Source: Saccharopolyspora rhizosphaerae
GTDB taxonomy: Bacteria; Actinomycetota; Actinomycetes; Mycobacteriales; Pseudonocardiaceae
Direction: 5' to 3'
NCBI RefSeq assembly: GCF_003931915.1
Contig: NZ_RSAA01000001.1
Span: 186,001 to 250,000, forward strand
Length of the DNA: 64,000 bases
Position 1 is the stretch's first letter. Each line of letters begins with the position of its first letter. Under the pieces are notes generated by a model. The model made no database searches. It saw only the letters and a list, made by a program, of their open reading frames with translations, and was not told the origin of the DNA. Positions 1 through 64,000 of this stretch are shown here, one piece after another. Both the position numbers and the translations under genes were made by a program.

Positions 1-420
1 CACTGCGGTGGCACCGGCGCCATGACCGACGCCTTGCGGCGCGTCGCCGAGGGCGAGCAGGACCCGGATTGCCGGGCGTGCGGCGGGATCCTCAAGTCCG
101 CGACGGTGTACTTCGGCCAGGCGCTGGACCCCGACGTGCTGCGCGAGGCCCGGCGCGCGTCGCTGGACTGCGACCTGTTCCTGGCGGCGGGCACCTCGCT
201 GACGGTCCACCCCGCGGCGGCGTTCGTGGAGCTGGCGGCGAAGGCCGGCGCGAAGCTGGTCATCTGCAACGCCGAGCCCACGCCCTACGACGAGATCGCC
301 GACGCGGTCCTGCGCGGCCCCCTGGACGAGGTGCTGCCCGACCTGGCCCGCGCCCCGGTGGTCGAGCTGGGTGAACGGCTGCGGACGTGGGGAGATCCCA
401 GCACCTGGGATCACATGTGA
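1..420 (+). CDS. Sir2-family NAD-dependent protein deacylase, C-terminal part
   Basis: The reading frame is open from base 1, so the gene begins upstream of the window. The visible 139 residues are the C-terminal half of a sirtuin. HCGG and CRAC look like the closing Cys of one zinc pair and the second CxxC of the structural zinc site. VYFGQALDPDV and LAAGTSLTVHPAA match the NAD-binding core (usually FGE and GTSLxVxPA), and ICNAEPTPYD matches the late sirtuin motif. Sirtuins remove acyl groups from lysine using NAD; this one is probably cytosolic. The catalytic His lies outside the window, so activity cannot be judged. The protein ends in DHM just before a roughly 140-base gap. Confidence 0.85.
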   Translation, partial: HCGGTGAMTDALRRVAEGEQDPDCRACGGILKSATVYFGQALDPDVLREARRASLDCDLFLAAGTSLTVHPAAAFVELAAKAGAKLVICNAEPTPYDEIADAVLRGPLDEVLPDLARAPVVELGERLRTWGDPSTWDHM

Positions 421-505
421 CACGTGTGGTTGATGTTGCAAACGATACGTCCGATTCGCGTGGTGCGTCCGGGACGGTGATGTCACACTCCGGCTGATCA
501 TGACT

Positions 506-535
506 CCGTTCGGATTAAAGACCGACTCCGAACGG
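506..535. promoter_or_regulatory. Inverted repeat in the leader of the NlpC/P60 gene
   Basis: CCGTTCGG at 506-513 and CCGAACGG at 528-535 are perfect reverse complements separated by 14 bases. They lie 25-55 bases before the TTG start of the peptidoglycan hydrolase and just ahead of its GGAGG ribosome binding site. The dyad could be an operator or an RNA hairpin. There is no clear intrinsic terminator signature. A riboswitch was considered, but no known consensus was recognised. Confidence 0.4.
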
Positions 536-560
536 GTGCATCCGCTGGAGGTGACGGGCG

Positions 561-1871
561 TTGTCCACTAGTCGAGTCGGGCGCAGGATCGGTGCGCTGG
601 CGCTGCTGAGCGCAGTGGGTCTGGCCTCCACCGGAACCGGCGTGGCGGTCCCGCCGCCTCCGCCCAACCCCAGCGACGCCGAGATCCAGTCGGGTGAGGC
701 CGACGCGGAGCGCACTGCCGGTCGAGCCGGCGAACTCGCCAACCGCCTCGCCGATGCCGAGTCGCGCCTGGTCGGCCTGCAGTCGCAGGTCGAGGTGAAG
801 ATGGAGGACGCGAACAAGGCTCGCGTCGACCTCCAGCGCGCCGAAACCGCCTACGGCCGGGCCCGTCTCGCCGCCGACGCCGCAGCCGCCGAAGCCCGTG
901 CCGCGGCCCAGCAGATCGAGGCGCAGCGCAGCCGGCTCGACCAGTTCGCCGCCAGCAGCTACCGCCAGGGCAGCAGGCTCGGGTCCATCACCGCCTACGT
1001 CGGAGCCCGCAACCCGCAGGAGGTGCTCGAGCGCGCCTCCCTGCTCGACGCCCTCAGCGACTCCCAGCTCGACGTCCTCGACGACCTCGAACGGGCCCGC
1101 ATCGAGAAGGTCAACAAGGACTCGCTGACCCGCGCGGCCCTGCAGGAGGCCGAAGCCAGGCGCCGTGCCGCCGACGAGGCCCGCGCGACCGCCGAAGCGG
1201 CCCAACAGGCGGCGGTCCAGGCCCGGGCGCAGCAAGCGGTCCAGGCCCAGAGCCTGCAAGCCGATCGCGACGCCGTGCAGGCCGAGCTGGACGCCGCGCG
1301 CTCCCGCGTTTCCGGGCTGCAGACCCAGCGCGAGGACTACCAGGAGTGGGTGCAGGACAAGGCCCGCGAGGAGCAGGCCGCGGCGGCGGCTGCCGCGAAG
1401 CCGTCCCAGAACCACAGCGGCGGCAGCGGCCAGTCCTCCGCCTCGTCGTCCGGGGACGTCGAGGCCGTCATCTCGCGGGCGCTGTCGCAGCTGGGCATGC
1501 CCTACGCCTGGGGCGGCGGCAACTCGCGCGGCCCGACGCGCGGCATCCGCGACGGGGGAGTGGCCGACTCCTACGGCGACTACGCCAAGATCGGCTTCGA
1601 CTGCTCCGGGCTGATGATCTACGCCTTCGCCGCCGGGGGTGTCTCGCTGGACCACTACAGCGGCTACCAGGCGCAGTCCGGCAAGCGCGTCCCGCTGTCG
1701 CAGATGCGCCGCGGCGACATGCTCTTCTGGAACGACGGCGGGCGGATCCACCACGTCGCCCTGTACCTGGGCGGCGGGAAGATGGTCGAGGCCCCGTACT
1801 CCGGTTCCCGCGTCCGCGTCACCTCGGTCCGCTACAGCGGCATCGCCCCGTACGCGGTGCGCGTGCTCTGA
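561..1871 (+). CDS. Secreted NlpC/P60 peptidoglycan endopeptidase, RipA-like
   Basis: This 436-residue protein has an Arg-rich N terminus and hydrophobic segment typical of a signal peptide (residues 1-30). A long Ala/Glu/Arg-rich coiled coil follows (about 40-270), then a Ser/Gly linker and a C-terminal NlpC/P60 domain (about 300-436). The catalytic Cys is C348 in FDCSGL, the His is H397 or H398 in IHHVALYLG, and the third polar residue is probably E410 in MVEAP. The Cys-His spacing of 49 equals that of mycobacterial RipA. The family cleaves D-Glu/mDAP bonds in stem peptides during cell separation. A TTG start is chosen because GGAGG (547-551) sits 9 bases upstream and the GTG at 551 is soon stopped. 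It is followed by mobA and the moxR operon, as ripA precedes moxR1 in mycobacteria. Confidence 0.92.
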   Translation: MSTSRVGRRIGALALLSAVGLASTGTGVAVPPPPPNPSDAEIQSGEADAERTAGRAGELANRLADAESRLVGLQSQVEVKMEDANKARVDLQRAETAYGRARLAADAAAAEARAAAQQIEAQRSRLDQFAASSYRQGSRLGSITAYVGARNPQEVLERASLLDALSDSQLDVLDDLERARIEKVNKDSLTRAALQEAEARRRAADEARATAEAAQQAAVQARAQQAVQAQSLQADRDAVQAELDAARSRVSGLQTQREDYQEWVQDKAREEQAAAAAAAKPSQNHSGGSGQSSASSSGDVEAVISRALSQLGMPYAWGGGNSRGPTRGIRDGGVADSYGDYAKIGFDCSGLMIYAFAAGGVSLDHYSGYQAQSGKRVPLSQMRRGDMLFWNDGGRIHHVALYLGGGKMVEAPYSGSRVRVTSVRYSGIAPYAVRVL

Positions 1872-1916
1872 CCGCCTGGCGGGGGCGCGAGCCGCACGGC
1901 CTGGGAGCATGGGTGC

Positions 1917-2489
1917 GTGGCGGATTTCGCGGCGGTGGTGCTGGCCGGCGGTCGAGCGCGTCGGCTCGGTGGCGTGGACAAGGTGATGCTGCCGGTGCAA
2001 GGCCGCACCCTGCTGGACCGCACGCTCGACGCCGTGCCCGACGCCGATCCCGTGGTGGTCGTCGGCCCGCAGCGACCCACCACCTCGGCGGTGCGCTGGA
2101 CCACCGAGGACCCGGCTGGGGGAGGGCCGCTCGCAGCCGTGGAGGCGGGGCTCCGCCTGGTCGAGGGCGATGACGGCGTGGTGGCGGTCCTCGCCGCCGA
2201 CCACCCGCACCTGACCGCCGGCACGCTCGACCGGCTTCGCGAAGTCCTGTCGAGCGACCCGCGGGCCAGGGGAGCGGTGCTGGCGGAGCCCGGCGACCGC
2301 GCGCAGTGGCTGGTCGGCGTCTGGCGCCTGGCGGCGCTGCGGAGGGCGATGCCCGAGGCGGTCGAGAACCGCCCGGTGCGGGACCTCTTCGCGCCGTTGG
2401 AGCCGCACCACGTCCCGGCCACCACAGCTGAGGTGTCCGACGTGGACACCCCGGCGGACCTCAGCCGAGCCCGGACCCGAAGCCCCTGA
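1917..2489 (+). CDS. mobA: Molybdenum cofactor guanylyltransferase, MobA family
   Basis: The 190-residue protein begins with the nucleotidyltransferase motif VVLAGGRARRLGGVDK (residues 7-22), which binds the nucleotide phosphates in MobA and related enzymes. GGGPLAAVEAGL and the metal-site region LAADHPHL follow, where MobA usually has DxP. The family attaches GMP to molybdopterin to form the guanine dinucleotide cofactor. The start is GTG. The gene lies 45 bases after the hydrolase and about 260 bases before moxR, and no other cofactor gene is nearby. Other MobA-like NTP transferases, such as MocA or CofC types, cannot be excluded. Confidence 0.75.
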   Translation: MADFAAVVLAGGRARRLGGVDKVMLPVQGRTLLDRTLDAVPDADPVVVVGPQRPTTSAVRWTTEDPAGGGPLAAVEAGLRLVEGDDGVVAVLAADHPHLTAGTLDRLREVLSSDPRARGAVLAEPGDRAQWLVGVWRLAALRRAMPEAVENRPVRDLFAPLEPHHVPATTAEVSDVDTPADLSRARTRSP

Positions 2490-2544
2490 GGCGCCGCGGC
2501 GCTCTCGGGTGGGGGAGCGGCACGACTCCCAGGCTCAACAACGT

Positions 2545-2584
2545 CTATCGTTTCAGTGTCGACTGAAATCAACGCTCCACGTGG
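2545..2584. repeat. Dyad repeat, copy A
   Basis: TTTCAGT (2551-2557) and ACTGAAA (2562-2568) form a perfect 7-base inverted repeat with a GTCG centre, followed by ATCAACGCTCCAC. A closely similar block occurs at 15062-15101, with about 30 of 40 positions the same and the flanks matched as well as the dyad. Copy A lies in the 261-base gap between mobA and moxR, about 165-205 bases before the moxR start. The rest of that gap shows no gene. It could be a shared operator or a small dispersed intergenic repeat. Confidence 0.5.
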
Positions 2585-2750
2585 CCGCGAGAGCCCGGCT
2601 CGGACGGAGGAGGGCCTTCGCTTCACAGCGGTCATACCGGCCATGAGGTTGGGTGGGGGTTCGATGCGCCCCCTCGTGCACCAGGGGTGAGGGGCGTGCC
2701 AGGATCTTGATCGGCCCGCAACGGCCGCATCGACGAGGAGGCTGGGAGAA

Positions 2751-3878
<1,128 letters not shown>

Positions 3879-3892
3879 GGGGAGGGGCAGAC

Positions 3893-4846
3893 GTGGCGGT
3901 ACCCGGGCACTCCGGCGGCGACCGCCCGGCCTGGGCGCCGCCGGCGCTGGACACCGGGCGCATGGAGGTCGCGCTGCGCGCCCTGGAACTGAGCGTGCGG
4001 GGCAGGCTCGACGGGCTGCTGCAGGGCAACCACCTCGGCCTGGTGCCCGGACCGGGCAGCGAGCCGGGCGAAGCGCGCAGCTACCAGCCCGGGGACGACG
4101 TGCGGCGGATGGACTGGGCGGTCACCGCCCGCACGGCCGAGCCGCACATCCGGCAGACCATCGCCGACCGCGAGCTGGAGACGTGGGTGGGCGTGGACCT
4201 CTCGGCCAGCCTCGACTTCGGCACGGCGGCCTGCGACAAGCGCGAGCTGGCGGTCGCCGCGCTGGCCGCGGTCATGTTCCTGACCAGCGGCGGCGGCAAC
4301 CGCATCGGTGCCGTGGTGGACAACGGCACCGGGCAGCACCGGTTGCCCGCTCGCGGCGGCGCGGCCCACGCGCGGGCGCTGCTGAAGAAGGTCGCCGAAA
4401 CCCCGCGCGCCCCGGAAGGCACGCGCGGCGACCTGGCCTCGCTGCTGGAGTCGTTGCGGCGTCCGCCGCGTCGGCGCGGGCTGGCCGTGGTGATCTCCGA
4501 CTTCCTCGGCCCGACCGACTGGCAGCGGGCGCTGCGCGGTCTCGGTGCCCGGCACTCGCTGCTGGCCATCGAGGTGATCGACCCGCGCGACGTGGAGCTG
4601 CCCGACGTGGGCACCGTGCTGCTGTCCGACCCGGAGTCGGGCAAGCGGCGCGAGGTGCACACGACTCCGGTGCTGCGCAAGGAGTTCGCCGCTGCGGCGG
4701 CCGCGCACCGGGAGGACGTCGCCGCAGTGCTGCGGCGGGCCGGGTGCGCTCACTTGGTGTTGCGAACAGATTCCGACTGGATCGCCGACGTGGTGCGGTT
4801 CGTGATGGCGCGCAAGCGCGGCTGGTCCGGCGGAGGAGCGGGGTGA
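3893..4846 (+). CDS. DUF58 domain protein, MoxR operon
   Basis: This 317-residue DUF58 protein carries the family signature around RSYQPGDDVRRMDW (near residues 62-75) and a degenerate von Willebrand A-like fold (VGVDLSASLDFG, VVISDFLGP). The family is encoded next to MoxR ATPases and is thought to be a partner or adaptor; its biochemical role is not established. GTG at 3893 is preferred because GGGGAGGGG lies 6 bases upstream. A GTG at 3875 overlaps the moxR stop and would add six residues. The stop overlaps the ATG of the VWA gene, which suggests translational coupling. Confidence 0.9.
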   Translation: MAVPGHSGGDRPAWAPPALDTGRMEVALRALELSVRGRLDGLLQGNHLGLVPGPGSEPGEARSYQPGDDVRRMDWAVTARTAEPHIRQTIADRELETWVGVDLSASLDFGTAACDKRELAVAALAAVMFLTSGGGNRIGAVVDNGTGQHRLPARGGAAHARALLKKVAETPRAPEGTRGDLASLLESLRRPPRRRGLAVVISDFLGPTDWQRALRGLGARHSLLAIEVIDPRDVELPDVGTVLLSDPESGKRREVHTTPVLRKEFAAAAAAHREDVAAVLRRAGCAHLVLRTDSDWIADVVRFVMARKRGWSGGGAG

Positions 4847-5829
4847 TGTTGAGTCTGACCGGGTTCACCGCGCCGTGGTGGTTCCTGCTGCTGTTCGTGG
4901 TCGCCGGGCTGGTGGTCGGCTACGTCTGGGCGATGCGCCGCAGGCAGCGGGACGCGTTGAAGTTCTCGAACCTGGCGGTGCTGGACCGGGTCGCCACCGG
5001 CTCGCAGGGGTGGTGGAAGCACGTCCCACCGGCGCTGCTGGGTGTGGCGTTGATCTTCCTGACCGTGGCGCTGGCGGGCCCGACCGCCGAGCAGCGGATC
5101 CCGCGCAACCGGGCGACCGTGATGCTCACGATCGACGTGTCGCTGTCGATGAAGGCCACCGACGTGGAGCCGAACCGGTTGGAGGCGGCCAAGGTCGCGG
5201 CCAAGGAGTTCGCCGACAAGCTGACCCCGGGCATCAACCTCGGGCTGGTCTCCTTCGCCGGGACGGCGACGGTGCTGGTCATGCCGACCACAGACCGCTC
5301 GAGCGTCAAGCAGGCCATCGACACCCTCAAGCTGGCCGAGGCCACCGCCACCGGGGACGGCATCAACGCGTCGATGCAGGCGATCGACTCGTTCGGGAAG
5401 ATGGTCGGCGGTCCGGCGGGTGCTCCGCCGGCGCGGATCGTGCTCATGGCCGACGGCGGTCAGACGATCCCGCGGGAGATGGACGCGCCACGCGGCGCCT
5501 ACACCAAGGCCGGTGAGGCGAAGAAGGCCAACATCCCGATCTCGACCATCTCCTTCGGCACCAAGCACGGCTCGATCGAGATCGAGGGCGAGCAGGAGTG
5601 GGTCGAGGTCGACGACGAGGCGATGCAGGAGATCGCCCGCCTGTCGGGCGGGGAGTTCCACAAGGCCGCCAGCGCCGAGCAGCTGCGCGAGGTCTACGAG
5701 ACGCTCGGTGAGCAGATCGGCTACGAGACCAAGCACACAGACGCCAGCAAGCCGTGGCTCGTGCTGGGTACGCTCTGCGCGATCATCGCGGCCGGGATCT
5801 CGTTGTTCGCCGGTCGCAGACTGCCCTGA
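4846..5829 (+). CDS. Membrane-anchored VWA domain protein, BatA-like
   Basis: This 327-residue protein has two N-terminal transmembrane segments (about 11-29 and 62-78), a von Willebrand A domain (about 90-290) and a C-terminal transmembrane helix (about 303-322). The metal-ion-dependent adhesion site DVSLS is intact (D97, S99, S101), with a later Thr in TATGDGI. The ATG overlaps the DUF58 stop as TGATG. BatA-like proteins are partners of MoxR ATPases in the cell envelope and are linked to stress tolerance; the substrate is unknown. It is the third gene of the operon and corresponds in position to Rv1481 of mycobacteria. Confidence 0.9.
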   Translation: MLSLTGFTAPWWFLLLFVVAGLVVGYVWAMRRRQRDALKFSNLAVLDRVATGSQGWWKHVPPALLGVALIFLTVALAGPTAEQRIPRNRATVMLTIDVSLSMKATDVEPNRLEAAKVAAKEFADKLTPGINLGLVSFAGTATVLVMPTTDRSSVKQAIDTLKLAEATATGDGINASMQAIDSFGKMVGGPAGAPPARIVLMADGGQTIPREMDAPRGAYTKAGEAKKANIPISTISFGTKHGSIEIEGEQEWVEVDDEAMQEIARLSGGEFHKAASAEQLREVYETLGEQIGYETKHTDASKPWLVLGTLCAIIAAGISLFAGRRLP

Positions 5830-5852
5830 CCGACGACGGGAGCTTCGTCGCT

Positions 5853-6443
5853 GTGAACACGGCAGCGCGTTTCGCGTGGGAGTTCGTCAAGTCGCCGACC
5901 ACGACGGCCGCCGTGGGCCCGAGTTCGCGGGCGCTGGCCGAGCAGATGGTGGCCCCGATCCCGCTGACCGGTGATCCGCTCGTGCTGGAGCTGGGCCCGG
6001 GCACGGGCGCCTTCACCGAAGTCGTCCAGGAACGCCTGGGCGGGCGGGGCAAGCACCTGGCCGTGGAGCTCAACGCCGGCTGGGCCGCGGAGCTCGGACG
6101 CCGGTTCCCGGGCGTGGAGTCGGTGTGCGACAGCGCCCGGCGGGTGCCGGAACTGCTGGCCGAGCGCGGTCTGGGCGAGGTCGACGTGGTGGTCAGCGGG
6201 TTGCCGTGGGCCGCTCACGCCCCGGTCGGCGGGGTGAGCCTGGTGGAGCTGTTGGCCGGGGTGTTGGCTCCGGACGCGGCGATGACGCAGTTCGCCTACA
6301 CCTGGACCCGGTGGGCGCCGCCGGCGCGCAGGCTGCACGCCGACCTGGAGGCGAAGTTCGAGGAGGTCGTGGTGAGCCGCGCGGTGTGGCGCAACCTGCC
6401 CCCCGCGGTGGTCCACCTGGCTCGCAGGCCGCGCTCGCTGTAG
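5853..6443 (+). CDS. SAM-dependent methyltransferase, phospholipid N-methyltransferase-like
   Basis: The 196-residue class I methyltransferase shows motif I LELGPGTGAFT (about residues 47-57) and an acidic strand end AVELN. SGLPWAAH stands where rRNA adenine and phosphatidylethanolamine N-methyltransferases have NLPY or GLPW. The resemblance is to PmtA-type phospholipid methyltransferases and to KsgA folds, so the substrate is uncertain. The GTG start at 5853 follows GGGAG and avoids overlap with the VWA gene; an upstream ATG at 5754 would overlap it by 76 bases. It lies 23 bases after the VWA gene and could be cotranscribed. Confidence 0.75.
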   Translation: MNTAARFAWEFVKSPTTTAAVGPSSRALAEQMVAPIPLTGDPLVLELGPGTGAFTEVVQERLGGRGKHLAVELNAGWAAELGRRFPGVESVCDSARRVPELLAERGLGEVDVVVSGLPWAAHAPVGGVSLVELLAGVLAPDAAMTQFAYTWTRWAPPARRLHADLEAKFEEVVVSRAVWRNLPPAVVHLARRPRSL

Positions 6444-6478
6444 CCGCACGCCGCCGGTGGCGGTGCTAGGTTCGTGGG

Positions 6479-7201
6479 ATGCCTGATGATGCGGTGGTGT
6501 CTGGGCTGGATGAGTTACCGCTGCTGGTGGAGCTGGGCACGGCGCTGCTGTTCTCCAGCCTCATCGGGCTCGAGCGGGAGATCCGGGCCAAGAGCGCGGG
6601 ACTGCGCACGCACGCGCTGGTCGGCGTGGGCGCGGCGCTGTTCATGCTGGTGTCCAAGTACGCCTTCGGCGACCTGCTGCCGTGGGAGCGGGTGTCGCTG
6701 GACCCGTCGCGCGTGGCGGCCCAGATCGTCTCCGGCATCGGCTTCATCGGCGGCGGCCTGATCTTCGTGCGCCGCGATGCTGTGCGCGGCCTGACCACGG
6801 CGGCCTCGGTGTGGCTGGTCGCGGCGGTGGGGATGGCCTGCGGCGGGGGACTGGTGGTGCTGGCCGCGGCGACGACCGCCGTGCACTTCCTGGTGGCGAT
6901 CGGGTTCCCGTACCTGCTGCGGGTGGGGCGTCCGGCGCTGCGGGAGCCGCAGGTCGTGCGGGTGGGCTACCTGGACGGCTACGGGGTCCTGCGCAGCGTG
7001 CTGACGATGTGCACCAGCCGCGGGTGGGCGCTGCTGGACCTGCAGGTGGAGCGAGAGGACTCTGACGAGGAGCAGCGCACTGCGGTGGTGGCGCTGCGGT
7101 TGCGCGGCAAAGTTCGAGTGGCGTCGCTGGTCGAGGAGATCAGCGCGCTACCAGGAGTGCTGCACGCCGCGGCCGGCGAATCGGCCGAGGCGGGGTTCTG
7201 A
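6479..7201 (+). CDS. MgtC/SapB-family membrane protein
   Basis: This 240-residue protein has an N-terminal MgtC domain with several hydrophobic segments (about 13-35, 45-60, 75-95, 105-130) and the family motifs LIGLEREIRAKSAGLRTHALVG and GIGFIGGGLIF. A soluble C-terminal domain of about 90 residues, ACT-like in other members, follows. MgtC proteins help cells grow at low magnesium and affect membrane ATPase activity; the exact role varies. The gene stands alone between the methyltransferase and a convergent thioredoxin gene. The ATG start at 6479 is well placed. Confidence 0.85.
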   Translation: MPDDAVVSGLDELPLLVELGTALLFSSLIGLEREIRAKSAGLRTHALVGVGAALFMLVSKYAFGDLLPWERVSLDPSRVAAQIVSGIGFIGGGLIFVRRDAVRGLTTAASVWLVAAVGMACGGGLVVLAAATTAVHFLVAIGFPYLLRVGRPALREPQVVRVGYLDGYGVLRSVLTMCTSRGWALLDLQVEREDSDEEQRTAVVALRLRGKVRVASLVEEISALPGVLHAAAGESAEAGF

Positions 7202-7240
7202 GGTGGTGCCGGGCCCGTTCCGGGACCCGGCACCGGCGGA

Positions 7241-7600
7241 TCACTGCTGCTGTTCCGCGTCCTTCTTGATCTGCTCCATGTCGAGTTCGCGGGCCTGGCC
7301 CACGAGGTCCTCGAAGACGTTCTCGGGCAGGGCGCCGGGCTGCTGGAAGACCAGGACCTTGTCGCGGATGATCGCCAGCGTCGGGATCGACTGGACGTCG
7401 AAGGCGGCGGCGAGCTCGGGCTGGTCCTCGGTGTCGACCTTGGCGAAGACGATGTCGTCGTGGGTCTCCGAACCCTTCTCGAAGACTGGGGCGAATTGCT
7501 TGCACGGGCCGCACCAGGAAGCCCAGAAGTCGATGATGACGAACTTGTCGTCGCCGACGACCTCGTCGAAGTTGTCCTTGGTCAGTTCGACCGTGGCCAT
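7241..7600 (-). CDS. trxA: Thioredoxin
   Basis: This 119-residue thioredoxin fold has the active site WCGPC (C30 and C33), preceded by IIDFWAS and followed by the cis-Pro region SIPTL. The C-terminal tail EQIKKDAEQQQ is longer than in the classical 105-residue protein. It would reduce cytosolic protein disulfides using thioredoxin reductase, which is not in the window. The start is ATG at 7600 with AGAGGA upstream. It is transcribed toward mgtC and divergently from fabG1. Confidence 0.92.
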   Translation of the reverse strand: MATVELTKDNFDEVVGDDKFVIIDFWASWCGPCKQFAPVFEKGSETHDDIVFAKVDTEDQPELAAAFDVQSIPTLAIIRDKVLVFQQPGALPENVFEDLVGQARELDMEQIKKDAEQQQ

Positions 7601-7682
7601 TGGAATTCCTCTTCCCGTGGTGGGGCAGTACTCGGGCAACGCCGGCGACGGGACCGCGCATTCCCCCGCGTTCGTGTCTTGT

Positions 7683-7718
7683 GCACCACGCTCGTGGTGA
7701 TCACCGCGAGCGTGGTGC
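7683..7718. promoter_or_regulatory. Nested dyad between trxA and fabG1
   Basis: GCACCACGCTCG (7683-7694) and CGAGCGTGGTGC (7707-7718) are perfect inverted arms around a spacer that itself holds the palindrome GGTGATCACC (7696-7705). The element lies in the 289-base gap between divergent trxA and fabG1, about 170 bases before fabG1. It may be an operator for either gene. The same gap has a -10-like GATAATGT at 7839-7846, about 45 bases before the fabG1 start; no convincing -35 was seen. Confidence 0.45.
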
Positions 7719-7835
7719 GCCACCGTACTGGTCCTGGTGGCCGTCTGTCGTGCACGGGGTTGTCGCGTGTGTAGGCACGCCACCAGATCGGGGGCCTTTT
7801 TATGTGCGGTGTCGATGAGCGGTGGCGCTCGCTGA

Positions 7836-8594
<759 letters not shown>

Positions 8595-8685
8595 CGACCT
8601 CGATCGGCTTCCGGCGCTTTCGCGGGTGCCGGCTGCGGCGGGTGCGGGGCACCGGCGGCAGGTGAATACTCGGAAGGACTTTCTC

Positions 8686-9453
8686 GTGAGCGGATTGCTC
8701 GAAGGCAAGCGAATCTTGATCACCGGCGTGATCACCGACGCGTCGATCGCGTTCCACGCCGCGCGGGTGGCCCAGGAGCAGGGCGCCGAGGTGGTGCTGA
8801 CCGGTTTCGGCCGGTTGAGCCTGGTGGAGCGGATCGCCAACCGGCTGCCCAAGCCGGCTCCGGTGCTCGAGCTGGACGTCACCAACACCGAGCACCTGGA
8901 GACCCTGCCGGAGCGGGTGCGCCAGCACGCCGGCGGCCTGGACGGGGTGCTGCACTCGATCGGCTACGCGCCGCCGTCGTGCTTGGGCGAGCCGTTCCTG
9001 GACGCGCCGTGGGAGGACGTCTCCCAGGGCTTGGAGGTCTCGGCGTACTCGTTGAAGTCGTTGAGCGCCGCGACGCTGCCGCTGCTGAGCGAGGGCTCGT
9101 CGATCGTGGGCATGGACTTCGACGCGCGCGTGGCGTGGCCGGCCTACAACTGGATGGGCGTGGCCAAGGCGGCGTTGGAGTCGACGTCGCGGTACCTGGC
9201 GCGGGAGCTGGGGCCCAAGGGCGTGCGGGTGAACCTGGTGTCGGCCGGCCCGGTGCGCACGATGGCGGCCAAGTCGATCCCGGGCTTCTCAGAGCTGGAA
9301 GCGGGCTGGGGCGACCGGGCTCCGCTGGGCTGGGACGTCAACGACCCGACCCCGGTGGCCAAGTCGATCTGCGCGGTGCTGTCGGACTGGCTGCCCGCCA
9401 CCACCGGTTCGATGATCATGGTCGACGGCGGGGTGCATGCCCTCGGCATCTGA
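8686..9453 (+). CDS. inhA: Enoyl-ACP reductase (NADH), InhA type
   Basis: This 255-residue enoyl-ACP reductase has the InhA-like start [19 protein letters not shown] and the catalytic pair Y154 and K161 in YNWMGVAK. F145 in GMDFD corresponds to the substrate-gating Phe of M. tuberculosis InhA. The enzyme performs the last reduction of the FAS-II elongation cycle and is the target of isoniazid-NAD in mycobacteria. Because this lineage need not make mycolates, the acyl substrate length is not predictable. The GTG start at 8686 has GGAAGG about 8 bases upstream; longer open frames upstream overlap fabG1 and are not credible. Confidence 0.94.
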
Positions 9454-9467
9454 GCTGCTACCACGAG

Positions 9468-9503
9468 CGGGGTGCGGTGTTCCTGGAGGAACACCGCACC
9501 CCG
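9468..9503 (+). terminator. Hairpin terminator after inhA
   Basis: A perfect 16-base stem (9468-9483 with 9488-9503) closes a TGGA loop 15 bases after the inhA stop. The downstream tract is only TTGCTG, so it is a GC-rich hairpin without a strong U-run, as is common in actinobacteria. It separates fabG1-inhA from hemH. Confidence 0.7.
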
Positions 9504-9581
9504 TTGCTGTGGGCATCTCGTGGTTCACATCGGGTGTGCCCCGGTTGCGCGCCGGTGGCCGGGCGGCGCGATGATGTGCCG

Positions 9582-10604
9582 GTGAGCTTTGACGCGTTGC
9601 TGTTCTTGTCGTTCGGCGGGCCGGAGGGTCCGGAGGAAGTGCGGCCGTTCCTGGAGAACGTGACCCGGGGCAGGGGAGTGCCGCCGGAGCGCCTCGACGA
9701 GGTGGCCCAGCACTACCTGCACTTCGGCGGTGTCTCGCCGATCAACCGGTTGAACAAGGACGTCATGGCCGCGTTGCGGTCCGAACTGGACGCTCAGGGC
9801 CGGGAGCTGCCGGTGTACTTCGGCAACCGGAACTGGCACCCCATGGTGGAGGACACCGTCGCGCAGATGGCCGATGACGGCGTGCGGCGGGCGCTGGTGT
9901 TCGCCACCTCGGCGTGGGGTGGCTACTCGGGCTGCAAGCAGTACCACGAGGACATCGCGCGTGCCCGCGAGTCGGTCGGGGGCAGGGCGCCGGACCTGGT
10001 GAAGCTGCGGCAGTTCTTCGACCACCCGTTGTTCGTCGCGGCCAACGCCGATGCCGTGCGCGCGGCCTACGCCGAGCTGGGGGAGCGGGCCGACCAGGCG
10101 CGGCTGGTGTTCACCGCGCACTCCATCCCGTTGAGCGCCGACGAGCGGCCGGGGGCCGACGGGCGTCCGCGGTGGTACTCGCGGCAGGTCGCCGAGGCGG
10201 CTCGGCTGGTGGCCGAGGAGGCGGGGGTGCAGACCTACGACGTGGTGTGGCAGTCGCGGTCGGGGCCGCCGCAGGTGCCGTGGTTGGAGCCCGACATCTG
10301 CGACCACCTCGAGGACCTGCACGCCAAGGGCGTGGGTTCGGTGGTGGTCAGTCCGATCGGGTTCGTCTCCGACCACCTGGAGGTGGTCTGGGACCTGGAC
10401 AACGAGGCCGAGGAGACCGCCCGGGAGCGGGGGATGGGCTTCGCCCGGGCCGCCACGGCGGGCACCGACCCGCGGTTCGCGAAGATGATCGTGGAGCTCA
10501 TCGCCGAGCACACCGATGACGCGCCGATGTGCAAGCTCTCGCAGCTGCGGGCGGCGGGCTCGACGACCAACGGGGCGCTGTGCGCTCCCGGCGGCTGCTG
10601 CTGA
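9582..10604 (+). CDS. hemH: Ferrochelatase with C-terminal cysteine cluster
   Basis: This 340-residue ferrochelatase begins [19 protein letters not shown], which matches the mycobacterial start and supports GTG at 9582. The active-site His lies in FTAHSIP, with the Glu region in the later part. Cys in SGCKQYHED plus the C-terminal Cys residues ([15 protein letters not shown]) fit the [2Fe-2S] ligands of actinobacterial enzymes. These insert iron into coproporphyrin III or protoporphyrin IX at the last steps of haem synthesis. It follows inhA as in mycobacteria but is separated by a terminator, so it probably has its own promoter. Confidence 0.94.
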
Positions 10605-10614
10605 ATCGCACCCG

Positions 10615-10674
10615 ACGCACGACGACAGCGGGGCGTCCTCCTCACCGGGAGGGCGCCCCGCTGTCGTCGTGCGT
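10615..10674. terminator. Bidirectional terminator between hemH and a convergent gene
   Basis: A 21-base perfect inverted repeat (10615-10635 with 10654-10674) encloses a loop with a smaller TCCTCC/GGGAGG stem. It sits between the ends of hemH and the minus-strand gene at 10678 and could stop transcription from both sides. Confidence 0.8.
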
Positions 10675-10677
10675 GGG

Positions 10678-11472
10678 TCAGGAGCGGGTGGCCTGGTCGG
10701 CCAGGACGCGGACCATCTCGGCGACCGAGGCGCGGCGGGCGGCGCGCACGGCGTCGAACAACGGGCGCAGCGCGTCGGTCCGGGCGCGGATGGCCGAGGC
10801 CGAGAGGGCGCCGCCGGGGGAGTCGTCGGTGGCCACCCACAGGATGGCTTCGACCTCGGTGGCGCGCTGCAGGATGCGCAAGGTCCGCTGGGGGATGTCC
10901 TCGGGCCAGTCCGGTGCGGGCTTGGCGGCGATGAACTCGGCGATCTCCTCGCGCACGCCGGGACGCTGCTTGGCCACGCCGAGGTCGATCAGGGCAGTGG
11001 CGGCTTCGCGCATGGCCGAGGCCATGCCGTGCTCGGCCTCGCCGATGGGCAGGTGCTCGGCGGGCGGGAGCTCGCCGGTTTCGAACACCGTCCAGCGCCG
11101 GATGCCCTCGGCGATGCGCTCGGGGACCAGGCCGAGGCCGGCTTCGGGCAGCACGGCGGCTTCGCGGACGCGCATCGCGAGCTTGGAGAACGGGCTGGCA
11201 CCGCCCAGTCCGCGCGCGTCGCCGGGCACGGGCAGCGCCAGTTCGCCGGTGGAGGCACCGGCCTTGCGCAGCGCGGCCAGCAGCAGGGCGGGACCGGCCG
11301 GTGTTTCCTCGGGGCCGGGCAGGTCGAGCCGTGCCGCGAGCTCGTCGTCGGCAGCGCGGAACTCCTGCACCTCACCCCAGGTCTGCAGGGCATCGAGCAC
11401 GTCGTCCGAGGCCGCCGCTCCGTGCAGCCAGGCGGAGGACCAGACAACCAATGTGGCGCTTGGGCATGGCAC
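10678..11472 (-). CDS. Conserved actinobacterial protein of unknown function
   Basis: This 264-residue protein is soluble and rich in Ala, Leu and Glu, with no transmembrane segment and no motif I can name. Its place between hemH and the downstream NfeD/SPFH pair, on the opposite strand, corresponds to Rv1486c of M. tuberculosis, which is also uncharacterised. The GTG at 11472 (PCPSATLVVWSSAWLHG) is chosen because coding character begins there; the frame stays open further upstream, but that part is antisense to the next gene. The ribosome binding site is weak. A function cannot be given. Confidence 0.75.
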   Translation of the reverse strand: MPCPSATLVVWSSAWLHGAAASDDVLDALQTWGEVQEFRAADDELAARLDLPGPEETPAGPALLLAALRKAGASTGELALPVPGDARGLGGASPFSKLAMRVREAAVLPEAGLGLVPERIAEGIRRWTVFETGELPPAEHLPIGEAEHGMASAMREAATALIDLGVAKQRPGVREEIAEFIAAKPAPDWPEDIPQRTLRILQRATEVEAILWVATDDSPGGALSASAIRARTDALRPLFDAVRAARRASVAEMVRVLADQATRS

Positions 11473-11617
11473 GTCGCTAGAGGGTACGGATCGAAAACCC
11501 TTGCTGCGTCCCGGGGGAGGGCCGGTGTGACGCCAACCATGAGGGGCCTCCGGAAGTGATTTCCCGCCCGGCGTGGCGCCGCCACTCAGCGACACGATCG
11601 GATTACCGTGTTCGCTC

Positions 11618-12424
11618 GTGCGGTCGGTTGAGTACGGACGGGACGTCCTCTCGGGTTCGCGGCGCAAGAAGGTGCCGGAGGTCCCCGCGGAACCAGGTCT
11701 GGTGGTCGAGGACGCGGCCAGCGGGTTCTGCGGCGCGGTGCTGCGGGTGGAGAAGGGCAACGTGGTGCTGGAGGACCGGCACGGCAAGCAGCGCCTGTTC
11801 CCGATGCGCCCGGCGGCGTTCTTGTTCGAGGGCAAGCCCGCCACGCTCGTCGAGGTGCGCGAGGCGGCCCCCGCGAGCCCGGCGCGCTCGGCCTCGGGCT
11901 CGGTGAAGGTGGAGGGCCTGCGGGCCCGCACCGCGCGGGGCAGCCGCATCTGGGTCGAGGGCGTGCACGACGCCGAGCTGGTCGAGCGCATCTGGGGACA
12001 CGACCTGCGGGTGGAGGGCGTGGTCGTCGAACCGCTGCACGGCGTGGACGAGCTGCCGGGCCTGCTGGCCGAGTTCGGTCCCGGGCCGGGCCGCCGGGTG
12101 GGGGTGCTGGTGGACCACCTGGTCGCGGGCAGCAAGGAGTCCCGGCTCGTCGAGGGCATCACCGACGAGCACGTCATGATCACCGGCCACCCCTACGTCG
12201 ACATCTGGCAGGCCGTGAAGCCCGCCGCGCTCGGCATCCGGGAATGGCCGCAGGTCCCGCGCGGCGAGGACTGGAAGCGCGGCGTGTGCTCGCGCCTGGG
12301 CTGGGGCGAGCCGGCCGCGGGATGGCGCCGGGTGTTGTCCGCGGTTTCCGAGTTCCGCGACGTCGAGACCCCGCTGCTGGGCGCGGTGGAGCGGTTGATC
12401 GACTTCGTCACCGCTGACGGATGA
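11618..12424 (+). CDS. DUF3097-like protein
   Basis: The 268-residue protein contains the segments PAEPGLVVEDA, RIWVEGVHDAELVERIWG and VEGVVVEPLHGVDEL, which I recognise as typical of the actinobacterial DUF3097 family; the middle part resembles a Toprim-like fold. Its function is unknown. GTG at 11618 gives a start (RSVEYGRDVL) like that of relatives. Another GTG at 11573 would add 15 residues. Neither has a clear Shine-Dalgarno sequence, so a leaderless transcript is possible. It lies head-to-head with the hypothetical gene ending at 10678. Confidence 0.7.
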   Translation: MRSVEYGRDVLSGSRRKKVPEVPAEPGLVVEDAASGFCGAVLRVEKGNVVLEDRHGKQRLFPMRPAAFLFEGKPATLVEVREAAPASPARSASGSVKVEGLRARTARGSRIWVEGVHDAELVERIWGHDLRVEGVVVEPLHGVDELPGLLAEFGPGPGRRVGVLVDHLVAGSKESRLVEGITDEHVMITGHPYVDIWQAVKPAALGIREWPQVPRGEDWKRGVCSRLGWGEPAAGWRRVLSAVSEFRDVETPLLGAVERLIDFVTADG

Positions 12425-12496
12425 GCGCGGATCACACCTTGATCACACGCGGGCATAGGCGAGTGCGTTGACGGGCCCGCGTGCCACGATGGATCT

Positions 12497-12928
12497 ATGA
12501 CTCCTGCGCTGCTGTGGCTGATCGCCGGGGTGCTGCTGGTCGGCGCTGAGGCCCTCTCCGGGGACTTCGTGCTGGTCATGATCGGTGCCGCGGCTCTGGG
12601 GGCTGCCGGTAGTTCGGCGCTGGGCATGCCGTTGGGCGTGGACGTGGCGGTGTTCGCGGTGCTGGCCCTGGGTCTGGTGCTGCTGGCCCGGCCGGCGCTC
12701 AAGAAGCGGATGGACGTGCAGCGGGAGCTCAAGACCAACGTGGACGCCCTGGTCGGCAAGCACGCCGTGGTGGAGTCCACAGTGGATGCGCAAGGTGGTC
12801 GGGTCCGCATCGACGGCCAGTTGTGGTCGGCACGGGCGCTGGACGAGCCCCAGGTTATCGAGGCCGGCCGCACGGTCACCGTCATGGAGATCGCGGGCGC
12901 CACCGCCGTGGTGTGGGCCGAGCCGTGA
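12497..12928 (+). CDS. NfeD-like membrane protein
   Basis: This 143-residue protein has two or three N-terminal transmembrane helices (about 3-22, 25-45, 50-68) and a C-terminal OB-fold region (about 85-143: GKHAVVESTVDAQGGRVRIDGQLW). Short NfeD proteins are encoded next to SPFH/stomatin proteins and form membrane microdomain complexes with them. The stop lies 14 bases before the SPFH start, so the two are probably cotranscribed. The mycobacterial counterpart in the same position is Rv1487. Confidence 0.88.
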   Translation: MTPALLWLIAGVLLVGAEALSGDFVLVMIGAAALGAAGSSALGMPLGVDVAVFAVLALGLVLLARPALKKRMDVQRELKTNVDALVGKHAVVESTVDAQGGRVRIDGQLWSARALDEPQVIEAGRTVTVMEIAGATAVVWAEP

Positions 12929-12942
12929 GGAGATGAGGCTTC

Positions 12943-14079
12943 GTGGGGATGGCCGAACTGATCGTGCTGGTGGTCGTGGTGCTGCTGGTGCTCATCGTCG
13001 TGGTCAAGGCCGTGATGGTGGTGCCGCAAGCGCAGTCGGCGGTGATCGAGCGGCTGGGCCGCTTCCGCACCGTCGCGCAACCGGGGCTGAACCTGCTGGT
13101 GCCGTTCTTCGACCGGGTGCGGGCGCGCATCGACCTGCGCGAGCAGGTCGTGTCGTTCCCGCCGCAGCCGGTGATCACCCAGGACAACTTGACCGTCTCG
13201 ATCGACACGGTGGTCTACTTCCAGGTCACCGACGCGCGGGCCGCGGTCTACGAGATCTCCGACTACATCGTGGCGGTGGAGCAGCTGACCACCACGACGC
13301 TGCGCAACGTGGTCGGCGCGATGAGCCTGGAGGAGACGCTGACCTCCCGGGACGCGATCAACACCCAGCTGCGCGGGGTGCTCGACACCGAGACCGGCCG
13401 GTGGGGCATCCGGGTCGCCCGCGTCGAGCTCAAGGCGATCGACCCGCCGCCGTCGATCAAGGACTCGATGGAGAAGCAGATGCGCGCCGACCGGGAGAAG
13501 CGCGCGATGATCCTCAACGCCGAGGGCACCCGGGAATCGGCGATCAAGACCGCTGAGGGTCAGAAGCAGTCGGCCATCTTGGCGGCCGAAGGTGAGAAGC
13601 AGGCGGCGATCCTGGCCGCTGAGGCCGACCGGCAGTCCAGCATCCTGCGGGCGCAGGGTGAGCGGGCCAGCCAGTACCTGCAGTCGCAGGGCCAGGCCAA
13701 GGCGATCGAGAAGGTCTTCGCGGCGGTCAAGCGCTCCAAGCCCACCCCGGAGCTGCTGGCCTACCAGTACCTGCAGACGCTGCCGCAGATGGCCCAAGGC
13801 GACGCCAACAAGGTGTGGGTCGTTCCCAGCGACTTCGGCAAGTCCCTGGAGGGCTTCGCCCGCATGCTCGGCGAACAGGGCGAGGACGGCGTCTTCCGCT
13901 ACGAGCCGCCGGAGGAGACCCCCGACGCCCCGCCGGCCGAGGCCGTGGAGGAGTCGGTGCAGTCCTGGTTCGACACCTCCACCAACCCGGAGGTGGCCGA
14001 GGCGGTGCGCGCCGCGGAGGCGGTGGCTCGCAAGGAGGTCCCGCCGGCCAACGTCTCCCAGCCGCCCGAACAGCTCTGA
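12943..14079 (+). CDS. SPFH/band 7 (stomatin-like) protein
   Basis: This 378-residue protein has an N-terminal membrane segment (about 4-24) and an SPFH domain (about 25-190; VPQAQSAVIERLGRF, GLNLLVPFFDRV). An alpha-helical Glu/Ala-rich part with repeated AEG/AxA units (about 190-260) and a variable acidic tail follow. These proteins oligomerise in membranes and are thought to act with NfeD partners. GTG at 12943 or ATG at 12949 could start translation; AGGAGATGAGG precedes both. The partner NfeD gene is immediately upstream. Confidence 0.9.
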   Translation: MGMAELIVLVVVVLLVLIVVVKAVMVVPQAQSAVIERLGRFRTVAQPGLNLLVPFFDRVRARIDLREQVVSFPPQPVITQDNLTVSIDTVVYFQVTDARAAVYEISDYIVAVEQLTTTTLRNVVGAMSLEETLTSRDAINTQLRGVLDTETGRWGIRVARVELKAIDPPPSIKDSMEKQMRADREKRAMILNAEGTRESAIKTAEGQKQSAILAAEGEKQAAILAAEADRQSSILRAQGERASQYLQSQGQAKAIEKVFAAVKRSKPTPELLAYQYLQTLPQMAQGDANKVWVVPSDFGKSLEGFARMLGEQGEDGVFRYEPPEETPDAPPAEAVEESVQSWFDTSTNPEVAEAVRAAEAVARKEVPPANVSQPPEQL

Positions 14080-14141
14080 TCGGACCTCCCGGACCGCCCT
14101 GGACGGCGGTGCGGGTGGCTAGCACGAACACGACGTGAGCA

Positions 14142-14183
14142 GGCGAGGGGCCGGACATCCCGTGAGATGTCCGGCCCCTCGCC
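14142..14183 (+). terminator. Hairpin terminator after the SPFH gene
   Basis: An 18-base perfect stem (14142-14159 with 14166-14183) with a six-base loop lies about 60 bases after the SPFH stop. There is no U-run. The rest of the gap to 14579 holds no recognisable gene apart from the second dyad at 14328-14379. Confidence 0.75.
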
Positions 14184-14327
14184 CTCGCAAGGGCGACACG
14201 GCCCACCCACGAGCGACGTGTCCCGGTCTGCCGCAACGGCGCGAACACCGCCCGCCGCAAGGCCTCCGGCCACGACTACGCCCCTCCCACGGCTGACCCG
14301 AGGCACCCGGAGGCCGCCTGCCTTCGA

Positions 14328-14379
14328 ACTTCTCGCGAAGTTCGACCCGGGACTTCGAGGGTCGAACTTCGCGAGAAGT
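14328..14379. repeat. Nested 21-base inverted repeat
   Basis: Two perfect 21-base arms (14328-14348 and 14359-14379) flank a 10-base loop. The left arm also contains its own dyad, CGAACTTC / GAAGTTCG around TCGC. The core TTCTCGCGAA resembles the CTTCGCGCGAA found in the loop of the hairpin at 38923-38974. The element lies between the convergent SPFH and PAS genes, so it may act as a second terminator or be a dispersed palindrome. Confidence 0.55.
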
Positions 14380-14579
14380 GGGAATCGTCGCCACCCGGAG
14401 CGGCGCTCTGAGCTGTGGGAACGGGTGTTCCTCGGGTCCGTCGGTCGTCCGTTGGGGGTGGTGGTGTCCCTCCCCGTGGGAGGCTTCAGCCTTGGGGGAG
14501 GGACGTGTCCCGGTGGCGGTGCCGGGTGGTCCGGCGGCTCCGGTAGGCGGTGATCAGCTCCGCTGGGTCGCGATGTCCG

Positions 14580-14993
14580 TCATCCGGCGCCGGGGCCCAC
14601 TCGTTGCGCAGGGGCCGGTTCGGTGGCCACGGGGGTGAACGGCTCCGCGTCGTCGCGTGCGGGGGCGTACGTGGCCACCGCGCCCAGGGCGTGGCCGTAG
14701 GGGTCGCGCAGCACGCTGAACACGCCGGGGAAGACCCGGATCTGGCCGTCGCGGCAGGTCACCGGCAGGTGCAGGGGTGTGCCGTCGAGGTCGGCGTGGG
14801 CCGCGTCCATGGCGCGGTAGTAGCCGGCCCAGTGCGCCTGCTGGAAGTCCGGGGGCACGATCAGGTCGAGCGAGGCGCCGACGGCCTCGCCGGCGGGGTG
14901 GCCGAACAACAGCTCGGCGTCGGCGTTGAAGTGCTGGATCGTGCCGCTGGGGTCGGCGATCACCACGGCCGACCGGTCGTCGAAGTCGTTCAT
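14580..14993 (-). CDS. Stand-alone PAS domain protein
   Basis: This 137-residue protein is essentially one PAS fold: AVVIADPSGTIQHFNADAELLFGHPAGEAVGASLDLIVPPDFQQ..., then a basic/aromatic segment and PYGHALGAVATY. There is no kinase, GGDEF or DNA-binding domain, so it may sense a ligand or partner and signal through protein contact. The ATG at 14993 is chosen because PAS similarity starts there; an open frame continues upstream to 15104 without coding character. The downstream tail is Pro/Ala-rich. The dyad repeat copy B lies in its upstream region. Confidence 0.75.
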   Translation of the reverse strand: MNDFDDRSAVVIADPSGTIQHFNADAELLFGHPAGEAVGASLDLIVPPDFQQAHWAGYYRAMDAAHADLDGTPLHLPVTCRDGQIRVFPGVFSVLRDPYGHALGAVATYAPARDDAEPFTPVATEPAPAQRVGPGAG

Positions 14994-15061
14994 GGTCGAT
15001 ATGGTGGAGGTCCTCTGATGATCTCGCCCTCTGGAGAACACTTTCCAGTGTTTTAGTACCT

Positions 15062-15101
15062 CTATCTCTTCAGTGTCAGCTGAAATCGATGCTCCGCATC
15101 G
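15062..15101. repeat. Dyad repeat, copy B
   Basis: CTATCTCTTCAGTG, TCAGCTGAAATC and GCTCCGCAT match copy A at 2545-2584 in order and spacing. The inverted repeat is shorter here (TTCAG/CTGAA). It is about 70-110 bases before the PAS gene start and just after the end of the GntR gene. Confidence 0.5.
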
Positions 15102-15135
15102 CACTCCCCCGCGACCGTGACAGTCGAAGACCGCT

Positions 15136-15810
15136 TCAGGCGACGGTGGGGTTCAGGTAGGAGCCTCCGGCGATGCCGAGGGCGTGGACGGTGCCCAGCA
15201 GGTGTTCGCGCAGCTGCTTCTTGGCCTGCTCGGCGTCGCCGTCGGAGAGGGTCTCGGCGAGCTGGGAGTGCTGGCGGGTGATGCGTTCGCGGGCCGAGTG
15301 GGTGCGGGCGGTGGAGGTGATGCGCATCTGCTTGTCGCGCAGCGTGTTGTAGAGGTCGGTGACCACCGGGTTGCCCGCGGCGCTGACCAGCGTGGCGTGG
15401 AAGCCGCGGTCGGCGACGTGCATCTCGGCGTCGGTGAGGTCGGCGCCGTCGCAGGCGGGGTGCGCGGCCAGTTCCCGTCCGACGGCGGCCATCGCCTCGG
15501 TGCCGTCGATGGCGAGCTTGTCGATGGCGAAGCTCTCCAGGGCCAGGCGGGCTTCGATCACGGCGCGGGCCTCGTCCGCGCTGACCGGTACGACGAGGGC
15601 GCCGCGCTTGGGGTAGAGCTTGAGGAAGCCCTCCGACTGCAGCCGCAGGAACGCCTCGCGGACGGGAGTGCGCGACATCTGCAGGGCGCCGGCCACTTCT
15701 CCTTCGCTGAGCAGTTCCCCGTCGGGGAAGCTGCCATCGAGGAGTCCGGTCTTGACGTGGTGGTACGCGCGGTCGGCTGCCGGCGTTTCGGGTGCTGTTG
15801 CGCTCGACAC
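15136..15810 (-). CDS. GntR-family regulator, FCD type
   Basis: This 224-residue repressor-type protein has an N-terminal winged helix (about 10-75; LLSEGEVAGALQMSRTPVREAFLRLQSEGFL) and an all-helical FCD ligand domain (about 85-215). His residues there could bind a metal (HVADRGFHATL, ITRQHSQL). The start is GTG. It is divergent from an MFS transporter, with a clear palindrome between them, so autoregulation and control of the transporter are likely. FCD ligands are usually small carboxylates. Which one is not predictable. Confidence 0.9.
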   Translation of the reverse strand: MSSATAPETPAADRAYHHVKTGLLDGSFPDGELLSEGEVAGALQMSRTPVREAFLRLQSEGFLKLYPKRGALVVPVSADEARAVIEARLALESFAIDKLAIDGTEAMAAVGRELAAHPACDGADLTDAEMHVADRGFHATLVSAAGNPVVTDLYNTLRDKQMRITSTARTHSARERITRQHSQLAETLSDGDAEQAKKQLREHLLGTVHALGIAGGSYLNPTVA

Positions 15811-15833
15811 GTGAGCATCGTACTTCCACCCCT

Positions 15834-15856
15834 CTTGTATCTAAGATAGATACAAG
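15834..15856. promoter_or_regulatory. Probable operator of the GntR/MFS pair
   Basis: CTTGTATCT (15834-15842) and AGATACAAG (15848-15856) are perfect arms around AAGAT. The AT-rich palindrome stands out from its GC-rich surroundings. It sits 24 bases from the GntR start and 28 bases from the MFS start. TTGTAT/ATACAA halves resemble the GT...AC pattern of GntR operators. Confidence 0.75.
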
Positions 15857-15883
15857 TTCTTCCATCACGGGGAGGGGGCGCAC

Positions 15884-17158
15884 GTGTCCACAGCAGTCGA
15901 AGCCGCGCCACCGGAGCACTCCGGTCAGCGGCAACGGAGCGCCGGCCGCACGGCCTGGCTGGTCTGGGGAGTGGGGGCGCTGTGCTACTGCGCGGCGCTG
16001 TTCCACCGCGCCGGGCTGGGCGTGGCCGCTCCGGGTGCCGTGGAGCGCTTCGACGCAGGTCCGGGCGTGCTGGCCCTGTTCTCAGCGCTGCAGCTCGGCG
16101 TCTACCTGGTGCTGCAGATCCCGGCGGGACTGCTGGCCGATCGGCTCGGCCCGCGCAAGGTCATCACCGGCGGCATGGTCGCCCTCGCGCTGGGTTCGGC
16201 GGTGTTCGCGTTGAGCGGGTCGATCGTCGGCGGCCTCACCGGGCGCATGCTCATCGGGTTCGGTGACGCGTTCATGTTCACCAACGTGCTGCGGCTTGCC
16301 GCGCACTGGTTTCCGCCGCAGCGCTACGGCAAGGTCGCCGCGCTGACCGGTCTGGCCGGTGGTCTGGGTCAGGTCATCGCGACGCTGCCGCTGAGCCTGT
16401 CGCTGCACTCGCTGGGCTGGGTGCCGACCTTCCTCGGCGCTGGGGCGCTGACGGCCGCGCTCTGCCTGGCGGCCGCGCTGGTCATCCGCGACCGGACTCC
16501 CGCCGCGCGGCAGGAGCAGGCCGAGCCGGTGAGCGAGCGGGTGCGCCAGAGCCTGCGGGTGGTGGTCGCCCAGCGGGGGACGAAGCACTCCTTCTGGACG
16601 CACTTCGTGCTGATGGCGCAGTTCGTTGCGGTCACCACGCTGTGGGGTGGCCCGTGGCTGAGCTCGGCGCAGGGGCACGGTCAGTCGGAGATCGGGTCGC
16701 TGCTGCTGGTCAGCGTGCTCGGGTTCATCGCGGGTTCGTGGTTCGCCGGGCAGTACGTTTCGGGGCGTGCGCGTCGCCGTGAGCGCTACACCTTCGGGTT
16801 GTCCGTGGTCGTCGTGGTCGTGTGGGCGGTCCTGGTCGGGTGGCCGGGTGTGCTGCCGCTGCCGGTGCTGGCGGTGGCCTTGGCCACGGTCGGTGTGGCC
16901 GGGGGTGCGGCGATGCTGGCCTTCGACGGTGCGCGGTTGGCCAACGCCGAGCACCGCTCGGGCACTGCCACGGGTGTGGTGAACATGGGTGGTTTCAGCG
17001 CGGCGGTGCTGATCCAGTTGCTGGTCGGTGCGGTGCTGGAGCTGGTGTCGGGGATGGATCCGGTGGTGGCGTACCGGTGGGCGTTCGCGCCGGTCGTGGC
17101 GCTGGTGGTGGTCGGCACGGCTGCGCAGTGGTGGCTGCGGGACCGCGCCCTGTGGTGA
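15884..17158 (+). CDS. Major facilitator superfamily transporter
   Basis: This 424-residue protein is predicted to have twelve hydrophobic segments and the MFS loop motif LADRLGPRKVITGG between helices 2 and 3. The N-terminal 25 residues are hydrophilic. The fold resembles anion/carboxylate-type transporters, but no substrate can be named. GTG at 15884 follows GGGGAGGGGG. The gene is divergent from the GntR regulator and 68 bases before an aldehyde dehydrogenase, so uptake and oxidation of one compound may be linked. Confidence 0.88.
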   Translation: MSTAVEAAPPEHSGQRQRSAGRTAWLVWGVGALCYCAALFHRAGLGVAAPGAVERFDAGPGVLALFSALQLGVYLVLQIPAGLLADRLGPRKVITGGMVALALGSAVFALSGSIVGGLTGRMLIGFGDAFMFTNVLRLAAHWFPPQRYGKVAALTGLAGGLGQVIATLPLSLSLHSLGWVPTFLGAGALTAALCLAAALVIRDRTPAARQEQAEPVSERVRQSLRVVVAQRGTKHSFWTHFVLMAQFVAVTTLWGGPWLSSAQGHGQSEIGSLLLVSVLGFIAGSWFAGQYVSGRARRRERYTFGLSVVVVVVWAVLVGWPGVLPLPVLAVALATVGVAGGAAMLAFDGARLANAEHRSGTATGVVNMGGFSAAVLIQLLVGAVLELVSGMDPVVAYRWAFAPVVALVVVGTAAQWWLRDRALW

Positions 17159-17226
17159 GCGCGCGGGGTTAGCCTCGGGTTCGGTGGCGGGCCAACGGCG
17201 GCCGGCCCGGGCTCGGAGGTCGTGCT

Positions 17227-18657
17227 GTGACGGTGTGGGAACTGCGCAACCTGGTGGGCGGCAAGTCGGTGTCCACGGTGGCGGGTGGGACGTTGCCGCT
17301 GGTGGATCCCAGCACCGGTGAGGAGTTCGGAACGGCGCCGCTGACGCGGTGGAGCGATGTCGATGCGGTGATGCCGGTGGCGGCCGCGGCCTTCGAGTTG
17401 TGGTCGCAGACCACGCCGCGGGAGCGGCAGGAGGCGTTGCTGGGGCTGGCCGATGCGGTGGCCGAGCGTGTTGAGGAGCTGGTGCGGGCGGAGTGCCGGT
17501 GCACGGGCAAGCCGTTCGAGGTGGTGCGTGGCAGGGAGTTGCCGATGGCGGTGGACCTGCTGCGCTTCTACGCCGGTGCGGCGCGGGCGGAGGGGGCCAC
17601 GGCGGGTGGTGAGTACCTGCCGGGGCACACCTCGTTCGCGCGGCGTGAGCCGATCGGGGTGTGCGCGGCGGTGACGTCGTGGACGCATCCGTTGTTGCAG
17701 GCGGCGGCGAAGATCGCTCCGGCGTTGGCGGCGGGCAACACGGTGGTGTTGAAGCCGGCGGAGACGACGCCGATCAGCGCGGTGCTGGTGGGTGAGTTGG
17801 CGGGGGAGTTCGTGCCACCGGGTGTGCTCAACGTGGTGTGCGGTGATCGCGACAGCGGTCGGGCGATGGTGGCTCACGGCGTGCCGGGGATGTTCTCGAT
17901 CACCGGGACGGTGCGGTCGGGGATGGAGGTGGCGGGGTCGGCGGCTGCGGACTTGAAGCGGGCGCACTTGCAGTTGGGGGGCAAGGCGCCGGCGGTGGTG
18001 TTCGCGGATGCGGATCTGGAGCGTGCGGCTGAGGGGATCGCGGCGGCGGCGTTCGGGAACGCGGGGCAGAGTTGCACGGCGGCCAGCCGGGTGCTGGTGG
18101 CTGCGGAGGTGCACGAGGAGTTGGTGGGCCGGTTGGTGGAGTGGGCCGGTCGGTTGCGGCCGGGGCCGCCGCAGGACGCGGATGCGGCGTTCGGTCCGCT
18201 CAACAGCTTGGGGCAGTTGGAGCTGGTGCTGGAGCGGTTGGAGCGGTTGCCGTCGCACGCGCGGGTCGTGGCGGGGGGTCGGCGGCGGGGTGAGCGTGGG
18301 TTCTTCTTGGAGGCCACGGTAGTCGACGGTGCGCTGCAGGACGACGAGTTGGTGCAGCACGAGGTCTTGGGTCCGTTGGTGTCGGTGCAGTCCTTCGGGG
18401 GTGAGGACGAGGCGGTGGCGTTGGCCAACGGTGTGCGCTACGGGTTGACCGCGAGCGTGTGGACGCGTGATCACGGTCGGGCGATGCGGATGTCGCGGCG
18501 GTTGCAGGCGGGGACGGTGTGGATCAACACCCACGATTGCCTGGTGGCCGAGATGCCGCATTCGGGGTTCAAGCATTCGGCGTCGGCGCGGGATTTCGGT
18601 GATGACGGGTTGGCCGATTACACCCGCGTCAAGCACGTGATGTCGGCGTGGGAGTAG
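17227..18657 (+). CDS. Aldehyde dehydrogenase family protein with altered active site
   Basis: This 476-residue ALDH-fold protein is closest in layout to gamma-aminobutyraldehyde dehydrogenases. The catalytic Cys is present (C283 in AGQSCTA). The general-base Glu of the usual ELGGK is Gln here (Q249 in LQLGGKAP), and the oxyanion-hole Asn of WNFP/WNYP is Thr (T153 in WTHP). The Q249-C283 spacing of 34 is canonical, so alignment is secure. Canonical activity may be weak, or the protein may serve another role. The GTG start lies 68 bases after the MFS gene; the stop is one base from the end of the convergent amidase. Confidence 0.85.
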   Translation: MTVWELRNLVGGKSVSTVAGGTLPLVDPSTGEEFGTAPLTRWSDVDAVMPVAAAAFELWSQTTPRERQEALLGLADAVAERVEELVRAECRCTGKPFEVVRGRELPMAVDLLRFYAGAARAEGATAGGEYLPGHTSFARREPIGVCAAVTSWTHPLLQAAAKIAPALAAGNTVVLKPAETTPISAVLVGELAGEFVPPGVLNVVCGDRDSGRAMVAHGVPGMFSITGTVRSGMEVAGSAAADLKRAHLQLGGKAPAVVFADADLERAAEGIAAAAFGNAGQSCTAASRVLVAAEVHEELVGRLVEWAGRLRPGPPQDADAAFGPLNSLGQLELVLERLERLPSHARVVAGGRRRGERGFFLEATVVDGALQDDELVQHEVLGPLVSVQSFGGEDEAVALANGVRYGLTASVWTRDHGRAMRMSRRLQAGTVWINTHDCLVAEMPHSGFKHSASARDFGDDGLADYTRVKHVMSAWE

Positions 18658-18658
18658 G

Positions 18659-20059
18659 TCAGCGGGGTGTGGTGGCGCGGGGCCAGGGGTGTGCTTGTTC
18701 GTAGGCGTGGGCGGCGCGGAGGATGGTGGCGTCGGCGTGGCGGGGGGCGATGATCTGCAGGCCGATGGGAAGGCCGTCGTCGGTGTGGCCGCAGGGGATG
18801 CTGGCGGCGGGTTGCTGGGTCATGTTGAAGGGGTAGGTGAACGGGGTCCAGCTGGTCCAGCGGTGGCCGTCGGTGGGTGATTCGCGGCCGGCTTCGAAGG
18901 CGGCGATGGGGACGGTGGGCGTCAGCAGCAGGTCGTAGGTCTGGTGGAAGGCGCCGGTGCGTTGGCCGAGCTTCATGCGGGTGTTGGTGGCTTCGAGGTA
19001 GTCCTGGGCGGAGTAGGTGAGGCCTTGGCGGCAGATCTCGGCGAGGCCGGGGTCGAGGAGTGCGCGTTGGTCGTCGGTGAGGTGTTCGGTGGCTTTGGCG
19101 GCGCCGGCGGCCCACAGGACGTGGAAGTCGTCGACGGGGTCGGTGATGCCGGGGTCGGCGTGTTCGACGTGGGCGCCGAGGTCGGCGAAGGTGCGGGCGG
19201 CGTGCTCGAGGGCGCGGCTGACCTGGGGGTCGACGGGGGTGCCGAACCCGAGGTCGCTGCTGACGGCGATGCGCATGCCGGCGACGCCGCCGCCGAGGTG
19301 GTCGAGGAAGGAGTCGGGTGGTGGTGCCAGCACTGACCAGTCGCGCACGTCGGGGCGGGCGAGCACGTCGAGCATGAGGGCGGTGTCGGTGACGGTGGTG
19401 GCCATCGGCCCGGCGTGGGAGAGGGTGCCGAAGGGGCTGGCCGGGTAGAGGGGGATGCGGCCGTAGGTGGGTTTGATGGTGGCGATGCCGCAGAAGGAGG
19501 CGGGGATGCGCACGGATCCGCCGCCGTCGGAGCCCAGGGCCAGTGGGCCCATGCCGGCGGCCACGGCTGCGGCGGCGCCGCCGGAGGAGCCGCCTGCGGT
19601 GCGGGTGGGGTTGTGCGGGTTTCGGGTGGTGCCGTGGCGGGGGCTGTCGGTGACGCCCTTCCAGGCGAGTTCGGGTGTGGTGGTTTTTCCTACCAGCACG
19701 GCGTTTTCGGCGCGCAGGTGGGCGACGGCGGGGGCGTCTTCGGACCAGGGCTGGTCGGGGTCGGTGGTGCGGGAGCCGCGCAGGGTGGGCCAGCCGCGGG
19801 TGAGGAAGAGGTCCTTGATGGAGGTGGGCACGCCGTCGAGGCGGCCGGCGGGTTGGCCGCGGTGCCAACGGTCTTCCGAGGCGCGGGCGGCGTGCAGGGC
19901 GGCGTCGGGGTCGAGCAGGCAGTAGGCGTTGAGGGTTGTGTCGTGGTCGTCGATGCGTTTCAGGACGGCTTGGGTCGCCTCGACCGGGGAGAGGGTTCCG
20001 GCGGCGTAGGCGGCCAGCAGTTCGGTGGCGGGCAGCTCGGCGGGCTCGGTGGTGGCCAT
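18659..20059 (-). CDS. Amidase signature family hydrolase
   Basis: This 466-residue amidase has the Ser-cisSer-Lys triad: K82 in SIKDLF, S158 in GGSSGG and S182 in GSDGGGSVRIP. Such enzymes hydrolyse amides to carboxylates and ammonia; the substrate range is broad. The ATG at 20059 has GGAGA upstream; a longer open frame upstream runs into the next gene and is ignored. It is 29 bases downstream of the D-2-hydroxyacid dehydrogenase on the same strand, so the two form an operon under operator 1. Confidence 0.9.
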   Translation of the reverse strand: MATTEPAELPATELLAAYAAGTLSPVEATQAVLKRIDDHDTTLNAYCLLDPDAALHAARASEDRWHRGQPAGRLDGVPTSIKDLFLTRGWPTLRGSRTTDPDQPWSEDAPAVAHLRAENAVLVGKTTTPELAWKGVTDSPRHGTTRNPHNPTRTAGGSSGGAAAAVAAGMGPLALGSDGGGSVRIPASFCGIATIKPTYGRIPLYPASPFGTLSHAGPMATTVTDTALMLDVLARPDVRDWSVLAPPPDSFLDHLGGGVAGMRIAVSSDLGFGTPVDPQVSRALEHAARTFADLGAHVEHADPGITDPVDDFHVLWAAGAAKATEHLTDDQRALLDPGLAEICRQGLTYSAQDYLEATNTRMKLGQRTGAFHQTYDLLLTPTVPIAAFEAGRESPTDGHRWTSWTPFTYPFNMTQQPAASIPCGHTDDGLPIGLQIIAPRHADATILRAAHAYEQAHPWPRATTPR

Positions 20060-20088
20060 GGCGTCTCCGTGGTGTGGCGAACTGCGGG

Positions 20089-21057
20089 TCAGCTGCTGGG
20101 GTAGCCGCGGTGCTTGTCGACGAGGTTGTGCAGGTCGGTTCCTCCGGTGAAGGCGCGCAGGTTTCTCAGGAACAGCGCGACGAGTTCGTCGGTCCAGCCG
20201 ACGGTGTCGCCGGACATGTGGGGGGAGATGAGGACGTGGGGCATCTCCCAGAGGGGTGAGTCGGTGGGCAGGGGTTCGGTGTCGAAGACGTCGAGGGCGG
20301 CGCCGGCGATCTGGTGCTGTCGCAGGGCTTCGACGAGGGCGGGTTGGTCGACGTGTTCGCCGCGGCCGACGTTGATCAGGCGTGCGGTGGGGCGCATCGC
20401 GGTGAGGACGTCGGTGTTGATGAGTCCGTGGGTTTGGGGGGTCAGGGGTGCGGCGACGACGAGGTAGTCGTAGTCGCCTGCGATGCGGGCGAGGTCGTCG
20501 GAGGCGTGGATGTCGCCGAAGTCGGGATCGCCGGTGCGGGCGGTGCGGCCGGCGCCGGCGACGTCGAGTCCGGCGGCGGTGAGCTGGCGGGCGATGGCGC
20601 GGCCGATGGGTCCGGTTCCCACGACGAGGGCGGTCCTGCCGGTGAGGCGTTCGGTGACGCGGTGCTTCCACTGCTTGGCGTCTTGCAGCCGCAGGGTGGT
20701 GTGCATGTCCTTGGCGAAGGTGAGCACGGTTCCGAGGACGTATTCGGCGATGGGTTGGTCGAACACGCCGCGGGAGTTGGTCAGGGCGACGTCGGAGTCG
20801 CGCAGTTCGGGGAACAGCAGGCGGTCCACTCCGGCGCTGGCGGCGTGGATCCAGCGGAGCTTGTCGGCGTGCGGCCAGGCGTCGGCGATGGCTTGGGAGC
20901 GGAAGGCCCACACGAACAGCGCGTCGGCGCCGGGCAGGGCTTGGGGGAGTTGCTCGCCGGTCGCGTAGCGCAGGTCGGCGTGGTCGGCGATGCGGGCCAT
21001 CTCGTCGGGTGCGTCGCCGTCGTGGAGGACGACGACGGTGGGGCGGGAGTGGATCAT
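20089..21057 (-). CDS. D-2-hydroxyacid dehydrogenase
   Basis: This 322-residue NAD(P)-dependent D-2-hydroxyacid dehydrogenase has the nucleotide motif VVGTGPIGRAIA, the Arg in NVGRGEHVD, the Glu in FDTEPLP and the catalytic His in ISPHMSG. The family reduces 2-oxoacids or oxidises D-2-hydroxyacids. The ATG at 21057 (IHSRPTVVVL) has AAGGT before it; upstream ATG or TTG starts would cross the operator. It heads a two-gene minus-strand operon with the amidase and is divergent from the DUF3830 gene. Confidence 0.88.
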   Translation of the reverse strand: MIHSRPTVVVLHDGDAPDEMARIADHADLRYATGEQLPQALPGADALFVWAFRSQAIADAWPHADKLRWIHAASAGVDRLLFPELRDSDVALTNSRGVFDQPIAEYVLGTVLTFAKDMHTTLRLQDAKQWKHRVTERLTGRTALVVGTGPIGRAIARQLTAAGLDVAGAGRTARTGDPDFGDIHASDDLARIAGDYDYLVVAAPLTPQTHGLINTDVLTAMRPTARLINVGRGEHVDQPALVEALRQHQIAGAALDVFDTEPLPTDSPLWEMPHVLISPHMSGDTVGWTDELVALFLRNLRAFTGGTDLHNLVDKHRGYPSS

Positions 21058-21161
21058 GTGGATGACCTTAGGGCCGGAGGTGGTGCGGGCGTAGGTCTCC
21101 CACGCCGGTAACAAGTGTGTTTCCCCAGTCCTGGGCGAGAAAACGACCCTCGGTGGAAGCA

Positions 21162-21201
21162 TTGACACGCTAAGAAGCGTTCGTAGGATTGTCAACAATC
21201 C
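21162..21201 (+). promoter_or_regulatory. Promoter with GntR operator 1
   Basis: TTGACA (21162-21167), a 16-base spacer and TAGGAT (21184-21189) form a good promoter for the DUF3830 gene. GGATTGT CA ACAATCC (21186-21201) is a perfect palindrome that overlaps the -10 and the start-site region, a classic repressor position. Near-identical cores recur at 22595-22606 and 25795-25808. The divergent dehydrogenase gene starts 105 bases from the -35 and may share this control. Confidence 0.8.
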
Positions 21202-21266
21202 ACGAGCGACGGGCAGGGCCGGTCAGCGGGGAGATCACCCAACACCACTGCGAGGAATGGATCACG

Positions 21267-21761
21267 ATGCCCAGGTACCTGTCGATCACGCTGGAGAAGC
21301 GCGGTGTGTCGTGCGTGGCGGAGCTGCTGGAGAAGGACGCTCCCCGCACCTGCGAGGCGGTGTGGAACGCGCTGCCGCAGGTCGGGCCGGTGCACCACGC
21401 CAAGTACGCCCGCAACGAGGTCTACACGATGGTGCCGCGGTTCGCCGTGGACGAGCCGGGCCAGGAGAACCCGACGGTCACTCCCATTCCGGGTGATGTC
21501 GTGTACTTCTCCTTCCCGGGCGGGATGTTGGACCGGGATTTCAAGCAGGACAAGGGGATTGAGGACCTGCCGGGGGTGATCGACCTGGCGATCTTCTACG
21601 GCCGCAACAACCTGCTGCTCAACGGCGACGTGGGCTGGGTTCCCGGCAACGTCTACGCCACGATCGTGGAGGGCTTGGCCGAGATGGCCGAGGCCTGCAA
21701 CGACGTGTGGCGTTCCGGCAGCGTGGGCGAAACGCTGCGCTACGACCGCATCGAGCGTTAG
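21267..21761 (+). CDS. DUF3830-like protein (cyclophilin-like fold)
   Basis: This 164-residue protein contains the segments CEAVWNALP, HHAKYARNEVYTMVP and GDVVYFSFP, which I recognise from DUF3830, a family with a predicted cyclophilin-like fold and no known reaction. ATG at 21267 follows GAGGAATGG; a TTG at 21189 would place the operator inside the gene. It is 12 bases before the first racemase-like gene. I recall such proteins near amidases and Asp/Glu racemase relatives, which is the case here. A role as a ligand-binding or isomerase-like partner is inference. Confidence 0.65.
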   Translation: MPRYLSITLEKRGVSCVAELLEKDAPRTCEAVWNALPQVGPVHHAKYARNEVYTMVPRFAVDEPGQENPTVTPIPGDVVYFSFPGGMLDRDFKQDKGIEDLPGVIDLAIFYGRNNLLLNGDVGWVPGNVYATIVEGLAEMAEACNDVWRSGSVGETLRYDRIER

Positions 21762-21773
21762 GCGAGGCCGCCG

Positions 21774-22544
21774 ATGGCACCTGAAGACTTCCTCGGCGCG
21801 GTGCCCGGGCCCCGGCCGCAGCGCGGGATCGGGGTGATCGCCCCGTTCGACCTGGCGCTGGATCGTGAGCTGTGGCGGTGGGCTCCGGCTGAGGTCTCGC
21901 TGTACCTGACGCGCACGGCGTTCGTGCCGGTGCCGGTCAGCGTGGAGCAGGCCAACCGGGTCTCCGACGAGGCCTCCGTGCACGCGGCGACCCGTGACCT
22001 GCTGGTGCCCGAGCCGGAGGTGGTGGCTTACGCGTGCACCTCGGGCAGTTTCGTCGACGGTGCCGGTGGGCAGCGGCGGCTGGTGGAGGTCATGCGCGAG
22101 GCCGGTGCGCCGGCGGCGGTGACGACCTCGGGGGCGCTGGTGTCGGCGCTGGAGGTGCTCGGGGTGGGCAGCGTGGCGATCGCGACGCCCTACGTCGTGA
22201 GCATCACCGACCGGTTGGTGTCGTACCTGGGCGAGCACGGCATCGCGGTGGTCTCCAGCGTCGGTCTGGGGCTGGAGGGCCAGATCTGGAAGACCTGCTA
22301 CGCCGATGTGGTGGAGATCGTGCGCGCGGCTGATCGCCCGGAGGCCGAGGCGATGTTCATCTCGTGCACGAACCTGCCCACCTACGACTTGATCGGCCCG
22401 CTGGAGCAGGAGTTGGGCAAGCCGGTGCTCACGGCCAACCAGGTGACCATCTGGGCTGCGTTGCGCGAGATGGGCCTGTCGGCGGTGGGTGCCGAGCAGC
22501 GGTTGATGCAGGCGGTGGACGTGCCGGCTGCGTGCGCCCGCTGA
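21774..22544 (+). CDS. Asp/Glu racemase superfamily protein, maleate isomerase-like
   Basis: This 256-residue protein has two cysteines in the positions used by the superfamily: ACTSGSF near residue 86 and SCTNLPTYD near residue 200. Maleate isomerases and related racemases use such a pair; the second motif (SCTNL) is especially like maleate isomerase and arylmalonate decarboxylase. The gene is 12 bases after the DUF3830 gene and in the same direction as the second homologue. Substrate candidates are small dicarboxylates or alpha-substituted acids. Confidence 0.82.
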   Translation: MAPEDFLGAVPGPRPQRGIGVIAPFDLALDRELWRWAPAEVSLYLTRTAFVPVPVSVEQANRVSDEASVHAATRDLLVPEPEVVAYACTSGSFVDGAGGQRRLVEVMREAGAPAAVTTSGALVSALEVLGVGSVAIATPYVVSITDRLVSYLGEHGIAVVSSVGLGLEGQIWKTCYADVVEIVRAADRPEAEAMFISCTNLPTYDLIGPLEQELGKPVLTANQVTIWAALREMGLSAVGAEQRLMQAVDVPAACAR

Positions 22545-22590
22545 CGTAAAGATGACATCACGGACGTTCTGGTCGCCGTGCACCCTGCGG

Positions 22591-22606
22591 TAACATTGTC
22601 GACAAT
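22591..22606 (+). promoter_or_regulatory. GntR operator 2 with -10-like sequence
   Basis: ATTGTCGACAAT (22595-22606) is a perfect 12-base palindrome and shares ATTGTC.ACAAT with operators 1 and 3. TAACAT at 22591-22596 is a plausible -10; the -35 is weak. It lies 73 bases before the second racemase-like gene, so it would control that gene and the regulator downstream (autoregulation). Confidence 0.75.
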
Positions 22607-22679
22607 CCGACACCCACGGTGGTGGGGTTGCCCAGGGTCGTGGCCGCTGGACGTGACAAGCACAGGATGGAGCTCCCCG

Positions 22680-23414
22680 GTGCCGCACACCGCAGGAATT
22701 CTGTATCCCGGCCACAGCGCCGAAGACGACTACCCGGTCCTGGAGAACCTGCTCGGCGAGGACGTGCGCCTGCCGCTGGTGCACACGTTGATGCGCGAGG
22801 ACGCCCACCGGGTGGACGCGCTGCTGGACGTGGGCTCGGAGCAGGTGCTGGCCGAGGGCGCTCGCGCGCTGGGCGCGGTGGACTCGGTGATCTGGGCGTG
22901 CACCTCCGGCAGTTTCGTGTTCGGCCAGGCCGGGGCGCGCGAGCAGGTCGAGAAGCTGCAGGCGGTGACCGGCGTGCCCACCTCGAGCACCTCGTTCGCG
23001 TTCGTGCACGCCGCGGCGCGGCTGGGGTTGCGGCGGGTCGCGGTGGCCGCGACCTACCCGGCCGATGTGGCTGAGCGCTTCGTGGAGTTCCTGCAGGGGT
23101 ATGACCTGGAGGTGGTGCGGTTGTCCAGCCGGGGCATCGTCACCGCCGCCGAGGTCGGCACGCTCGGTCGGGAGGCGGTGCTGGAGTTCGCCGCGGCCAA
23201 CGACGACGAGCGGGCCGAGGCGGTGCTGATGCCCGACACGGCCCTGCACACCGCCGCGTGGTTGGAGGAGCTCGAACAGCGGGTGGGCAAACCGGTGCTC
23301 ACCGCCAACCAGGTCAGCGCCTGGGAGGCGCTGCGGCTGGCCGGTGCCGACCGGCCGCGTGCGGGGTTGGGAACGCTGTTCGCGGACCAGAACGGGCCGG
23401 TCACCTCGGGGTGA
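22680..23414 (+). CDS. Asp/Glu racemase superfamily protein lacking the second Cys
   Basis: This 244-residue paralogue of the preceding gene keeps the first Cys motif (WACTSGSF). In place of the second (SCTNL) it has PDTALHTAAW, so the second Cys is replaced by Asp. LTANQVSAWEALR near the end matches the family. One-Cys members of the superfamily can act as decarboxylases, or the protein may be a partner subunit of its neighbour. GTG at 22680 has GGATGGAG upstream; an upstream GTG at 22578 would place the operator inside the gene. It is 16 bases before the GntR gene. Confidence 0.8.
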   Translation: MPHTAGILYPGHSAEDDYPVLENLLGEDVRLPLVHTLMREDAHRVDALLDVGSEQVLAEGARALGAVDSVIWACTSGSFVFGQAGAREQVEKLQAVTGVPTSSTSFAFVHAAARLGLRRVAVAATYPADVAERFVEFLQGYDLEVVRLSSRGIVTAAEVGTLGREAVLEFAAANDDERAEAVLMPDTALHTAAWLEELEQRVGKPVLTANQVSAWEALRLAGADRPRAGLGTLFADQNGPVTSG

Positions 23415-23430
23415 CCGCCAGGACGAGGAG

Positions 23431-24135
23431 ATGGTGAGCGCAGTGCTCGGGACCGAGGAGCAGGACCAGCAGCCCGGTGAGTTGGAGCCGGTGCAGCGGA
23501 AGTCGACTGCAGCGATCGTGGCCGATCAGTTGCGCGCGGCGATCATGTACGGGTCGCTTCCTCCGGGCTCACAGCTGGGGGAGGCGGAGTTGGCGGCCCG
23601 GCTGGGGGTCAGCCGGGGGCCGTTGCGGGAGGCGATGCAGCGGCTGGTGGCCGAGGGGTTGTTGCGCAGTGAGCCGCACCGCGGGTTGTTCGTGATGGAT
23701 CTGGACACCGAGGACGTCGCCGACATCTACTTGGCGCGGTTGGCGGTGGAGCGGGCTGCCTGCGAGCAGATCGTGCGTCACCACCGGGTGGAGGCGGTGG
23801 CGGAGTTGACCGCGGCGCAGTCGCGGATGGTGGCCGCGGCCGGCAAGGGTGATGGCATCGAGCTGGCTGATGCCGATCAGGAGTTCCACGAGACGCTGGT
23901 GCGCGTCTCCGGTAGCGCGCGGTTGCAGCGCATGGCGCAGACGTTGCTGGTGGAGAAGCGGATGTGCTTGACGGCGTTGCAGGACAAGTACCACGCCGAC
24001 GTGCAGGCCCTGGTCGATGAGCACAAGGGGCTGGTCGATGCGATCGAGGCCGGGGATGAGGCGTTGTTGCTCTCGCGGCTGGAGGCGCACATGAACGACG
24101 CGATGGAGCGGCTCAACGGCTCGATGGCCCAGTAG
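23431..24135 (+). CDS. GntR-family regulator, FCD type (local regulon repressor)
   Basis: This 234-residue FCD-type GntR protein has a winged helix (about 25-85; QLGEAELAARLGVSRGPLREAMQRLVAEGLL) and an FCD domain with the metal/ligand pattern ADADQEFHETLV and a later DEHKGLVDAI. It is the only regulator gene among three copies of one palindrome and is the likely repressor. ATG at 23431 abuts GAGGAG; GTG at 23434 would give slightly better spacing. The gene ends at a strong terminator. The ligand is probably a substrate or intermediate of the neighbouring enzymes. Confidence 0.88.
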   Translation: MVSAVLGTEEQDQQPGELEPVQRKSTAAIVADQLRAAIMYGSLPPGSQLGEAELAARLGVSRGPLREAMQRLVAEGLLRSEPHRGLFVMDLDTEDVADIYLARLAVERAACEQIVRHHRVEAVAELTAAQSRMVAAAGKGDGIELADADQEFHETLVRVSGSARLQRMAQTLLVEKRMCLTALQDKYHADVQALVDEHKGLVDAIEAGDEALLLSRLEAHMNDAMERLNGSMAQ

Positions 24136-24159
24136 CGCCCCTGGGTGGGTGAAGAAAGA

Positions 24160-24198
24160 AGCAGCGGGGTGCCGGTCGAGGACCGGCACCCCGCTGCT
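24160..24198. terminator. Terminator between gntR and the convergent dehydrogenase
   Basis: An 18-base perfect stem (24160-24177 with 24181-24198) with the loop GAG lies between the two gene ends. An A-rich stretch (GAAGAAAGAA) on the left gives a U-rich tail for transcripts coming from the minus strand. It can serve both directions. Confidence 0.85.
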
Positions 24199-24213
24199 CG
24201 TGCGGTGGGTGGC

Positions 24214-25692
24214 TCAGACGCCGCCGATGGAGACGTACTTGGTCTCCAGGAACTCGTCGATGCCCAGCTTGCCGCCTTCGCGGCCCAGCCCGGAGGCCTT
24301 GACCCCGCCGAAGGGGGCGGCCGGGTTGGACACGATGCCCTGGTTGAGCCCGACCATGCCGGTCTCGAGGGCTTCGCTGACGCGCAGTCCGCGCTGGAGG
24401 TTCTGCGTGAACAGGTAGCTGACCAGGCCGTACTCGGTGTTGTTGGCCTTGGCGATGGCTTCGCGTTCGTCGGTGAAGGTGGTGATCGGGGCGACCGGCC
24501 CGAAGATCTCCTCGGCGGTCATGCGCGCCTGCTCGGGCACGCCGGTGAGCACGGTGGGGGTGTAGAAGTAGCCGTCGCTGCCGTGGCGGTCGCCGCCGGT
24601 GACGACCTGCGCGCCTTGGGCGACCGCGTCGGAGACCAGGTCGGTGACCTTGCCCAGCTGCTTGCCGTCGATGAGCGGACCGACCTGGATCTCGTCGGAG
24701 ACGCCGCGGCCGATGGTCAGCGAGGACATGCGGTCGGCGAGCTTGTCGGCGAAGGCCTGGGCGATGTCGGCGTGGACGTAGAAGCGGTTGGCGGCGGTGC
24801 AGGCTTCGCCGATGTTGCGCATCTTGGCCTGCATGGCGCCGTCGACCGCCGCGTCGAGGTCGGCATCGTCGAAGACCAGGAACGGGGCGTTGCCGCCGAG
24901 TTCGAGGGAGACCTTGAGGACCTGCTCGGCGGATTGTTCGATGAGCTTGCGGCCCACGGCGGTGGAGCCGGTGAACGACAGCTTGCGGGCGCGCGGGTCG
25001 CGGATCATCGGTTCCATCACCGCACCGGCATCGGCGGCGGTGACGACGTTGACCACCCCGTCGGGCAGGCCGGCTTCGCGCAGGATGTCGGCCAGCGCCA
25101 GCATCGACAGCGGTGTCTGGTGGGCGGGTTTGATCACCGAGGTGCAGCCGGCGGCGATGGCGGGGCCGATCTTGCGGGTGCCCATCGCCATGGGGAAGTT
25201 CCACGGGGTGATCAGCAGTGCCGGGCCCACGGGCTGGCGGGTGATCAGGAAGCGTCCGGAGCCGTTGGGCGGCACGGCGTAGTCGCCGCTGATGCGCACG
25301 GCTTCTTCGGCGAACCAGCGGAAGAACTCCGCGGCGTAGGTGACTTCGCCGCGTGCCTCGGGCAGGGGTTTGCCCATCTCCAGGGTCATCAGCAGCGCGA
25401 GGTCTTCGCGGCGTTCGACGATGATCTCGTAGGCGCGGCGCAAGACCTCGCCGCGTTCGCGCGGCGGGTGGGTGGCCCAGTCGGTTTGGGCGTCGTGGGC
25501 GGCGGCCAGCGCGGCCCGGGCGTCGTCGGGGGTGGCGTCGGCGACCTGGCACAGGGTGGTGCCGGTGGCGGGGTCTTCGACGGCGAAGGTGCGTTCGCCG
25601 GTGGCGTCGCGCCACTTGCCCGCGATGAGCAGTTGTTTGGGGGCGGCCTCGACGACGGTCGCCTCGCGGGGGTGCGTTGGGGTGGTGGTCAT
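24214..25692 (-). CDS. Succinate-semialdehyde dehydrogenase-type aldehyde dehydrogenase
   Basis: This 492-residue canonical ALDH has N165 in ITPWNFP, E264 in LELGGN and C298 in GEACTA all present. The closest match in layout is NAD(P)-dependent succinate-semialdehyde dehydrogenase (GabD type). It would oxidise an omega-aldehyde acid, such as the product of the divergent aminotransferase. The ATG at 25692 has AGGAGG upstream; the frame stays open to 25785 without a better start. Operator 3 lies between the two divergent starts. Confidence 0.88.
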   Translation of the reverse strand: MTTTPTHPREATVVEAAPKQLLIAGKWRDATGERTFAVEDPATGTTLCQVADATPDDARAALAAAHDAQTDWATHPPRERGEVLRRAYEIIVERREDLALLMTLEMGKPLPEARGEVTYAAEFFRWFAEEAVRISGDYAVPPNGSGRFLITRQPVGPALLITPWNFPMAMGTRKIGPAIAAGCTSVIKPAHQTPLSMLALADILREAGLPDGVVNVVTAADAGAVMEPMIRDPRARKLSFTGSTAVGRKLIEQSAEQVLKVSLELGGNAPFLVFDDADLDAAVDGAMQAKMRNIGEACTAANRFYVHADIAQAFADKLADRMSSLTIGRGVSDEIQVGPLIDGKQLGKVTDLVSDAVAQGAQVVTGGDRHGSDGYFYTPTVLTGVPEQARMTAEEIFGPVAPITTFTDEREAIAKANNTEYGLVSYLFTQNLQRGLRVSEALETGMVGLNQGIVSNPAAPFGGVKASGLGREGGKLGIDEFLETKYVSIGGV

Positions 25693-25794
25693 CGCTGCGC
25701 GAACCCTCCTGGGTGTCGTCGGTTCTGCTGAATACCAACCTAGACCGCTTCGGTGGTGGACACCGGGCGCTGCTGATGGTTGCATGACTGCCTA

Positions 25795-25808
25795 GATTGT
25801 CAACAATC
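25795..25808. promoter_or_regulatory. GntR operator 3
   Basis: GATTGTCAACAATC is a perfect 14-base palindrome and equals the core of operator 1. TAGATT (25793-25798) overlaps it as a possible -10 for the aminotransferase gene. The site is 27 bases before that start and about 100 bases before the divergent dehydrogenase. Confidence 0.8.
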
Positions 25809-25835
25809 CTACATTCCGCACGCTTGGAGTCGATC

Positions 25836-27092
25836 ATGACGGAGCTCTCCCCGGCGCTCAAGCAGGCGACCCCGGTGCTGGCCGCTCGCGGCGAAGGGGT
25901 CTACCTCTACGACGAAGACGACCGGCGCTACCTGGACTTCACCGCCGGCATCGGCGTCACCAGCACCGGGCACTGCCACCCCCGCGTGGTCGAGGCCGCC
26001 CAGCGGCAGGTGGGCACGCTCATCCACGGCCAGTACACGACGGTCATGCACAAGCCGTTGCTGCAGCTGACCGAACGTCTCGGCGACGTGCTGCCCTCCG
26101 GGCTCGACCGCGTCTTCTACGTCAACTCTGGTAGTGAAGCGGTCGAAGCGTCCGTGCGGTTGGCGCGACACGCAACCGGACGGCCCAACATCATCGCCCT
26201 GGAGGGTGGTTTCCACGGCCGCACCATGGGCGCGGCCGCTCTGACCACCTCCGGGGTGAAGGTGCGCGCCGGGATCGGGCCGATGATGGGCGGGGTCGTC
26301 TTCACGCCCTTCCCCGAGCCCTACCGCTGGCAGTGCTCCACCGAGCAAGCCGTGCAGCGGGCACTGGCGGAGTTCGACCAGCTGCTGCTAACCCAGTCCT
26401 CGCCGCGCGACACCGCCGCGATCATCGTCGAGCCCGTGCTCGGCGAAGGCGGCTACATCCCCGCGCCCCCGCAGTTCCTGGCCGGGCTGCGCGAACGCGC
26501 CGATGCCCACGGCTTCCTGCTCATCGTTGACGAGGTGCAGACCGGCGTGGGGCGCACCGGCAGGTTCTGGGGCCACGACCACGCCGGCATCCGCCCCGAC
26601 GTCCTCATCACCGCCAAGGGCCTGGCCAGCGGCTTCCCCCTCTCGGCCATCGCCGCGAGCGAGGAGCTGATGAGCAAGGCCTGGCCGGGATCGCAAGGCG
26701 GCACCTACGGCGGCAACGCCGTGGCCGCCGCCGCGGCCTTGGCCACCCTCGACGTGGTCGAGCAGGAGGGCCTGGTGGCCAACGCCGCAGAGCAGGGCGC
26801 GCGGCTGGCCGAAGGGCTGCGCAAGGTCGCCGCCGACCACCCCGTCATCGGCGACGTGCGCGGCCTGGGCCTGATGCTGGGCAACGAGTTCACCACCCCG
26901 GAGGGCACCCCGGACGCGGCCACCGCCGCCCGGGCCCACGCGGCCGCGGCCGAGGCCGGGCTGCTGCTGCTGACCTGCGGGCCGGCGGGCAACGTGGTGC
27001 GCATGATCCCGCCGCTGATCGTCACCACCGAGCAGGTCGACGCCGCGATCGAACTGTGGGCCACCGCGGTGCGCTCGGCCGTGGCAAGCTAG
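25836..27092 (+). CDS. Class III aminotransferase, 4-aminobutyrate type
   Basis: This 418-residue PLP enzyme of the class III (omega-amino acid) group has K261 in LITAKGLASG as the Schiff-base Lys, Asp in IVDEVQTGVGRTG and the phosphate-loop NSGSEAVE. Class III members transfer omega-amino groups from 4-aminobutyrate, ornithine, beta-alanine and related compounds. Pairing with a SSADH-like enzyme favours a GABA-type step, but the substrate remains open. ATG at 25836 has GGAG at 7 bases; a TTG at 25797 would place the operator inside the gene. Confidence 0.88.
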   Translation: MTELSPALKQATPVLAARGEGVYLYDEDDRRYLDFTAGIGVTSTGHCHPRVVEAAQRQVGTLIHGQYTTVMHKPLLQLTERLGDVLPSGLDRVFYVNSGSEAVEASVRLARHATGRPNIIALEGGFHGRTMGAAALTTSGVKVRAGIGPMMGGVVFTPFPEPYRWQCSTEQAVQRALAEFDQLLLTQSSPRDTAAIIVEPVLGEGGYIPAPPQFLAGLRERADAHGFLLIVDEVQTGVGRTGRFWGHDHAGIRPDVLITAKGLASGFPLSAIAASEELMSKAWPGSQGGTYGGNAVAAAAALATLDVVEQEGLVANAAEQGARLAEGLRKVAADHPVIGDVRGLGLMLGNEFTTPEGTPDAATAARAHAAAAEAGLLLLTCGPAGNVVRMIPPLIVTTEQVDAAIELWATAVRSAVAS

Positions 27093-27269
27093 AGCGCGCG
27101 CCCTGGTGGTGGGTGTGAGATCTCGCTCGCGCCCACCACCAGCACAAATCCGCCTTCGCGGATTACTGTTCGATAGCGGCGGCCACCTGCGCGACGTGCT
27201 TCTGCAATGCTGCACGCCACACAGCGGCGCGTGCGGGACGCGCCGTCACCAACCGACGCAGGTGTGAGC

Positions 27270-28403
27270 ATGAGCGACTGGTCGGCGGGCGGACCGCCGA
27301 GGCGAAGGCAGCAACACGGCGGCCAGCGGTACGACTACTACCGGGGCGCCCAACCCCCGCAGGGGCGACGCCCCGCGCCGCCGCCACCACCCCCACCGGG
27401 ACGCCCGCCGGGCGAGCGCGGCCACCCACCGCCGCCGCCGCGGCGACGCCGCCCCCGCTGGGGCAAGCGCATCGGCATCGCGCTGCTGGTGGTCGCGGCA
27501 CTGCTGGCCGGGCTGGTGTTCTACTTCGACAGCATGCTGCAGCGCACCGCCGCCCTGGACTTCGCAGGCCAGGCCGGTGACTCGGCGGGCACCAACTGGC
27601 TGCTGGTGGGCTCGGACTCCCGCGAAGGGCTCGACGACGCCCAGCGCGAAGAGCTCTCCGCCGGTGATGCCGGTGGGCGCCGCACCGACTCGATGATGCT
27701 GGTGCACATCCCCGCCGGCGGCGGACAACCGGCGCTGATCAGCCTGCCGCGCGACTCCTACGTGGCCATCCCCGGGCACGGCAAGACCAAGCTGAACTCG
27801 GCGTTCGCCTTCGGCGGCCCGCAGCTGCTGGCCCAGACCGTGGAGCAGAACACCGGGGTGCACATCGACCACTACGCCGAGATCGGCTTCGGCGGGTTCG
27901 CCGACCTCGTCGACGCCGTGGGCGGGGTCGACATGTGCCTGGACAAGCCCATGGACGACGAGAAGGCCAACGTCCACCTGCCCGCGGGCTGCCAGGAGCT
28001 CGACGGACCGCAGGCCCTCGGGTTCGTGCGTGCCCGCTACTCGCTGGACGGCGGCGACCTCGAACGCGCCCAGAACCAGCGCAAGCTGCTGGGTGCGCTG
28101 GTGGACAAGGGCACCAGCCCGGCGACGCTGATCAACCCGTTCCGGCTGTTCCCGCTGGCTTCCGGGGCTAGCAAGACGTTCCTGGTCAACGACTCCGACC
28201 ACATCTGGCACCTGATGTCGCTGGCGATGGCCATGGGTGATGTCAGCAGCGGTCAGGGCGTGACCACCCAGGCGCCGTTCGGGCGCTTCGGCAAGGACGG
28301 CGACGGAGCCTCGGTCATCGTCTGGGACAAGGAGGAGGCCGCCCAGATGTTCGACGCGATCCGCCAGGACCAGCCGATCCCTCCCGAGCTGCTGGGCCCC
28401 TGA
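27270..28403 (+). CDS. LytR-CpsA-Psr (LCP) family cell-wall ligase
   Basis: This 377-residue protein has a cytosolic Pro/Arg-rich N terminus (1-70), one transmembrane segment (about 73-93) and an extracellular LCP domain. Motifs include LLVGSDSRE, GRRTDSMMLVHI, SLPRDSYV, KLNSAF and FVRARYSLDGGDLERAQNQRK, with the Arg and Asp residues that bind the polyprenyl pyrophosphate. LCP proteins attach wall glycopolymers such as arabinogalactan or teichoic acids to peptidoglycan. ATG at 27270 begins the Pro-rich tail. The gene is monocistronic, with a terminator behind it. Confidence 0.93.
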   Translation: MSDWSAGGPPRRRQQHGGQRYDYYRGAQPPQGRRPAPPPPPPPGRPPGERGHPPPPPRRRRPRWGKRIGIALLVVAALLAGLVFYFDSMLQRTAALDFAGQAGDSAGTNWLLVGSDSREGLDDAQREELSAGDAGGRRTDSMMLVHIPAGGGQPALISLPRDSYVAIPGHGKTKLNSAFAFGGPQLLAQTVEQNTGVHIDHYAEIGFGGFADLVDAVGGVDMCLDKPMDDEKANVHLPAGCQELDGPQALGFVRARYSLDGGDLERAQNQRKLLGALVDKGTSPATLINPFRLFPLASGASKTFLVNDSDHIWHLMSLAMAMGDVSSGQGVTTQAPFGRFGKDGDGASVIVWDKEEAAQMFDAIRQDQPIPPELLGP

Positions 28404-28418
28404 GGCCACGAGGAAGAG

Positions 28419-28448
28419 AAGGGGGCACCCCAGGTGGGGTGCCCCCTT
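28419..28448 (+). terminator. Terminator after the LCP gene
   Basis: A 13-base stem (28419-28431 with 28436-28448) and an AGGT loop are followed by TCCTTCTC. The left side is A/G-rich (GAAGAGAA), so the convergent lysozyme gene also gets a pyrimidine tail. It lies between the two convergent gene ends. Confidence 0.85.
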
Positions 28449-28469
28449 TCCTTCTCGCGTTCGCGGGGG

Positions 28470-29306
28470 TCAGCCGGCGAAGCGGTGCAGCTGGTCCATG
28501 TTGCCGTTGAACACGTCCTGACCACCTGGGAACGGGCCGTTGTCGTTGTGCTGCCAGAACGAGTGGAACCCCCAGCCCGCGGGCAACGCCCCGATCTGCG
28601 GCGCGTAGCGGGCGATCCACAGCGGGTTGTTCGGCGCGAAGTCGGGGTTGCCGCCGGTGCAGCGGTTCCACCACGAGGTCGTGGTGTAGATGACCGGGGG
28701 ACGACCGGTGCGGGCGTGGTAGGTGCCGGAGAAGTCAGCGATCCAGCGCGACATCCCCGCCGGGTCCAGTCCGTAGCAGGTCTCGCCGTAGGGGTTGTGC
28801 TCGATGTCGAGCACCCCGGGCAGCGTGCCCGACCCGGGCGCCCAGCCGCCGCCGTTGTCGACGAAGAAGTGCGCCTGCTCGGCGCCGGGGGAGCGGTCGG
28901 GCAAGGCGAAGTGGTAGGCCCCGCGCACCATGCCCGCCCCCGCCGAACCGCGGTACTGCCCGTCGAAGCTCGAGGAGCGGAACCCGGTGCCTTCGGTGGC
29001 CTTGACGTAGGCGAAGCGCGCGCCGTCGGCGTGGGCCCGGGCCCAGTCGACCCGCGGCTGGTGGCCGCTGACGTCCATGCCGGCCACCGAACCCTTCGGC
29101 AGCGGGACGCCTGAGCGCTGCCCGGTGCGTTCGGCGCTGTAGCCCATCCACGCCCCGTGGGGATCGTGCGGGTCCAAGCGGGGCGCGGCGGCGTGCGCGG
29201 GCGACGCGGCGCTGGCCAGCGCAGCCACGACGGCCAGCGCCACCACCGTGCCGCTGCGGCGTGCCGCTGCCGCGCGGCGCCGAACGCGACCGGGCAGGTT
29301 GAACAT
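28470..29306 (-). CDS. Secreted GH25 lysozyme-type muramidase
   Basis: This 278-residue protein has an Arg-rich signal peptide (FNLPGRVRRRAAA, hydrophobic part about 19-35, AHA cleavage site). The GH25 domain has the catalytic Asp region GMDVSGHQPRVDW, FAYVKATEGT and VLDIEHNP. It cleaves the beta-1,4 bond between MurNAc and GlcNAc. The ATG at 29306 has GAGGAGG six bases upstream; an ATG at 29321 lies on the other side of that site and is less likely. It is convergent with the LCP gene. Confidence 0.93.
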   Translation of the reverse strand: MFNLPGRVRRRAAAARRSGTVVALAVVAALASAASPAHAAAPRLDPHDPHGAWMGYSAERTGQRSGVPLPKGSVAGMDVSGHQPRVDWARAHADGARFAYVKATEGTGFRSSSFDGQYRGSAGAGMVRGAYHFALPDRSPGAEQAHFFVDNGGGWAPGSGTLPGVLDIEHNPYGETCYGLDPAGMSRWIADFSGTYHARTGRPPVIYTTTSWWNRCTGGNPDFAPNNPLWIARYAPQIGALPAGWGFHSFWQHNDNGPFPGGQDVFNGNMDQLHRFAG

Positions 29307-29576
29307 GGCAGGCCTCCTCACTGGACACCGCGCAACCCGGTGGTGGGCGGGCGGTGCGAGAGCCGGACAGGACGGGGTGAAAGATTTTCGGGAAGCTGAT
29401 CTTGCGCGCGCGGACCGAGGGTAACCCGGGCTGTGCGGGCCCGCCGGTTATCGACGCGCGAGTGTTTCGCATTTGACCCGTTCCGCGGCAGCACTTCCGT
29501 CGTCCACTGTGTGTCCACTGTGGCCTGTGTCATCGTGGAGTGGAGATTCCGCCCCGGCTGGGGTAGCCCTGTGGGC

Positions 29577-31340
29577 ATGGCACAGCGACACAGCGGCCGG
29601 GGCGGTCCCCGGCGCAGCGGCCCCCGCACCAGCGGCACCCCCCAGCCCCGCGACCCCGCCGCCGAACGCGGCGACGCCGCACGGCTGCGGCAGGAACTGC
29701 GCGGCATGCACGGCTCCGGCTACGGCCGCTACAAGTCGCTGACCGGCGCCTGGCGCTTCGACGAGTTCACCCTGCAGGTCCAGCGCGTCCAACCCGACCC
29801 CTACGCCCCGGCCAGCCGCGTGCAGGTCACCGTCGACCCTGAAGTGGCCGACCTGCCCCCCGACCTGCACAGCAGCACGGTGCGTTCCCGCGCCCTGGCC
29901 GGCTACCTCGTGCGCGCCCTGCACCGCGAGCTGTCCGGAAGCCGGCTGCGCGTCGACGCCGGCGGCCAGCAGGTCCTCGACCGCAGCTCCTGCCAGATCC
30001 GCCCCGATGGCGCGGTGCAAGTGCGGATGGGCATCGACCTGCCCGCCCGCGGTCGCAGCATCGACGGCCACGGCGCCGCGCACACCCTGTGCGAGGAACT
30101 GCCCGAGGTCGTCGACGCCGCCCTGCGCTGGGCCGTGGCCGACCAGCGGGCCGCCCGCGAGTTCGTCGACTCCCTCGAGGACACCGACGCCCTGCGCGCC
30201 GCCCTGCCTGAACGCGGGCTGGTCGCCTTCGTCGCCGACGGGGCGATCCTGCCGCGCCGCAGCGGCATCGACGAACGTCCCCTGCGCGAGGCGGTGCCGT
30301 TCTCCTCACCAGAGTCGATGCGGGTGCGCATCAAGCTGCCCAACCGCGGCGAGATCACCGGCATGGGCGTGCCCGAAGGCATCACGCTGATCGTCGGCGG
30401 CGGCTTCCACGGCAAGTCCACCCTGCTGCGCGCCCTGGAGCACGGCGTCTACGACCACGTGCCCGGCGACGGCCGCGAACTGGTCGTGGCCCGCACCGAT
30501 GCGGTCAAGGTGCGCGCCGAGGACGGCCGGCGCGTGCACCGGGTGGACGTCAGCCCGTTCGTCTCCCACCTGCCCACCGGCGCCGACACCCGCGACTTCT
30601 CCACCGACAACGCCTCCGGCTCGACCTCGCAGGCGGCCTCGATCACCGAAGCGGTTGAAGCCGGGGCCGGGGTGCTGCTGGTCGACGAGGACACCGCCGC
30701 GACCAACCTGATGATCCGCGACGCCCGCATGCAAGCCCTGGTGGCCAAGGACGCCGAACCCCTGACGCCCTTCGTCGACCTCATCCGGCCCCTGCACACC
30801 ACCCACGGGGTCTCCACCGTGCTGGTCATGGGCGGCTCGGGCGACTACATGGACGTCGCCGACCACGTGCTGATGATGGACGCCTACCGGGCCCGCGACG
30901 TCACCGCCCAGGCCCGCGAACTCGCCGAAGCCCGCCCCACCGGGCGGCACACCGAAGCCGAGGGCTACCCGCCGATGCGCCACCGGGTGGTCGACCCGGC
31001 CTGCATCGGCACCGATCGCCCCAAGATCCGCGCCCGCGGCACCGACGCGCTGAGCCTGGGCGAGTCGACCATCGAGCTGCGCGGCGTGGAGCAGATCGTC
31101 GACTCCTCCCAAGTCACCGGTATCGGGCTCGCCCTGGTCGGCATGGCGCGCCGCGGGCTGCTCGACGGGCGCCGCACCCTGCGCGAAGCGCTGGAGGTCC
31201 TCGGTGCCGACATCGCCGAACGCGGCGTGCACGCGGTGGACGAGAAGTTCGTGGGCGATTTCGCCGTGCCCCGGCCGCTGGAGGTCGCCGCGGCGCTCAA
31301 CCGGCTGCGCGTGCTGCGCATCGGCGACACCCGCACCTGA
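29577..31340 (+). CDS. ABC-class predicted ATPase
   Basis: This 587-residue protein matches the 'predicted ATPase of the ABC class' family. It has a long N-terminal domain (residues 1-270), then the P-loop GGGFHGKST, the Walker B-like region VLLVDEDTAAT and a C-terminal helical part. There is no membrane segment or partner permease. The family is widespread and its function is unknown. ATG at 29577 is chosen; a GTG at 29571 is also possible. The 270 bases upstream hold a short 11-base tandem repeat (GTCCACTGTG at 29512 and 29523). It precedes a phosphoribosyltransferase gene. Confidence 0.85.
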   Translation: MAQRHSGRGGPRRSGPRTSGTPQPRDPAAERGDAARLRQELRGMHGSGYGRYKSLTGAWRFDEFTLQVQRVQPDPYAPASRVQVTVDPEVADLPPDLHSSTVRSRALAGYLVRALHRELSGSRLRVDAGGQQVLDRSSCQIRPDGAVQVRMGIDLPARGRSIDGHGAAHTLCEELPEVVDAALRWAVADQRAAREFVDSLEDTDALRAALPERGLVAFVADGAILPRRSGIDERPLREAVPFSSPESMRVRIKLPNRGEITGMGVPEGITLIVGGGFHGKSTLLRALEHGVYDHVPGDGRELVVARTDAVKVRAEDGRRVHRVDVSPFVSHLPTGADTRDFSTDNASGSTSQAASITEAVEAGAGVLLVDEDTAATNLMIRDARMQALVAKDAEPLTPFVDLIRPLHTTHGVSTVLVMGGSGDYMDVADHVLMMDAYRARDVTAQARELAEARPTGRHTEAEGYPPMRHRVVDPACIGTDRPKIRARGTDALSLGESTIELRGVEQIVDSSQVTGIGLALVGMARRGLLDGRRTLREALEVLGADIAERGVHAVDEKFVGDFAVPRPLEVAAALNRLRVLRIGDTRT

Positions 31341-31408
31341 GCAGGCGTTTGCCCGCGCCGCCCGGCAGGGCACCCTCGGACTGCCCCCGATGTGGTGGGA
31401 GGCCGCTG

Positions 31409-32083
31409 ATGCCTCAGATGCGATCCCGGTTACCCCGCTCGACCGGCTACACCGATCGGACCCACGCCGGTCAGGTGCTGGCCGGGCACCTGCGCGGCCT
31501 GGAGCTGTCGGACCCGGTGGTGTTCGGGCTGGCCCGCGGAGGAGTGCCGGTGGCCGCCGAAGTCGCCCGCGCCCTGGGCGCGCCGCTGCGGGTGTGCGTG
31601 GCCCGCAAGATCGGCGCCCCCGGCCAGCCCGAACTGGCCCTGGGCGCGGTCACCGCCCACGGGCCGCCCAGCTACGACCACGACCTGGTGCGCTCCTTCG
31701 GGCTCAGCACCGAGGACCTCGCGCAGGCCTGCGAGCGGGAACGCGCCGAAGCCGCCCGCCGCGAGGAGCTCTACCACGGCCACCCGGTGCAGCTTCCCGG
31801 CCGCGATGCGGTGCTGGTCGACGACGGGCTGGCCACCGGCGCCACCGCCCGCGCCGCGCTGCGGATGCTCGCCGGAGCAGGACCGCGCCGCCTGGTGCTG
31901 GCCGTGCCGGTGGGCTCACCGGAGTCGGTGCGGGCGCTGCGCTCGGAGGCCGATGCGGTGGTGTGCGTGCTGCAGCCGGTGGGCTTCGCCGCGGTCGGGC
32001 AGTGGTACCGCAACTTCGCCGCCACCACCGACGAGGAGATCAACACGCTGCTCGAAGAGCTCGGCGAGCCCGACCAGAGCTGA
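31409..32083 (+). CDS. Phosphoribosyltransferase-family protein
   Basis: This 224-residue PRT-fold protein has the PRPP-binding loop AVLVDDGLATGATARAAL and an N-terminal LARGGVPVAAEVA segment. It resembles the broad group of PRT domain proteins fused to or near esterases, not a defined purine or pyrimidine enzyme. The ATG at 31409 has GGGAGG six bases upstream. A small GATCACC/GGTGATC stem (32082-32103) starts at its stop codon and may act as a weak terminator. Confidence 0.82.
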   Translation: MPQMRSRLPRSTGYTDRTHAGQVLAGHLRGLELSDPVVFGLARGGVPVAAEVARALGAPLRVCVARKIGAPGQPELALGAVTAHGPPSYDHDLVRSFGLSTEDLAQACERERAEAARREELYHGHPVQLPGRDAVLVDDGLATGATARAALRMLAGAGPRRLVLAVPVGSPESVRALRSEADAVVCVLQPVGFAAVGQWYRNFAATTDEEINTLLEELGEPDQS

Positions 32084-32344
32084 TCACCCCGGGCGCGGTG
32101 ATCGTGGCGGAAGGTGATCTGCGCAGGTGGTGTCCGCTCGCGCCTCCGGTGATCACCGCCGCTGCGCGCCCGCCCGGTGCCGAGCTTGCGCATCGGCCTC
32201 ACCACGATCGCGTGGGACGCGCTAACCTCTCCGCACCTACTCCTGTGCTGCGACAAGCCCGCGATCCGGACAACCCGGGCCGGATCGGTGCGGTGCGTGG
32301 CGGTCGGGGTGGAGTTGGTACTGGATTCGGTTGATTGGTTCGCT

Positions 32345-32752
32345 ATGACTGCCGCTGGACATTCCGATGACTCGTCGACCCAGGCGGGCAAGCACGGGCC
32401 GCCTTCGCGCCGCTCGGGCAGGCGCGGTGAGGACGCCGGAGGCGAGTCGGGCTACTCCTCGGAGGTTGCCCGGCAGGTCGGCGAGGCGACCGTGGCGCTG
32501 GGCGAGCGCCTGCGCGACCCGGGCGTGGCCCACTCGGTCGAGGAGATCGAGAAGGTCATGCGTGGCTTCTCGCTGACCGTGGAGGGCATGTCCGGTGGCC
32601 TGTCCGGGGTCACCGAGTGGTTGCGCGCAGCCGGTCACGTCGGCCCGCTGTCCGGGCACGCCAGCGTCATGTCCGAACGCCTGTCGCACATCGGCAAGGA
32701 ACTCTCCCGGCTGGCCGACGCCATAGAGCAGGCACAACAGCAAGCCAGCTGA
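32345..32752 (+). CDS. Uncharacterised hydrophilic protein
   Basis: This 135-residue protein has a Ser/Gly/Arg-rich disordered N terminus (1-40) and a helical C-terminal half with heptad-like character (VARQVGEATVALGERL, LSHIGKELSRLADAIEQAQQQ). No catalytic motif or membrane segment is visible. The ATG at 32345 has no strong Shine-Dalgarno sequence. It lies 276 bases before the Clp-like ATPase in the same direction and could be an adaptor, but that is speculation. Confidence 0.6.
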   Translation: MTAAGHSDDSSTQAGKHGPPSRRSGRRGEDAGGESGYSSEVARQVGEATVALGERLRDPGVAHSVEEIEKVMRGFSLTVEGMSGGLSGVTEWLRAAGHVGPLSGHASVMSERLSHIGKELSRLADAIEQAQQQAS

Positions 32753-33028
32753 GCACACCGCAACCCCGGGCCGGGCGGGACCGGCCGTCGTGCCACAATG
32801 ATCACGCGCGGCCCAGCCCGGTCCCGGGGTGCCAGATCAGGCCGTGCGCAGGGGTTTTCGCGGACGGCACGGAAGCGTCCGGAGGCATCCCGGAGCGCTG
32901 CGGGGCGCACCGGTCGAGCCACCGGCGCGGCAGGGGGCCGAGGCTGGTCCGCTCGAAGCCCGGGAGACCACCGGCCGTGCCGTGTTCGGCCGGTGCTTGT
33001 CGGCGTGGCGCGTGTGGAGGTGGCCCGG

Positions 33029-35404
33029 TTGGATCGCGGCGGTGCCGAAGACTCTTCCAGCGCCTTCGACTCGCTGTTCCACGACGTGCTGGCCGGCTCG
33101 GGTGATGCCGCCACCCAGTCCTCGGCGTTGTCGACCCTGCTCGACGAGCAAGCCCACGAAGTCGTCTCCAAAGCCGTTCGGGCCACAGTGGAGTGGGGCT
33201 CGCGGGAACTGGACAGCACCCACCTGCTGTGGGCGGTCACCCGCGTGCACGCCACCGCTGAACTGCTGACCTCCTCCGGGGTGCGGGTGGGGGAGCTGGC
33301 CGAAGCGGTGCGCTCAGCGGTCATCGCCGTGCAAGAACCCCTGCTGCAAGGCCAGCCGGTGCTCTCACCCGCAGCCCGGCGCGCCCTGCTGGGCGCCTAC
33401 CGGCAAGCCCTCTCCGAGGGGGCTGATGTCGTCGGCGCCCGGCACGTGGTGCTCGGGCTGGCCGCTGACGCCGACTCGGTGGCCGGGCGGGCGCTGGCGC
33501 GAGCCATCGAGCTCGGCGAAGGCGGCGACGGGCGCGGGGTGCTGAGCCTGACACCCCGGCTCGACGAGTTCGGCATGGACCTCACCGAACTGGCCCGGGC
33601 CGGCAAGCTGGACCCGGTGGTGGGCCGCGACGAGGAGATCGAGCAGGCCATCGAAGTGCTGGGGCGCCGCTCGAAGAACAACCCGGTGTTCATCGGCGAC
33701 CCCGGAGTTGGCAAAACCGCCATCGTGGAAGGCCTGGCGCGGCGCATCGTGGCCGGTGAGGTCCCGTGGTCGCTGGCCGACCTGCGCGTGGTCTCGCTGG
33801 ACTTGGCCGGGATGATCGCCGGAGCCAAGTACCGCGGCGAGTTCGAGTCCCGCTTCCGCGACGTGCTCACCGAGATCCGCACGCACCGCGACAGCGTGCT
33901 GGTGTTCATCGACGAGCTGCACAGCATCGTCGGCGCCGGGGCCGGCGAGGGCTCCATGGACGCCGGCACCATGCTCAAACCCGCCCTCGCCCGCGGCGAC
34001 GTGCGGCTGTTGGGCGCCACCACGGTCGAGGAGTACCGCAAGCACATCGAGAAGGACCCCGCCCTGGAGCGGCGCTTCGCCCCCATCACCGTCGAGGAAC
34101 CCAGCGTCGAGGACACCGTGACCGTGCTGCGCGGCCTGCAGGAGCGCTACCAGCGCCACCACCGCGTGCGCATCGACACCGGCGCGCTGCAGGCCGCCGC
34201 CGAGCTCTCCCAGCGCTACATCACCGACCGGTTCCTGCCCGACAAAGCCGTCGACCTGCTCGACCAGGCCTGCAGCCGGGTGCGGCTGCGCCGCGGCGGC
34301 CAAGTCCGCGCCAACGCGGTGTTCGAACCCACGGTGATGCCCGACGACGTCGCCGACGTCGTCGCCGGCCGCACCGGCATCCCCGTGGCCGACCTCAGCG
34401 CCGAGGACGCCACCCGGCTGCTGGAGCTCGAGGAACAACTGCGCGCCAAGGTCGTGGGCCAGGACGCCGCGGTGGCCGCGGTCGCCGAAGCCGTGCGGCG
34501 AGCCCGAGTGGGCCTGGCCGACCCGGAACGACCCATCGGCAGCTTCCTGTTCCTCGGCCCCACCGGCGTCGGCAAGACCGAACTGGCACGCGCCCTGGCC
34601 CACGCGCTGTTCGGCGACGCCGGCCGGCTGCTGCGCCTGGACATGGGCGAATACCAGGAGAAGCACACCATCTCCCGGCTCATCGGCGCCCCACCCGGCT
34701 ACGTCGGTTACGGCGAAGCCGGCCAGCTCACCGACCGGGTGCGCCGCCAGCCCTACTCGGTGGTGCTGCTCGACGAAGTCGAAAAAGCCCACCCCGACGT
34801 GTTCAACACCCTGCTGCAGGTCCTCGACGCCGGACGCCTGACCGACGCGCAAGGCCGGCTGGTCGACTTCCGCAACGTCGTGATCATCATGACCTCCAAC
34901 CTCGGCGCCGACCGCATCCTCGACGCCGGCGCCGAGACCGGTGATGCCGCGCTGGTCGTGCTCGAGGAGCTGCGGGCCTTCTTCCGGCCGGAGTTCATCA
35001 ACCGCATCGACGACGTGGTCCTGTTCCGGCCACTGGGCCTCGAACACCTGCGCACCATCGGCCGGCTGCTGCTGGAACGCACCCGCACCCAGCTCGAAGA
35101 CAAAGGCATGCGGCTGTCGGTGACCGACGCCGGGCTGGACTGGCTGGTCGAACGCGGCCACCAACCCCAGTTCGGCGCGCGACCGCTGCGTCGGGTGATC
35201 TCACGGGAGCTGGACAACCGCCTGGCCCAGCTCGTGCTCGCCGGCAAGGCCACGGCAGGCGACGAGATCACCGTCGAGGCGATCGGCGACCAGCTGCAGC
35301 TGTCGGTGGGGCAGGTGTGGCGCCCGGTCGCCGGAGGCCGCCACGCCGCCGGCGGCGGCGAGAACTCCCCGCTGCCCGCCCAGAGGTCCAGCGCCTTCGG
35401 ATGA
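33029..35404 (+). CDS. Clp-like double AAA+ ATPase without M-domain or ClpP loop
   Basis: This 791-residue Hsp100-type protein has a Clp N domain (about 10-145), AAA1 (Walker A GDPGVGKT at 223-230, Walker B FIDE) and AAA2 (Walker A GPTGVGKT near 510-517, Walker B LLDEVE, sensor Arg in RPEFINRID). Between the AAA domains there is no long coiled-coil M-domain like that of ClpB and no UVR segment like that of ClpC. After TSNLGAD no IGF/IGL loop for ClpP is seen. It therefore probably unfolds proteins without ClpP. TTG at 33029 is chosen because GGAGG lies 8 bases upstream; GTGs at 33020, 33014 and 33005 are alternatives. Confidence 0.85.
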
Positions 35405-35919
35405 CCCCGGGCACCAGCGGCGGGCGAGCACGCCCGACGCCACCGCAGATGTGGTGAGCTGCACCGTGACCTGGACTTCTCCAGGGGCGATCGGGAGGTG
35501 GTGGTCGCCGCGCACACCCAGTCGGTCGCTCGGGCCGGTCTGGCACGGCAACGTCGGGTCTGCAGTAGGAGTGTCGGCGGGGATCAGCGCGGGATCCAGC
35601 GGGGGACGAGCACGTCGACGAGACCGGCGCCCACCGTTCGGGGGTCTCATCCGCCCGGGGGTCCCGCCACGGGTGAACCGACGACAGCGCGGTCGGCACA
35701 CCACCGCTCCCGGTTCGACACCCACCCCACCCGGGTTCACACGAAAGTGTTGCTGCTTGTTGTGGGATGCCGGGGACTCCTACGGTGGTGAGTGGATTCC
35801 TCGAACGGGCCGTCACCGCACGCTCCCCGTCGCGCCTGCTCACAGGCGCACGACGGAACTTCCAGTCCGCGGGCGGGTTTTCACGGCACCGTCGATACGC
35901 CTACCACGAGGGGGGTAGC
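35405..35919. other. Gene-free 515-base gap
   Basis: Several frames are open, but none has recognisable protein features, codon bias or a ribosome binding site. The gap contains the upstream region of the STAS gene. A clear promoter was not found; GTTGCTGCTTGTTGTGGGAT near 35748-35767 is the only AT-richer stretch. Confidence 0.5.
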
Positions 35920-36387
35920 GTGATCGTCTCCAGGTCCATGCCCACCAGCTCCACGCCCAGCGACACCGCCCCAGGCGGCGGCATCATCGCCCCCCGCACA
36001 CCCACAGACACTCCAGCCGGACCCCGCCGGGCCGGACAAGCGTTGACGGTGCGCGTGCAGTGGCCCGAACCCGGCGTCGTCGTGGTGCGCATCGGCGGTG
36101 AGATCGACACCGCCACCCTCCCCCGCATCACCGAGATCATCCGCCAACGCCTGACCGCCGCGCACCTGCACACCACGATCCTGGACCTCACCGACGTCGG
36201 CTACGCCAACAGCGCCGCCCTGGACCTGCTCATGCTGGCCTACAACGCCGCCGGACGACGCGAAGCGCGACTGCTCGTGGTGCCCGGTACCGGGCAGGTG
36301 CGCCGCCTGCTGGAACTGACCGGTCTGTCCGCGCTGTTCGACCAGGCCTCCGACGTCGAGGAAGCCCTCACCCGCGCCCACCTGTGA
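35920..36387 (+). CDS. STAS-domain anti-sigma factor antagonist-like protein
   Basis: The 155-residue protein has a Pro/Thr-rich N terminus (1-45) and a STAS domain (about 48-150): VVVVRIGGEIDTATLPRI, TTILDLTDVGYANSAALDLLM. The usual phosphorylatable Ser of SpoIIAA (DxSxxxxSxGL) is represented by ANSAAL, so a Ser is present. It may regulate an anti-sigma factor or kinase; no such gene is adjacent. GTG at 35920 has GAGGGGGG at 5 bases. Confidence 0.85.
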   Translation: MIVSRSMPTSSTPSDTAPGGGIIAPRTPTDTPAGPRRAGQALTVRVQWPEPGVVVVRIGGEIDTATLPRITEIIRQRLTAAHLHTTILDLTDVGYANSAALDLLMLAYNAAGRREARLLVVPGTGQVRRLLELTGLSALFDQASDVEEALTRAHL

Positions 36388-36417
36388 ACGACGGTGCCCG
36401 GTGGCAGGATCCCCGGC

Positions 36418-36945
36418 GTGCCCACCTACGTCGCGTTGCTGCGCGCGGTCAACCTCGGACCGCACGCCCGGGTGTCGATGGCCCGGCTGCGGGAACTGAT
36501 CACCGCCCAAGGCTGGGGGCACGCGCGCACCCACCTGGCCAGCGGCAACGCCGTGTTCACCAGTGAGCTCACCGAACCCGCCCCGGTGGCCCGGCGACTG
36601 CGCGACGCCCTCGCCGCCAACGGGCTGGACACCGAGGTCATGGTCCGCACCGGCCACCACTTCGTCCAGCTCGCCGAGGCCGGTCACCCGCTGGCGGTGC
36701 CGGGTGCAGCGCACACCACGCTGCAGGTCGCCTTCCCCCTCACCCCGGTCACCACCGACCAGGTCCAGGCCATGCCGATCCCCGGCGAGGAGTCCGCGGT
36801 CGCCGGCGCGGGCGAGGTGTTCCTGCACTACCCGCACGGGGTGGGCCGCTCGAAGCTGACCACCGCGCACCTGCAACGCCACCTGGGCACCCCGGTGACC
36901 TGCCGCAACTGGAAGACCGTGACCACCCTGGCCGGGTGGTGCTGA
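36418..36945 (+). CDS. DUF1697 family protein
   Basis: This 175-residue protein begins PTYVALLRAVNLGPHARVSMARLRELITAQGW, characteristic of DUF1697, and ends CRNWKTVTTLAG as members do. The function is unknown. GTG at 36418 follows AGGA; earlier in-frame residues would overlap the STAS end. It lies 30 bases after the STAS gene. Confidence 0.85.
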   Translation: MPTYVALLRAVNLGPHARVSMARLRELITAQGWGHARTHLASGNAVFTSELTEPAPVARRLRDALAANGLDTEVMVRTGHHFVQLAEAGHPLAVPGAAHTTLQVAFPLTPVTTDQVQAMPIPGEESAVAGAGEVFLHYPHGVGRSKLTTAHLQRHLGTPVTCRNWKTVTTLAGWC

Positions 36946-37061
36946 AAATTCCCGCGCGCCGGCGGCCGCGGTCCCGGTAACATCCGGCCTTGTCCTGCTG
37001 TCGGCCGCAGAGGTGCCCGTTGCTCATCTGAGGTTCGCGACCACCGCGCGATCACCCCACC

Positions 37062-37193
37062 CCACCACCCCGATGAAGGGCAGTGGTGGGCCTGGTGCGG
37101 TGCGTGGATGCGACCTCGGTGACCGCTAGCCCCGCCGACACGCGTGCGCGGGCAGGACACCCTTCCACCGCGTGGTGCTCGCCCCCTTTTTTT
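37062..37193 (+). promoter_or_regulatory. Leader with two hairpins and a T7 tract before the ABC-F gene
   Basis: CCCACCAC (37062-37069) pairs with GTGGTGGG (37084-37091), with an inner CCC/GGG. An 18-codon frame, ATG at 37074 to TAG at 37130, starts in the loop. Downstream, CACC/GGTG (37166-37177), with weaker outer GGGC/GCCC pairing, is followed by CCCCC and seven T (37187-37193), rare in this GC-rich DNA. This is 41 bases before the ABC-F start and looks like an intrinsic terminator in a leader. No Shine-Dalgarno is seen for the short frame. Confidence 0.55.
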
Positions 37194-37233
37194 CGCGTCC
37201 CCCTGCCGGATCCTTGGCGAAGGCGAGAACACC

Positions 37234-38847
<1,614 letters not shown>

Positions 38848-38922
38848 AAAACCCTCCCCAGGAACCAGCGGCAGCCACTCGCCGCAGGTCAAGGAACCAA
38901 CCCGACACCACCGCACCTCACC

Positions 38923-38974
38923 CGTGCGGGTGGTGGTGAACACTTCGCGCGAAATGTCAGCCACCACCCGCACG
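38923..38974. terminator. Terminator between the ABC-F and enoyl-CoA hydratase genes
   Basis: CGTGCGGGTGGTGG (38923-38936) and CCACCACCCGCACG (38961-38974) form a perfect 14-base stem. The loop holds an imperfect ACACTTCGCG/CGCGAAATGT dyad. The genes are convergent, so it can act in both directions. Confidence 0.75.
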
Positions 38975-39028
38975 AGTGACCCGGGACGCCGTGCGCCGGC
39001 GTGCCTCGGTGGTGGCGGAGGTCGAGGG

Positions 39029-39802
39029 TCAGCGGCCGGTCCAGGTGTGGGGGGTCTTGTCGAGGAAGGCCCGCACGCCGTTGCGGAAGTCCTGGCTGCC
39101 GAACACCGTGCGCACGAGGTCGTCGCCGTCGGGCATGGTGGCCAGCCGCAACCGCCGCACCGCCTCCTTGGCCGCCCACATCGTCAGCGGCGCGTGGGTG
39201 ACCAGGCGATCGGTCACCGACTCCACGGTGGAGTCCAGTTCGTCGGGTTCGCACAGCTCGGTGAGGAACCCGGCGTCGTGGGCTTCGGTGGCGGTGAACA
39301 TCCGCGCGCGCAGCAACATGTCCTTGGCGCGGGACGGGCCGAGGTGGAACACCAGCATGGAGTAGGTGTTCATCGCCAAGCAGTTGCCCAACGTGCGCGC
39401 CACCGGCACCCCGAAGCGCCCGGTGGTGGTCGAGATCCGCAGGTCGCAGGCCGCGGCCAGCGCGATCCCGGCCCCGACGCAGTAGCCGGAGATCGCCGCG
39501 ACCGTGGGCACGGTGGCCGCCTCCAGGCGCCCGAAGACCTCTTCCATGCGCTGCTCGTAGACCACGCCGTCCTCGCCGCTGGTGAAATCGGCGAACTGGG
39601 CGATGTCGGTGCCGGCGACGAAGGCTTCCTGCCCGGCACCGCGCAACACCACCACCCTGATCTCCGGGTCGGATTCGGCGCGCTCGAGCGCAGCCACCAT
39701 CCCGTCGTACATCGCCCAGCTCATGGCGTTGCGCTGCGCGGGCCGGTTGAACGTCACGTGCAGCACCGGGCCCTCGGCGCTCACCAGCAGTTCATCGGAC
39801 AT
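39029..39802 (-). CDS. Enoyl-CoA hydratase/isomerase family protein
   Basis: This 257-residue crotonase-fold protein has an oxyanion-hole region AGTDIAQF and AAISGYCVGAGIALAAACDLRI, with a later FGVPVARTLGNCL. The catalytic Glu pair of classical hydratases is not clear at the usual positions, so a carnitinyl-CoA-like or isomerase activity is possible. ATG at 39802 overlaps the end of tctA by 11 bases, so it is translated from the same mRNA. It is the last gene of the minus-strand cluster with TctCBA and the CoA-transferase. Confidence 0.85.
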   Translation of the reverse strand: MSDELLVSAEGPVLHVTFNRPAQRNAMSWAMYDGMVAALERAESDPEIRVVVLRGAGQEAFVAGTDIAQFADFTSGEDGVVYEQRMEEVFGRLEAATVPTVAAISGYCVGAGIALAAACDLRISTTTGRFGVPVARTLGNCLAMNTYSMLVFHLGPSRAKDMLLRARMFTATEAHDAGFLTELCEPDELDSTVESVTDRLVTHAPLTMWAAKEAVRRLRLATMPDGDDLVRTVFGSQDFRNGVRAFLDKTPHTWTGR

Positions 39803-41294
39803 CGGCGTGTTCCTTCCTGCCCGCGCGGCGGCGGGCCAGCAGTGGGGTGGCGAGCATGGCCGCGGCCAGCAGCAGGAGGACCACGGCGATCGGCTGGGCC
39901 GCCAGCAGCCGCATGTCACCGTCGAAGATCGCTGAGGACTGCACCAGCGCCTTCTCCAGCATTCCGCCGATGACCACCCCGACCACCAGCGGCGCCATGG
40001 GCAGCTCGAGGCGTTTCATCCCGTAGCCGACGAACCCGAAGATCAGCACGAGGAGCACGGAGAAGAAGTTGTTGTCGATGGCGAAGGCGCCGGTGAAGCT
40101 GGTCAGCAGGATCAGCGGGTAGAGGTAGCCGTAGGGCACGCGCAGCAGCTGGGCGAACACCGGCGCCAGGGGGAGGTTGAGCACCAGCAGGATGACGTTG
40201 CCGATGAAGAACGACACCAGCAGACCCCACACCAGGTCGGGTTGCTCGGTGAACAGCAGCGGCCCGGGCTGGATCCCGTAGACCGTCAGCGCCCCCAGCA
40301 GCACCGCGGTGGTCGCCCCGCCGGGGATCCCGAGTGTCAGGGTGGGGATGAAGTTGGCGTTGGCGGCGGCGTTGTTGGCGCTCTCCGGTGCCGCCACACC
40401 CTGGATGGCGCCGTGCCCAAAACGCGCCTTGTGGCCCGAAACGCGTTTTTCCAGCCCGTAGGCCAGGAACGACGCCAACGTCGACCCGGCACCGGGCAGG
40501 GTGCCCAGGGCGAAGCCGATGAGGCTGCCGCGCCCGATCGCCCCCGCCGACTCCCGCACATCAGCGCGGCGGATGACCAGGTCCCGGAAGCCGGCGCGGA
40601 TCGGCCGGGCCCCGCCCACGCGGATCTGGTGCAAGACCTCCCCGACGGCGAAGAGCCCGATCACGACCTCCACGTAGGGGATGCCGGAGAGCAGGTTGAT
40701 GCTGCCGAAGGTGTAGCGGGCCTGCCCGGTGCCGGCGTCGATGCCCACGCAGGCGATGAGCACCCCCACGCAAGCCATCGCCGCGGCACGCAACGTCGAG
40801 CCGGTGGACAGCACCACCATGCTCACCAGCGCCAGCACCATCACCGCCAGGTTCTCCGGGGGCCCGAAGCGCAGCGCCACCTGCGCGATCGGCGGTGCCA
40901 GCGCCGCAAGCAGCACCAGCGAGATGATCGCGGCCACGAACGACCCGATCGCCGCGATCGCCAGCGCCGCACCGGCACGCCCTTGGCGGGCCATCTGGTA
41001 GCCGTCCAAGGTGGTCACCACGCTGGCGGCCTCACCCGGGGTGGACAGCAGCACCGAGGTGATCGTGCCGCCGTACTGGGCGCCGTAGTAGATGCCGGCC
41101 AGCATGATCAACGCCGTGACCGGCTCCACGGTCAGCGTCAACGGGATCAGGATCGCCACACCGGTGGCCGACCCCATCCCCGGCAGCAGCCCGATCACCG
41201 TGCCCAGCACGACCCCGGCCAAGCACCACAGCAGGTTCGTCGGCGTCAACGCCGTCGACGCACCCAGCAGCAGGTTCTCCCACACCACGACCAC
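39792..41294 (-). CDS. tctA: Tripartite tricarboxylate transporter permease, TctA type
   Basis: This 500-residue protein has about 11-12 hydrophobic segments and the TctA hallmarks LLPGMGSATGVAILIPLT, YGAQYGGTITSVLLSTPGEA and LPGAGSTLASFLAYGLEK. It is the large membrane subunit of a TTT system, which takes up carboxylates by ion symport with a periplasmic binding protein. GTG at 41294 follows GGAAGGGG. It lies 10 bases after tctB. Confidence 0.93.
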   Translation of the reverse strand: MVVVWENLLLGASTALTPTNLLWCLAGVVLGTVIGLLPGMGSATGVAILIPLTLTVEPVTALIMLAGIYYGAQYGGTITSVLLSTPGEAASVVTTLDGYQMARQGRAGAALAIAAIGSFVAAIISLVLLAALAPPIAQVALRFGPPENLAVMVLALVSMVVLSTGSTLRAAAMACVGVLIACVGIDAGTGQARYTFGSINLLSGIPYVEVVIGLFAVGEVLHQIRVGGARPIRAGFRDLVIRRADVRESAGAIGRGSLIGFALGTLPGAGSTLASFLAYGLEKRVSGHKARFGHGAIQGVAAPESANNAAANANFIPTLTLGIPGGATTAVLLGALTVYGIQPGPLLFTEQPDLVWGLLVSFFIGNVILLVLNLPLAPVFAQLLRVPYGYLYPLILLTSFTGAFAIDNNFFSVLLVLIFGFVGYGMKRLELPMAPLVVGVVIGGMLEKALVQSSAIFDGDMRLLAAQPIAVVLLLLAAAMLATPLLARRRAGRKEHADVR

Positions 41295-41304
41295 CCCCTT
41301 CCCG

Positions 41305-41814
41305 CTAGAACCCGAAGATCCCGGTCGGCAACGGCACCGCCAGCACCACCGCGAAGATCACCTGCACCACCCCGGCCGCGGCCACCGAGAACCCGACCGC
41401 CGGCAACAGGCTGCGCCCTTCCAGCCAGGTGGAGATCACCAGCACCAGCGCCCCGAACGCGCACACCAGACCCACCACCGGCACCGCCGCCACGGTCACC
41501 GGCAGCAGCACGAACACCCGCCGCAGGATCCACGCGCGCTGCTGCGGAGTGCGCCCGAAGTCATCCACCCCCGCCTGCGACTCGCCCCCCGCCCGCGGCT
41601 CGTCCGAGGGCTCTGGTAGGCGTGTGCGCAGCTGCTGGTGCAGCAGCACCGCCGCCAGCACCGCCAGCAGGCCCCCGGTGGTCAGCGGCACGAAACCCGG
41701 CCCGATGCGGCCCTGCTCACCGAAGACCCCGTACACCGGGGCCGAGACCGCGAAACCCGCGCCCAGCAGCACCAGGCCGGCCATCAACCACACCTGCGCG
41801 CGATCGGTGCTCAT
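41305..41814 (-). CDS. tctB: Tripartite tricarboxylate transporter small subunit, TctB type
   Basis: This 169-residue protein has four predicted transmembrane helices and a hydrophilic acidic loop (about 65-90). TctB sequences are poorly conserved, and the assignment rests on size, topology and position between tctC and tctA. The ATG overlaps the tctC stop (ATGA), a sign of translational coupling. Confidence 0.85.
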   Translation of the reverse strand: MSTDRAQVWLMAGLVLLGAGFAVSAPVYGVFGEQGRIGPGFVPLTTGGLLAVLAAVLLHQQLRTRLPEPSDEPRAGGESQAGVDDFGRTPQQRAWILRRVFVLLPVTVAAVPVVGLVCAFGALVLVISTWLEGRSLLPAVGFSVAAAGVVQVIFAVVLAVPLPTGIFGF

Positions 41815-42779
41815 CTGCTCACCACCTGCTCCACCTCGCCTTGCGCGTGGGCCAGGTAGGCCCCGAACTCGGGCCCGAACGCGGGCCGGGCCTGCAGGAA
41901 CTCCGAGGCCACGTAGTCGCGGTAGGCCGGGGAGTCGACGAAGCGCCGCGCCGCCTCGACCCAGTACTGCTCGGCCTGCGGGTGCAGCCCGCCCGGTGCG
42001 ATCACCCCGCGGAACTGCGCGAAGGCCACGTCCACCCCCTGCTCCAGGGAGGTGGGGATGTCGGCGAGTTCGGGGTAGGTGTAGCGCTGCTCGGCGAACA
42101 CGCACAGCGCCTTGAGCTCCCCGGCGCGCAGCTGACCGATGACTTCGCTGGGGTTGAGCGAGGCCAGCTCGACCTGACCGCCCAGCACCGCGGCCATCGA
42201 CTCGCCGCCGCCTTCGTAGGGCACGGTGTCCAGGTCGGCTCCGGTGGTGGCGCGGATCTGGGAGAACACCACCGCGTCCGGGCCCATCGCTCCCGAGATC
42301 GCCGCCAGCACACGCCGCGTGCGCGCTTGCGCGACCGCATCAGCGCAGCTGGTGATGGGGGAGTCGGGGCGGGCCACCAGCAGCGTGTAGTCATCGCCGA
42401 GCTTGACGACCGGGGTGAACGAGCGGTGCGAGAAGGCCACCTCCACCGAAGCCGGCAGCGACAACAGCGAGGTTTCGGTGGCCAGCAGGTAGTTCGGCGA
42501 ACCGGCCTTGCCCAGCAGGTAGGAGTAGCCGACCGCGCCTTGGCCGCCTTCGCGGTTGTCGACGTTGACCGACAGTCCCGGGGTCACCGACACCAGCCCG
42601 TCGGCCACCGCGCGCCCGGCGATGTCACTGCCGCCGCCTGCGGCGAAGGGCACGACCATCGTCACCGGCCCGGCCGGCGCGCGCGCCCCGGCGGCGTCCT
42701 GCGAGGCCGGCGCGTCAGAACACCCGGCCAGCACCCCGGAGGCCACCAGCAGGGCCGTGATCACCGACAACGCGCGCAT
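41811..42779 (-). CDS. tctC: Tripartite tricarboxylate transporter substrate-binding lipoprotein, TctC type
   Basis: This 322-residue protein has a lipoprotein signal peptide ending in LAGC (C20) and a TctC fold (VTMVVPFAAGGGSDIAGRA, then GGGESMAAVLGGQVE). It would capture a carboxylate outside the membrane and deliver it to TctAB. The ligand pocket residues cannot be read for a specific compound. It is 34 bases after the CoA-transferase gene, so all five minus-strand genes form one unit. Confidence 0.93.
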   Translation of the reverse strand: MRALSVITALLVASGVLAGCSDAPASQDAAGARAPAGPVTMVVPFAAGGGSDIAGRAVADGLVSVTPGLSVNVDNREGGQGAVGYSYLLGKAGSPNYLLATETSLLSLPASVEVAFSHRSFTPVVKLGDDYTLLVARPDSPITSCADAVAQARTRRVLAAISGAMGPDAVVFSQIRATTGADLDTVPYEGGGESMAAVLGGQVELASLNPSEVIGQLRAGELKALCVFAEQRYTYPELADIPTSLEQGVDVAFAQFRGVIAPGGLHPQAEQYWVEAARRFVDSPAYRDYVASEFLQARPAFGPEFGAYLAHAQGEVEQVVSR

Positions 42780-42813
42780 CGCTCCTCCTCGAGCTCACCG
42801 GTCGCGCCACTGC

Positions 42814-44022
42814 TCAGGGCTCGGCGACGACTCCTTCGCGCACCAGCCCTGCGATCTCGTCCTCGGCCAGCCCCAGCTCGGCCAGCACCTCACCGGTGTG
42901 CGCGCCCAGCACCGGCCCCGCGGCCACCCGCTGCGGCGGGGTGTCCGACAGCCGCATCGGCGAGCCGATCTGACGCACCGGGCCCAACTGCGGGTGCGGG
43001 GCGTCCCAGAAGAAGTCGCGTTCGGTGAGGTGCTCGTCGGTGAAGACCTCACCGGTCTCGGCGATCGGCGCGCACGGCACCCCCGCGGCCACCAGCGCCT
43101 CCACGACCGCCTCGGTGCCCCAGCCACTCGTGGTGCGCTCGATCGCGGCGATCAGCTCGTCGCGGTGGTGGTAGCGGTCGTAGGAGGAGCCGTAGCGCTC
43201 GTCGTCGAGCAGCTCCTCCAACCCCAGAGCCCGGCAGAACGCAGGCCAGGTCTTGGTGGTGGTGGCACCGACGGTCACCCACCCGTCCTTGCTGCGCACC
43301 GCCTGGTACGGAGCGCTGTTCTGATGCGCCGAACCGTGCTTGCGGCCGCTTTCGCCGGTGGCGAAGTAGGTTCCTGCCTCCCACACCGCCAGCGACGCGC
43401 CGGCTTCGAACAACGACACGTCGGCGAACTGCCCACTCCCGGTGCGCTGCCGCGCCTGCAACCCGGCCATCGCGCTCATCGCCGCGTACAACCCGCACAC
43501 CAGGTCGCACACCGGCACGCCGACCTTGACCGGGGCGCCACCGGGCTCGCCGGTGATGCTCATCAGCCCGGCACGCGCCTGGGCCATGATGTCCAGGCCC
43601 GGCTGGGTGGCCAGCGGACCGTCCTGGCCCCAGCCCGACACCGCGACGTAGACCAGTCGCGGGTAGCGCTCGCGCACCACCTCGGGTGCGAACCCCAGCG
43701 AGCGCAGCGCACCTGGGCGCAGGTTCTCGATGAGCACATCAGCAGAGGCCAGCAGGTCGCCGAGCAGCTGCTTGCCGCGCTCGGTCTTGAGGTCCAGCGC
43801 CACCGAACGCTTGTTGCGGTTGAGTCGCACGAAGGGGGAGGAGTGGCCCTCCAGGAACGGGCCGGTCTGGCGCACCGGGTCACCGCCGGCGGGGTTTTCC
43901 ACCTTCACCACGTCAGCGCCCAGGTCGGCCAGCTGCATCGCCGCGTACGGCGCTGCCATGAACGCGCCGATCTCGACCACACGCACACCAGCCAGCGGGG
44001 CTGACTCTGATCGGGTACTCAA
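42814..44022 (-). CDS. Class III (CaiB/BaiF) CoA-transferase
   Basis: This 402-residue family III CoA-transferase has an N-terminal VRVVEIGAFMAAPYAAMQLADLGA and the catalytic Asp D144 in GLDIMAQA, which forms a mixed anhydride with the acid. These enzymes move CoA between carboxylic acids and acyl-CoA. With the adjacent TTT transporter and an enoyl-CoA hydratase it would activate the imported acid. TTG at 44022 has GGGAGG six bases upstream. It is divergent from a GntR gene. Confidence 0.9.
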   Translation of the reverse strand: MSTRSESAPLAGVRVVEIGAFMAAPYAAMQLADLGADVVKVENPAGGDPVRQTGPFLEGHSSPFVRLNRNKRSVALDLKTERGKQLLGDLLASADVLIENLRPGALRSLGFAPEVVRERYPRLVYVAVSGWGQDGPLATQPGLDIMAQARAGLMSITGEPGGAPVKVGVPVCDLVCGLYAAMSAMAGLQARQRTGSGQFADVSLFEAGASLAVWEAGTYFATGESGRKHGSAHQNSAPYQAVRSKDGWVTVGATTTKTWPAFCRALGLEELLDDERYGSSYDRYHHRDELIAAIERTTSGWGTEAVVEALVAAGVPCAPIAETGEVFTDEHLTERDFFWDAPHPQLGPVRQIGSPMRLSDTPPQRVAAGPVLGAHTGEVLAELGLAEDEIAGLVREGVVAEP

Positions 44023-44081
44023 TCCACGCCTCCCACTCCACCGGGCGCTGCCGCGACTACCGTGATCGGCATCACCTGACT

Positions 44082-44092
44082 TTTGTCTACAG
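44082..44092. promoter_or_regulatory. Possible GntR operator in the CoA-transferase/GntR gap
   Basis: TTTGTCTACAG resembles the TTGTCAACA core of the GntR operators at 21-26 kb, and GTC.AC halves are the usual GntR pattern. It lies between the two divergent starts. A CTGAC/GTCAG pair (44077-44081 and 44095-44099) flanks it. It is a weak palindrome, so the call is tentative. Confidence 0.35.
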
Positions 44093-44176
44093 CAGTCAGA
44101 TCATGGCTGACAAGCTCGACGCACCAGGTTGCTCCGGCCGAGGCAATAGGATCGCGCCGAGCACCGAAGGAGAAAC

Positions 44177-44932
44177 GTGACCGGATCCCTGGACAACACC
44201 AGCAGCGCCCCGCACATCGTCGAGCCACCCAGCCTCGTCGAACTCGCCGCCACGACCCTGCGCCGCATGATCGTCGGCGGCGACCTGCTGTGCGGACAAC
44301 GCATCGTGGAAAACCGGCTCACCGGCCAGCTCGGCATCTCCCGCCCACCCCTGCGCGAAGCCCTGCGCCTGCTGGAGAACGAAGGCCTCGTGCGCCAAGT
44401 CCCCCGCAAGGGCGTGATCGTCACCCCGCTGACGCTGCACGACATCTACGAGATCTGCACCCTGCGCGCCGAGTTCGAACGCATGGCCATCCGCCTGGGC
44501 GTGCCGGTCACCGACCCCGCCCGGCGCCAGCGCTGCCAGCAAGCCCTCAACGCCATGGCCACCGCCGCCCAGACCGGCGACCGCCCCGCCTACCTGGAAC
44601 GCTCCTTCGAGTTCCACGTCTCCGTGGTCGGCCTGTCCGGCCTGGCCCGCCTCGAAGAGGCCTACCGCTCCCTGCAACTGCAGATGATGCTGTCGATGGC
44701 GCTCAACCGGCGCGCCCGCGAAGACCACGAGAGCCTCGACGGCGACGTGGCCCGCCACGCCCACCTGCTGGAGATCATCGACACCGGCGACCCCCACGCC
44801 GTCCTCGACGAACTCGCCACCCACGGCGACCGCAGCTTCCTCGACGGCATCGAGGACAAAGTGGACGGACACACCGACGTCGCGCTCACCTGGCTCGCCC
44901 AGCAGCGCACCACCGGAAAGGAACACCGTTGA
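44177..44932 (+). CDS. GntR-family regulator, FCD type
   Basis: This 251-residue protein has a winged helix (about 17-80; RIVENRLTGQLGISRPPLREALRLLENEGLV) and an FCD domain (about 90-225). GTG at 44177 has GAAGGAG upstream. It is divergent from the TTT/CoA-transferase operon and probably controls it. The stop overlaps the TTG start of the carbonic-anhydrase-like gene (TTGA), so that protein is coupled to the regulator. Confidence 0.9.
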   Translation: MTGSLDNTSSAPHIVEPPSLVELAATTLRRMIVGGDLLCGQRIVENRLTGQLGISRPPLREALRLLENEGLVRQVPRKGVIVTPLTLHDIYEICTLRAEFERMAIRLGVPVTDPARRQRCQQALNAMATAAQTGDRPAYLERSFEFHVSVVGLSGLARLEEAYRSLQLQMMLSMALNRRAREDHESLDGDVARHAHLLEIIDTGDPHAVLDELATHGDRSFLDGIEDKVDGHTDVALTWLAQQRTTGKEHR

Positions 44933-45453
44933 ACGACCCGCTGACCGTGACCGTCGACGACATCACCCCCCAGATCCACCCCGAGGCCTTCATCGCCCCC
45001 GGCACCAGCCTCATCGGCCGCGTCGACATCGCCGCACAGGCCAGCATCTGGTACGGCGCCGTGCTGCGCGGCGACCAGGAGGACATCACCATCGGAGCCT
45101 CCACCAACGTCCAGGACGGCACCGTCATCCACGCCGACCCCGGCTTCCCCGCCCACATCCACCCCGAGGTCACCGTCGGCCACCGCGCCGTCCTGCACGG
45201 CTGCACCGTCGAATCCGGCAGCCTCATCGGCATGGGCTCCGTCGTGCTCAACGGCGCCCGCATCGGCGCCGGATCACTCGTGGCCGCCGGCGCCGTGGTC
45301 CTCGAAGGCACCGAGGTCCCACCCGGCTCCCTGGTCGCCGGCACCCCCGGCAAGGTCCGCCGCGAACTCAGCGACGACGAACAAGCCGCCCTCAAGCTCT
45401 CCGTCGAGCAATACCTCAACCTCGCCGCCAAGCACCGCAACACCCTCGGCTGA
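44929..45453 (+). CDS. Gamma-carbonic anhydrase-like hexapeptide protein
   Basis: This 174-residue left-handed beta-helix protein has the three zinc His of gamma-carbonic anhydrases (H68 in VIHAD, H85 in VGHRA and H90 in VLHGC). It may hydrate CO2 or act on a metabolite; many short members lack measured activity. TTG at 44929 overlaps the stop of the GntR gene and has GGAAAGGA seven bases upstream. A strong hairpin follows the gene. Confidence 0.82.
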   Translation: MNDPLTVTVDDITPQIHPEAFIAPGTSLIGRVDIAAQASIWYGAVLRGDQEDITIGASTNVQDGTVIHADPGFPAHIHPEVTVGHRAVLHGCTVESGSLIGMGSVVLNGARIGAGSLVAAGAVVLEGTEVPPGSLVAGTPGKVRRELSDDEQAALKLSVEQYLNLAAKHRNTLG

Positions 45454-45461
45454 GGCCAGCA

Positions 45462-45540
45462 CGCCGGAGCGGCAGGCCGCGGTGGCGGGAGCAGCGGCGA
45501 TCTCGCCGCGGATCCGTCGCCGCGGCCTGCCGCTCCGGCG
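45462..45540. terminator. Large GC-rich terminator after the gamma-carbonic anhydrase gene
   Basis: Two perfect 21-base arms (45462-45482 with 45520-45540) enclose a 37-base loop that has its own CGGCGA/TCGCCG stem. It lies 9 bases after the stop and before a convergent gene. The remaining bases to 45674 hold no gene. Confidence 0.75.
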
Positions 45541-45674
45541 AGAACGGGACGCTGCAGAAGGCGATCAGCACGCCGCCGGTTTCCGCGCTCGTCGAACACG
45601 AGGCCCTCCGCCGGCGAACCCACTGCTGATCGACCACCAGCGCTGCAACACGGACTCTGCCGAACGCCGCGCGA

Positions 45675-46439
45675 TCAGCGCTTGCGGCCGGAGACGACCG
45701 TGGCATCCAGGTCCTCCCGCCGCGAGATCCGAGGCACGAGACCGGCCGCGCTCATCAACTCTGCGGTCCGCTCGGCCTGCTCCTGCGAGGTCTCCACCAG
45801 CAGCACACCCCCGGCCGCGAGCCAGTGCGGTGCCTCGGTGATCACCCGGGCTTGCACAGCCAGCCCGTCGAGGCCTCCGTCCAGAGCGGTGCGCGGTTCG
45901 TGATCGCGGGCCTCCGGCGGCATCAGCGCCACCGCGTCGCTGGGCACGTAGGGAGCGTTGGCGGTGACCACCCGGACCCGCCCGGCCCACCGGTCGGGCA
46001 GGGGAGTGAACAGATCACCCGTGCCCACCTGAGCACCGGGCAGGTTCAGCTGCGCGCACCGGGTGGCGCGCTCGTCGACGTCGAGCGCCCACACCCGCGC
46101 CTCCGGACGTTCGGCGCGCACCGCGGCGGCCACCGCCGCCGTCCCGCAGCAGACGTCCACCACCACATCACCGGCACCGACGTGCTCCACCGCGAGCTCC
46201 ACGAGGTGCTCGGTGCGCCGGCGGGGCACGAAAACCCCTGGCAGCACCGCGATCCGCAGCCCGCGGAAGCACGCCCAACCCACCACCTGCTCCAGCGGCA
46301 ACCCCGACTCGCGCGCCGCCAGCAACTCGCCCAACCGCTCGCAGTCCTCACCGGCCTCGGCGGTCAGCAGCTCGGCCTCGTCCTCGGCGAACACGCACCC
46401 CGCCGCCCGCAACCGGGCCACCACCGCATCCCGCGACAT
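45675..46439 (-). CDS. PrmC/HemK-related glutamine methyltransferase-like protein
   Basis: This 254-residue class I methyltransferase has the extended N-terminal helical domain and motif I VVVDVCCGTAAVA. The catalytic motif reads NAPYVP, where PrmC has NPPY. Such variants form a PrmC-related subgroup whose target (release factor Gln or another protein) is not settled. ATG at 46439 is chosen; a GTG at 46487 would add 16 residues that look less natural. The hydrophobic cluster around GGLDGLAVQARVI follows the family. Confidence 0.8.
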   Translation of the reverse strand: MSRDAVVARLRAAGCVFAEDEAELLTAEAGEDCERLGELLAARESGLPLEQVVGWACFRGLRIAVLPGVFVPRRRTEHLVELAVEHVGAGDVVVDVCCGTAAVAAAVRAERPEARVWALDVDERATRCAQLNLPGAQVGTGDLFTPLPDRWAGRVRVVTANAPYVPSDAVALMPPEARDHEPRTALDGGLDGLAVQARVITEAPHWLAAGGVLLVETSQEQAERTAELMSAAGLVPRISRREDLDATVVSGRKR

Positions 46440-46502
46440 CACCAGCACAACCCCCCGAACTCGTCCCACACCGATCCTCGCACCCACCCGCTGAGCGAAA
46501 AT

Positions 46503-46534
46503 GTCTGCCGTGACCCCGAGGGATCACGGCAGAC
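46503..46534 (-). terminator. Terminator after the 37-residue gene
   Basis: GTCTGCCGTGA (46503-46513) pairs with TCACGGCAGAC (46524-46534). On the minus strand the stem is followed by ATTTTC, a U-rich tail. It lies 35 bases after the stop of the small gene, which supports a real, separate transcript. Confidence 0.75.
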
Positions 46535-46568
46535 GAGAAGTCACGTGTTCGGTTGTGCGCTCAGCCCC

Positions 46569-46682
46569 TCAGCCGCGCGGGTGGCGCGTCATGTGGGTCT
46601 GCGAGCGGGGGTGGCGCATTTGCGCGCGGGCACGTTCGAGTTCCCGCGTGAAACCGCCCAACCAGCGAACCATGCTTGCCAT
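46569..46682 (-). CDS. Small basic protein, 37 residues
   Basis: The frame starts at an ATG (46682) preceded by GGAGGA at ideal spacing (about 7 bases) and reads MASMVRWLGGFTRELERARA, then a His/Arg-rich end. It ends with TGA at 46569. A first part with possible amphipathic helix (VRWLGGFTRELERARAQM) and a basic tail would suit membrane or nucleic acid contact. A terminator follows. A TTGACA occurs upstream on the same strand. I do not recognise a family. It lies between the PrmC-like and zinc-ribbon genes. Confidence 0.6.
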   Translation of the reverse strand: MASMVRWLGGFTRELERARAQMRHPRSQTHMTRHPRG

Positions 46683-46916
46683 AGGGCGTCCTCCATACTG
46701 CTCTCAAGGGACTTCATGTGGAGTTGACGGTGTTCCCGCTCGTTGTCAACACCCGGATACGCGGACACCCGTTTCTCCGGTCGAGTACGTACCCGTCACC
46801 CGGCATGTCGTCGCAGGTCGTCCGCGTGTTTCAAGCGTGACATAACAGAATGGTCACAACAATGAGCGGACGGTCACACCCCTCCCAGCGACCCCCGGGG
46901 CCACGCCTCGTGACGA

Positions 46917-47177
46917 TCAGCCCGGGTGCGCCCCCACGGTGTCCCGCAACTCACCGGCCACCGCCACGTCCGACTGACGCGCACAGTGAGCACAGCAGAA
47001 GAACCGCCCGCTGGCCTCCACACCGTGCCCCAGGATCCGGCACCCGCAGTGCTCGCACTGAGGCGCCAAACGCTGGGCCGCGCACTCGAACGAATCGAAC
47101 GTGTGCACCCCGCCGCCCACGGTGCGCACCTCGAAACTCATCCAGTAGTCGTTACCGCAGACCTCGCAGGTCCCCAT
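46917..47177 (-). CDS. Cys-rich zinc-ribbon protein, metallothionein-like
   Basis: This 86-residue protein has CEVCG at residue 4, then SFECAAQ, CEHCGCRILGHGV and FFCCAHCARQ. The nine Cys and several His suggest two metal sites. Similar short actinobacterial proteins are annotated as metallothionein-like or zinc-ribbon proteins. ATG at 47177 has GGAGG nine bases upstream. It is divergent from the GH38 gene, 165 bases away. Whether it stores metal or binds nucleic acid is unknown. Confidence 0.8.
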   Translation of the reverse strand: MGTCEVCGNDYWMSFEVRTVGGGVHTFDSFECAAQRLAPQCEHCGCRILGHGVEASGRFFCCAHCARQSDVAVAGELRDTVGAHPG

Positions 47178-47342
47178 GACGAACCGCCTCCACAACGCGA
47201 TGACGAGCCAACATCGCGAGCATGCGGCCTCACCCCACCCCCGGCAACCGCACACCACCAAGATCCACCCCTGGCGCGCCGCCGGGCCGAGCCAGCATGA
47301 TCACACACCACACCACAGCACCGAAGCACCCGGAGCCGCACC

Positions 47343-50318
47343 ATGCACGACGACCGCCGCATCGTCGAACAACGACTCGACCGCGTCCTGCACCAGCGCA
47401 TCAAACCCGCCCAGCACCCCCAGACCCTGCCCATGGACGTCGCCGTCTGGCACACCCCCGGCGAACCCGTGCCCGTCACCGACGCACTAGCCGCCACCTA
47501 CGAACCCAGCCACGTCGGCCAACCCTGGGGGCCAACCTGGGGCACCGCCTGGTTCCGCTTCACCGCCACCATCCCCGAATCCTGGGCCGGCCACACCGTC
47601 GAAGCGCTCATCAACCTCGGCTCCGTCGACGAACGCCCCGGCTTCCAGTGCGAAGGCCTCTGCTACACCCCCGAAGGCACCCCGCTCAAGGCCATCAACC
47701 CCCTCAACACCTACGTGACCCTGCCGGCCACCCCCGGCACCCACACGATCTACGTCGAAGCCGCCGCCAACCCCGACATCCTCGGCCCCCACGGCTTCCA
47801 ACCCACCCACCTCGGCGACGCCCCCACACCCGACGGACCACCCCTCTACCGGCTCCGCCAAGCAGACATCGCCCTGCGCCACACCGACACCACCGCGCTG
47901 CACCACGACGCCGAAGTCCTCGACCAGCTCATGCGCGAGCTGCCCGAGAACTCACCCCGCCGCCACGAGATCCTCCGGGCCCTCGAACGCATGCTCGACA
48001 CCCTCGACCTGCACGACATCCCCGGAACCGCCGCCCAAGCCCGCCAGCAACTCGCCCCGGCCCTGAAAACCCCAGCCCACCCCAGCGCCCACCACATCTC
48101 CGCCGTCGGCCACGCCCACATCGACTCCGCCTGGCTGTGGCCCATCCGCGAAACCATCCGCAAGATCGCCCGCACGCTGGCCAACGTCACCACGCTGCTC
48201 GACGAGCACGACTTCCACTTCGCCATGTCCCAGGCCCAACAACTCGCCTGGATGAAGACCCACCACCCCCAGATCTACGAACGCGTCCGCCACCACATCC
48301 ACCGCGGCGGCATCGTCCCCGTCGGCGGCATGTGGGTCGAATCCGACACCAACATGCCCGGCGGCGAAGCCCTGGCCCGCCAGTTCATCCACGGCAAACG
48401 CTTCTACCTCGACGAGTTCGGCATCGAAACCCGCGAAGTCTGGCTACCCGACTCCTTCGGCTACAGCGCCGCACTCCCACAGCTCATCCAGCAGTCCGGC
48501 TCCACCTGGTTCCTCACCCAGAAGCTGTCCTGGAACCAGACCAACCGCTTCCCCCACCACACCTTCCACTGGGAAGGCATCGACGGGACCCGCATCTTCA
48601 CCCACTTCCCACCCGCCGACACCTACAACGCCGAGATCACCGGCGCCGAACTCGCCCGAGCCCAGAACAACTTCAGCGAACACGGCTACGCACGCCACTC
48701 CCTGCTGCCCTTCGGCCACGGCGACGGCGGGGGAGGACCCACCCGGGAGATGCTCGAACGCGCCCATCGCACCCACGACCTCGAGGGCTCACCCCGCGTC
48801 CACCTGCACACCCCAGCCGAGTTCTTCACCGCCGCCCAAGACGACCACACCCAGCCCGCCGTCTACTCAGGCGAGCTCTACCTCGAACTCCACCGAGGCA
48901 CCTACACCTCCCAAGCCCGCACCAAACAAGGCAACCGACGCAGCGAACACCTCCTGCGCGAAGCCGAACTCTGGGCCACCACCGCCGCCCTGCACACCGG
49001 AGCCGACTACCCCTACGACGAACTCGACGAGATCTGGAAACAAGTCCTGCTCCACCAGTTCCACGACATCCTGCCCGGATCCTCCATCGCCTGGGTCCAC
49101 CGCGAAGCCGAAGCCGCCTACGCCGCCCTGGCCACCCGCCTCACCACCCTCATCGAACGCGCCCAGAAAACCCTGACCGGACCCGGCGAAGTCCCCATCA
49201 CCTTCAACGCCGCACCCCACACCCATGAGGGCATCCCCGCCCTCGGCGCCGGAACCGCCACCACCGACCCACCCGCCACACCCCAACGCCACCCCGGCGG
49301 CACCACCACCCTCGACAACGGCCTCATCCGCGCCACCATCGACGCCCAAGGACTCCTGCACGCCGTCCACGACCACACCGCCGACCGCGAAGCACTCGCC
49401 GCCCCCGCCAACCTCCTGCAGATCCACCCCGACCACCCCAACCACTGGGACGCCTGGGACATCGACGGCTTCTACCGCCACAACACCCACGACCTCGTCG
49501 AACTCGACTCCCTCGACATCGACGAGCACACCGTCGTCATCCGCCGCAGCCACGGCGACTCCACCATCACCCAAACCCTGTCCGTACCGGCAGGGGAGAA
49601 GCGCGTCGACATCACCACCGACATCGACTGGCACGAATCCGAGAAACTCCTCAAAGCCAGCTTCCCCCTCGACGTCCACGCCGACCGCTCATCCTCCGAA
49701 ACCCAGTTCGGCCACGTCACGCGCCCCACCCACACCAACACCTCCTGGGACGCCGCCCGCTTCGAGATCTGCGCCCACCGCTACATCCACGTCAGCGAAC
49801 CCGGCTACGGACACGCCCTGGTCAACGACTCCACCTACGGCCACGACGTCACCCGCCACACCCGAGGCGACCAAGGCACCACCACGACCATCCGCCTGTC
49901 CCTGCTGCGCGCACCCCGCTTCCCCGACCCCGACACCGACCACGGCCACCACACCCTGCGCTACTCCCTCTGCGTCGGCGCCGACATCACCGAAGCCGCC
50001 CGCCAGGGCTACCGCATCAACCTGCCCACCCGAACCCACCACGGCAGCAACCCCGTCACGCCCCTGATCAGCCTCGACAACCCCCACGTCATCGTCGAAG
50101 CCGTCAAACTCGCCGACGACCGCAGCGGCGACGTCATCGTCCGCCTCTACGAAGCCCGCGGAGCCCAAGCCCGCACCTACCTCACCACCAGCTTCCCCGC
50201 GGGCACCATCACCCGCACCGACCTGCTCGAACGACCCACCCACGACCCCCAACCACCCGACACCCCCCTGAAACTCCGCCCCTTCGAGATCCGCACCCTG
50301 CGCATCACCCAAGCGTGA
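47343..50318 (+). CDS. Alpha-mannosidase, glycoside hydrolase family 38
   Basis: This 991-residue cytosolic GH38 enzyme has no signal peptide. Catalytic region: H259 and D261 (AHIDSAWLW) are zinc ligands and D370 in WLPDSFGY is the nucleophile; a third zinc ligand should lie near HGDGGGGP. The long C-terminal beta-domain continues to the end. It hydrolyses alpha-mannosides, probably after import. ATG at 47343 gives a normal N terminus. The third codon position is extremely C-rich. It ends 5 bases before an unusual G/C block. Confidence 0.92.
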   Translation: MHDDRRIVEQRLDRVLHQRIKPAQHPQTLPMDVAVWHTPGEPVPVTDALAATYEPSHVGQPWGPTWGTAWFRFTATIPESWAGHTVEALINLGSVDERPGFQCEGLCYTPEGTPLKAINPLNTYVTLPATPGTHTIYVEAAANPDILGPHGFQPTHLGDAPTPDGPPLYRLRQADIALRHTDTTALHHDAEVLDQLMRELPENSPRRHEILRALERMLDTLDLHDIPGTAAQARQQLAPALKTPAHPSAHHISAVGHAHIDSAWLWPIRETIRKIARTLANVTTLLDEHDFHFAMSQAQQLAWMKTHHPQIYERVRHHIHRGGIVPVGGMWVESDTNMPGGEALARQFIHGKRFYLDEFGIETREVWLPDSFGYSAALPQLIQQSGSTWFLTQKLSWNQTNRFPHHTFHWEGIDGTRIFTHFPPADTYNAEITGAELARAQNNFSEHGYARHSLLPFGHGDGGGGPTREMLERAHRTHDLEGSPRVHLHTPAEFFTAAQDDHTQPAVYSGELYLELHRGTYTSQARTKQGNRRSEHLLREAELWATTAALHTGADYPYDELDEIWKQVLLHQFHDILPGSSIAWVHREAEAAYAALATRLTTLIERAQKTLTGPGEVPITFNAAPHTHEGIPALGAGTATTDPPATPQRHPGGTTTLDNGLIRATIDAQGLLHAVHDHTADREALAAPANLLQIHPDHPNHWDAWDIDGFYRHNTHDLVELDSLDIDEHTVVIRRSHGDSTITQTLSVPAGEKRVDITTDIDWHESEKLLKASFPLDVHADRSSSETQFGHVTRPTHTNTSWDAARFEICAHRYIHVSEPGYGHALVNDSTYGHDVTRHTRGDQGTTTTIRLSLLRAPRFPDPDTDHGHHTLRYSLCVGADITEAARQGYRINLPTRTHHGSNPVTPLISLDNPHVIVEAVKLADDRSGDVIVRLYEARGAQARTYLTTSFPAGTITRTDLLERPTHDPQPPDTPLKLRPFEIRTLRITQA

Positions 50319-50323
50319 GAAGA

Positions 50324-50346
50324 CCCCCCGGGGGGACCCCCGGGGG
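50324..50346. terminator. C6G6-A-C5G5 block between convergent genes
   Basis: CCCCCCGGGGGG (50324-50335) and CCCCCGGGGG (50337-50346) are two self-complementary tracts next to each other, between the ends of the mannosidase and PGRP genes. They can fold in several ways and may terminate in both directions. No U-run is present. Confidence 0.5.
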
Positions 50347-50370
50347 CTCGCACCAGCCCGGCAAAGCCGC

Positions 50371-51477
50371 TCACGACAGCAGACGCTGCCAACTCGCCCG
50401 ATCCACCCGACCCGACACCGCCAGACCCCGCACCGCCTGGAAATCACGCACCGCCGCGACCACCCGATCACCGAACACACCGTCCACCGGCACGTAGTGC
50501 CCCCGCGAGGTCAACAACACCTGCGCCGCGCGCACCGCCTCCCCACCGGCACCCGCACCCAGCTCCGGCGTCACGCCCTCCCAGGCCACACCACCGAACA
50601 ACCCCGACGGATCCACCCGCGACGCGAAGCACGAAGCCCCCGACGCGGCCTGCTCCACCGACACGCCCGAGGCCGCCCGCTGCGTGGACTCACCGAACAC
50701 CCCGTCGACCGGCACCGAAGCGCCCCGCGCACCCAGCAGCATCTGCAGCGCCGTCACCTCCGGGCCCTGCACGCCCGGACGCAGCAACGGCCACGTCAAC
50801 GGCTGCACCACCGGCAGACCCATCACCTTGGCCACCGACTCGCGCAGGTCCGGCAGCTTGCCGTAGAGCACATCACCCGGGCACTCGGTCGACATGTAAT
50901 CCCGGTGCCCGTAGATCGCACTCGGGCTGATCCCGTACTGCGAGACCATGTACGAGCACAGCTCCACCAACGAGTCCCACAACGACCCCGGAACCGACGC
51001 CTCGGTGTAGGTGCCCTCGTTCTCGATGCCCAGCGCCACCGAGTTCTGCTCACCCGCGTGCGCACCCTTGACGTGCTGCGAACCGCCCTTGAGCGCCGAG
51101 AGGCTCTTGTGCCGGCCCTCCATCAGGTGCCCGCCGCGCGAGTTGGTGAAGTTCTGGCCCGTGTCGGACCAGCCGTTGGAATCCATGTGGTAGTTCTGGA
51201 TCTGCCTAGCCAACTCGAACGCGTGCGACTGCGACGTGTCATCGCTGTCGGGCGTCGCCGTGTGGTGCACGATGATCTTGGTCGGCTTGGAGTCGAGCAC
51301 CTCGATCTCCCCCGACGCGTCCCGCGCGTTCCAGTCCGACGTCGAAGCGATCGACGGCGCCGCGTGCGACCGCCCCGCCGCAGCACCCGCGGGCAACCCG
51401 GTGAACCCCACCGCCGAGACCGCCAGTCCACCGGCCAGAACCACACGTCGAGCCACTCGCACTTGCCGTTGCGCCAT
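50371..51477 (-). CDS. Secreted N-acetylmuramoyl-L-alanine amidase (PGRP type) with two PG-binding domains
   Basis: This 368-residue protein has a twin-Arg-like signal region (RVARRVVLAGG), then an amidase_2/PGRP domain (about 60-205). Zinc ligands are probably H71 (VHHTA), a second His in GHRD (H191) and C199 (ECPGD). Two C-terminal peptidoglycan-binding repeats (about 225-275 and 305-365; VPVDGVFGESTQ, VPVDGVFGDRV) follow. It cuts the bond between MurNAc and L-Ala. ATG at 51477 has GGGAAG upstream. It is convergent with the mannosidase gene. Confidence 0.92.
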   Translation of the reverse strand: MAQRQVRVARRVVLAGGLAVSAVGFTGLPAGAAAGRSHAAPSIASTSDWNARDASGEIEVLDSKPTKIIVHHTATPDSDDTSQSHAFELARQIQNYHMDSNGWSDTGQNFTNSRGGHLMEGRHKSLSALKGGSQHVKGAHAGEQNSVALGIENEGTYTEASVPGSLWDSLVELCSYMVSQYGISPSAIYGHRDYMSTECPGDVLYGKLPDLRESVAKVMGLPVVQPLTWPLLRPGVQGPEVTALQMLLGARGASVPVDGVFGESTQRAASGVSVEQAASGASCFASRVDPSGLFGGVAWEGVTPELGAGAGGEAVRAAQVLLTSRGHYVPVDGVFGDRVVAAVRDFQAVRGLAVSGRVDRASWQRLLS

Positions 51478-51709
51478 AACTTCCCACTCCCGAATCCGGT
51501 CACCGATCACGAAACAGGGCATGGGCCCTCGGAGATCGACACGCTACAAAGCCGATCACGCTCACGGGAATTCCTGGCGACAAGCCGCCACCAGTTCGCC
51601 AAGAAGTCACCAACCGATGATCCGGCGGCAACACCGTCATCACCCGGCGCCCGCCACGTCACTGCAGTGGACCGAGATCACCTGAAGCACACCCGGGGGA
51701 GAGCTCACG

Positions 51710-52021
51710 ATGGACCGCTTCGTGACGTTCCTGCGCCGCCAGATCGACATCGACCTCGAACTGCACAGCCAGGCCAGGCACGACCAAGAAACCGGCACCG
51801 CCACCCACCGCTGCCTGGTCGGCCCACTGCGCGGCTTCCGCGAGTGCGAGCTCAAAACCCGCCTGCTCACCCAGCACCGGCGCTGCGGCACCGGAGAAGG
51901 CCCCTGCGACACCCTGGGAACCAGCTACCCGCCCGAAGACCAACGAGGGTGCCCCACCCTCGCCCTGCTCGCGCTGCCCTACGCCGACCGCCCCGGCTAC
52001 GCCCAGCGCTGGCGACCCTGA
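51710..52021 (+). CDS. DUF6221-like small protein
   Basis: The 103-residue protein has the pattern I recognise from DUF6221: a helical start RFVTFLRRQIDIDLE, a middle REVEAKR-like RECELKTRLL and the end LALPYADRPGYAQRW. The function is unknown. Cys residues in RRCGTGEGPC may bind metal. ATG at 51710 has GGGGAGAG upstream. It precedes the MDR gene by 62 bases. Confidence 0.7.
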   Translation: MDRFVTFLRRQIDIDLELHSQARHDQETGTATHRCLVGPLRGFRECELKTRLLTQHRRCGTGEGPCDTLGTSYPPEDQRGCPTLALLALPYADRPGYAQRWRP

Positions 52022-52083
52022 CCGGCGCACCAGCAGGGAAGCGGGGTAAGCACCGGGAAAGGACACCCGGTCACGGTGAGGAG

Positions 52084-53082
52084 ATGAGAGAAGTCCGCCT
52101 CGCGGCCCACCCGCAGGACACCGCCGCACTCGAACACTTCGACGTCGTCGAAACCACCACACCCGAACCCCAGGACGGGCAGATCCTCGTCCGCAACCTC
52201 TGGATGTCGGTGGACCCCTGCATGCGCGCTCAGATGAACAGGGGCGTGGCGAACCTGCCGGGCTTCCAGGTCGGCGAGCCCCTCCACCGCGGCGCGATCG
52301 GGGCAGTCATCGACTCCCGCACCGACGACCAGGAGAAGGGCGACGTGGTCCTGCACCGCAAAGGATGGCGCACCCACGCCGTCCTGGACGCACACCACGC
52401 CACGAAGGTCGACGCCCACGCAGTGCCCCCGCAGGCCTACCTCGGAGTCCTCGGCACCACGGGTTTCACCGCCTACCTCGGCCTGGCCCGCGAGACCGGC
52501 GTCCCCCCCGGCGAAACCGTCTTCCTCTCCGGCGCTGCCGGAGCCGTCGGATCCACCGCCGGCCAACTCGCACGGCACCTGGGCGCCGGACGCGTCATCG
52601 GCAGCACGGGAGATCCCGACAAGGCGCGCTGGCTCACCGACGAACTCGGCTTCGACGCCGCCATCAACTACCGCGAGGGCCCGGTCAGCGAGCAACTCGC
52701 CGAAGCCGCCCCGGAGGGCATCGACCTCTTCTTCGACAACGTCGGCGGAGAACACCTCGAAGCGGCCCTCGGCGCGATGAACTACCGCGGCCGCATCGCC
52801 CTGTGCGGCCAGATCTCCACCTACGACACCGGCGAGCCGCCCACGGGCCCGCGGAACCTGGTGGAAGCCTCCCTCAGGTGCATCAGCATCCACGGCTTTC
52901 AGATCACCAGCAGCGAACAGCGTGCTCTGGTCCCCGAGTTCATCGCCGAGGTCGCACCCATGGTCGCCTCCGGCGCCCTCAAGCACCGCGAAACCGTCTA
53001 CGACGGACTCCACCAGGCACCCGAAGCTCTGCTGGGCCTGTTCACCGGCAAGAACACGGGCAAGATGCTCGTGCGCCTCTGA
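52084..53082 (+). CDS. NADP-dependent medium-chain oxidoreductase, zinc-free
   Basis: This 332-residue MDR protein of the leukotriene B4 12-hydroxydehydrogenase/CurA group has a VDPCMRAQM start motif, the nucleotide-binding GAAGAVGSTAGQLA and FDNVGGEHLEAAL. There are no structural zinc cysteines. These enzymes reduce alpha,beta-unsaturated ketones or aldehydes with NADPH. ATG at 52084 follows GAGGAG. It seems to be a single gene. Confidence 0.9.
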   Translation: MREVRLAAHPQDTAALEHFDVVETTTPEPQDGQILVRNLWMSVDPCMRAQMNRGVANLPGFQVGEPLHRGAIGAVIDSRTDDQEKGDVVLHRKGWRTHAVLDAHHATKVDAHAVPPQAYLGVLGTTGFTAYLGLARETGVPPGETVFLSGAAGAVGSTAGQLARHLGAGRVIGSTGDPDKARWLTDELGFDAAINYREGPVSEQLAEAAPEGIDLFFDNVGGEHLEAALGAMNYRGRIALCGQISTYDTGEPPTGPRNLVEASLRCISIHGFQITSSEQRALVPEFIAEVAPMVASGALKHRETVYDGLHQAPEALLGLFTGKNTGKMLVRL

Positions 53083-54584
53083 AACGACATGGGGGAACGG
53101 CAGTTCGAGCCGCTGCGACCAGCCCCGGGTCCTGCACCTCAGCGAGGGGGAGAGGAGGGGTGCAACTGAGGGCTTGGCAGGAGGGCAGTGGGGGCAGGTG
53201 TGCGGAGGGCGGGAACGGGGTGCTGCAACCGAGAGCGCGTGGAAAAGCTTCATCCCGCACCACTTCTCGGAGTTGGATCATGATAGTACGTGGATAATCT
53301 ACGTTATCCATCAATCGGAGTGATGGCGGGGCGGTGGCGAGCGGCCGGCTCCTGGGGGATCGTGGCCCTGCCGACCGCGCGGCCACCTGCTTGTCGACCG
53401 GCGTTGTGAGCGCAGTGCAACCGCTGCGTCGTACATCGCGCGCACGTCCAGACGCTGCCGGACTTAGCCAGCCTTCGAGCACAGTGCCGGCTCGAGTTGA
53501 TCAACCGGCCCCGGAATGCCCTGCACGGCGCACCGTTTCGAGGTCCAGTCAGACCAACCCCATTACGTCACAGTGACGCAAATAGGGGTCGTGAGGGGCT
53601 TGGGCTTGCAGGGGGATGACAAGGCCATGCAGCCGCCTCAGGTCTGCGGCTGAGCTCGCGGAGTGAAGACGTGAGGTCCCGGCGCCTCCGAAGCGCGAGC
53701 CGCTCCACGGAAGTCGGCGGGATCCTTCACCAGGCTGCACAGGACCCGGCCACCGCCTGGCCCGGCCACGACTGCCGCACGTCGCATCCGTGCAGCGTCA
53801 CAAGCCAAGTCGCACGGGACGTCTCCTCGCAGCGGCCCGTCGAGGCCGAAAACCTCCCGCGGCAACCACTCTCGGCTCGACCGCGCACGATGGCGTAAAG
53901 CCGATAATGCACATTATGTTAAGTGGGATGTTCGCGGGCCTCGGGAGGCGCTTCCCCGGGTGGTGCTCCGCTCTTGCTCGACCGGGCCGCCAATGGGCTT
54001 CCCACTCCAAGGGCGGCGGGCCCGCAGTTGCGCGGACCTCCAGCAGAGAGCCGGTCAGCGCGTGTCGTTCGTGGCCGTGCAGGATGACCGCGCAGCAGCA
54101 CGCTGGCGGTCAGCACGACGATCATGGTGATCAAAGCCGTTCGCGCCCCTTCGTTGCGTGGGACGCAGTTCGTCGCTGCCGGTGCACGAGTCGACTTCGC
54201 CCCGGCAGCATGGTCCTTCAAGATCGGTGGAAACTGGTGGGCTCTGGCTCGTTGCGCGAACCACGCTTCCGCGGCGGGCGGCTTCGGCCGCTTGGTGCGG
54301 AGCCCCGCGGTCGGGCGAGCCCCCACTCCCCTCGCCTGGGATCTCCCGCCACACGAGAACTCGGCCAGCGCACCACTGGAGAGCACCTCGGTGAGGCCGC
54401 ACCAGCGGTGACAGCCGGGTGCCCAACGTCCGCCTCTCCGTTCGAAGCGCGGTCTACGGGCCGAGCTGCACCAGCGACGTCCCCTGGTCTTGTTGAGTGC
54501 CCGAGGGCGGGTCCAAAGCCCCTAGTGGACAGCTGACCTGCGCTTATTCTCGGCGTCAAGGACGACTCGAGACTGGGGGAACAC
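53083..54584. other. 1.5-kb region without recognisable genes
   Basis: Open frames here are short or have no protein features, and the third-position GC bias seen elsewhere is lacking. Three AT-rich or symmetric palindromes stand out: TGGATAA/TTATCCA (53291-53310), CGTCACAGTGACG (53566-53578) and ATAATGCACATTAT (53904-53917). A minus-strand segment ending at 53549 (APHDPYLRHCDVMGLV) looks like the tail of a protein, and another near 53250-53315 (MIQLREVVRDEAF) like a start, but neither continues. It may be a decayed or foreign segment. Confidence 0.5.
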
Positions 54585-55310
54585 GTGCGGGTCGGCTCCA
54601 GGTCTCCGCGGCAGCGAACCGTTGGTGCCGCCTGCGGTGTCCTGATCGTGGGGGTTCTCATCGTTGCGGCTTCCGGCAGCTGCGTCGGCGGAGGCGATGA
54701 TTCCGCGCCTCCCACACCGCCGATCTCGTCACCCCATGCCGCCGGTTCCGGCGGTGCCCACCCCCCAGCGCCGGTGGCCGCCGCCAAGGTCTGTTCGTAC
54801 AGCGCGGCCACGGTCTACGACGGTGTGAGCTGCGTTCCCGGCGGCGAGCGGGTGGCTGTCTCGCGTGCCGTGGACGGCGACACCCTGGAGCTGTCCGATG
54901 GCCGCCGAGTCCGGCTGCTTGGCGTCGACACCCCCGAGCAGGGTGAGTGCGGGTTCGACGAGGCCACCGAGAACGCGAGCCGGCGCGCCGTCGGCAAGGA
55001 GGTCTGGCTGTTCCGCGAGCCGGAGGTCACCACTGATCAGCACGGTCGCGAGTTGGCCTACGTCGACGTGGCTCGGACCGGCAGTGCCAGCGATCTCGGC
55101 TGGGTTCAGGCGGTGGCCGGCCACGCCGAGTCCTCCTCGGACAGCGACGCCAACGCCGCCTACGAGGAGCGCATCCGCTCGGTCGTGTCGACTGCGACGG
55201 GGCCGTGCGAACAGCCGGCCTCGACGCCGCAGCAGAACTACTACGCCCCTGTTCCGGGTGACGGCGATGGCGACGAGGACTCCTCCTGCCGCCGCACGTG
55301 GTCGTGTTAG
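54585..55310 (+). CDS. Secreted staphylococcal-nuclease-like (SNase) protein
   Basis: The 241-residue protein has a signal peptide or anchor (about 10-32) and a Pro/Gly-rich linker. An SNase-like domain starts at about 88: AVDGDTLEL (D97, D99), VRLLGVDTPE (R110, D115, E118) and QHGRELAYV (R155) match the calcium and catalytic positions of SNase. The part after about 165 is poorly matched, so the fold may be shortened. A final Asp/Ser-rich tail ends in CRRTWSC. GTG at 54585 follows GGGGGA. Confidence 0.75.
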   Translation: MRVGSRSPRQRTVGAACGVLIVGVLIVAASGSCVGGGDDSAPPTPPISSPHAAGSGGAHPPAPVAAAKVCSYSAATVYDGVSCVPGGERVAVSRAVDGDTLELSDGRRVRLLGVDTPEQGECGFDEATENASRRAVGKEVWLFREPEVTTDQHGRELAYVDVARTGSASDLGWVQAVAGHAESSSDSDANAAYEERIRSVVSTATGPCEQPASTPQQNYYAPVPGDGDGDEDSSCRRTWSC

Positions 55311-55405
55311 GCCGTGCCTGCAGTGCGAACCCAACGTGGTCGGGCCTTCGATCCGCGGTGATCTTCTTCGGCGAGCCCGCACGCCTGCCGGTGGTGCTGG
55401 GGTCG

Positions 55406-55585
55406 TCAGAGCTTCGTGCCCTCGGTCTTGGCTTTTCTGCAGTCCTCGCAGTCGGCGCCGCCGTTGAACCACGGGCGCTTGTACGAGCCGGACTTGAGCG
55501 TCTTGCCGCACAGCGTCGTCGCGCGGCCGTCCCAGAAGGAGACCGTGCCCTGGTGCGTGCACTCGTCGGGGATGATCTCGGGCAT
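55406..55585 (-). CDS. 59-residue Cys-rich protein, paralogue 1
   Basis: The frame begins MPEIIPDECTHQG and has SFWDGRATTLCGK, GSYKRPWF and ADCEDCRK, ending 59 residues later. Cys and His at THQG, CGK and CxxC could form one zinc site. It shares length, order and key residues with the gene at 55962-56141. The ATG has GAGGGACGAG upstream. It is on the minus strand, with an 11-base inverted repeat (55624-55654) upstream. No function is known to me. Confidence 0.75.
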   Translation of the reverse strand: MPEIIPDECTHQGTVSFWDGRATTLCGKTLKSGSYKRPWFNGGADCEDCRKAKTEGTKL

Positions 55586-55623
55586 GATCTCGTCCCTCCT
55601 ACCCCGCCGGTGTGCTGCCTGCC

Positions 55624-55654
55624 GGTCGATCGCGAATGGGGTACGCGATCGACC
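55624..55654. promoter_or_regulatory. Inverted repeat upstream of paralogue 1
   Basis: GGTCGATCGCG (55624-55634) and CGCGATCGACC (55644-55654) are perfect arms with a nine-base spacer. The repeat lies 39-69 bases before the start of the small gene and could be an operator or a leader hairpin. The rest of the gap to 55961 shows no gene. Confidence 0.55.
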
Positions 55655-55961
55655 AAGCTAGACACGCAGGGTGATCAACAGGGCAGGCGGCTCCACGAAT
55701 GCGGCGTGCGGCACCTGCGACGCGGTGAACGGTCGGTGGGATGAGGACCCGCCCCACGTCTCTCGGCGACGGAGCCGAGCACGGGCTTGCCCGTGTGCTG
55801 GACTCGTGCACGGACACGTCGCGCATGCGTGACCAGGAGGACGGACAGCCGGTTTCGAAGCGAGCTTCGCAGTCGCGGGAGGTGTGTCTCGGGAGCCGGG
55901 GCCTCCACTCCGGTGCAGTGGCAGCCCCGAGTCCAGGTGCGCTCAGCGCGTGAGCTTCCGA

Positions 55962-56141
55962 TCAGCGTGTGCTGAGGCAGTCGGCGCAGTTCGCGTCAGT
56001 GAGCCACCAGGCGCGGCTCTCCTTGTACGTGCCCTTGGGGAGCGACTTGCCGCACGCGGTCGTGAACCGGCTGTCCCACGACGACTGCTTCCCCTTGTGC
56101 ATGACGCCTTCGTGGGCGGCCTCGATCTTGAAGTGGAACAT
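55962..56141 (-). CDS. 59-residue Cys-rich protein, paralogue 2
   Basis: This protein has 59 residues, as in paralogue 1. MFHFKIEAAHEGVMHKG is followed by SWDSRFTTACGK, GTYKESRAWW and ANCADC. Matched positions are WD.R.TT.CGK..., G.YK, W and C.DC. A zinc ribbon is likely. GAGGG lies five bases before the ATG. A short palindrome, ACTGGT GG ACCAGT (56164-56177), is upstream. The two genes are separated by 376 bases. Confidence 0.75.
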   Translation of the reverse strand: MFHFKIEAAHEGVMHKGKQSSWDSRFTTACGKSLPKGTYKESRAWWLTDANCADCLSTR

Positions 56142-56163
56142 GGCACCCTCGCTTCCGGTATCC

Positions 56164-56177
56164 ACTGGTGGACCAGT
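56164..56177. promoter_or_regulatory. Palindrome upstream of paralogue 2
   Basis: ACTGGT GG ACCAGT is a perfect 14-base palindrome, 23-36 bases before the start of the gene on the minus strand. It is not the same sequence as the repeat upstream of paralogue 1. Confidence 0.4.
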
Positions 56178-56313
56178 AAGCGCGAGGTTAGCTACGCCGT
56201 GTGATGTTGGATAGGCAACTGAACGGTAATGCGCTGATTGCTTGGTGCATTGCGGTGAGCGGGCGAGGCCCGATTCGAGCCTTTGGTCACTGGAGGTGAC
56301 CGCCGACCAACGG

Positions 56314-57867
56314 TCACTCCTCTCCAGCCCTGTGGGCCATGTCGAGGGCGGCGAGGTGGCTGAAGACCATGCAGGCGCCGATCGGGTTCCCGCCGCCGGG
56401 GTAGGTGGTTCCCGACACCGCTGCCATCGAGTTGCCCGCGGCGTAGAGGCCGGGGATGACCTCCCCGTGGGTGTCGAGCACGCGGGCGTGGGCGTCGGTG
56501 CGCAGGCCTCCCTTGGTGCCCAGGTCCGAGACGCCGAAGGCTGCGGCGTGGAAGGGGCCTTTCTCGATGGGGACCAGGGGTGAGGCGCCGCCGGTGAACG
56601 CGCGGTCGAAGGGCTCGTCCCCGCGGCCGAAGTCCTCGTCGGTTCCGTTCGTCGCGAAGGTGTTGAAGCGGGCGACGGTTCGCGTGAGCTCGTCAGCGGG
56701 GACGCCGATCGTGGTGGCCAGTTCGTCGAGGGTGTCGGCGGTGTGCCACAGGCCTGCGGCGACGTAGTCGTGGGTGTCGCCGAGCGGGACGCTGGTGGAC
56801 TGCACGGGTGGCCGCTCCCCTGCCCTGTCGTCGTAGATCATCCAGAAGGGCAGGCTCATCCGGCCGTCGGCGAGGCGTGCGAGGACTTCTCGGCCGATGC
56901 GGTCGTAGGCGGCGGATTCGTTGACGAAGCGCCGGCCGTGGTCGTCGACGAAGATGCCGCCGGTGAACCACAGGGAGAAGGTGGAAGTGCCGTCGGGGTG
57001 GGTGATGCCGGGTGACCACCAGGCTTCGGACATGAGGTCGGTGTCGGCTCCGGCGGCGATGCCGGCGAGGGTGGCGAGGCCCTGGTTGCTGGGTGGTCCC
57101 ATGGCGTCGCGGGTGGAGCCGGGCACGCTGTGCTCGGTGCGCATCTGCTCGTTGCGCTCGAAGCCGCCGGCGGCGATGAGCACGCCGCGTCGGGCGTGGA
57201 CGTGGCGGCGGGTGCCGTGGTGGGTGATCACGGCGCCGGTGACGGTGCCGTGGGTGTGCAGGAGCTCGTCGCAGACGGCGTTGCGGCGCAGGTCGGTGTG
57301 GGGTTGTTCGGACAGGGCGAGCAGCAGGCGTGCGAGGAGGGCTTGTCCGCCGAACAGGCCGTCCGGGAGGGGTTCGCCGGCGCGTTCGGTTCCCAGTGGT
57401 GGGCGCAGGGCTTCGCGCAGCGCTCCGAGCTTCTCGGCTTTCACGGGTTTGGCCATGATGTGGCGGCCGGTGGTGCTGGCTGCGGGTGCTGAGCCGAAGT
57501 AGTCGGGCCAGGGGAAGGCCATGAACTTGAAGGCGGGGTCGGCTTCGAGGTAGTCGATCAGGGGTGCGCCGCCTTCGAGGAAGGCGTCTTGGAGTTCGGT
57601 GGGTGTGCGGTCGCCGACGACGGCGCGGAAGTAGGTGCGGGCGTCTTCGAGGGTGTCGGTGTCGCCTGCGCGTTGCAGGGCGGCGTTGCAGGGGAACCAC
57701 ATGCCGCCGCCGGAGTAGGCGGTGGTGCCGCCGAAGTGGTCGGAGGCTTCGGCCACGATGACCGAGAGTCCTTCGCGGGCGGCGGTGTAGGCGCCGGTGA
57801 GTGCGCCGCCGCCGGATCCGATGACGAGCACGTCGCATTCGTCGTCCGGGGTGTTCACCATGCCCAT
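56314..57867 (-). CDS. FAD-dependent 3-ketosteroid-dehydrogenase-like protein
   Basis: The 517-residue flavoprotein has an FAD Rossmann start DVLVIGSGGGALTGAYTAA and the FGGTTAYSGGGMWFPCN segment seen in 3-ketosteroid delta-1-dehydrogenases. The C-terminal GLYAAGNSMAAVSGTTYPGGGNPIG carries a Tyr at the place of the catalytic Tyr. The KstR-type operator just upstream supports steroid-related expression. The exact reaction (delta-1 or another steroid dehydrogenation) is not fixed by sequence. The ATG at 57867 is used; another ATG at 57861 is possible. Confidence 0.82.
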   Translation of the reverse strand: MGMVNTPDDECDVLVIGSGGGALTGAYTAAREGLSVIVAEASDHFGGTTAYSGGGMWFPCNAALQRAGDTDTLEDARTYFRAVVGDRTPTELQDAFLEGGAPLIDYLEADPAFKFMAFPWPDYFGSAPAASTTGRHIMAKPVKAEKLGALREALRPPLGTERAGEPLPDGLFGGQALLARLLLALSEQPHTDLRRNAVCDELLHTHGTVTGAVITHHGTRRHVHARRGVLIAAGGFERNEQMRTEHSVPGSTRDAMGPPSNQGLATLAGIAAGADTDLMSEAWWSPGITHPDGTSTFSLWFTGGIFVDDHGRRFVNESAAYDRIGREVLARLADGRMSLPFWMIYDDRAGERPPVQSTSVPLGDTHDYVAAGLWHTADTLDELATTIGVPADELTRTVARFNTFATNGTDEDFGRGDEPFDRAFTGGASPLVPIEKGPFHAAAFGVSDLGTKGGLRTDAHARVLDTHGEVIPGLYAAGNSMAAVSGTTYPGGGNPIGACMVFSHLAALDMAHRAGEE

Positions 57868-57870
57868 GAG

Positions 57871-57884
57871 TAGAACATGTTCCA
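57871..57884. promoter_or_regulatory. KstR-type operator
   Basis: TAGAACATGTTCCA fits the published KstR consensus TnnAACnnGTTnnA at every fixed position and contains the palindrome GAACATGTTC. It is 3 bases before the start of the flavoprotein gene. KstR represses cholesterol catabolism genes in mycobacteria and rhodococci. Confidence 0.75.
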
Positions 57885-57979
57885 GTTCGTGTGGCGAGGT
57901 GTTCTTCGGGGTGTCCTCGGGGGTGGTGTCGGGTCCTTCCCGGAGTCGCGGGCGTGCGGTGGTTTCTTAGGTTGGGGCC

Positions 57980-58390
57980 ATGACCTCGCAAGATGTGCGG
58001 CTGTCGTGGCCGTTGATCGCGTCGCTCGGTGGGTTGGCCCTGGTGCGTCCGGTGTTGAGCATGACCGGTGCGTTGGACGTGCTGGGCAGGCCGTGGTCGC
58101 CGTTGGCGGCGACGGCGGCGATCTCGCTCGTCTGGCTCGCCGTGGTGGTGTGGCGGCGTGAGCCCCGGCCGGTGTTGACCTTGACCTGCGCGGGTGTGGT
58201 GTACGGGGCGCTGGCGGTGCTGCTCAGCGCGGTGCTGTCCCCCGTGCTGCACGGTGAGCTGATGGGACCCTTGGCCGCGCCGGCCGGTGTCGGTGTCGTG
58301 GTGGTGCTGGTGACCAACGCCGCCTGGGGTGCCGTGGTGGGGTTGGTGGCCTGGGCGGTGCTCTCCCAGCGCGCCCGGGTCGGTCAGTAG
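57980..58390 (+). CDS. DUF3054-like membrane protein
   Basis: The 136-residue protein has four predicted transmembrane helices (about 9-27, 42-58, 65-85, 100-128) and ends RARVGQ. Length and topology match DUF3054 proteins, whose function is unknown. The stop overlaps the end of the convergent NAD(P)-binding gene by seven bases. Confidence 0.75.
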   Translation: MTSQDVRLSWPLIASLGGLALVRPVLSMTGALDVLGRPWSPLAATAAISLVWLAVVVWRREPRPVLTLTCAGVVYGALAVLLSAVLSPVLHGELMGPLAAPAGVGVVVVLVTNAAWGAVVGLVAWAVLSQRARVGQ

Positions 58391-59028
58391 GCCACCGACA
58401 GGTGTGCTCGGTGGTGCACGGGGGTGTCGATCTCGTCGACGATGGCCAGGGCGAAGTCGGGACCGGAGATGTGCGACTCCCCGTGCTCGTCGGTGAGCGC
58501 CACTTCCCCACCGAGCCGGTAGGTGCCGTGGGCGTTGTGGGCGCCCTCGGCCCAGCTGCCGTAGCCGGCCGCGGGGCTGACGAACAGCCAGTCGAGGTCG
58601 CCGGGTGTGCCGACCAGGAGCTGGCGGACCTGCTCCATCTCGCGGGCTTCGTCGGCGAAGGAGGCGGGCAGCTCCGGGTCTTCGACGAAGCGGGGCTGGT
58701 CGACGTCGGGTCGCAGTGAGCTGAACCCGCCGATGACGAGGAAGCGGGCTCCTGCGGTGCGGGCGTGTTCGGCGAGGTGGCCGTAGATGCGCACGAGCTG
58801 CCCGGCCATGTCCCCGCGGGGGGCCAGGGCGGCGATGAGCACGTCGCTGCCGCGGGTGAGTTCGGAAGCGCGGTCCTCGACCGATCCGGTCAGGTACTGC
58901 ACGCCTTCGAGCGGTTCGCGGGGGTGCGAGCGGCTCAGCGAGGTGACCTGGTGCCCTCGGCTGGTGGCGTGGCGGACGATGTTGCTGCCGGTGAACCCGG
59001 TGCCGCCGATGATGGCGATCGTGGACAT
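58384..59028 (-). CDS. NAD(P)-binding SDR-like protein (NmrA/YwnB group)
   Basis: The 214-residue protein has the nucleotide motif IIGGTGFTGSNIVRHA at residues 6-21 and the Rossmann start of NmrA/YwnB-type proteins. There is no YxxxK pair, so a sensor or atypical dehydrogenase is likely. The ATG at 59028 follows GAGGAG. It overlaps the membrane protein gene tail-to-tail. Confidence 0.85.
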   Translation of the reverse strand: MSTIAIIGGTGFTGSNIVRHATSRGHQVTSLSRSHPREPLEGVQYLTGSVEDRASELTRGSDVLIAALAPRGDMAGQLVRIYGHLAEHARTAGARFLVIGGFSSLRPDVDQPRFVEDPELPASFADEAREMEQVRQLLVGTPGDLDWLFVSPAAGYGSWAEGAHNAHGTYRLGGEVALTDEHGESHISGPDFALAIVDEIDTPVHHRAHLSVAY

Positions 59029-59094
59029 GCGCTGCTCCTCGTGGCGGGACGGCTTCGGCCCCGTCCTACCACGAGGAGCCTCGGGGCGCGGTGT

Positions 59095-60195
59095 TCAGCT
59101 CCCGGCGGGGTCTTCGAAGCCGACTTCGGGGTGGTGGGCCGAAGGGCCGCGCAGCAGGGGTTGCGGGATGCCGCGCCGGTGCTCGTCGAGGAAGGCGGCC
59201 ACGTACTCGCGGCTGATCGTGGCGGTGCGGTGCCCGTCGAGGGGTTCGTCGGGCAGTCCGACGCCGAACTGCTCGGAGAGGATCGAGAAGTCGGTGAACG
59301 AGGAGTGGCTGGTGCCCGAGATGGTCAGCCAGCGCCGCCAGTCGGTGAGGTGGGACCAGGTGCGTCCCAGGACTCGTCGGTGCCACCGGGCTGGTGCGGG
59401 GGTGCGCCGACGAGCAGGAAGGGTGTGTCGAGGTCGCGGTCGAGCGCGGGGAAGGAGGTGCCGTCGAGGTTGATCCCGGCGTGCGTGCGCGGGTCGGCGA
59501 GCAGGGTGTGCGCGGCGCTGGCGCCGCCGATCGAGTGGCCGACCACGGCGATGCGCTCGGGCTGCAGCGGTGTGGTGCGGGGGCAGTTCGTCGAGCAGGA
59601 ACCTGATGTCGGCGACGCGGCCGCGCACCACCTTCTGCCCGTCGAAGGGGTCGCAGGCCAGGCACGGGGTGAGGTGGCCGTCGGGGAACTCGGTGGCGAA
59701 GGACTCGTGGTTGTGGCTGAGCAGGGCCACGGCGTAGCCGCGGCTGGCGAGGTCTTCGCCGAGACCGGTCAGTGCGGCGCGGGGGTGGGAGAAGCCGGGC
59801 GAGAGCACCACGAGCGGCAGCCGGGGCGCCAGGAGTGGCGCGCCGGTGTGGGCGTGGGTGCCGACGGTGCTGAGGATGTCGTCGGGGACCTCGGGCACGC
59901 CTTCCAGGTGGGCGAGGACTTCGCGTGATTCGGCCGGGGTGAGGTACTGGGCGGGTTCTCCGGTGGGCTGTGCTGTGGGGTACCAGAGGGTGATCATGAG
60001 TTCGCGTGGTTGCTCGGGTGCCCACGGGTCTGGTCGGTCGTGGTCGACCAGGTGCTGCTGCCGGTGTCCGATGGGCAGCGGACCGGTGGGTTGGGGCAGT
60101 TCGAGGGTCGGTGTCGTGGGCGCGGCGGTCGCGGTGGTGGCGAACATCGCCAAGCCGGTTCCGAGTGCCAGTGCGGTGAGCCAGGTTCGTCGCAT
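59095..60195 (-). pseudogene. Secreted alpha/beta hydrolase with two compensating frameshifts
   Basis: A signal peptide (RTWLTALALGTGLAMFATTATA) and an alpha/beta hydrolase are visible, but not in one frame. After LLDELP (near 59585) coding similarity moves to another frame, where the nucleophile motif VVGHSIGGASAAH lies, and returns at about 59365 (TWSHLTDWRRWL). The first break is at a run of five G (59579-59583); the second is a missing base near 59364-59370. Read straight through, the protein loses its active-site Ser. Either the gene is dead or the assembly has two indel errors. A platelet-activating factor acetylhydrolase-like lipase is the nearest relative. Confidence 0.75.
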
Positions 60196-60326
60196 GCGGT
60201 GAGTCTGGCGGGGTGCGCGGGTGGCGGTTTCGAGGCGAACCCTGGTGCGGCCCGGTAGGTTCGCCAGCCCGCTGCCCTGTCGTTGCCCGCAGCGGGGATC
60301 AGGGTGGGGCCGAGGAGGGGTGTGCG

Positions 60327-61295
60327 GTGTCGCTGGAGCGGGCGGCTCGGGCTCGGGTGTCGGGGGCGCGGCCGGGTGAGGTGCCGGTGGTGGATGCGGA
60401 GTCGGCGCTGTACGTGGCGGTGTGGGCGTGGAGCAGCGGTGATCTGCTCACCGCGCACCGCGCTGCGGTGCGGGCGCACCGGTCGGGTGGGGGTGAGTTC
60501 GCGCGGTTGCTGGTGGCGTTGACCGACCGCGAGGACGCTCGGGATGTCTACGACTCCCCTGCGGCCTTCCGAGCGTTCATCCGCGGTGGCGGGAACGTCG
60601 GCTTGTACGAGGCGGTTTCACAGGCCTTGCGGGAGGTCTACCGGCGGGATCGGCCTGCCTCGGTGCTCGACCTCGGGGTGGGTGATGGGCTGGCGCTGGT
60701 GCCGGCGTTGGCCGAGCACCGGCCGCGGGTGGGTGTGGTGGAGCCCAGTGCGGCGCTGCTGTCCGAGGCGGAAGCGGGACTGGCCGAGCTCGGGGTCGAC
60801 CACCGGGCCTGGCAGGTCTCGGCGCAGGAGTTCGTGCGCACCCACCGGCAGCAGTGAGAGGTGGTGCAGTCCAGGTTCGCGCTGCAGTCGTTGACCGACG
60901 ACGACAAGCGCGAGGTCCTGGGCTGGGTCTGCGGGCACGCGCGGCGTTTCGTGCTGGTGGAGTTCGACGTGCCGCCGGTGGCCGATGTGTGGGACCCGTA
61001 TTGGTTCCACGACTGCGCGGCGCGTCTCGAGCGGGGGTTGCGGGAGTACGGGCAGGAGCGCGACCTGGTGGGGCTGGGCTTCATCCTGCCGGTGGTGCTG
61101 GGCCGGTTCTCCACCACCCCGCCGGTCAACCACGAGCTGGCGATCTCGCGGTGGCGGCAGTTGTGCGTGCAGGCGGGTTTTCGTGAGGTGCGCGCTGTTC
61201 GGGTGGTCGATCACTGGTGGCGCCCGGCCTACCTGGTGCGGGCGTGGGGTCAGGGGTGTGGAACGGGTTCGGGGCGTGGTGCGTCGGAGCGGTGA
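60327..61295 (+). pseudogene. SAM methyltransferase interrupted by an in-frame TGA
   Basis: The first half (residues 1-176) has motif I VLDLGVGDGLAL; the second, after TGA at 60855-60857, continues in the same frame with EVVQSRFALQSLTDDDKREVL and WFHDCAARL. A single TGG-to-TGA change would join them into a protein of about 322 residues. GTG at 60327 has GAGGAGGGG upstream. Restart at GTG 60861 is possible, so two coupled halves cannot be ruled out. Confidence 0.75.
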
Positions 61296-61320
61296 GTGCA
61301 CCGGTTCGAGAGGAGTGGTC

Positions 61321-61776
61321 GTGGTGGACGACGCTTGGCCCGAGATGGTGGAGGGCTGGGAGTTGGCCCGCTCGCACGGGCGGGAGACCTACCGCAAGCG
61401 GTTGGCCAACAACGTCACGGTGTTCGCGATCTGGGAGTCGGCTGCGGGCCTGGGCCGGGTCAAGGCGCGGGTGGGCTCTGCCGGTTTGGGGCGGGAGTTG
61501 ACCTGCAGCCGCACCGATTTCCGGGACCGGGAGTCGTTCTGGACCGCGGCGTGGTGCGTGGTGGAGATGGCGGCGAACCTGCCGTTGTTCGACGGCGAGA
61601 GCGCAAGCCCCGCGGGCTCGGTGGTGCACGAGCGGGTCGCCGGCTCGGTGGAGGTGGCCGAGGACGGCCTGACCTTCACGTTGGTCAGCGGCCGGACGGT
61701 GACGGTGGTGCTCTCCGGTGAGCAGGTCGTCGGGTTGGCGCGGGAGTTGCAGCTGGCCTCCCGGGTGCGGGCCTGA
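61321..61776 (+). CDS. Uncharacterised small protein
   Basis: This 151-residue protein begins VVVDDAWPEMVEGWELARSH and shows alternating beta-rich segments with a few Cys. No known motif is seen. GTG at 61321 has AGAGGAG upstream; GTG at 61324 is an alternative. It follows the damaged methyltransferase gene by 25 bases and could belong to the same transcript. The stop lies six bases before the convergent TetR gene. Confidence 0.65.
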   Translation: MVDDAWPEMVEGWELARSHGRETYRKRLANNVTVFAIWESAAGLGRVKARVGSAGLGRELTCSRTDFRDRESFWTAAWCVVEMAANLPLFDGESASPAGSVVHERVAGSVEVAEDGLTFTLVSGRTVTVVLSGEQVVGLARELQLASRVRA

Positions 61777-61782
61777 GCGGCC

Positions 61783-62415
61783 TCACCGGGTGGTCAGGGG
61801 CAGCGCGTCGAGGTCGAGCGGGCCGAAGACGACGGTGAACAGCCGTGCGGCGCGCTCGGTCATGGCTTGCGGGGTTTCGCCGGGGTGCTCGGTCCACCAG
61901 GTGACCAGGGCGTCGAAGACGTTGACCCACGCTGCGGTCAGCGCTGAGGCGTCCAGCGGGTCGTGGTTGTCGGCCTTGCGGAGCATGTCGGCCACGCCTT
62001 GGGCGCCGACGGTGTGCATGCGCTGCTGGTAGTGGACGTGCGTGTCGGCGATCTCCGGGGTGGCGGGCCGGGTGGGGTCGTGCAGCAGCCGCCACATCCA
62101 GGTCTGGCCGTGCAGGGTGGTGAAGATGCGGTCGAGGCTGAGGACAGCTTGTTCGGGGCCGACGTAGCCGAGCTGGTCGGTGCGTTCGATGACGCCGGCG
62201 ACGGTCTCGCCGGCGTGGGTCAGGCACGCCGAGTACAGGCCTTCTTTGGAGCCGAAGTAGTTGTAGATGAGGGGTTTGGAGATGCCTGCGTCGGCGGCGA
62301 TGCCGGCCAGTGAGGTGCCGGCGTAGCCGTGTTCGGCGAAGGCGCGTCCGGCGATGTCGAGGATCTGGCGTTCGCGGTGTGCGCGGGCGACGCCCTTGGT
62401 TCCTGCTTTGGCCAC
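61783..62415 (-). CDS. TetR-family regulator
   Basis: This 210-residue protein has an N-terminal TetR helix-turn-helix (about 15-60: AFAEHGYAGTSLAGIAADAGISKPLIYNYFGSKEGLY) and a helical ligand domain. The start is GTG. It is divergent from the sterol desaturase gene, with a long dyad between them, and is probably its repressor. Confidence 0.9.
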   Translation of the reverse strand: MAKAGTKGVARAHRERQILDIAGRAFAEHGYAGTSLAGIAADAGISKPLIYNYFGSKEGLYSACLTHAGETVAGVIERTDQLGYVGPEQAVLSLDRIFTTLHGQTWMWRLLHDPTRPATPEIADTHVHYQQRMHTVGAQGVADMLRKADNHDPLDASALTAAWVNVFDALVTWWTEHPGETPQAMTERAARLFTVVFGPLDLDALPLTTR

Positions 62416-62436
62416 TGCTGGAGTCTACCGCTTCGA

Positions 62437-62467
62437 TTGACCCGCTGGTAACTTACCCGACGGTCAA
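62437..62467. promoter_or_regulatory. TetR operator between the regulator and desaturase genes
   Basis: A 31-base dyad is made of TTGACC-CGCT-GGTAA (62437-62451) and its mirror TTACC-CGAC-GGTCAA (62453-62467) around a single C. The inner GGTAA C TTACC is perfect. Such double half-sites are typical of TetR operators. It lies 22 bases from each start. Confidence 0.8.
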
Positions 62468-62488
62468 TTCGGCGGCGGGAGGACTCCC

Positions 62489-63346
62489 ATGACGGAACTG
62501 CTGGACCCGATGAAGAACCCCGTGACCTACGCGGTGCCGTTCTTCGTGCTGAGCATCGCGGTGGAGCTGGCCGCGCTGAAGTGGCTCGACCACGACGACA
62601 ACACCACCGGCTACGCCTTCAAGGACGCCCGCACGAGCCTGACCATGGGACTGGGCTCGCTGTTGTTCCTGACCGTGTTCAAGGTGGGCACGTTCTTCAT
62701 CTACAACGCCATCTACACCCACCTGGCCCCCTGGCAGCTGCCGACCGGCACCTGGTGGTTCTGGGTCGTGCTCATGCTGGGCCTGGACCTGGCCTACTAC
62801 CTCAACCACCGGTTCGTGCACCGGGTCAACATCGGCTGGGCCGCCCACCAGGCGCACCACTCCAGCGAGTACATGAACTTCGGCACCGCCTTGCGGCAGA
62901 AGTGGAACCCCTGGTTCGAGTTCTTCTTCTGGCTGCCGCTGCCTTTCCTGGGCTTCGCGCCCTGGGCGCTCTACGTCGCCTTCTCCTTCAACCTGATCTA
63001 CCAGTTCTTCGTGCACACCGAGACCATCGACAAGCTCCCGCGGCCTGTCGAGTTCGTGTTCAACACCCCCTCGCACCACCGCGTGCACCACGGCTCCGAC
63101 CCCGAATACCTCGACAAGAACTACGCCGGGATCCTCATCATCTGGGACCGCGTGTTCGGCACCTTCCAGCCCGAACTGCACCGCCCCACCTACGGGCTCA
63201 CCCACCCCGTGGAGACCTACAACGTGATCACGCTGCAGTACGGCGAGTTCGGCCGCATCCTGCGCAACGTCCGCGAGGCCACCCGCTGGCGCGACAAGCT
63301 CGGCTACCTCTTCGGCCCGCCCGGCTGGGCCCCCACCGCGGACTGA
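62489..63346 (+). CDS. Sterol desaturase/fatty acid hydroxylase family membrane protein
   Basis: This 285-residue protein has several transmembrane segments and the histidine boxes HRFVH (about 110), HQAHH (about 123) and HRVHH (about 195), which hold a di-iron centre in this family. It may hydroxylate or desaturate a lipid; the substrate is unknown. The ATG at 62489 has GGAGGA at 5 bases. The TetR gene is divergent. Confidence 0.9.
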   Translation: MTELLDPMKNPVTYAVPFFVLSIAVELAALKWLDHDDNTTGYAFKDARTSLTMGLGSLLFLTVFKVGTFFIYNAIYTHLAPWQLPTGTWWFWVVLMLGLDLAYYLNHRFVHRVNIGWAAHQAHHSSEYMNFGTALRQKWNPWFEFFFWLPLPFLGFAPWALYVAFSFNLIYQFFVHTETIDKLPRPVEFVFNTPSHHRVHHGSDPEYLDKNYAGILIIWDRVFGTFQPELHRPTYGLTHPVETYNVITLQYGEFGRILRNVREATRWRDKLGYLFGPPGWAPTAD

Positions 63347-63411
63347 AGCCCTCCCCTGCCCGTCCCGGCTGTCACATCCGAACCCGCGTGTGCGTCGAGC
63401 AGGTGAAGGCG

Positions 63412-63774
63412 ATGAGAGTAGCCATGATGTTCGCAGCACACGTGGTCGTGGTGGTGACCGCGGCGCTCAACGCGCTCAGCGCAGGGATGGACCTGGCCGG
63501 CTCGCGCTTCGTGCTGGCCAACGCCGAGGCCAACGGCGTGCCGCTGCGGTGGGTGCCGGTGCTGGGTGGCCTCAAAGGCGCTGCGGCGCTGGGACTGCTG
63601 GCCGGACTGGCGGGCCTGACCTGGTTGTGGGTGGCGGCCGCGGCGGGGCTGCTGGTCTTCTTCGCCGGTGCGGTGGTGGTGCACGCGCGGGCGGGCACCT
63701 GGAGCACCGCGCCGGCACCGGCGTGCTTCCTCGCCCTGGCCGCCACCTCGTTGTGGCTCGCCCTGGCCGGATGA
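63412..63774 (+). CDS. DoxX-like small membrane protein
   Basis: The 120-residue protein has four hydrophobic segments (about 2-20, 48-65, 68-88, 98-118) and the segment VPVLGGLKGAAALGLLAG typical of DoxX-like proteins. The role is unknown; members of the broader family link to redox stress. ATG at 63412 is used; a GTG at 63403 would add three residues. It ends 3 bases before the convergent gene. Confidence 0.75.
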   Translation: MRVAMMFAAHVVVVVTAALNALSAGMDLAGSRFVLANAEANGVPLRWVPVLGGLKGAAALGLLAGLAGLTWLWVAAAAGLLVFFAGAVVVHARAGTWSTAPAPACFLALAATSLWLALAG

Positions 63775-63777
63775 GGC

Positions 63778-64000
63778 CTACAGCGGTTGGCCGGTTTCCA
63801 GCAGCGTTTTGAGGCTGGAGAGCAGCTCCGGCCAGCCCTGGCTGATCATCGAGCGCACCGTGGAGCCGGGGGTGAAACCGGTGTGGGTCACGGTGAGCAC
63901 GACCGTACCGGCATCGGTGGGTTCGAGGTCGAAGGTGACGGTGGTGCGGGGTTCGGCAGCCAGCCGGGCCCGCAGGTCCTCCTCGATGCCGACGCCCTCG
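63778..64000 (-). CDS. SRPBCC (AHSA1-type) domain protein, C-terminal part
   Basis: The minus-strand frame is open to the right edge and ends with TAG at 63778-63780. The visible 73 residues include TVTFDLEPTDAGTVVLTVTH and GWPELLSSLKTLLETG, typical of the C-terminal half of AHSA1/START-like (SRPBCC) proteins that bind hydrophobic ligands. The start is outside the window. Confidence 0.85.
   Translation of the reverse strand, partial: EGVGIEEDLRARLAAEPRTTVTFDLEPTDAGTVVLTVTHTGFTPGSTVRSMISQGWPELLSSLKTLLETGQPL

Follow-up and report, generated by a model that had tools for sequence, protein, structure and literature searches.

The locus at positions 18659-27092 of the window (the whole 64,000-nucleotide stretch of Saccharopolyspora rhizosphaerae DNA that was analysed) raises the question of which substrate is handled by eight genes encoding an amidase, a D-2-hydroxyacid dehydrogenase, a DUF3830 protein, two Amdase-superfamily proteins, an FCD-type GntR regulator, an SSADH-like dehydrogenase and a class III aminotransferase. 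An earlier note on this DNA had named these gene families and left the substrate open; all eight are present according to Pfam. From comparison of sequences, it appears probable that they form the core of a GntR-controlled regulon which would degrade ectoine and/or 5-hydroxyectoine to aspartate-level products without EutD/DoeA and EutE/DoeB. The genes and operator sites are as follows.

18659..20059, minus strand: amidase-signature amidase, 466 aa (PF01425, 339.8 bits)
20089..21057, minus strand: D-2-hydroxyacid dehydrogenase (HADH), 322 aa (PF02826, 170.1 bits)
21188..21199: operator ATTGTCAACAAT, divergent HADH-amidase / DUF3830-AmdA promoter
21267..21761, plus strand: DUF3830 protein, 164 aa (PF12903, 213.7 bits)
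21774..22544, plus strand: AmdA, Amdase/EutA-superfamily protein with both catalytic Cys, 256 aa (PF17645, 93.1 bits)
22595..22606: operator ATTGTCGACAAT, 5' of AmdB-GntR
22680..23414, plus strand: AmdB, second Amdase-superfamily protein, second Cys replaced by Asp, 244 aa, start codon approximate (PF17645, 92 bits)
23431..24135, plus strand: GntR-family (FCD subfamily) regulator, presumed repressor (PF00392 and PF07729)
24214..25692, minus strand: SSADH-like aldehyde dehydrogenase, 492 aa (Aldedh, 550 bits; TIGR01780, 589 bits)
25796..25807: operator ATTGTCAACAAT, divergent SSADH / AT3 promoter
25836..27092, plus strand: class III aminotransferase (AT3), 418 aa (Aminotran_3, PF00202, 421 bits)

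The three module promoters carry one copy each of an operator with the general form ATTGTNNACAAT. A search allowing up to two mismatches gave six strand matches, every one at these three sites, against a mean of 0.44 and a maximum of 2 in 100 shuffled controls, and the pattern ATTGTYNACAAT occurs at only five places in the whole genome (none for the reversed control pattern). The same three promoters hold the 36 operator sites of 12 Saccharopolyspora loci, the operator was found again in 92 of 99 module loci, and in most of these it co-occurs with the GntR gene. The proposal of a shared regulator and one operator type is thus borne out by sites that recur in relatives and are rare genome-wide. 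All eight genes would be under operator control provided that adjacent genes on the same strand are co-transcribed, with GntR presumably acting as the repressor through this operator. The upstream MFS gene, aminobutyraldehyde-dehydrogenase-like ALDH gene and second GntR gene (about 15136-18657) were considered as further members and rejected, no operator being present there.

The extent of the regulon given in the earlier note, namely the genes at 18659-27092, holds as a core but is too narrow, since the window genome has a further operator between divergent genes elsewhere, before a gene for an ELFV (glutamate-type) dehydrogenase. Among 16 two-strand sites retrieved outside the module in Saccharopolyspora, 13 lie before such a gene and three before an operon for Ehu (EhuBCDA), the importer of ectoine and hydroxyectoine. 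An ELFV homologue also adjoins the module itself in L043-L046 and L048 (49% identity in the one pair compared). An exact ATTGTCAACAAT is found 203-228 bp 5' of the EhuB match at six of the 28 EhuB places of the genus, corresponding to six of 22 genomes, and one additional place has ATTGTCAACAAT with a single mismatch. The other 21 places, among them the sole EhuB operon of the window genome (C7), lack an operator, even with two mismatches allowed, in the 600 bp that precede the match. In genome G008 the operator lies 96 bp before EhuB, and one operator type serves two loci, HADH/EutD-like/M20/DUF3830/AT3 and amidase/GntR/AmdB/AmdA/Ehu.

The earlier note had suggested comparing DUF3830 neighbourhoods in other actinobacteria, and this comparison revealed the gene set as a conserved module, with Ehu genes adjoining it in other families. 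Of the 19 genomes in the phylum sample that have full-length DUF3830, seven, from four families (loci L035, L037, L040, L041; L049; L048/L148; L147), carry Ehu genes next to or interspersed with those of the module, and EhuB exceeds its cut-off in all seven. The operon adjoining DUF3830 in L037, the only one to which all four Ehu models were applied, reaches 277.1 (EhuB), 223 (EhuC), 279.2 (EhuD) and 357.1 bits (EhuA), the curated cut-offs being 190.9, 196.95, 205.2 and 345.4 bits. Across 396 genomes, EhuB over cut-off (32 genomes) and full-length DUF3830 (19 genomes) coincide in 12 (Fisher p = 3e-10, with kinship ignored); in the remaining seven of the 19, no EhuB exceeds its cut-off. At six Streptomyces-like loci the module is represented next to Ehu by AmdB alone or by AmdB and HADH, the DUF3830, AmdA and amidase genes being absent from the locus. 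Within family f17, several genomes have Ehu next to EutD, and G226 has it next to the module. The operator before ELFV and EhuB genes, the adjacency of Ehu and the sharing of one operator in G008 with a EutD-like hydrolase together make ectoine/5-hydroxyectoine the most likely substrate. Against it speak the operator-free EhuB operon of the window genome, the seven DUF3830 genomes in which EhuB does not exceed its cut-off and the six reduced Streptomyces-like loci.

A different zwitterion, or a cyclic amide or imide (for example hydantoin- or pyroglutamate-like), taken up by an Ehu-like importer of other specificity, seems unlikely. Identity between the EhuB of L037 and two rhizobial EhuB proteins is no more than 37-39%, and further plasmid relatives of AmdA lie beside or near hydantoinase/oxoprolinase genes, which would suit such a substrate. 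However, all four Ehu subunits score over equivalog cut-offs, and none of the 30 module- and Ehu-locus proteins scanned with Pfam, a subset of the neighbours, is a hydantoinase or oxoprolinase. Ectoine is further favoured by the closest AmdA homologue on a plasmid (40%, Sinorhizobium), whose surroundings include ehu genes along with those for a diaminobutyrate transaminase, an aldehyde dehydrogenase and an ELFV dehydrogenase; the latter is just 28% identical to the operator-linked ELFV enzyme of Saccharopolyspora.

The best EutD/DoeA match in the window genome is 73.9 bits (cut-off 613), and a search with the EutE model, which leaves generic M20 hydrolases outside, gave no EutE/DoeB match there at E 1e-20. 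If ectoine is the substrate, the module would thus represent a new variant of its breakdown. EutD exceeds its cut-off in six of the 396 phylum genomes, none with full-length DUF3830, and at more than 400 bits (12 genomes) it overlaps with the 19 DUF3830 genomes in one only. The missing EutE and EutB cut-offs are weak evidence: EutE (402.7) and EutB (413) are exceeded in 0 of 23 genomes, including three of the EutD type, so that the EutE model is insensitive in this phylum; the same three have a EutB-like gene near Ehu at 335-368 bits. Nor need the amidase set replace EutD, since G008 has a EutD-like hydrolase and the amidase set together.

This pairing in G008 would also suit a narrower scheme, in which the amidase, AmdA, AmdB, DUF3830 and HADH act exclusively on 5-hydroxyectoine or some other modified ectoine, leaving plain ectoine to different enzymes. 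According to PMC8739950 and PMC5924519, Ruegeria requires EutABC, EutA being the superfamily relative, for use of 5-hydroxyectoine, and PMC5924519 also records that this compound was first found in a Streptomyces; the window genome itself has ectoine synthase, as do 13 of the 19 genomes with full-length DUF3830. On the other hand, a EutD match at E 1e-60 is missing in 18 of these 19, which would then lack any known way of degrading plain ectoine, and we regard this restriction to modified ectoines as rather doubtful.

AT3 and the SSADH-like enzyme raise the question of a route for GABA or other omega-amino acids, with the amidase freeing a 4-aminobutyrate-like acid, AT3 and the dehydrogenase acting as GabT and GabD, and the remaining proteins serving a side product. 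AT3 is the top match to the GABA transaminase model in the whole genome (372.3 bits, the runner-up having 253), the dehydrogenase reaches 589.3 bits with TIGR01780, and in one Pseudonocardia a GABA-permease-like gene (513 bits, cut-off 678) lies 3' of AT3. Both enzymes nevertheless fall below the model cut-offs (506.65 and 646.35 bits), among transport genes it is those for Ehu, ProP-like and BCCT carriers that recur alongside the module or operator, GabP being present in one of 80 named loci, and AmdA, AmdB, DUF3830 and the EutD-like link would be left unexplained. We find such a route quite improbable, though AT3 itself may have a role with GABA. AT3 is 65% identical to its counterpart in a EutD-like actinobacterial cluster and 31% identical to the aminotransferase of the canonical Leisingera cluster, of the same Pfam family; the SSADH-like enzyme is 49% identical to the SSADH-type gene product of the Leisingera eut cluster, a value that SSADH relatives in general may equal.

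AmdA and AmdB are the only two PF17645 matches of the window genome, and both pass the Amdase model (cut-off 25.9 bits). The earlier description as two maleate-isomerase-like proteins is loosely right, the pair being members of the arylmalonate decarboxylase/maleate isomerase/EutA superfamily. AmdA has Cys at both catalytic positions in 92 of 92 sequences, as in the three EutA and the maleate-isomerase-like sequences aligned, whereas AmdB departs from the two-cysteine feature of the superfamily, with Asp at the second position in 97 of 99 aligned sequences and the left Cys in 91 of 99. We know of no characterised superfamily member with this Cys-Asp pattern. The Asp is shared by a Nitratireductor protein annotated as hypothetical. 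With the EutA model AmdA and AmdB give 113.2 and 102 bits (cut-off 318), and in a tree they group separately from three EutA sequences, which form their own group. DUF3830 matches PDB 3kop, an entry titled 'Uncharacterized protein', at E 8.9e-65, and its invariant residues lie within the stretches HxKYARNE, TPIPGD and FYxRNN (11 aligned sequences). The amidase exceeds the cut-off of NCBIfam PRK06169 (740.5 against 506 bits), a family named merely 'amidase', and the NCBIfam model closest to HADH, the D-2-hydroxyacid dehydrogenase NF041369, gives 236 bits, under its cut-off of 400.

If the regulon is degradative, as we infer, ectoine would be imported by Ehu, ProP-like or BCCT carriers in the relatives, and some combination of amidase, AmdA, AmdB and DUF3830 would open the ring and remove the acetyl group. 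The amidase could be a deacetylase or a ring-amide hydrolase. In our preferred assignment it would serve as the N-acetyl-diaminobutyrate deacetylase, the ring would be opened by AmdB or DUF3830, and AmdA would have a EutA-like role for the 5-hydroxyl form. AT3 would convert diaminobutyrate to aspartate semialdehyde as a diaminobutyrate:2-oxoglutarate transaminase (the Atf/DoeD role), the SSADH-like enzyme would oxidise this to aspartate (Ssd/DoeC), the ELFV dehydrogenase under the same operator may recycle glutamate to 2-oxoglutarate, and HADH may act on some 2-oxo or 2-hydroxy intermediate. The known pathway proceeds through ring hydrolysis, deacetylation, transamination and oxidation (PMC5924519). 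AT3 and the SSADH-like enzyme fit this order better than the one proposed previously (amide hydrolysis, isomerisation, oxidation, transamination); nothing specific was found behind the previous order. The shared regulation and the lack of a pathway containing this set stand, the literature search having found no described pathway that matches the enzymes one-to-one, and comparative evidence now points to ectoine/5-hydroxyectoine where the substrate had been left open.

More tentatively, it is possible that actinobacteria have a separate ectoine/5-hydroxyectoine pathway. Opening of the cyclic amidine would then fall to a new enzyme, with AmdB or DUF3830 as the simplest candidates, and not to an M24-type EutD, and the amidase would deacetylate afterwards; DUF3830 would gain a first function, and many ectoine producers would also be consumers. 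If true, a widespread EutD-independent regulon would alter the view of who recycles a common bacterial osmolyte, and both DUF3830 and an unusual Cys-Asp enzyme of the racemase superfamily would receive their first role. It may matter for actinomycetes as ectoine producers, given the frequency of ectoine synthase in the DUF3830 genomes, and the named regulator and operator render the ectoine hypothesis directly testable.

A 2018 review describes ectoine consumers as confined to Proteobacteria (PMC5924519), and a 2026 paper extends them by EutD homology, labelling the Gram-positive clusters provisional (PMC13188858). The putative Gram-positive and haloarchaeal clusters of the latter resemble the module in predicted ectoine use in Actinomycetota, in Ehu, BCCT or other transporters, and in an aminotransferase with an aldehyde dehydrogenase, but were found through EutD/EutB homology, and in most of the Bacillota examined the regulator is of the PucR type; the terms 'amidase', 'racemase' and 'DUF' are absent from the main text of that paper. 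The gabT-gabD system for GABA shares an aminotransferase and an SSADH-like dehydrogenase of the same families, whereas both module enzymes score below the curated cut-offs and keep other partners and operator-linked transporters. The eut/doe clusters of Pseudomonadota (ehuABCD-eutABCDE-asnC-ssd-atf; doeABCD) are alike in having a GntR-superfamily regulator, a EutA-superfamily protein, a class III aminotransferase, an SSADH-type dehydrogenase, the Ehu importer (in relatives of the module) and, in some known clusters, a hydroxyacid dehydrogenase, recorded as hdhD of unknown role in PMC5924519. Unlike these, the window genome has no EutD/DoeA or EutE/DoeB match and no EutB over cut-off, and its module has an FCD-type GntR in place of the MocR-type EnuR and adds two Amdase paralogues, an amidase and DUF3830.

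Pfam bore out all of the gene families that the earlier note had named at 18659-27092, and the genes of this module and of the separate small unit upstream of it are arranged as follows.

within 18659-27092, minus strand: amidase and D-2-hydroxyacid dehydrogenase (HADH)
within 18659-27092, plus strand: DUF3830 protein, the Amdase-superfamily proteins AmdA and AmdB, and GntR regulator
within 18659-27092, minus strand: SSADH-like dehydrogenase
within 18659-27092, plus strand: class III aminotransferase (AT3)
within 15136-18657, minus strand: second GntR (separate unit)
within 15136-18657, plus strand: MFS carrier (separate unit)
17227-18657, plus strand: aminobutyraldehyde-dehydrogenase-like gene (separate unit)

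Among the matches listed, the amidase alone passed a curated NCBIfam cut-off (PRK06169, a family named merely 'amidase'). The DUF3830 protein shares 96% identity with its homologue in S. flava and 95% with that in S. endophytica, and its single significant solved relative, PDB 3kop, carries the title 'uncharacterized protein'; our literature search, over 5.39 million papers, found none under the term DUF3830.

The proposal of one operator type common to the module is supported by three copies of ATTGTNNACAAT, located in the divergent HADH-amidase/DUF3830-AmdA promoter, the AmdB-GntR promoter and the divergent SSADH/AT3 promoter. With up to two mismatches allowed, this pattern gave six strand matches in the window, against a mean of 0.44 and a maximum of 2 in shuffled sequence. 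The pattern ATTGTYNACAAT matched five places in the whole window genome and its reversed control none. At the fourth of these (C30:143782), an ELFV (Glu/Leu/Phe/Val-type) dehydrogenase gene follows after about 240 bp, and a divergent gene is on the other flank. The fifth, ATTGTTCACAAT (G000:C32:453848, L057/L141), is asymmetric and lies 46 bp upstream of a PrpF-family gene; it was set aside as a module operator on these grounds and is probably the site of another, related GntR protein. This site and its flank are conserved and recur in other Saccharopolyspora genomes (three compared). An RraA-like gene is found further along from the PrpF-family gene.

All 12 Saccharopolyspora loci carry the predicted operator (36 sites), as do 67 of the 68 other named loci (142 sites; from the best 80 of 554) and, counting exact sites, 13 of 19 loci of the phylum sample (30 sites). 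It nearly always lies in the promoter of a module gene, an ELFV gene or a transport gene. Eight control palindromes of similar composition matched 0, 3 and 1 times in total in the three sets, respectively. The six phylum-sample loci from which the exact site is absent are, by subtraction, four Streptomyces-like loci together with L046 and L048, the last two having one-mismatch sites instead. The module GntR was not found by tblastn in the Streptomyces-like loci. An IclR-type gene follows the genes of the ectoine/hydroxyectoine importer Ehu (EhuBCDA) in L037 and also in L154, where DUF3830 is absent from the locus.

A GABA or polyamine amide substrate had been prompted by the aminobutyraldehyde-dehydrogenase-like gene at 17227-18657 and was set aside: that gene has no module operator and occurs in 13 of the 80 named loci (the best 80 of 554), and it was dropped from the regulon; the neighbouring MFS gene occurs in 12 of these best 80 of 554. 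The unit has a perfect palindrome of its own, CTTGTATCTA-N3-TAGATACAAG, at 15834-15856 between the second GntR and the MFS gene. As a point against an ectoine substrate, no other gene of the window genome matches GABA transaminase as well as AT3 does, so that AT3 may have a role in GABA metabolism. Pantothenate, in which a D-2-hydroxyacid is joined to beta-alanine by an amide bond, was entertained as a purely hypothetical substrate. Transporters seen at single loci (GABA-permease-like in Pseudonocardia, KdgT-like in Streptomonospora and Mem_trans in the Bacillota locus L129) were dropped as substrate clues because they did not seem to recur: GabP was counted in 1 of the 80 named loci (best 80 of 554), and the other two were each noted at a single locus. 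Further upstream are a long inverted repeat at 14323-14384 (26-nt arms, 92% complementary, 10 nt spacing) and a perfect 18-nt inverted repeat at 14142-14183, which could be a terminator.

Comparison of conserved DUF3830 neighbourhoods, as the earlier note had suggested, showed that the gene set recurs. By tblastn, on which the gene counts in loci are based, AmdA and AmdB were each found in 79 of the 80 named loci, GntR in 76, amidase in 75, HADH in 74, AT3 in 63 and SSADH in 32; these are the best 80 of 554, recruited by closeness of DUF3830 and therefore biased to complete modules, and several end at contig edges. AT3 matches of 32-33% identity in L043-L046 are paralogues and were excluded. 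The order and orientation of the module genes differ among families, which argues that selection acts on the set. DUF3830 is found in 43 of 396 genomes of the phylum, in 19 of them as the full-length kind seen in the window (bit score >180), which is what stands for the module in phylum-wide counts; 13 of these 19 have ectoine synthase. In the genome G205, just AT3, DUF3830, ELFV, AmdA and Ehu pieces were found, on two short contigs. Saccharopolyspora rosea (locus L069) is among the strains that bear the module. Two other DUF3830 arrangements were observed: three tandem lower-score matches (82, 60 and 58 bits) at G177:C23:24402-25787, and a distant homologue (29% identity) on the Mesorhizobium plasmid pB1-1-8 (L001, 7709-15620), accompanied by genes for a GntR regulator, a protein of the TIGR04076 type, an aldo/keto reductase and a branched-chain-amino-acid-type ABC transporter, which is perhaps another uncharacterised DUF3830 pathway.

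Several associations connect the module with ectoine/hydroxyectoine genes, above all those of Ehu. In family f5, four genomes (L035, L037, L040 and L041) have EhuBCDA directly next to DUF3830, and in L037 all four subunits exceed their curated cut-offs. Three genomes from three further families have Ehu genes that adjoin the module genes or are interspersed with them (G226, L049; G205, L048 and L148; G008, L147). Of 28 EhuB places in 22 Saccharopolyspora genomes, six have the exact operator 203-228 bp upstream of the EhuB match and one more has it with one mismatch; the other 21 have none within two mismatches. For EhuB of S. meliloti, PMC5924519 gives an ectoine Kd of 1.6 uM. The site is 96 bp upstream of EhuB in G008. 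Sixteen two-strand sites outside the module were fetched from Saccharopolyspora, 13 before an ELFV dehydrogenase and three before an Ehu operon, and the loci of the operator search itself added one case of each (L190 and L188, respectively). An ELFV homologue (49% identity in the compared pair) adjoins the module in L043-L046 and L048, preceded by the operator exactly in L043-L045 and with one mismatch in L046. Other carriers neighbour the module as well, of the BCCT type in L044-L046 and ProP-like in L034, L036, L038 and L043. Three points count against the ectoine reading: the window genome's own Ehu operon is without an operator, EhuB over the cut-off is missing from 7 of the 19 genomes with full-length DUF3830, and some loci do without most of the set. 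Beside EhuBCDA in six Streptomyces-like genomes without DUF3830 (L152-L157), AmdB is found in all six and HADH in four, which shows that the complete set is either dispensable in some cases or located elsewhere. A luciferase-like monooxygenase adjoins AmdB in L152 and in the full-module locus L040.

Residues were counted on stop-free matches that spanned 80% or more of the query (92 AmdA and 99 AmdB, each including one window copy, L052). Both superfamily cysteines are kept in 92 of 92 AmdA sequences. The first site of AmdB is Cys in 91 of 99 and Ser in 8, the latter including four of the five AmdB sequences displayed from Streptomyces-like loci without DUF3830, and the second is Asp in 97 and Gly in 2. 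In a tree of 28 of the 92 AmdA, 31 of the 99 AmdB and 10 other sequences, AmdA and AmdB form two separate, well-supported groups, and three sequences of EutA, of the 5-hydroxyectoine steps, fall on the AmdA side, outside the AmdA group, the reference branches being long.

The established route, as described in PMC5924519, leads from ectoine through N-acetyl-diaminobutyrate, diaminobutyrate and aspartate semialdehyde to aspartate by ring opening, deacetylation, transamination and oxidation. Searches of the window genome found neither the ectoine hydrolase EutD nor the deacetylase EutE, the EutE model being insensitive in this phylum, and the amidase, AmdA, AmdB and DUF3830 protein are therefore candidates for opening and deacetylation. 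AT3 and SSADH would perform the final transamination and oxidation, and the ELFV dehydrogenase could recycle 2-oxoglutarate; we infer each individual reaction of this proposed route. The view that no known pathway contains this set agrees with our literature search on ectoine or Amdase-family genes with amidase, GntR and Actinobacteria, which found no paper on this regulon by title or abstract in a body of literature mostly outside the subscription journals.

The nearest plasmid homologue of AmdA is on a Sinorhizobium plasmid, where it shares one stretch with ehu genes and with genes for diaminobutyrate transaminase, aldehyde dehydrogenase and ELFV dehydrogenase. In family f17, Ehu lies beside EutD in several genomes, with a EutB-like gene, below cut-off, near Ehu in all three Ehu-EutD genomes searched; in G226 of this family Ehu adjoins the amidase module and there is no EutD. 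Over the 396 genomes, EhuB is associated with both EutD and full-length DUF3830 (the p values ignore relatedness), and EutD above 400 bits occurs together with full-length DUF3830 in G008 only. Among genomes with EhuB, EutD is present in one of the 12 that have full-length DUF3830 and in 8 of the 20 that do not (p 0.06), so that mutual exclusion is only suggestive; on this value and on the presence of both in G008, the idea that the amidase set strictly replaces EutD was rejected. The G298 locus holds HADH, AT3, SSADH, a EutD-like gene and M20, with an operator before AT3; amidase, AmdA, AmdB and DUF3830 were not found there. In G008, operator sites accompany two loci. The first combines HADH, DUF3830 and AT3 with an M20 hydrolase and with a EutD-like M24 hydrolase that scores 416 bits against a cut-off of 613; the second has amidase, GntR, AmdB, AmdA and Ehu. 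One site lies about 30 bp upstream of the EutD-like gene. This coexistence favours a module specific for 5-hydroxyectoine only. We entertain this narrower reading, nested in the ectoine/5-hydroxyectoine explanation, tentatively and lean towards the broader one.
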